DNA from: Actinomycetes bacterium
Lineage (GTDB): Bacteria; Actinomycetota; Acidimicrobiia; Acidimicrobiales; Bog-793
Length of the DNA: 14,141 nucleotides
Direction: 5' to 3'
Assembly: GCA_021823365.1 (NCBI GenBank)
Contig: JAKAOD010000021.1
Span: 1-14,141 of the forward strand
Shown here: in pieces, positions 1-14,141 of the stretch
How positions within the stretch are numbered: position 1 is the stretch's first letter
Layout: the number at the start of each line of letters is the position of its first letter
Made by a program: the position numbers and the translations under genes
Notes under the pieces: generated by a model
Databases searched by the model: none
Seen by the model: the letters and a program-made list of their open reading frames with translations, nothing else
Told to the model about the DNA's origin: nothing

Positions 1-158
1 ACGAGGGCGGACCGGCTCGCCTCGTCGCGTGCGTCGCGGAAGCGTGCCCAGAGGGAGCCAAGGCGCTCGTCTCCGGGCGCGCCGCCGTCTCCTGGCGCGC
101 CCGGGTCCTCCCCGGGCGCCGGACGGGCGGCCGGGGCCGTGAGGTCCGTCGTCGGCAC
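1..158 (-). CDS. fliA: Sigma factor FliA-like, N-terminal fragment (cut by window edge)
   Basis: This is an open minus-strand frame from a GTG at 158 that continues past the left edge, giving 52 visible codons. The first ~33 residues are Pro/Gly/Ala/Asp-rich and look disordered. They are followed by [19 protein letters not shown], which resembles the start of sigma region 1.2/2 in FliA/WhiG/SigD-type factors (family pattern LW..Y....D...R..L). Such factors direct RNA polymerase to late flagellar and chemotaxis promoters. Context supports the call: it is divergent from a chemoreceptor operon whose upstream region carries a sigma-28-like promoter, and the whole window is flagellar. No strong ribosome binding site precedes the GTG (a GAGG lies about 17 nt upstream), so the exact start is uncertain. 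Only about 19 residues are diagnostic, so another sigma-70-family member or an unrelated protein is possible. Confidence 0.62.
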
Positions 159-228
159 AGGGCTGGTTACGGCTCGATCCTCGGGCCGGTTGATAGGGAA
201 CAGCCGTTCGTAGACCGGACATCGCGGC

Positions 229-256
229 TAAAGAGCGGGGCCGTCGCGGCCGATAG
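229..256 (+). promoter_or_regulatory. Sigma-28 (FliA)-type promoter before the chemoreceptor operon
   Basis: TAAA at 229-232 and GCCGATAG at 249-256 are separated by 16 nt. The enterobacterial FliA consensus is TAAA-N15-GCCGATAA, and Bacillus SigD tolerates spacers of 14 to 16. The -10 octamer matches 7 of 8 positions. A start site near 262 would give a leader of about 35 nt to the GTG at 297. The region 159-296 holds no other gene that I can support. Confidence 0.7.
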
Positions 257-296
257 TCCCCTTGCCGCGGTCGCCGGCCGGATGGAGGTCGAGAGG

Positions 297-2687
297 GTGG
301 GAACGAGCTCGCGCGTCGCACACAGCGCCAACGTCGCATCGGGCACCCGCACTTCGAGCAGGCGGCTCGCCGACCTGAGCGTCCGCAAGCGACTCGTCGG
401 TCTCGTCCTCGTCCTCGGTGCGCTCTGGGCGGCGTGCATCGGAGTCGCCGTCTCGGGCCTCGGCGCGGCGAAGTCGAAGGCACAGTCCTCGATCAGCTAC
501 TTCAAAGGCTTCGAGGAGGAGCAGGCAGCCTACGAGGGCTGGCTCACGGACGACGACCAGTCCAACATGGCCTCCGCCGTGGCCGCCCTTCCCGTGACCC
601 CGGCGAACGTCTCGCTGGAGAAGGTCACCGCCCGGCAGGCGGAGCAGGGCTACCACCGGGCGGCCAGCGAGCTCGCCAAGCTCGCCGCCAGCTCCAAGGC
701 CACGCACGCCCCGGCGTCCTTCACCTCGCTCGTCGCGACGACCAGGCGCGACCTCGCCGGCTACAACCACTTCACGAACATCGTCCTCGCCGACTCGGCG
801 CGCTTCGACGCGAAGGGCGCCATCCGGGTGATGACCGTCGGCAACGTCGCGATCTCGAACAAGACCCAGGCGGACTGGAATGCCCTTGCCAAGGCGCTCA
901 CCACCCCGGTGATGTCCGAGTTCCGCTCGGTCCCCTCGAGCGCCAACCGGGGGATCGTGCTGCTCGTCGTGCTCGCCCTCGTCGGCCTTGTCCTCGGCGC
1001 TGCCGTGACGGCGTGGATCGTCCGCTCGGTCACCCGGCCGCTCTCTGTGATCCGGCGCACGCTCGAGGCCTTCACCGCCGGCGACCTTGCCGCCCGCGCG
1101 GAGGTCGGCACGCGTGACGAGCTCGGCACGGTGGCGCACGGGCTCAACGAGGCGATCGCCGCGCAGGCGCGCGCCCAGGACGTCCTCGCCGAGCGGTCGC
1201 GCGAGGACGCCGAGGCGGCGAGGGACGCTGCGGCGAGCAAGGACGTTCTCACCGCCGTCCAGCGCGCAGCCACCCCCGCCGAGGCGGCCGCCATCGCGCT
1301 CGAGGCGGCGCGGAAGGCCTTCGGCCTCGCCTACGGCTCGTACTGGAGGGTCGACCCGGCGGACGGCGCGCTCCACCTCGCGCTGGAGTCCGGCGACGCC
1401 GGCCCGGAGCTTCGCCAGGCGACCTCCTCGGCGACGTTCAGCCAGGGCGCAGGGATCGCCGGCCGGGCCTGGAGCAGCAGGGATCTCGTCGTGCACGAGG
1501 TCCTCGCCGAGGCGACGGACTGCCCGCGGGCCCTCGCGGCGGCGCGGGGCGGGATGCGCAGCGCCGTGGCCTTCGCCGTCGTCGTCGAAGGCGAGGTCGC
1601 CGGCACGATGGACTTCTTCTCCGGCGACCGGCTCGTCGTGACCGAGAGCCGGGCGACCGCGCTGCGCGGCGTCGCCCAGGCAGTCTCGGGGGCGATCGAG
1701 CGGACCGCCGTGCGGTCGCGTGAGAAGGCGGCGGAGGAGGAGCTGCGCGCCAAGGTGGACGACATCCTCGGGGTGGTGAACGCCGCGGCCGCCGGTGATC
1801 TCACCGTCGGCGTCCCGGTCTCGGGCAACGACCCGGTGGGCCAGGTCGGTGAGAGCCTGGCACGGCTCCTCGGCGACCTGCGCACCCGGGTGCGGGCGAT
1901 CGGCGAGAACAGTCACAGCCTCGCCGGCGCAGCCGAGGAGCTGACCGCGACGGCCGCGCAGATGTCGGCGGGCGCCGGGCAGACCTCGAGCGAGGCGAGT
2001 GTCGTCTCGAAGACGGCGGAGTCCGTGGCCGGAGGCGTGCAGACCGCGGCTGCAGCGGCGGAGCAGCTGACGGCGTCGATCCGGGAGATCGCGAAGAACG
2101 CCGCCGACGCGGCGCGCGTCGCCACGCAGGCGGCCGACGTCGCGGCGAGCACGAACGAGACCGTCGCCAAGCTCGGCGAGTCCTCGGCGGAGATCGGCAA
2201 GGTCGTGAAGGTGATCACGACGATCGCGCGGCAGACGAACCTCCTCGCCCTGAACGCGACGATCGAGGCGGCACGCGCCGGCGAGGCCGGGAAGGGCTTC
2301 GCCGTCGTCGCCAACGAGGTGAAGGATCTGGCCCGGGAGACGGCGATCGCCACGGAGGACATCGGTGCCAAGATCGTCGCCATCCAGTCCGACACCGACG
2401 GAGCGGTCAATGCGATCGCTCGCATTGCCGAGATCATCGGCCAGATAAACGACATCCAGAACGCGATCGCGAGCGCGGTCGAGGAGCAGACGGCGACGAC
2501 GAACGAGATCGCCCGATCCGTCGGCACGGCGGCGCAGGGGACGTCGGAGATCACGACGAGCGTCGGCAGCGTCGCCGAGCTGGCGAGCGCCGCGTCGGCC
2601 GGCACGGCCGACACCGAGCGTGCCGCCGCCGAGCTCGCACGGATGGCCGCGGAGCTCCAGCAGCTCGTCGGCCGGTTCAGCTACTGA
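297..2687 (+). CDS. Methyl-accepting chemotaxis protein with HAMP-GAF-HAMP and signalling domain
   Basis: This is a 796-residue transmembrane chemoreceptor. A basic N-terminus (LSVRKRL) leads into TM1 at about residues 33-54. A mainly helical periplasmic/extracellular sensor spans ~55-217, then TM2 ~218-243 and a first HAMP (VTRPL at its start). A GAF domain covers ~318-471, a second HAMP-like stretch ([15 protein letters not shown]) ~487-531, and the cytoplasmic signalling coiled coil ~539-796. The hairpin tip [19 protein letters not shown] starts at residue 645 and is nearly canonical; it binds CheA/CheW. No C-terminal CheR/CheB-tethering pentapeptide is seen (it ends RFSY). An in-frame ATG at 282 exists, but I prefer the GTG at 297 because GGAGGT (284-289) lies 7 nt upstream of it and itself overlaps that ATG. 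Its stop codon is part of the TGAGGT ribosome binding site of the next gene, so the two are probably one operon. The ligand is unknown. Confidence 0.96.
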
Positions 2688-2698
2688 GGTCGGCTCGG

Positions 2699-3595
2699 AT
2701 GCGGGTGCTGGTGGTCGACGACAGCCGCGCCATGCGGATGATCGTCTCGAGGGAGCTGCGGGGGATCGACGCCGTGAGCGGCGTGCTCGAGGCCGAGAGC
2801 GCCGAAGCGGCGGTGGACCTGCTCCCGACGGAGCCTATCGACCTCATCCTCTGCGACTGGAACATGGGCGGGATGACCGGCCTCGAGCTCCTCGAGGCGC
2901 TGCGCGCGGCCGAGTGGACGATCCCGTTCGGGTTCGTGACCTCCGAGTCGAGCGACGAGGTGCGCGCCGCCGCCCTCGGGGCAGGCGCCGCATTCGTCGT
3001 CGTCAAGCCCTTCAGCGGGGCCGAGCTCCGGGCGAGCGTCGAGTCGCTGCTCGCAGGTGCCGGGCAGCCCGTGCTCGACGCGCCCGCCGGAGCGGCCCTG
3101 ACCTGCGCGACAGAGGGCGCCGAGACGGGCGGCGGCCGCGAGGGCGCGCTCGCCGGGATCCTCGAGGGGCTGCTCCGACTTCCGGTGCGCGTCGCGCGCG
3201 CGGGCGACGGGCCGGCGCGCCAGGCGGCGCGTTGGACGGCCGACTACGTCGACTCCGACGGCGGGGAGGCTGCGCTGTGCGTCGTCGAGACGCCGATCGC
3301 CTCAGGGCTGTCGGCCGCGCTCACGATGATGCCGCCCGCCGCCGCCGCCGAATGGGCGAGCTCCGGGGCTCTCCCCGACGCCTTGTCGGAGAGCTTCCAC
3401 GAGGTGGCGAACGTCCTCGCGAAGGTCGTGCGAACCGACGGCGCGCGCTGCGTGCTCCGCTCGATCGCCGGGTACGCGCCGGGGGAGAAGCTCCCCGACG
3501 CCGAGCGGATCGCGCAGGCGCCCGCGTGCGACCACTTCGAGGTCGCGCTCGAGGGCTACGGCGCCGGGCTGCTCTCGTTGGTGACGCTGCGATGA
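2699..3595 (+). CDS. CheY-like receiver fused to a CheC/CheX-like C-terminal domain
   Basis: A 298-residue protein. Residues 1-118 are a receiver domain with the acidic pair D7/D8, phosphoacceptor D53 (LILCDWNM), switch T81 (GFVTSES) and K103 (VVVKPF), so all catalytic positions are present. An Ala/Gly-rich linker follows (~119-148). The C-terminal half (~150-298) contains EVAN with E235 and N238, preceded at the -4 position by E231. The CheC/CheX/FliY phosphatase signature is D/S-x3-E-x2-N, so this half may be a CheX-like domain that dephosphorylates CheY-P or its own receiver, or one used only for binding. The start ATG has TGAGGT (2685-2690) 8 nt upstream, overlapping the chemoreceptor stop. 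The gene ends in an ATGA overlap with the next one, which suggests translational coupling. The receiver assignment is firm; the C-terminal assignment is moderate. Confidence 0.85.
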   Translation: MRVLVVDDSRAMRMIVSRELRGIDAVSGVLEAESAEAAVDLLPTEPIDLILCDWNMGGMTGLELLEALRAAEWTIPFGFVTSESSDEVRAAALGAGAAFVVVKPFSGAELRASVESLLAGAGQPVLDAPAGAALTCATEGAETGGGREGALAGILEGLLRLPVRVARAGDGPARQAARWTADYVDSDGGEAALCVVETPIASGLSAALTMMPPAAAAEWASSGALPDALSESFHEVANVLAKVVRTDGARCVLRSIAGYAPGEKLPDAERIAQAPACDHFEVALEGYGAGLLSLVTLR

Positions 3596-4155
3596 CGAGA
3601 CGCGAGGTGACGACCCGGGACGACCAGACGGGTCTGATGAACATGGGCGCCTTCGGCTACGTCGTCGACCACGTCCTCAGGCGGGCCGGCCGGGCGGGGG
3701 AGTGCGCGACCGTGCTCTCGATCGCGCTGGACGCGCGAGGCTCGCCGGGACCGGACCCCGCCGCCGTCTACCGGGTCGCCAGGGTGCTCAGGACCGAGCT
3801 CCGCGGCGAGGACGTGGTGGCCCGCATCGGCGAGTCGGAGTTCGCGGTCGCCCTGCCCGACACCGACGCGACCGCCGGCGAGGTCGTGGTCGCCTGGATC
3901 GAGGCGAAGCTCGCCGAGCACGAGAAGGACGCCCTTCCGAGCACCTCGACGGTCGCCATCGGCCGGGCGACCGCCGAGCCGGCGGGAGCGCCCCTCACGG
4001 TGGAGGCGCTGCTCGACGCGGCACGCGCCTCGATCGGCCGCCCGTCGCTCCTGCGCGGCGAGCTCGGCGCCGACCCTCCGCTTCGCGCCCTCCAGAGGCG
4101 GGCCGCCGGCCGGCGCCAGCCGTACCTCCGCAGCGTGCGCTCCGAGCGCCGCTGA
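3592..4155 (+). CDS. Small degenerate GGDEF-domain-like protein
   Basis: A 187-residue protein whose ATG overlaps the upstream stop codon (ATGA). It has the entry motif of a diguanylate cyclase domain, DDQTGLMNMGAF at residues 10-21 (family pattern D.LTGL.NR..F). The active-site loop is IGESEFAVALP, with GESEF at 80-84 in place of GG(D/E)EF: the second Gly is Glu and the metal-binding acidic residue is Ser. A downstream VAIGRA (family -S-GIA-) is also recognisable. The fold is therefore probably GGDEF, but c-di-GMP synthesis is unlikely. Such degenerate domains can bind nucleotide or serve as protein interaction modules. The last ~35 residues are Arg-rich. There is no membrane segment and no other domain. 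Coupling to a receiver-CheX-like protein suggests a role in signal output of this chemoreceptor operon, which is inference only. Confidence 0.75.
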   Translation: MTRREVTTRDDQTGLMNMGAFGYVVDHVLRRAGRAGECATVLSIALDARGSPGPDPAAVYRVARVLRTELRGEDVVARIGESEFAVALPDTDATAGEVVVAWIEAKLAEHEKDALPSTSTVAIGRATAEPAGAPLTVEALLDAARASIGRPSLLRGELGADPPLRALQRRAAGRRQPYLRSVRSERR

Positions 4156-4166
4156 GCCCGCACACC

Positions 4167-4194
4167 TCAAGGGCGAGGGGGCTCGGGCCGATAC
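4167..4194 (+). promoter_or_regulatory. Sigma-28 (FliA)-type promoter before flbD-motA-motB
   Basis: TCAA at 4167-4170 and GCCGATAC at 4187-4194 are separated by 16 nt. This is the same spacing as the promoter at 229-256, and the -10 again matches 7 of 8 consensus bases. A start near 4200 would give a leader of about 47 nt to the flbD ATG. The 91-bp gap 4156-4246 contains only this site and a small hairpin. Confidence 0.62.
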
Positions 4195-4208
4195 CTTCCT
4201 CGAAGGCC

Positions 4209-4223
4209 CGGCGCGACGCGCCG
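4209..4223 (+). other. Short GC hairpin in the flbD leader
   Basis: CGGCGC and GCGCCG form a perfect 6-bp stem with a 3-nt loop (GAC) between the putative start site and flbD. No T-tract follows. It could stabilise the leader or influence ribosome access; nothing identifies it as a known riboregulator. Confidence 0.35.
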
Positions 4224-4246
4224 TTGCCCTGCCGGGACGAGACGAG

Positions 4247-4561
4247 ATGATCACCCTTCACAACGTCCAAGGACAGCCGATCGCCATCAACGGGGCGCTG
4301 ATCGAGCGGGTCGACGGCGGTCCGGAGACGCACGTCCTCCTCGTGAGCGGGACGAGCTACATCGTCACCGAGGCGCTCGAGGAGGTCGTCCGCCTGCACC
4401 GGGAGGACCGCGCGGCGGTGCAGGCGCTCGCCGACGCGCTGTCGATCCAACGGGCGACGGAGGAGCCCGCCGGCACCGGAGCGCCAGCAGTGCCCGGTGA
4501 GCGCGCGCTCAGGCTGATCACCCCGCGTGACCCGGCCGGCGGAGGGGGCGGCGAGGCGTGA
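4247..4561 (+). CDS. flbD: FlbD/SwrD-family flagellar protein
   Basis: A 104-residue protein. The N-terminal 70 residues match the FlbD (SwrD/YlzI) family: MITLHN at the start, a hydrophobic-polar stretch including INGALIERVDGGPETHVLLVSGTSY, then IVTEALEEVV, the usual V.E...EV. end of the domain. In Bacillus the homologue raises flagellar motor power, and in many Gram-positives it sits directly before motA, as here. The remaining ~34 residues are a Pro/Gly/Ala-rich tail that makes the protein longer than typical members (about 70 residues). The ribosome binding site is weak (GGGACGAG upstream). The gene overlaps motA by 4 nt (GTGA). It heads a flbD-motA-motB-fliL operon probably read from the sigma-28-like promoter at 4167. 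Confidence 0.86.
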   Translation: MITLHNVQGQPIAINGALIERVDGGPETHVLLVSGTSYIVTEALEEVVRLHREDRAAVQALADALSIQRATEEPAGTGAPAVPGERALRLITPRDPAGGGGGEA

Positions 4562-5343
4562 AGGACACCTGGACCTCGATGGCCATCGGGGGCGCCCTCG
4601 TCTGCGTGTTCGTCGCGATGTTCATGGACGGGAGCAACCCCGCCGTCCTGATGAAGCCGTCCCCGCTCATCCTCGTCTTCGGCGGGACCTTCTTCGCCGC
4701 GACCGCCGGGTACATGAAGGCGGACCTCAAGGGGATCAAGCCGATCCTGAAACGCGCGACCAAGGGCGACGCCTACGACATGGAGCTCGCCATCCAGGAG
4801 ATGGCCCGCCTCGCGGGGATCGCAAAGAGCTCCGGCATCATCGCCCTCGACAAGGAGACCCACAACATCGAGGACCCGTTCCTCCGCCGCGGCATCGAGC
4901 TCGCCGTCGACGGCACGAACTCCGAGGAGATCCTCGACGTCCTGGAGAACGACATCGCGAGCACCGAGGCCCGTCACCGCATGGGGGCAAAGGTGTTCGC
5001 CGACATGGGCGGGTTCGCTCCGACCATGGGGATCATCGGCACGGTCATGGGCCTCGTCCACGTCCTCGGGAACCTCTCCAGCCCGCAGTCGCTCGGCCCG
5101 GCGATCGGCGCGGCCTTCACCGCGACCCTATGGGGCGTGCTCTCCGCCAACGTCATCTGGATCCCGATCTCCAACAAGCTGAAGCGCTCGAGCGACATGG
5201 AGGTGCAGATCAAGCACATGGAGGTCGAAGGGCTGCTCGCCATCCAGAACGGCGCGAGCTCCCGCTTCGTCCGCACCCGCATGGAGTCGTTCCTCCCGCC
5301 GCAGGCCCGCCAGAGCTCTGCTCCGAAGGGGGCGGCGGCATGA
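4558..5343 (+). CDS. motA: Flagellar motor stator protein MotA
   Basis: A 261-residue stator subunit, normal for the family (250-295). There are four membrane segments: ~5-24, ~36-53, ~152-172 and ~182-205. A large cytoplasmic loop lies between TM2 and TM3, containing FLRRGIELAVDG at 108-119, the region that contacts FliG in known motors. FAPTMGIIGTVMGL (153-166) with P155 and WIPISNKL with P203 correspond to the two conserved prolines of MotA TM3/TM4. It forms an ion-conducting complex with MotB in the inner membrane. The GTG start overlaps the flbD stop, with GGAGG 12 nt upstream. The gene ends in ATGA shared with motB, which indicates coupling. Proton versus sodium use cannot be decided safely from the sequence. 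Confidence 0.97.
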   Translation: MKDTWTSMAIGGALVCVFVAMFMDGSNPAVLMKPSPLILVFGGTFFAATAGYMKADLKGIKPILKRATKGDAYDMELAIQEMARLAGIAKSSGIIALDKETHNIEDPFLRRGIELAVDGTNSEEILDVLENDIASTEARHRMGAKVFADMGGFAPTMGIIGTVMGLVHVLGNLSSPQSLGPAIGAAFTATLWGVLSANVIWIPISNKLKRSSDMEVQIKHMEVEGLLAIQNGASSRFVRTRMESFLPPQARQSSAPKGAAA

Positions 5344-6116
5344 GCACCGTCGCCCGGCGCAAGCGCCGCGCCGCGCACCGCGAGGGGCACGAGGTGGGCA
5401 TGGAGCGCTGGCTGCTCACCTACGCCGACATGATCACGCTCCTGCTCGCGCTCTTCGTCGTGCTGTTCGCGATGAGCTCGATCAGCATCAAGAAGTTCCT
5501 CGAGTTCAAGCTGGGGCTCACCCAGACGTTCAACCCGGCGGCGATCAGCCTGCCCGGAGGCAACGGGCTGATCAGCCAACCGACGATCGTCGGCTCGGGG
5601 GGGACGAGCACCACGCTCTCCCACGGCGGGCCGTCGGCGCCGCACGTCAACGCCACCGAGCTCGCGCAGGTCGCCGCCCAGATCGAGCAGGCGCTCGCGC
5701 GGGCGCATCTCACCCAGGCCGCCGCCGTCAACCTCGGCAGCCAGGCGGTGGTCGTCCAGATCCTGGCCGACCGGGTGTTCTACCGGACGGACTCGGCGTC
5801 GCTCGGCGCGATCGGCCGGACGGTCGTCGACACGATCGCCGGCGTCGTGCGCCCGAAGCCGAACGAGATCGAGGTCCAGGGCTACGCCGACAACGTGCCC
5901 ATCACGGGTGGCCCGTTCGCCTCGAACTGGGAGCTGTCGGCAGCGCGGGCGGCAAACGTGGCAGACCGCCTGGCGGCAGTCGACGGCATCGCGCCGGTAC
6001 GGCTATCTGCGACCGGCTACAGCGACACCCACCCGGTGGCGAGCAACGCGACGGCGGCGGGGCGCGCGAAGAACCGGAGGATCGACGTCGTGATCCTCGG
6101 GCTGCCGCAGGGATAG
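5340..6116 (+). CDS. motB: Flagellar motor stator protein MotB
   Basis: A 258-residue stator subunit. A short basic cytoplasmic N-terminus is followed by the membrane helix WLLTYADMITLLLALFVVLF with the ion-carrying aspartate at D30. Next is a plug/linker region rich in Gly, Ser and Thr (residues ~60-110), then an OmpA-like peptidoglycan-binding domain with VQGYADNVPI and NWELSAARA in the expected order. The usual GHTDN is GYADN here, with the aspartate and asparagine kept. The start is the ATG within ATGA at the motA stop. An upstream extension of the same frame overlaps motA and is not the gene. MotB anchors the stator to the cell wall beside the rotor. fliL follows immediately. Confidence 0.97.
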   Translation: MSTVARRKRRAAHREGHEVGMERWLLTYADMITLLLALFVVLFAMSSISIKKFLEFKLGLTQTFNPAAISLPGGNGLISQPTIVGSGGTSTTLSHGGPSAPHVNATELAQVAAQIEQALARAHLTQAAAVNLGSQAVVVQILADRVFYRTDSASLGAIGRTVVDTIAGVVRPKPNEIEVQGYADNVPITGGPFASNWELSAARAANVADRLAAVDGIAPVRLSATGYSDTHPVASNATAAGRAKNRRIDVVILGLPQG

Positions 6117-6125
6117 GTGCTGGAG

Positions 6126-6725
6126 ATGGCAGAGGCGAGCACCGCTCCGAGCACTCCCGCAGCCCAGGCGGCCGCGGCGCGCCTCGCCGGCATCCGCCCC
6201 CCGACGGCGCCGGCCGCGGCGGACGCGGCGCCCGCCGACGAGGCCGGCAAGGGCAGGAAAGGGAAGAAGGGCGAGGTCGAGCCCGGTGCCAAGAAGAAGA
6301 AGAAGCCCACAAAGCTCATTGCCGCCTTCGTCGTGCTGCTGCTGGTCGCCTACGTCGCCAAGGGCAAGCTCATCAAGCCGCACTACGGCCCGCACGCCAA
6401 GGTCCCGCTCGGCGCCATCTACGACCTGCCGAACCAGGTGACGACCAACCTGCGCGACGGGAGCCTCGCCCAGATCTCGATGAGCCTGCAGCTCACGGCG
6501 GCGGCGAACAAGAAGGAGATCACGAAGGACACCTCGGCGATCATGGGGACGGCGGTCGACGTCATCGGATCGATGACCTACGCCTCGGTGCTCGCCCACC
6601 CCGACCCGCAGGCCTACCTCGAGCATGTGCTGCTCCCACCGATCCAGAAGGACCTCGGGACGAGCGAGGGTGCCCAGCAGGTCGCCGGCGTCATCTTCAC
6701 CTACTTCGTCATCCAGCAGCAGTGA
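6126..6725 (+). CDS. fliL: Flagellar basal body-associated protein FliL
   Basis: A 199-residue protein. The N-terminal cytoplasmic part is long and low-complexity: Ala/Pro-rich, then Lys/Gly-rich with five consecutive lysines near residues 56-60. A single membrane helix (KLIAAFVVLLLVAYVA, ~63-78) follows. The outer domain has the FliL pattern: VPLGAIYDLPNQVTTNL, then ISMSLQLT, and the terminal VIFTYFVIQ. FliL forms rings around the stator and supports torque, so its position after motB is typical. I chose the ATG at 6126 because AGGTG (6115-6119) lies 6 nt upstream. A GTG at 6117, directly after the motB stop, would add three residues. The gene ends in three CAG codons and TGA, which form the first unit of a tandem repeat continuing beyond the stop. 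Confidence 0.9.
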   Translation: MAEASTAPSTPAAQAAAARLAGIRPPTAPAAADAAPADEAGKGRKGKKGEVEPGAKKKKKPTKLIAAFVVLLLVAYVAKGKLIKPHYGPHAKVPLGAIYDLPNQVTTNLRDGSLAQISMSLQLTAAANKKEITKDTSAIMGTAVDVIGSMTYASVLAHPDPQAYLEHVLLPPIQKDLGTSEGAQQVAGVIFTYFVIQQQ

Positions 6726-6792
6726 GCCCGGCAGCAGCGAGCCCAGCAGCAGTAAGCCCGGCAGCGGCGAGCCCGGCAGCAGCGAGCCCGGC
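6711..6792 (+). repeat. 15-bp tandem repeat overlapping the fliL 3' end
   Basis: Four clear 15-bp units follow one another at 6726, 6741, 6756 and 6771, with consensus GCCCGGCAGCAGCGA. A partial unit lies at 6786-6792. The fliL terminus at 6711-6725 is a diverged unit in the same register. Because 15 is a multiple of 3, the repeat keeps frame: in the fliL frame some units carry TGA or TAA where others have CGA, while in the +1 frame it is fully open and would encode (E-P-G-S-S)n. This looks like a minisatellite grown by slippage at the end of fliL. Confidence 0.85.
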
Positions 6793-6803
6793 GGGGTCCG
6801 GGC
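6786..6803 (+). other. GC hairpin after fliL
   Basis: GCCCGG (6786-6791) and CCGGGC (6798-6803) form a perfect 6-bp stem with a 6-nt loop. No T-tract follows, so it is at best a weak or factor-dependent terminator of the motAB-fliL transcript. Confidence 0.3.
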
Positions 6804-6817
6804 GGCAGGGCGGTTGT

Positions 6818-6838
6818 GAGCGATTCGCGAAGTCGCTC
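6818..6838. promoter_or_regulatory. Nested inverted repeat upstream of flgN
   Basis: GAGCGA (6818-6823) and TCGCTC (6833-6838) are perfect inverted arms. They enclose the 8-bp palindrome TTCGCGAA (6824-6831). The right arm overlaps the possible -35-like TCAA at 6837. It could be an operator for a dimeric regulator, or a hairpin in the transcript. No matching second copy was noticed elsewhere in the window. Confidence 0.4.
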
Positions 6839-6864
6839 AAGAGGGGAGGTCGATCAGCCGATGA
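6837..6864 (+). promoter_or_regulatory. Possible sigma-28-like promoter overlapping the flgN start
   Basis: TCAA (6837-6840), 16 nt, then GCCGATGA (6857-6864) repeats the layout of the promoter at 4167, but the -10 is weaker (6 of 8) and includes the flgN ATG. If used, transcription would begin inside flgN near 6871 and serve flgK-flgL-fliW rather than flgN from its first codon. It may be chance. Confidence 0.3.
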
Positions 6865-7376
6865 GTGAGGACGTGGGAACTCCGCACGACGGTCCCCTCG
6901 AGGCTCTCGCCGCGGCGATCGCCGCCCAGACCGACGCGCTCGGCCACCTCCGCTTCAAGTTCGAGGTGCAGCAGATGATGCTCGCCGGCGGGGGCAACAC
7001 CTGGGTGAACGAGACGACCCGAGAGCTCGAGGCGGCGATCGGCGCCGTCCAGGAGAGCGACGTCGCCTTCCGGGCCGCGCTGTCGGCCGCCGCGTCGGAG
7101 CTCGGCCTCTCGCCCGAGTCGACGTTGCGCGAGATCGCCGCCGCGGCGAGCGAGCCTTGGAACTACATCTTCCGCCAGGGACGCGAGGAGCTGAAGCGTG
7201 CCGTCGAGCGCGTCAACGTGCTCTGCGGCGAGAACCGGAAGCTCCTCGCGCGCGGCTACCTCGCCACCTCGGCCGCGCTCTCGCTGCTCGGGGTCGCCAG
7301 CACGACCTCCTACGACGCCACCGGCGCGCCGGTGAGCTCGGCGAAGAGCGCCAACATCCTCAACACGAAGGCCTGA
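6861..7376 (+). CDS. flgN: FlgN-like flagellar export chaperone
   Basis: A 171-residue, mostly helical, soluble protein. FlgN proteins are poorly conserved. The call rests on the length, the all-helical composition, the tail with ENRKLLARGYLATSAALSLL followed by YDATGAP (FlgN ends commonly have N..LL......... then a Y...G motif), and the position directly before flgK and flgL, whose products FlgN escorts to the export apparatus in the cytoplasm. I chose the ATG at 6861 because GGAGGT (6845-6850) lies 10 nt upstream; a GTG at 6816 in the same frame would add 15 residues without a good ribosome site. The stop is 4 nt before flgK. A sigma-28-like element overlaps the start, so part of the transcription of this group may begin there. 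Confidence 0.8.
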   Translation: MSEDVGTPHDGPLEALAAAIAAQTDALGHLRFKFEVQQMMLAGGGNTWVNETTRELEAAIGAVQESDVAFRAALSAAASELGLSPESTLREIAAAASEPWNYIFRQGREELKRAVERVNVLCGENRKLLARGYLATSAALSLLGVASTTSYDATGAPVSSAKSANILNTKA

Positions 7377-7380
7377 TGCC

Positions 7381-8916
7381 GTGGATCCCGGGCTGAGCAT
7401 CGCCGCGTCGGGGCTCCAGGCCTCGATGACCCAGATCGACGTCGCGACGGAGAACATCGCCAACGCCCAGACGCCCGGCTACATCGCCGAGAGCGCCCAG
7501 CTGGCGGAGGTCCCCGGCGGCGGGACGCTCGGCGTCGGCGCCGGCGTGCAGGTCACCACGGTCGCGCAGCTCACCGACGCGATGCTCTCGGCGAACAACC
7601 TCCAGGCGCAGGGCGCCGTCTCCTCTGCCGGTGCCCTCCAGCAGGTTCTGACCGGGATCGAGAACGTCTTCCCGCTCGGTCAGTCGTCGACCTCGTCGTC
7701 CGCGACGACGTCGACGAGCTCGAGCATCGCCGGGCAGCTCTCGAGCTTCTGGTCCGCCTGGGACGCGATCACGCAGGATCCCTCGGCCCTGGCGCCGCGT
7801 ACGCAGGTGGTCGACATGGCCCAGGGCCTCGTGACCAGCCTCAGCGAGGCGTCGACCCAGCTCACCCAGCTCCAGCAGAACACGTCGAGCCAGATCGGCA
7901 CGGACGTCGCGCAGGCGAACACGCTCCTGTCCCAAGCCGCGTCCCTCAACGGCTCGATCATCGAGTCCTCCGGCGGAGGCGCGAGCCCGAACCAGCTCGA
8001 GGACCAGCTGAGCAACGTCGTCTCCCAGCTCGCATCGCTCGCCGGCGTGAACGTCACGATGCAGCAGAACGGCACGGCACAGGTCTCGATCGGCGGGATC
8101 ACCGTCGTGCAGGGGAGCCAGGCCGACACGCTCTCGACCGACCCGCCGCAGGGCTACACCCCGCCGGCCGGCCAGCCGACCCCCTGGACGACCGTCTTCG
8201 CCTACCCCTCGGCCGCCGCGGCGTCCTCACAGGCGGCAGACGGCGTCGCCGCTCCCGTCACGGGAGGAGCGCTCGCCGGGCTGCTGCAGGGGGTGAACGT
8301 CTCGATCCCGCAGTACGAGCAGCAGCTGAACGGCGTCGCCAACGACCTCGCGAACACCGTCAACACCCAGCTCGCCCAAGGCTACGACGCCGCGGGGACG
8401 TCGGGGGCGGCGAACCCGCTGTTCGAGCAGGGCAGCTCGACGGCCGGCTACTCGACGACGAGCCCGCCGACCTACACCGCCTCGGGGATCAGCCTGAACG
8501 CCAGCGTCGTCGCCGACCCGACGCTGATCGCGGCCGCCTCGGGCCAGACGACCGCATCGGTGAGCTATGCCAACGACGGCGGGAACGCGCAGTCGATGGC
8601 CGAGCTCGGCACGCCGTCCGACGTCGCACGCCTCTCCACGACCGTCTACGGCAGCTCGAGCGCGCTGTCGAGCCCGGACCAGGCGTACCAGACCCTCGTC
8701 GAGGGGATCGGCTCCCTCGTCCAGAACGCCAACGCCGCGGTCTCGTCCCAGACGGCCGTCGCCAACCAGGCGCAGCAGGCGCTGCAGGCCGTCTCGGGGG
8801 TCAACCAGGACACCCAGCTCACCGACCTCATGCAGTACCAGGCGAACTACCAGGCGTCCGCGAAGGTCGTGAGCGTCATCGACTCGACGATCCAGTCGCT
8901 CCTGGCAGCGGTGTAG
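7381..8916 (+). CDS. flgK: Flagellar hook-filament junction protein FlgK (HAP1)
   Basis: A 511-residue secreted rod/hook-family protein that joins hook and filament. The N-terminus LSIAASGLQASMTQIDVATENIANAQTPGY is split by the family pattern: a helical start, then the NIAN-TPGY signature. The C-terminus has GVNQDTQLTDLMQYQANYQASAKV and a final helix ending LLAAV, also typical, so both coiled-coil arms are complete. In between, residues ~100-117 are a Ser/Thr-only-like stretch and the centre is Ser/Ala/Gly/Thr-rich, as expected of surface domains. Cysteine is absent, as usual for axial proteins. The start is a GTG with GAAGG 9 nt upstream, overlapping the flgN end region. It is followed after 8 nt by flgL, so the two are cotranscribed. 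Confidence 0.95.
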   Translation: MDPGLSIAASGLQASMTQIDVATENIANAQTPGYIAESAQLAEVPGGGTLGVGAGVQVTTVAQLTDAMLSANNLQAQGAVSSAGALQQVLTGIENVFPLGQSSTSSSATTSTSSSIAGQLSSFWSAWDAITQDPSALAPRTQVVDMAQGLVTSLSEASTQLTQLQQNTSSQIGTDVAQANTLLSQAASLNGSIIESSGGGASPNQLEDQLSNVVSQLASLAGVNVTMQQNGTAQVSIGGITVVQGSQADTLSTDPPQGYTPPAGQPTPWTTVFAYPSAAAASSQAADGVAAPVTGGALAGLLQGVNVSIPQYEQQLNGVANDLANTVNTQLAQGYDAAGTSGAANPLFEQGSSTAGYSTTSPPTYTASGISLNASVVADPTLIAAASGQTTASVSYANDGGNAQSMAELGTPSDVARLSTTVYGSSSALSSPDQAYQTLVEGIGSLVQNANAAVSSQTAVANQAQQALQAVSGVNQDTQLTDLMQYQANYQASAKVVSVIDSTIQSLLAAV

Positions 8917-8924
8917 GTGGCGCG

Positions 8925-9950
8925 ATGACCTCCATCACCTCGGCGACGCCGATCATGGTCACGCCGAACGTCCTCGCGACGACGATGGTCAACGGGTTGA
9001 CGACGGACCAGACCGCCATGGCGACGCTGGAGGAGCAGATCTCGACCGGCGACGCGATCAACGTCCCCTCGGACAACCCCGCCGGAGCGGCAAACCTCCT
9101 CCAGCTCCAGGGGGCGGTGACGCGGGCCGGCCAGTACTCCTCGAACGCCCAGGACGGCGTCGGCTGGCTCTCGCTCGGCAACGCGACGGTGAGCTCCGTG
9201 CTCGACGTCGTGCAGAGCATCAAGAGCGTCATCGAGGGCGTGAGCGGCTCGTCGCTGATGGGCGAGCCGGCGACGGTCACCTCCACCGCCGACCAGGTGC
9301 GAAGCGCCCTCAACCAGCTCATGAACCTCGCGAACACGACCGAGGAAGGCGGCCAGCCGATCTTCGCCGGCACGGGCAACGCGACCGCCGCCTACGACGC
9401 CAACGGCAGCTACCTCGGCAACGGCGTCGCGCCGACGAGGACGGTCGCCCCCGGGACACAGGTCGCCGTCGCGGTGACCGGGCCGCAGGTGTTCGGCCCC
9501 GGCACGCCCGGTGCCAGCGACTCCTTCGGCGGCGTGACGACCTCGCTGCTCTCCGGCGCCGGCACGACGACGGACGGACCGAACGTCGGGGTCCTGCAGA
9601 CGCTCGCCAACGACCTCAACACGGCGTCGCAAGACCTCACGGCAGGCAACCGCTCCGGCGCCTCGGCGGCGCTCGCCCAGGTGACCGGCACCGATCTCCA
9701 GAACCTGAGCACCGCGCTCAACCGCGTCGAGACCGCGGCCGGCGTGCTCGGCGCCAACCAGCAGGCGGTCCAGGGGTTCTCCACGCAGGCGACCAACTCC
9801 GTCGCCTCCCTCCAGCAAGAGCTCGGTTCGGTGCAGGACACGAACATGGCCCAGGCGCTCACGAACCTCCAGCTCCAGCAGACCGCCTTCCAGGAGGCGC
9901 TCTACGCGACCTCCCAGCTGTCGAGCGACTCGCTTGCGAAGTACCTCTGA
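8925..9950 (+). CDS. flgL: Flagellar hook-filament junction protein FlgL (HAP3)
   Basis: A 341-residue flagellin-like junction protein that sits between FlgK and the filament. The N-terminal arm carries LEEQISTGDAINVPSDNP (family pattern L..Q.STG..I..PSD.P). A following coiled region is typical, and the middle contains QPIFAGTGN, matching the FlgL G.P.F.G motif. The C-terminal arm (VQDTNMAQALTNLQLQQTAFQ, shortened here) corresponds to the flagellin-like D.A.....L...Q...Q pattern. It has no cysteine. The ATG is preceded by AGGTGG with 4 nt spacing, overlapping the flgK stop region. fliW starts 24 nt downstream. Confidence 0.94.
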   Translation: MTSITSATPIMVTPNVLATTMVNGLTTDQTAMATLEEQISTGDAINVPSDNPAGAANLLQLQGAVTRAGQYSSNAQDGVGWLSLGNATVSSVLDVVQSIKSVIEGVSGSSLMGEPATVTSTADQVRSALNQLMNLANTTEEGGQPIFAGTGNATAAYDANGSYLGNGVAPTRTVAPGTQVAVAVTGPQVFGPGTPGASDSFGGVTTSLLSGAGTTTDGPNVGVLQTLANDLNTASQDLTAGNRSGASAALAQVTGTDLQNLSTALNRVETAAGVLGANQQAVQGFSTQATNSVASLQQELGSVQDTNMAQALTNLQLQQTAFQEALYATSQLSSDSLAKYL

Positions 9951-9974
9951 ATCCCGACTGCACAGGACGACGCC

Positions 9975-10445
9975 ATGACCGACGTGCTCACCGCTCCCAG
10001 GGCAGCCGACGGCGACATCGCCGGGGCGCGCAAGCTCCTGCTCGCCCACCCGATGATCGGCTTCCCGAAGAGCTCACGCTTCGCCCTCCGGTCGCTCGGG
10101 GACGCCTACGAGCCGTTCGAGTCGCTGACCTCGCTCGACGAGGAAGGGGTCGGCTTCATCGTCGTCCCCCCCGGCGCGCTGTTCGACGACTACGTCGTCG
10201 AGATCCCCGAGGACGACGTCGCGCGTCTCGGGCTTCGCTCCAGCGAGGACGTCGAGGTGCTCGCGCTCGTGACGCGCCGTGCCGGCACGTCGCCGACCGT
10301 CAACCTGATGGGGCCGATCGTCGTGAACCGCCGGACGGACCAGGCCGCGCAGCTCGTGCTGCAGGACTCGCCGTACGGCGTCTCGGTGCCCGTCGACGCA
10401 CGGTCGTCGTGCGCGGGCGACGAGCCCAGCACGACGGCTCTCTGA
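9975..10445 (+). CDS. fliW: Flagellar assembly factor FliW
   Basis: A 156-residue cytoplasmic protein. FliW binds flagellin and, when free, binds CsrA and relieves its block on flagellin mRNA translation. Family landmarks are in order: MIGFPKSSRFAL at residues 27-38 (pattern G.PGF...R..L), then VGFIVVPPGALFDDYVVEIP at 59-78, VEVLALVTR at 93-101, and TVNLMGPIVVNRRTDQAAQL at 108-127, followed by LQDSPY. An N-terminal extension of ~18 residues and a short C-terminal tail lie outside the core. The start ATG has AGGA 7 nt upstream. It follows flgL as in Bacillus (flgN-flgK-flgL-yviE-fliW-csrA), but the csrA homologue here lies further right on the other strand. The flagellin gene is not in the window. 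Confidence 0.92.
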   Translation: MTDVLTAPRAADGDIAGARKLLLAHPMIGFPKSSRFALRSLGDAYEPFESLTSLDEEGVGFIVVPPGALFDDYVVEIPEDDVARLGLRSSEDVEVLALVTRRAGTSPTVNLMGPIVVNRRTDQAAQLVLQDSPYGVSVPVDARSSCAGDEPSTTAL

Positions 10446-10539
10446 GCGCGCCGCGACAGCACCGCGACCGCCGCCGCGTCCGGCGGGGCCCGGTCCACCT
10501 GGTGACGCCCGCGTGCCGGCGACGCGCGACGTCCGCCCG

Positions 10540-10553
10540 CCGCCGGGTGGCGG
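10540..10553 (+). terminator. Possible terminator hairpin after fliW
   Basis: CCGCC (10540-10544) and GGCGG (10549-10553) form a 5-bp GC stem with loop GGGT, extendable by a G-T pair, followed by TTCAAT. The T-run is too short for a strong intrinsic terminator. It lies in the 164-bp gap 10446-10609, which otherwise shows only a TAGCAT (10568-10573) that could be a -10 element for the next gene, without a convincing -35. Confidence 0.3.
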
Positions 10554-10609
10554 TTCAATGGTGCGCGTAGCATCCGGGTGCCAGGTGTTCCCCGGGCTGC
10601 GGAGACGCG

Positions 10610-11479
10610 ATGGACGCGCTCTACGTCGTGCTTGCCGTCGGCGTTGCCGCCGCGCTCGCGATCGGGTCCAGGAGCTGGTCGAGGCGTGACCGCTCCGTCG
10701 AGCGGTACGAGCACGCCCTCGAGACCCTGGCCGAGGTGACGCAACGCCCGCATTCCGATCCGAAGGCGCCTGCGGAGCCGACCGGTCGCGAAGGCGACGG
10801 CTCCGGAGGGCACGGCGAGCGCCGCCTCGTCTTCGACGCGCTCGGTGACGACCGCGCAGGCGGCCCCACGATGCCCGACCGCCCTCGCCCGCGCCTCGGG
10901 CCCGGGTCACGGCTCGGCGCGCGCCCGGCGCGGCGGCCCACCGCACTCGGCGGCCTCGTCGGCCTCCTGCTGCTCGGGTCGCTCGCGTTCCTCGTGGTGA
11001 CGCTCGTGGCCGCCCCGCGGAAGGCGGCGCCACACGCGGCGTCCCGTCGGGCTGCGACCCAGAGCCGGCCGGGGGGTACGGCGACGCGATCCGGGCGGGT
11101 CCACGCAACCGGCAAGCCGACCTCGACGGCCGCCCGGTCGGATCGCTCGGGTCCCAGGTCGGCGTCGTCGAGGCCCGCCACCACGGCGGCATCGCCGACC
11201 AGCGCCACCGCGCCGCCGGGCGCGCGCGCGGTGATCACGGCGCTCGAGCCGGCGAGCGGCACGCCCGGGAGCTCGATCACGATCGTCGGCTCGCGCCTGT
11301 TCAGCGCGAACGGGCGGATCCTCGTCACCTTCGACGGGCGTGCGACCGGGACGCGCTGCCCGACCGAGGAGCGTTGCATCGCGGCGGTGCCACCTCCACC
11401 CGGGGGGTCGGCAACGGCGTCGGTCGAGGTGGTGACGCAGACCGGGCCCTCGAACGCCCTCGCGTTCACCTACCGCTGA
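10610..11479 (+). CDS. Two-pass membrane protein with C-terminal IPT/TIG domain
   Basis: A 289-residue protein that I do not recognise as a named family. It has an N-terminal helix (ALYVVLAVGVAAALAIG, ~3-19), a charged stretch (~20-110) with a short coiled-coil-like segment (VERYEHALETLAEV) and Pro/Gly/Arg-rich disorder. A second helix follows at ~111-134 (LVGLLLLGSLAFLVVTLVA), then a long Ser/Thr/Ala/Pro/Arg-rich linker. The last ~82 residues match the IPT/TIG Ig-like fold: ITALEPASGTPGSSITIVGS, then ILVTFDGRATG, VPPPPGG and TGPSNALAFTY. C250 and C256 might form a disulphide. With two helices, the IPT domain and the N-terminus would face the same, probably external, side. The start has GGAG 5 nt upstream. 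The gene sits between fliW and csrA and overlaps the 3' end of the opposing csrA by 10 bp. A role in surface or flagellar function is inference. Confidence 0.75.
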   Translation: MDALYVVLAVGVAAALAIGSRSWSRRDRSVERYEHALETLAEVTQRPHSDPKAPAEPTGREGDGSGGHGERRLVFDALGDDRAGGPTMPDRPRPRLGPGSRLGARPARRPTALGGLVGLLLLGSLAFLVVTLVAAPRKAAPHAASRRAATQSRPGGTATRSGRVHATGKPTSTAARSDRSGPRSASSRPATTAASPTSATAPPGARAVITALEPASGTPGSSITIVGSRLFSANGRILVTFDGRATGTRCPTEERCIAAVPPPPGGSATASVEVVTQTGPSNALAFTYR

Positions 11480-12045
11480 CGGTCGGCCGGGGGCTTCGCG
11501 AGGGCGGCGATGTCGGACGGGGACCAGGCCGCCGCCGCCTCGTTGGCCCGTTGCATCGCCAGCCAGACCTCGCCCCGGTAGACGCGGACGTCGTTCGGAG
11601 CAAGGATGCCGAACTTCGCCTCCGACGCGGAGACCGAGTAGATCGAGATCCCGACTCGGCCGGCCACGTCGGCGACGCCGGCCGACAGCATGACGCGACC
11701 CTCGTTGACGTCCTGGACCAGGAGGTCGACCCCGGGCAGGACGACGTGGCCACCGACCTTCTTGGTCAGCAGGAGGACGGGAGCGGCGTCGCCGTCACCG
11801 TCCTCGGGCGAGACGTCGATCTCGACCAAGTCCGTGGCGCCGTCCCGGCGGATGCTCGCGGGGGAGCGGATGCCGAGAGAGACGCCGCCAGGTCCGGCGG
11901 CGGCCGCCGAGAGGACGACGGGGAGCGGGATGGACGGTGCGGCGAAGGACAGCCACGCCCGGTGTTGCCCAACCTCGACGAGGGTGACGACAAGACCCCC
12001 CTCGAAGACGATGGACTCGCGGGCACGCCTGCGGAGCACCAGCAC
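11470..12045 (-). CDS. csrA: CsrA-family translational regulator, internally duplicated
   Basis: A 191-residue protein, about 2.5 times the usual CsrA length (60-75). Residues 1-36 match CsrA beta 1-3 (MLVLRRRARESIVF, VVTLVEV, RAWLSF), with R6/R7 of the RNA-binding surface. A second copy starts at about residue 90 (VLLLTKKVGGHVVL, LLVQDV, RVMLSA). It ends FGILAPNDVRVYRGEVW (145-161), the canonical LGI.AP....R.E. motif, with R157 at the position of RNA-contacting R44. Residues 31-62 and 119-150 align without gaps (both WLS/MLS, later GI..P), so the halves are one ancient tandem duplication. The tail QRANEAAAAWSPSDIAALA resembles the Bacillus CsrA extension needed for FliW control. The GTG start is firm: AGGAGG lies about 8 nt upstream. 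CsrA blocks ribosome access on target mRNAs such as flagellin; FliW, encoded nearby, antagonises it. Activity here is inferred. Confidence 0.78.
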   Translation of the reverse strand: MLVLRRRARESIVFEGGLVVTLVEVGQHRAWLSFAAPSIPLPVVLSAAAAGPGGVSLGIRSPASIRRDGATDLVEIDVSPEDGDGDAAPVLLLTKKVGGHVVLPGVDLLVQDVNEGRVMLSAGVADVAGRVGISIYSVSASEAKFGILAPNDVRVYRGEVWLAMQRANEAAAAWSPSDIAALAKPPADRQR

Positions 12046-12084
12046 GCGCCGTCCCTCCTGGATTGCCGCCGGCGGTCGCGCCGA

Positions 12085-12090
12085 ATCCTA
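12085..12090 (-). promoter_or_regulatory. Possible -10 element for csrA
   Basis: On the minus strand TAGGAT (TAnnnT type) lies about 40 nt before the csrA GTG, inside the 150-bp gap 12046-12195. The overlapping GCGGATAG (12095-12088) is also one base from GCCGATAG, but no TAAA-like -35 stands at the right distance. This is a weak assignment. Confidence 0.25.
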
Positions 12091-12120
12091 TCCGCGTGAC
12101 ACGGCCCGGCCCCGGACCCT

Positions 12121-12174
12121 CCGCGCGCCGGCGGCCTGAGGGACGCGCGGAGTGACCGCTCGACCGGGGAGCGG
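12121..12174 (-). terminator. Two GC hairpins after the flhA-flhF operon
   Basis: CCGCTC/GAGCGG (12156-12161 and 12169-12174, loop 7 nt) and CCGCGCG/CGCGCGG (12121-12127 and 12144-12150, loop 16 nt) stand in tandem, starting about 21 nt beyond the stop of the 97-residue gene. Neither is followed by a T-tract on the minus strand. They may act together as a GC-type terminator before csrA, or be incidental in GC-rich DNA. Confidence 0.35.
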
Positions 12175-12195
12175 CCTGCTTGGGCCTCGGCTCGC

Positions 12196-12489
12196 TCAGG
12201 CGGCGCCGGCGGGCGGCGAGGAGCCTTCGCGGTCGCGCCAGAACGACCGGCGTGCCTCGATCGCCTGGGCGACGCGCCGCTCGATCTCACGCTGGCGCGC
12301 GTCGCGGGCGTAGGTGTCTATCGTCCGCTCGACGATGGCGCCGACGGCCCCGCAGACGACGAGCGCGAGCCCGACGCGCACGAGCGCCGCGGCGAGCGAG
12401 ATCCCGCCGGAGAACGCCTGGGCGAGCGACGGCAGCGAGACGACGACTGCCGCGACCACCACGAGCTCAAACCGCTTCACCGCTGGCAT
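12196..12489 (-). CDS. Small two-helix membrane protein, unknown function
   Basis: A 97-residue protein of no family that I recognise. It has two hydrophobic segments, ~7-25 (FELVVVAAVVVSLPSLAQA) and ~30-53 (ISLAAALVRVGLALVVCGAV), then a highly charged cytoplasmic-type helix (residues ~55-90, rich in Arg, Glu and Ala) that could be a coiled coil, and a Pro/Ala tail. The first segment ends in SLAQA, like a signal peptide site, but a membrane anchor is equally possible. I chose the ATG at 12489 because GAAGGAGAGGAG lies about 9 nt upstream; a longer open frame to 12867 merely shadows the preceding gene. It overlaps that FlhF-like gene by 13 nt and so is probably translationally coupled. It occupies the place where flhG often follows flhF, but shows no ParA/MinD-type motifs. 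Confidence 0.68.
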   Translation of the reverse strand: MPAVKRFELVVVAAVVVSLPSLAQAFSGGISLAAALVRVGLALVVCGAVGAIVERTIDTYARDARQREIERRVAQAIEARRSFWRDREGSSPPAGAA

Positions 12490-13715
12490 CGAACCGCGCT
12501 CCTCTCCTTCTGGTGCTCCTGGACGCTTCCCCGCCTGCCGGCCTCGACCGGCGGTGCGAGCACGTCGTCGACCACGTCGGCCCAGGCCTCGACGCCTGCC
12601 ACGAGGCGACCGAGCCGGGCGATCGGCACGCCGACCCGACAGGCGGCGACCGGGGTCACCGTCTGGTCGAGGTCCACGAGCACGATGGCGTCGACGCCGC
12701 CGAGTGCCGCGACGCGGCGCGCGATGTCCTCCGGCTTCGCCGTGGCGCTGACGATCGCCCAGGTCGCCGTCGGCTTGAGCGCCCGCAGCATGCGCCGCGT
12801 CCACTGCGGCGACGCGGGGGCGCCCCCGCAGGCCACGGCGACGGCGCAGGCAGCGTCCCGCCGCCACCCCGGCGCGAGGGCGCGTGCGCGCCCGGGATCA
12901 GTGGCGAGGAGGTGATCCGGCACGGCGAATGCCGGTGGCTCGGGCGCCGCCAGCGCGAGCTCTGTGTCTTCGAGGGCCATCTGCTCGGCGAGCGAGCCGG
13001 CGACGGCCAGGGCCTGCCCGAGCTCGCCGACGACGGCGACGAGCGAGCCGGGTCCGGCCGGAAGCGGGGGTGGCGCCGGCAGTGCGGCGAAGGCCGCCTC
13101 GAGGGCGGAGCGTCCCTCACCGGGGAAGTCCCGGCGGGCGAGGAGCTCGACGGGATAGCCGACGTCCGCGAGCCGCTCCGCAAGCGTCTCCCGCAAAGAC
13201 GCATCGCCGGCCGGGAGCCGCCCGGCCGGCGGAGGCGGTGCCGCCGTCGCCGCTCCGACGGTCCCGGCTCGGGCGCCCTCGGCCTCTGGCAGCGAGAGGT
13301 CGACGAGCGGCACGTCGAGACGGCTCGGGTCGTCGCCGAGGGAGCTCGCGACTCCGGACAGGACGTCGTCGAAGCTCGGCCGCGGGGAGGAGTCGAGGTC
13401 GAGCAGGTCTTCCGTCGACTCGACGAGCCGATCGAGGGCACCGGCCGTCGTCGTCGGTGAGCCCGCCGGGACGGCGCTCGCCGGCTGCGCCGCCTCCTCG
13501 GGCGCGGTCGCCGCCCGGCGCCCGTCGACCGGCTCTGCATCCTCCGACGGCTGCACCTCGATGCGGTAGTGGAGCTTGGCGAAGAACCCGAAGACGCCGC
13601 CCTTGCGCACGCACGTCGGCTCGCTGATGCGCACCGATGTCCCGTGCCGGCTCCACGCCTCGATCAGCAGGCGTTCCGGGTCGGGCCCCTCATACACCAA
13701 CGGACTCGTTGACAC
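12477..13715 (-). CDS. flhF: FlhF-like protein with a degenerate GTPase domain
   Basis: A 412-residue protein directly downstream of flhA, overlapping it by 26 nt. The N-terminus (VYEGPDPERLLIEAWSRHG, then RKGGVFGFFAKLHYRIEV at ~38-54) resembles the FlhF B domain. A long acidic, Pro/Ala-rich linker (~55-220) follows. The C-terminal part has the layout of an SRP-type G domain: a G1-like strand VAVVGELGQALAVAG (226-240), an ATW..VSATAKPED strand-helix, then VLVDLDQTVTP (346-355), CRVGVPIARLG and ..GVEAWADVVDDVL, corresponding to the TKLDE and GQRVPEDL region of FlhF. However, G230-E-L-G-Q-A-L lacks the Lys and Thr/Ser of GxxGxGKT, and no DTAGR is seen. GTP hydrolysis is therefore unlikely, although FlhF normally uses it to place flagella. 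The GTG start has only a weak GGGGTGG ahead; a GTG at 13697 is an alternative. Confidence 0.72.
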   Translation of the reverse strand: MSTSPLVYEGPDPERLLIEAWSRHGTSVRISEPTCVRKGGVFGFFAKLHYRIEVQPSEDAEPVDGRRAATAPEEAAQPASAVPAGSPTTTAGALDRLVESTEDLLDLDSSPRPSFDDVLSGVASSLGDDPSRLDVPLVDLSLPEAEGARAGTVGAATAAPPPPAGRLPAGDASLRETLAERLADVGYPVELLARRDFPGEGRSALEAAFAALPAPPPLPAGPGSLVAVVGELGQALAVAGSLAEQMALEDTELALAAPEPPAFAVPDHLLATDPGRARALAPGWRRDAACAVAVACGGAPASPQWTRRMLRALKPTATWAIVSATAKPEDIARRVAALGGVDAIVLVDLDQTVTPVAACRVGVPIARLGRLVAGVEAWADVVDDVLAPPVEAGRRGSVQEHQKERSAVRCQR

Positions 13716-14141
13716 CGCTCACCACCCCGATTCGCTCCAGCTGGACCTGGCGGCCGAGCTCGTTCACCGACATCACCGCGAGGCGCGGGAGCGCCGCGGC
13801 GAACAGGCGGGCGCACGCCGGGCGGAGAGCCGAGCCGACGACGAGGACGGGCTCGCGCCCGGCGCGGGTCGCGGCGTCGTAGAGAGAGCGCACCTCGGCG
13901 ACGAGCTGCTCGGTGACGTGCGGCTCGACGCCGAGCACCGTGCCGGTGTCGGTCGGGCGCAGGCCGTAGGCGAGGACCTGCTCGAAGGCCGCGTCGACCG
14001 TGATCGCGGCGAGCCTGCCGTCGCGGGAGTGCTCGGACGTGATCATCGGCCCGAGCGCCGCCCTCGCCGCCTCGACGAGCGCCTCGTGGCTCTTGTTCGG
14101 CTGGCGCGACCGCGCCGTCACGGCCTCGACGATGCGGACGA
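13690..14141 (-). CDS. flhA: Flagellar biosynthesis protein FlhA, C-terminal part (cut by window edge)
   Basis: A minus-strand frame open from the right edge with 149 codons visible before the TGA at 13690. It encodes the end of the cytoplasmic domain of FlhA, the export-gate subunit of the flagellar type III secretion system. Recognisable parts in order: VRIVEAVTARSRQPNKSHEA (pattern LV.IL.AL...AP...D...L), VEAARAALGPMI, RLAAITVDAAFEQVL, GREPVLVVGSALRPACARL (pattern G..PVLL.S...R..L), then LPRLAVMSVNELG, the usual LP...VLS..E. motif, and a short tail. The membrane domain and start lie outside the window. The internal GTG near 14121 is not the start. It precedes the flhF-like gene, the standard order flhA-flhF. 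Confidence 0.93.
   Translation of the reverse strand, partial: VRIVEAVTARSRQPNKSHEALVEAARAALGPMITSEHSRDGRLAAITVDAAFEQVLAYGLRPTDTGTVLGVEPHVTEQLVAEVRSLYDAATRAGREPVLVVGSALRPACARLFAAALPRLAVMSVNELGRQVQLERIGVVSGVNESVGV

Follow-up and report, generated by a model that had tools for sequence, protein, structure and literature searches.

A tandem-duplicated CsrA in a flagellar gene cluster of an Acidimicrobiales bacterium, with an apparent single canonical RNA pocket and single FliW dock

CsrA (RsmA) works as a homodimer and FliW is its known antagonist; R7 and V42 are among its RNA-contact positions. Positions L4 and R44 are described as RNA-contact residues (PMC7652899) and, in RsmE, Thr5 and Arg6 from one chain and Arg44 and Glu46 from the other are reported to contact the RNA loop, with the ANGGAN hairpin as the high-affinity form (PMC4005645). 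Full repression of glgC needs both pockets, according to the one-pocket heterodimers of Mercante 2009 as summarised in PMC7652899. In several species, CsrA is described as depending on residue N55 to bind FliW (PMC7829508, PMC13407953). For B. subtilis, roughly one FliW to each dimer of CsrA is given as the natural ratio, and inhibition was retained in a CsrA heterodimer engineered to have one dock, one FliW being enough (PMC6529632). RsmN (RsmF) of Pseudomonas aeruginosa carries an insertion inside the CsrA unit, a 16-residue helix between beta-2 and beta-3, and is reported as a dimer of identical chains that keeps R62 (PMC3791407). No fused or tandem CsrA is described among the open-access titles and abstract openings listed in our literature searches, most lists giving at most 10 to 20 papers. 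The words "tandem" and "fus" are absent from the main text of a Pseudomonas CsrA survey (PMC7366521), and CsrA and FliW each occur a single time, as entries in a query list, in a study of the flagella of Actinobacteria (PMC10746217).

The stretch of DNA analysed here (14,141 nucleotides, hereafter the window) holds a cluster of flagellar and chemotaxis genes. Its plus strand encodes an MCP, a response regulator, FlbD, MotA, MotB, FliL, FlgN, FlgK, a flagellin-type protein whose gene adjoins flgK and is likely flgL (8925..9950, +; Pfam Flagellin_N and Flagellin_C) and FliW (9975..10445, +; Pfam FliW, E 5.2e-29), and the end of FlhA lies on the minus strand. The tandem csrA (11470..12045, −) has a GTG start, encodes 191 residues and is immediately preceded by a Shine-Dalgarno sequence visible directly in the DNA, AGGAGGG (12053..12059, −). 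It is convergent with the fliW side, and fliW and csrA are convergent also in locus L013. In L017, which holds the most divergent member of the family, fliW and the tandem csrA occupy 1341-1937(−) and 1925-2464(−) and overlap by 13 bases, an arrangement like the fliW-csrA coupling of B. subtilis. The interval between fliW and csrA in the window encodes a 289-residue protein with a C-terminal IPT/TIG domain (10610-11479, +), and the same place in L013 is without it. Note also the 412-residue open reading frame on the csrA side of FlhA (12477-13715, −), which has no Pfam or NCBIfam match and resembles, by eye, frames near csrA in L013, L016 and L017; the usual gene order would lead one to look for FlhF at this position.

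The window protein is a tandem-duplicated CsrA, as the first-pass annotation had read it from its two CsrA-like halves. It scores above the gathering cut-off of Pfam CsrA (PF02599; E 4.1e-14, 52.7 bits, cut-off 27) and matches that profile twice, with residues 1-37 on profile positions 1-37 and, as the best stretch, with residues 130-165 on positions 17-52. Each half was also recognised alone: the N half (1-88) scored 28.3 bits over residues 1-37, and the C half (89-191) scored 29.4 bits over residues 130-165. The comparison of each half with the CsrA profile, proposed earlier as a check, thus came out in favour of the duplication, but shorter pieces did less well: residues 1-50 reached 26.5 bits (E 6.2e-6), slightly below the cut-off, and residues 89-128 gave no Pfam CsrA match. 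In a profile comparison with hhalign the two halves proved homologous (probability 97.4, E 1.3e-11), residues 1-66 aligning with 90-154 over 65 columns with one one-residue gap; the score was 61.9, whereas none of 200 shuffles of the columns exceeded 21.9, and an offset of 88 was the best of all those tested for 17-69, 17-42 and 43-69. The gap-free alignment of 31-62 with 119-150 noted earlier is real and reaches further, to about 17-66 and 105-154. The N-half end motif had been placed at PLPVVL, and this has to be corrected, the N-half beta-5 being residues 62-69 (PASIRRDG) when the second tandem family described below is used as a guide. Since the protein scores only 44.6 bits against the NCBIfam csrA equivalog TIGR00202 (cut-off 70.1), it is not filed as a csrA equivalog. 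Protein searches returned, besides the window protein, 12 relatives in round one and 21 in round two. These members of the window family, which we call T1, are 184-248 residues long and are named carbon storage regulator where the source names them, one also "hypothetical protein". Thirty members were aligned, several of the rows being near-duplicates, so that they do not stand for 30 independent lineages.

Each T1 half is longer than CsrA because it contains an additional beta-hairpin, about 25 residues long. In the N half it covers about residues 18-42 in the half-to-half alignment (11920..11994, −; edges ambiguous), and in the C half, where a homologous hairpin is found, about residues 106-129 (11659..11730, −). 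The place of the N-half hairpin is ambiguous, since the Pfam match is unbroken over 1-37, the gap against T2 falls at about 24-48 and the half-to-half alignment gives about 18-42. The segment that lacks a CsrA counterpart forms a repeat of its own (17-42 and 105-130; E 2.5e-5, 0/500 shuffles), so that both halves are CsrA units into which a hairpin of one common kind has been added. The second-best ungapped register for this segment, at offset 113, lays 17-42 on 130-155, the beta-3/beta-4 hairpin of the C half, a faint hint in the sequence that the insert might have been copied from that hairpin. T1 resembles RsmN in that its CsrA units contain an insert. In RsmN and in the C half of T1 it separates beta-2 from beta-3, and in the N half its place is ambiguous; unlike the helix of RsmN, the T1 inserts are beta-hairpins in the AlphaFold2 model, and they sit in a fused chain.

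The extra hairpins are absent from T2, a shorter, clean tandem CsrA of Acidimicrobiales (about 144 residues) first found at the CsrA loci of related genomes, L022 (1267-1701, +) and L023 (1480-1914, −). A search with T2 returned 72 proteins at E <= 0.001, 51 of which are tandems of 141-176 residues (P0024-P0074). Pfam CsrA was matched twice in each of the three T2 proteins submitted, and P0026, the one T2 protein compared with the csrA equivalog, passes its cut-off with 92.6 bits. The T1 and T2 profiles align collinearly over their whole length (probability 99.1, E 6.3e-19), T1 having two inserts of about 25 columns, one per half; that of the C half lies between beta-2 and beta-3, and the aligner puts that of the N half inside beta-3. 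Like T1, T2 has two CsrA units in one chain and a FliW-type Asn confined to the C half, but its units are nearly intact, it lacks the extra hairpins and it largely keeps both RNA pockets. In a tree of the four kinds of halves (74 rows, 45 columns), the N halves of T1 and T2 grouped together with an SH-aLRT of 86. The alternatives, with the two T1 halves (p-AU 0.84), the two T2 halves (0.87) or the two C halves (0.85) together, were not rejected, so this tree does not settle whether T1 and T2 derive from one fusion or two.

We compared the RNA-contact residues of the two halves. The earlier description of an intact beta-1 in the N half and an altered one in the C half was borne out: in the N-half beta-1 (12025..12045, −; residues 1-7, MLVLRRR), L4, R6 and R7 are invariant in 30/30 T1 members, and in the C-half beta-1 (11758..11778, −; residues 90-96, VLLLTKK) the R6 and R7 positions are not conserved, both being basic in 8/30. 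Also as first described, the C half keeps VYRGEVW: its beta-3 to beta-5 (11563..11658, −; residues 130-161) contains V155, R157 (= R44) and E159 (= E46), which with V155 at the V42 position are likewise invariant in 30/30. The N-half equivalents of beta-3 to beta-5 (11839..11919, −; residues 43-69, with T2 as guide) have a degenerate R44 position at residue 69, which is Arg in 1/30 members in either register. The set L4, R6, R7, V42, R44 and E46 is thus present once per chain, and two identical CsrA pockets were not found in T1, the reciprocal residues not being conserved among the 30 members. This conservation pattern strongly supports the view that T1 keeps one canonical and one degenerate composite site, as the first-pass annotation had suggested. 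The one-sided pattern would pair the N-terminal beta-1 with the C-terminal beta-5, as occurs across chains in the CsrA dimer, and is compatible with pairing in cis or in trans. For comparison, R44 is present in 48/52 N halves and in 52/52 C halves of T2, and both pockets are largely kept.

The closed single-chain CsrA dimer fold envisaged at first is borne out in part by the structure model. AlphaFold2 predicts a confident all-beta chain (pLDDT 87.4) in which the C-half beta-1, the N-half beta-5 and the C-half beta-5 are assigned as strands within one chain. However, the N-half beta-1 (residues 1-10, pLDDT 64) is not a strand, and no CsrA chain is among the structure matches listed for this model (Foldseek, VIA).

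The C-terminal part of T1 has the appearance of a FliW dock, with a FliW-type helix and extension at residues 158-183 (11497..11574, −) that includes N168, the equivalent of N55. This residue is present once per chain and in 30/30 T1 members, and phmmer matches of the window protein extend to residue 183 with 1t3o_A and to residue 182 with 5dmb_D. Since the N half has no helix of at least four residues in the AlphaFold2 model, T1 is predicted to have no further FliW dock there. The FliW-type Asn of T2 is found in 52/52 C halves vs 1/52 N halves, and T1 and T2 each seem, from their residues, to have one FliW dock per molecule. FliW itself was found in 8/9 T1 genomes searched (G314 included; G771 and G773 left out of the search) and in 2/3 T2 genomes. 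The exception in T1 is G084 (L016, L076), the sole full-length T1 genome searched without a FliW found; it also has a leader hairpin without GGA, with the loop AAGAC. The two absences may reflect a co-loss or an incomplete metagenome-assembled genome.

T1 was found at full length in 8 of 397 genomes of the order of genome G001, all 8 belonging to the family of G001, and as a divergent form in a ninth genome, G314 (profile E 8.9e-17). T2 was found in 3 of the 397, with one match each when the best 10 candidates were scored. The other positives of the T1 and T2 order searches (88 genomes each) have about one CsrA unit, a few being longer only through stop codons. In 396 genomes sampled across the phylum, the only T1 was that of G001 itself, and T2 was absent. 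Within the family of G001, 35 genomes comprised 11 with T1, 6 with a single CsrA of ordinary type (proteins read) and 18 without a match, one of which, G298, matches the T2 profile weakly. With every candidate scored, the T1 profile found exactly one place in each of the 11/11 T1 genomes of the family; the order searches agree on one place for 8 of the T1 genomes (best 8 or 10 candidates scored), as does a Pfam search of three. T1 is thus the sole CsrA match in 11/11 sampled family genomes, the absence of a second csrA being provisional as these are metagenome-assembled genomes.

Many genomes of the order have a textbook CsrA hairpin, with the ANGGAN hexaloop, upstream of the flagellin start (leaders in L069-L077, L089-L108 and L158-L165). 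For T1, flagellin leaders were collected from nine genomes, seven plus two more; G281 gave a flgL-type gene only, and the partial flagellin match of G314 was left out. Seventeen leaders of the ordinary class came from 15/20 genomes searched, two of the rest having no flagellin (one is the T2 genome G140) and three partial or flgL-like matches being left out; this class was assigned by reading the CsrA protein in 12/15 genomes and by profile coverage in the other three. In T1, an ANGGAN hexaloop on a stem of at least three pairs is found at −37 to −39 in 8/9 leaders, the stem having at least four pairs in 7/9, and the loop-closing pair is C-G in 9/9. With a stem of at least four, such a hairpin appeared in 6 to 15 of 1000 shuffled versions of each of seven T1 leaders and in 62/7190 overlapping 140-base segments of L001, L002, L004 and the window. 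At that stem length it is present in 11/17 ordinary leaders and in neither of the two T2 leaders; the single-CsrA genomes of the T1 family have the hairpin in 6/6 leaders. Pairing in the T1 hairpin holds for 91.7% of cells, against 31-39% when slid. Covariation beyond chance found no support for this hairpin, 2/8 pairs changing on both sides, which is within shuffles.

The T1 leaders differ from the others at the Shine-Dalgarno site, where GGAGG is present in 0/9 T1 leaders vs 24/25 of the other leaders from genomes with CsrA (16/17 and 6/6 ordinary, 2/2 T2). A-N-GGA within −20 to −4 is found in 12/17 and 6/6 ordinary leaders, in 1/2 of T2 and in 1/9 of T1, and in the same-family genomes with a single CsrA the Shine-Dalgarno sequence lies inside a small GUC[ANGGAG]GAC hairpin (6/6). 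Note that a plain GGA is still present at the Shine-Dalgarno position in 9/9 T1 leaders. Moreover, ANGGAU overlaps the AUG in 9/9 of T1, in 7/17 and 0/6 of the ordinary leaders and in 1/2 of T2, and could be a possible second site in the T1 leaders. Since all the T1 genomes belong to one family, the Shine-Dalgarno difference may be a single event. A general weakness of T1 Shine-Dalgarno sequences was considered as its cause and found no support at flgL: GGAGG precedes 3/6 flgL starts in T1, 2/11 in the ordinary class and 0/2 in T2, starts that were chosen automatically and roughly (that of the T1 genome G001 looks wrong), and because 3/6 T1 starts keep it there is no T1-wide loss at flgL. Among long open frames, real and false mixed, GGAGG was seen in 1/14 of L001, 0/14 of L002 and 0/14 of L004, a count to which we give no weight; GGAGG may nevertheless be uncommon in these genomes.

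T1 shares with the CsrA/RsmA homodimer the beta-1 to beta-5 elements, R44, R6/R7, the ANGGA hairpin in a flagellar target and the flagellar gene context, and differs from it in its one fused chain, the extra hairpin of each half and the decay of one composite pocket. With the FliW-controlled CsrA of Bacillus, Geobacillus and Campylobacter it shares the C-terminal extension, the Asn55 equivalent, a nearby fliW and the flagellin-leader hairpin; unlike these, it would have one FliW dock per pseudo-dimer, not two. On balance we consider it probable that T1 is a covalently joined CsrA pseudo-dimer, which has a single RNA pocket and a single FliW dock and controls flagellin synthesis. Two hairpin-enlarged units joined in one chain would be the CsrA of the cell. 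Because of the invariance described above and by analogy with the CsrA dimer, the N-terminal beta-1 is proposed to lie beside the C-terminal beta-5 and to form one canonical pocket that would grip the loop of the ANGGA hairpin, the reciprocal pocket having presumably decayed. The main target would be the flagellin mRNA, through the ANGGAN hairpin that is conserved in its leader some 38 nt ahead of the start codon, and the bound protein would keep ribosomes off the nearby weak Shine-Dalgarno sequence, directly or aided by the site that overlaps the AUG. FliW that flagellin sets free, when export goes on or does not keep in balance with synthesis, would then dock as one molecule on the single C-terminal helix (Asn168) and cause release of the RNA, so that the protein, FliW and the flagellin mRNA could meet 1:1:1. 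We infer the closure in one chain, RNA binding, FliW binding and repression, and the steps from binding onward are modelled on the CsrA-FliW-Hag system.

Several observations go against this one-chain, one-site reading: the N-half beta-1 that is not a strand in the monomer model, the ANGGAU over the AUG and the GGA at the Shine-Dalgarno position in 9/9 leaders, the covariation within shuffles, the T1 genome with no FliW found and no GGA in its leader hairpin, and the missed equivalog cut-off. Another possibility could be that the fused chains still dimerise, by swapping their N-half beta-1, so that each dimer would have two pockets of the canonical kind and two FliW docks, with the degenerate copies as scaffold. 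The poorly modelled residues 1-10, which form no strand in the monomer model, would fit such a swap, as would the presence in 8/9 T1 leaders of both the ANGGA hairpin and the AUG-overlapping ANGGAU, and the invariance of the composite site fits pairing in cis and in trans equally. However, the N-half beta-5 and the C-half beta-1 are confident strands of one chain in the model, pointing to a side-by-side arrangement of the two halves, and the GGAGG site that two-pocket bridging would use is missing from all nine T1 leaders; we regard the swapped dimer as rather unlikely.

It is considerably less likely that T1 is functionally a normal two-site CsrA with both pockets active, the extra hairpins providing the second one with non-canonical contacts. 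That the hairpins occur in both halves and align across T1, and that 8/30 members are basic at both C-half beta-1 positions, would agree with it, but 29/30 members have no R44 equivalent in the N half, and the corresponding change in RsmN, R62A, is reported to cost more than 1000-fold in affinity (PMC3791407). An artefact of assembly or reading frame, with two csrA genes wrongly joined, might be suspected since the five named T1 loci, titled Actinomycetes and Acidimicrobiaceae, are all metagenome-assembled genomes. We rejected it as extremely improbable: full-length relatives are conserved, the 21 found besides the window protein come from several source collections, the divergent member in L017 (28% identity in the profile alignment) has the same architecture with fliW adjoining, and the key residues are strictly conserved.

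The covalent pseudo-dimer with one pocket and one dock that we favour can be extended, more tentatively, to an account of how it arose. The symmetry of the CsrA dimer would have been broken in one lineage, the fusion fixing one pocket and one dock, the leader weakening its Shine-Dalgarno site and keeping its hairpin, and a two-site bridging repressor would have become a 1:1:1 switch. We hold this to be possible but doubtful, an estimate that we lowered because GGA is still at the Shine-Dalgarno position in 9/9 T1 leaders.

The number of pockets and docks needed per CsrA dimer has so far been studied with engineered mixed dimers, and T1 seems to be a natural counterpart of such a laboratory-made pair. 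One order contains T1, which apparently has one pocket and one dock, as well as T2, which apparently has two pockets and one dock, with flagellin leaders for both. Since T1, T2 and their leaders are found in the same order, the requirement for pockets and docks becomes directly testable in single polypeptides.
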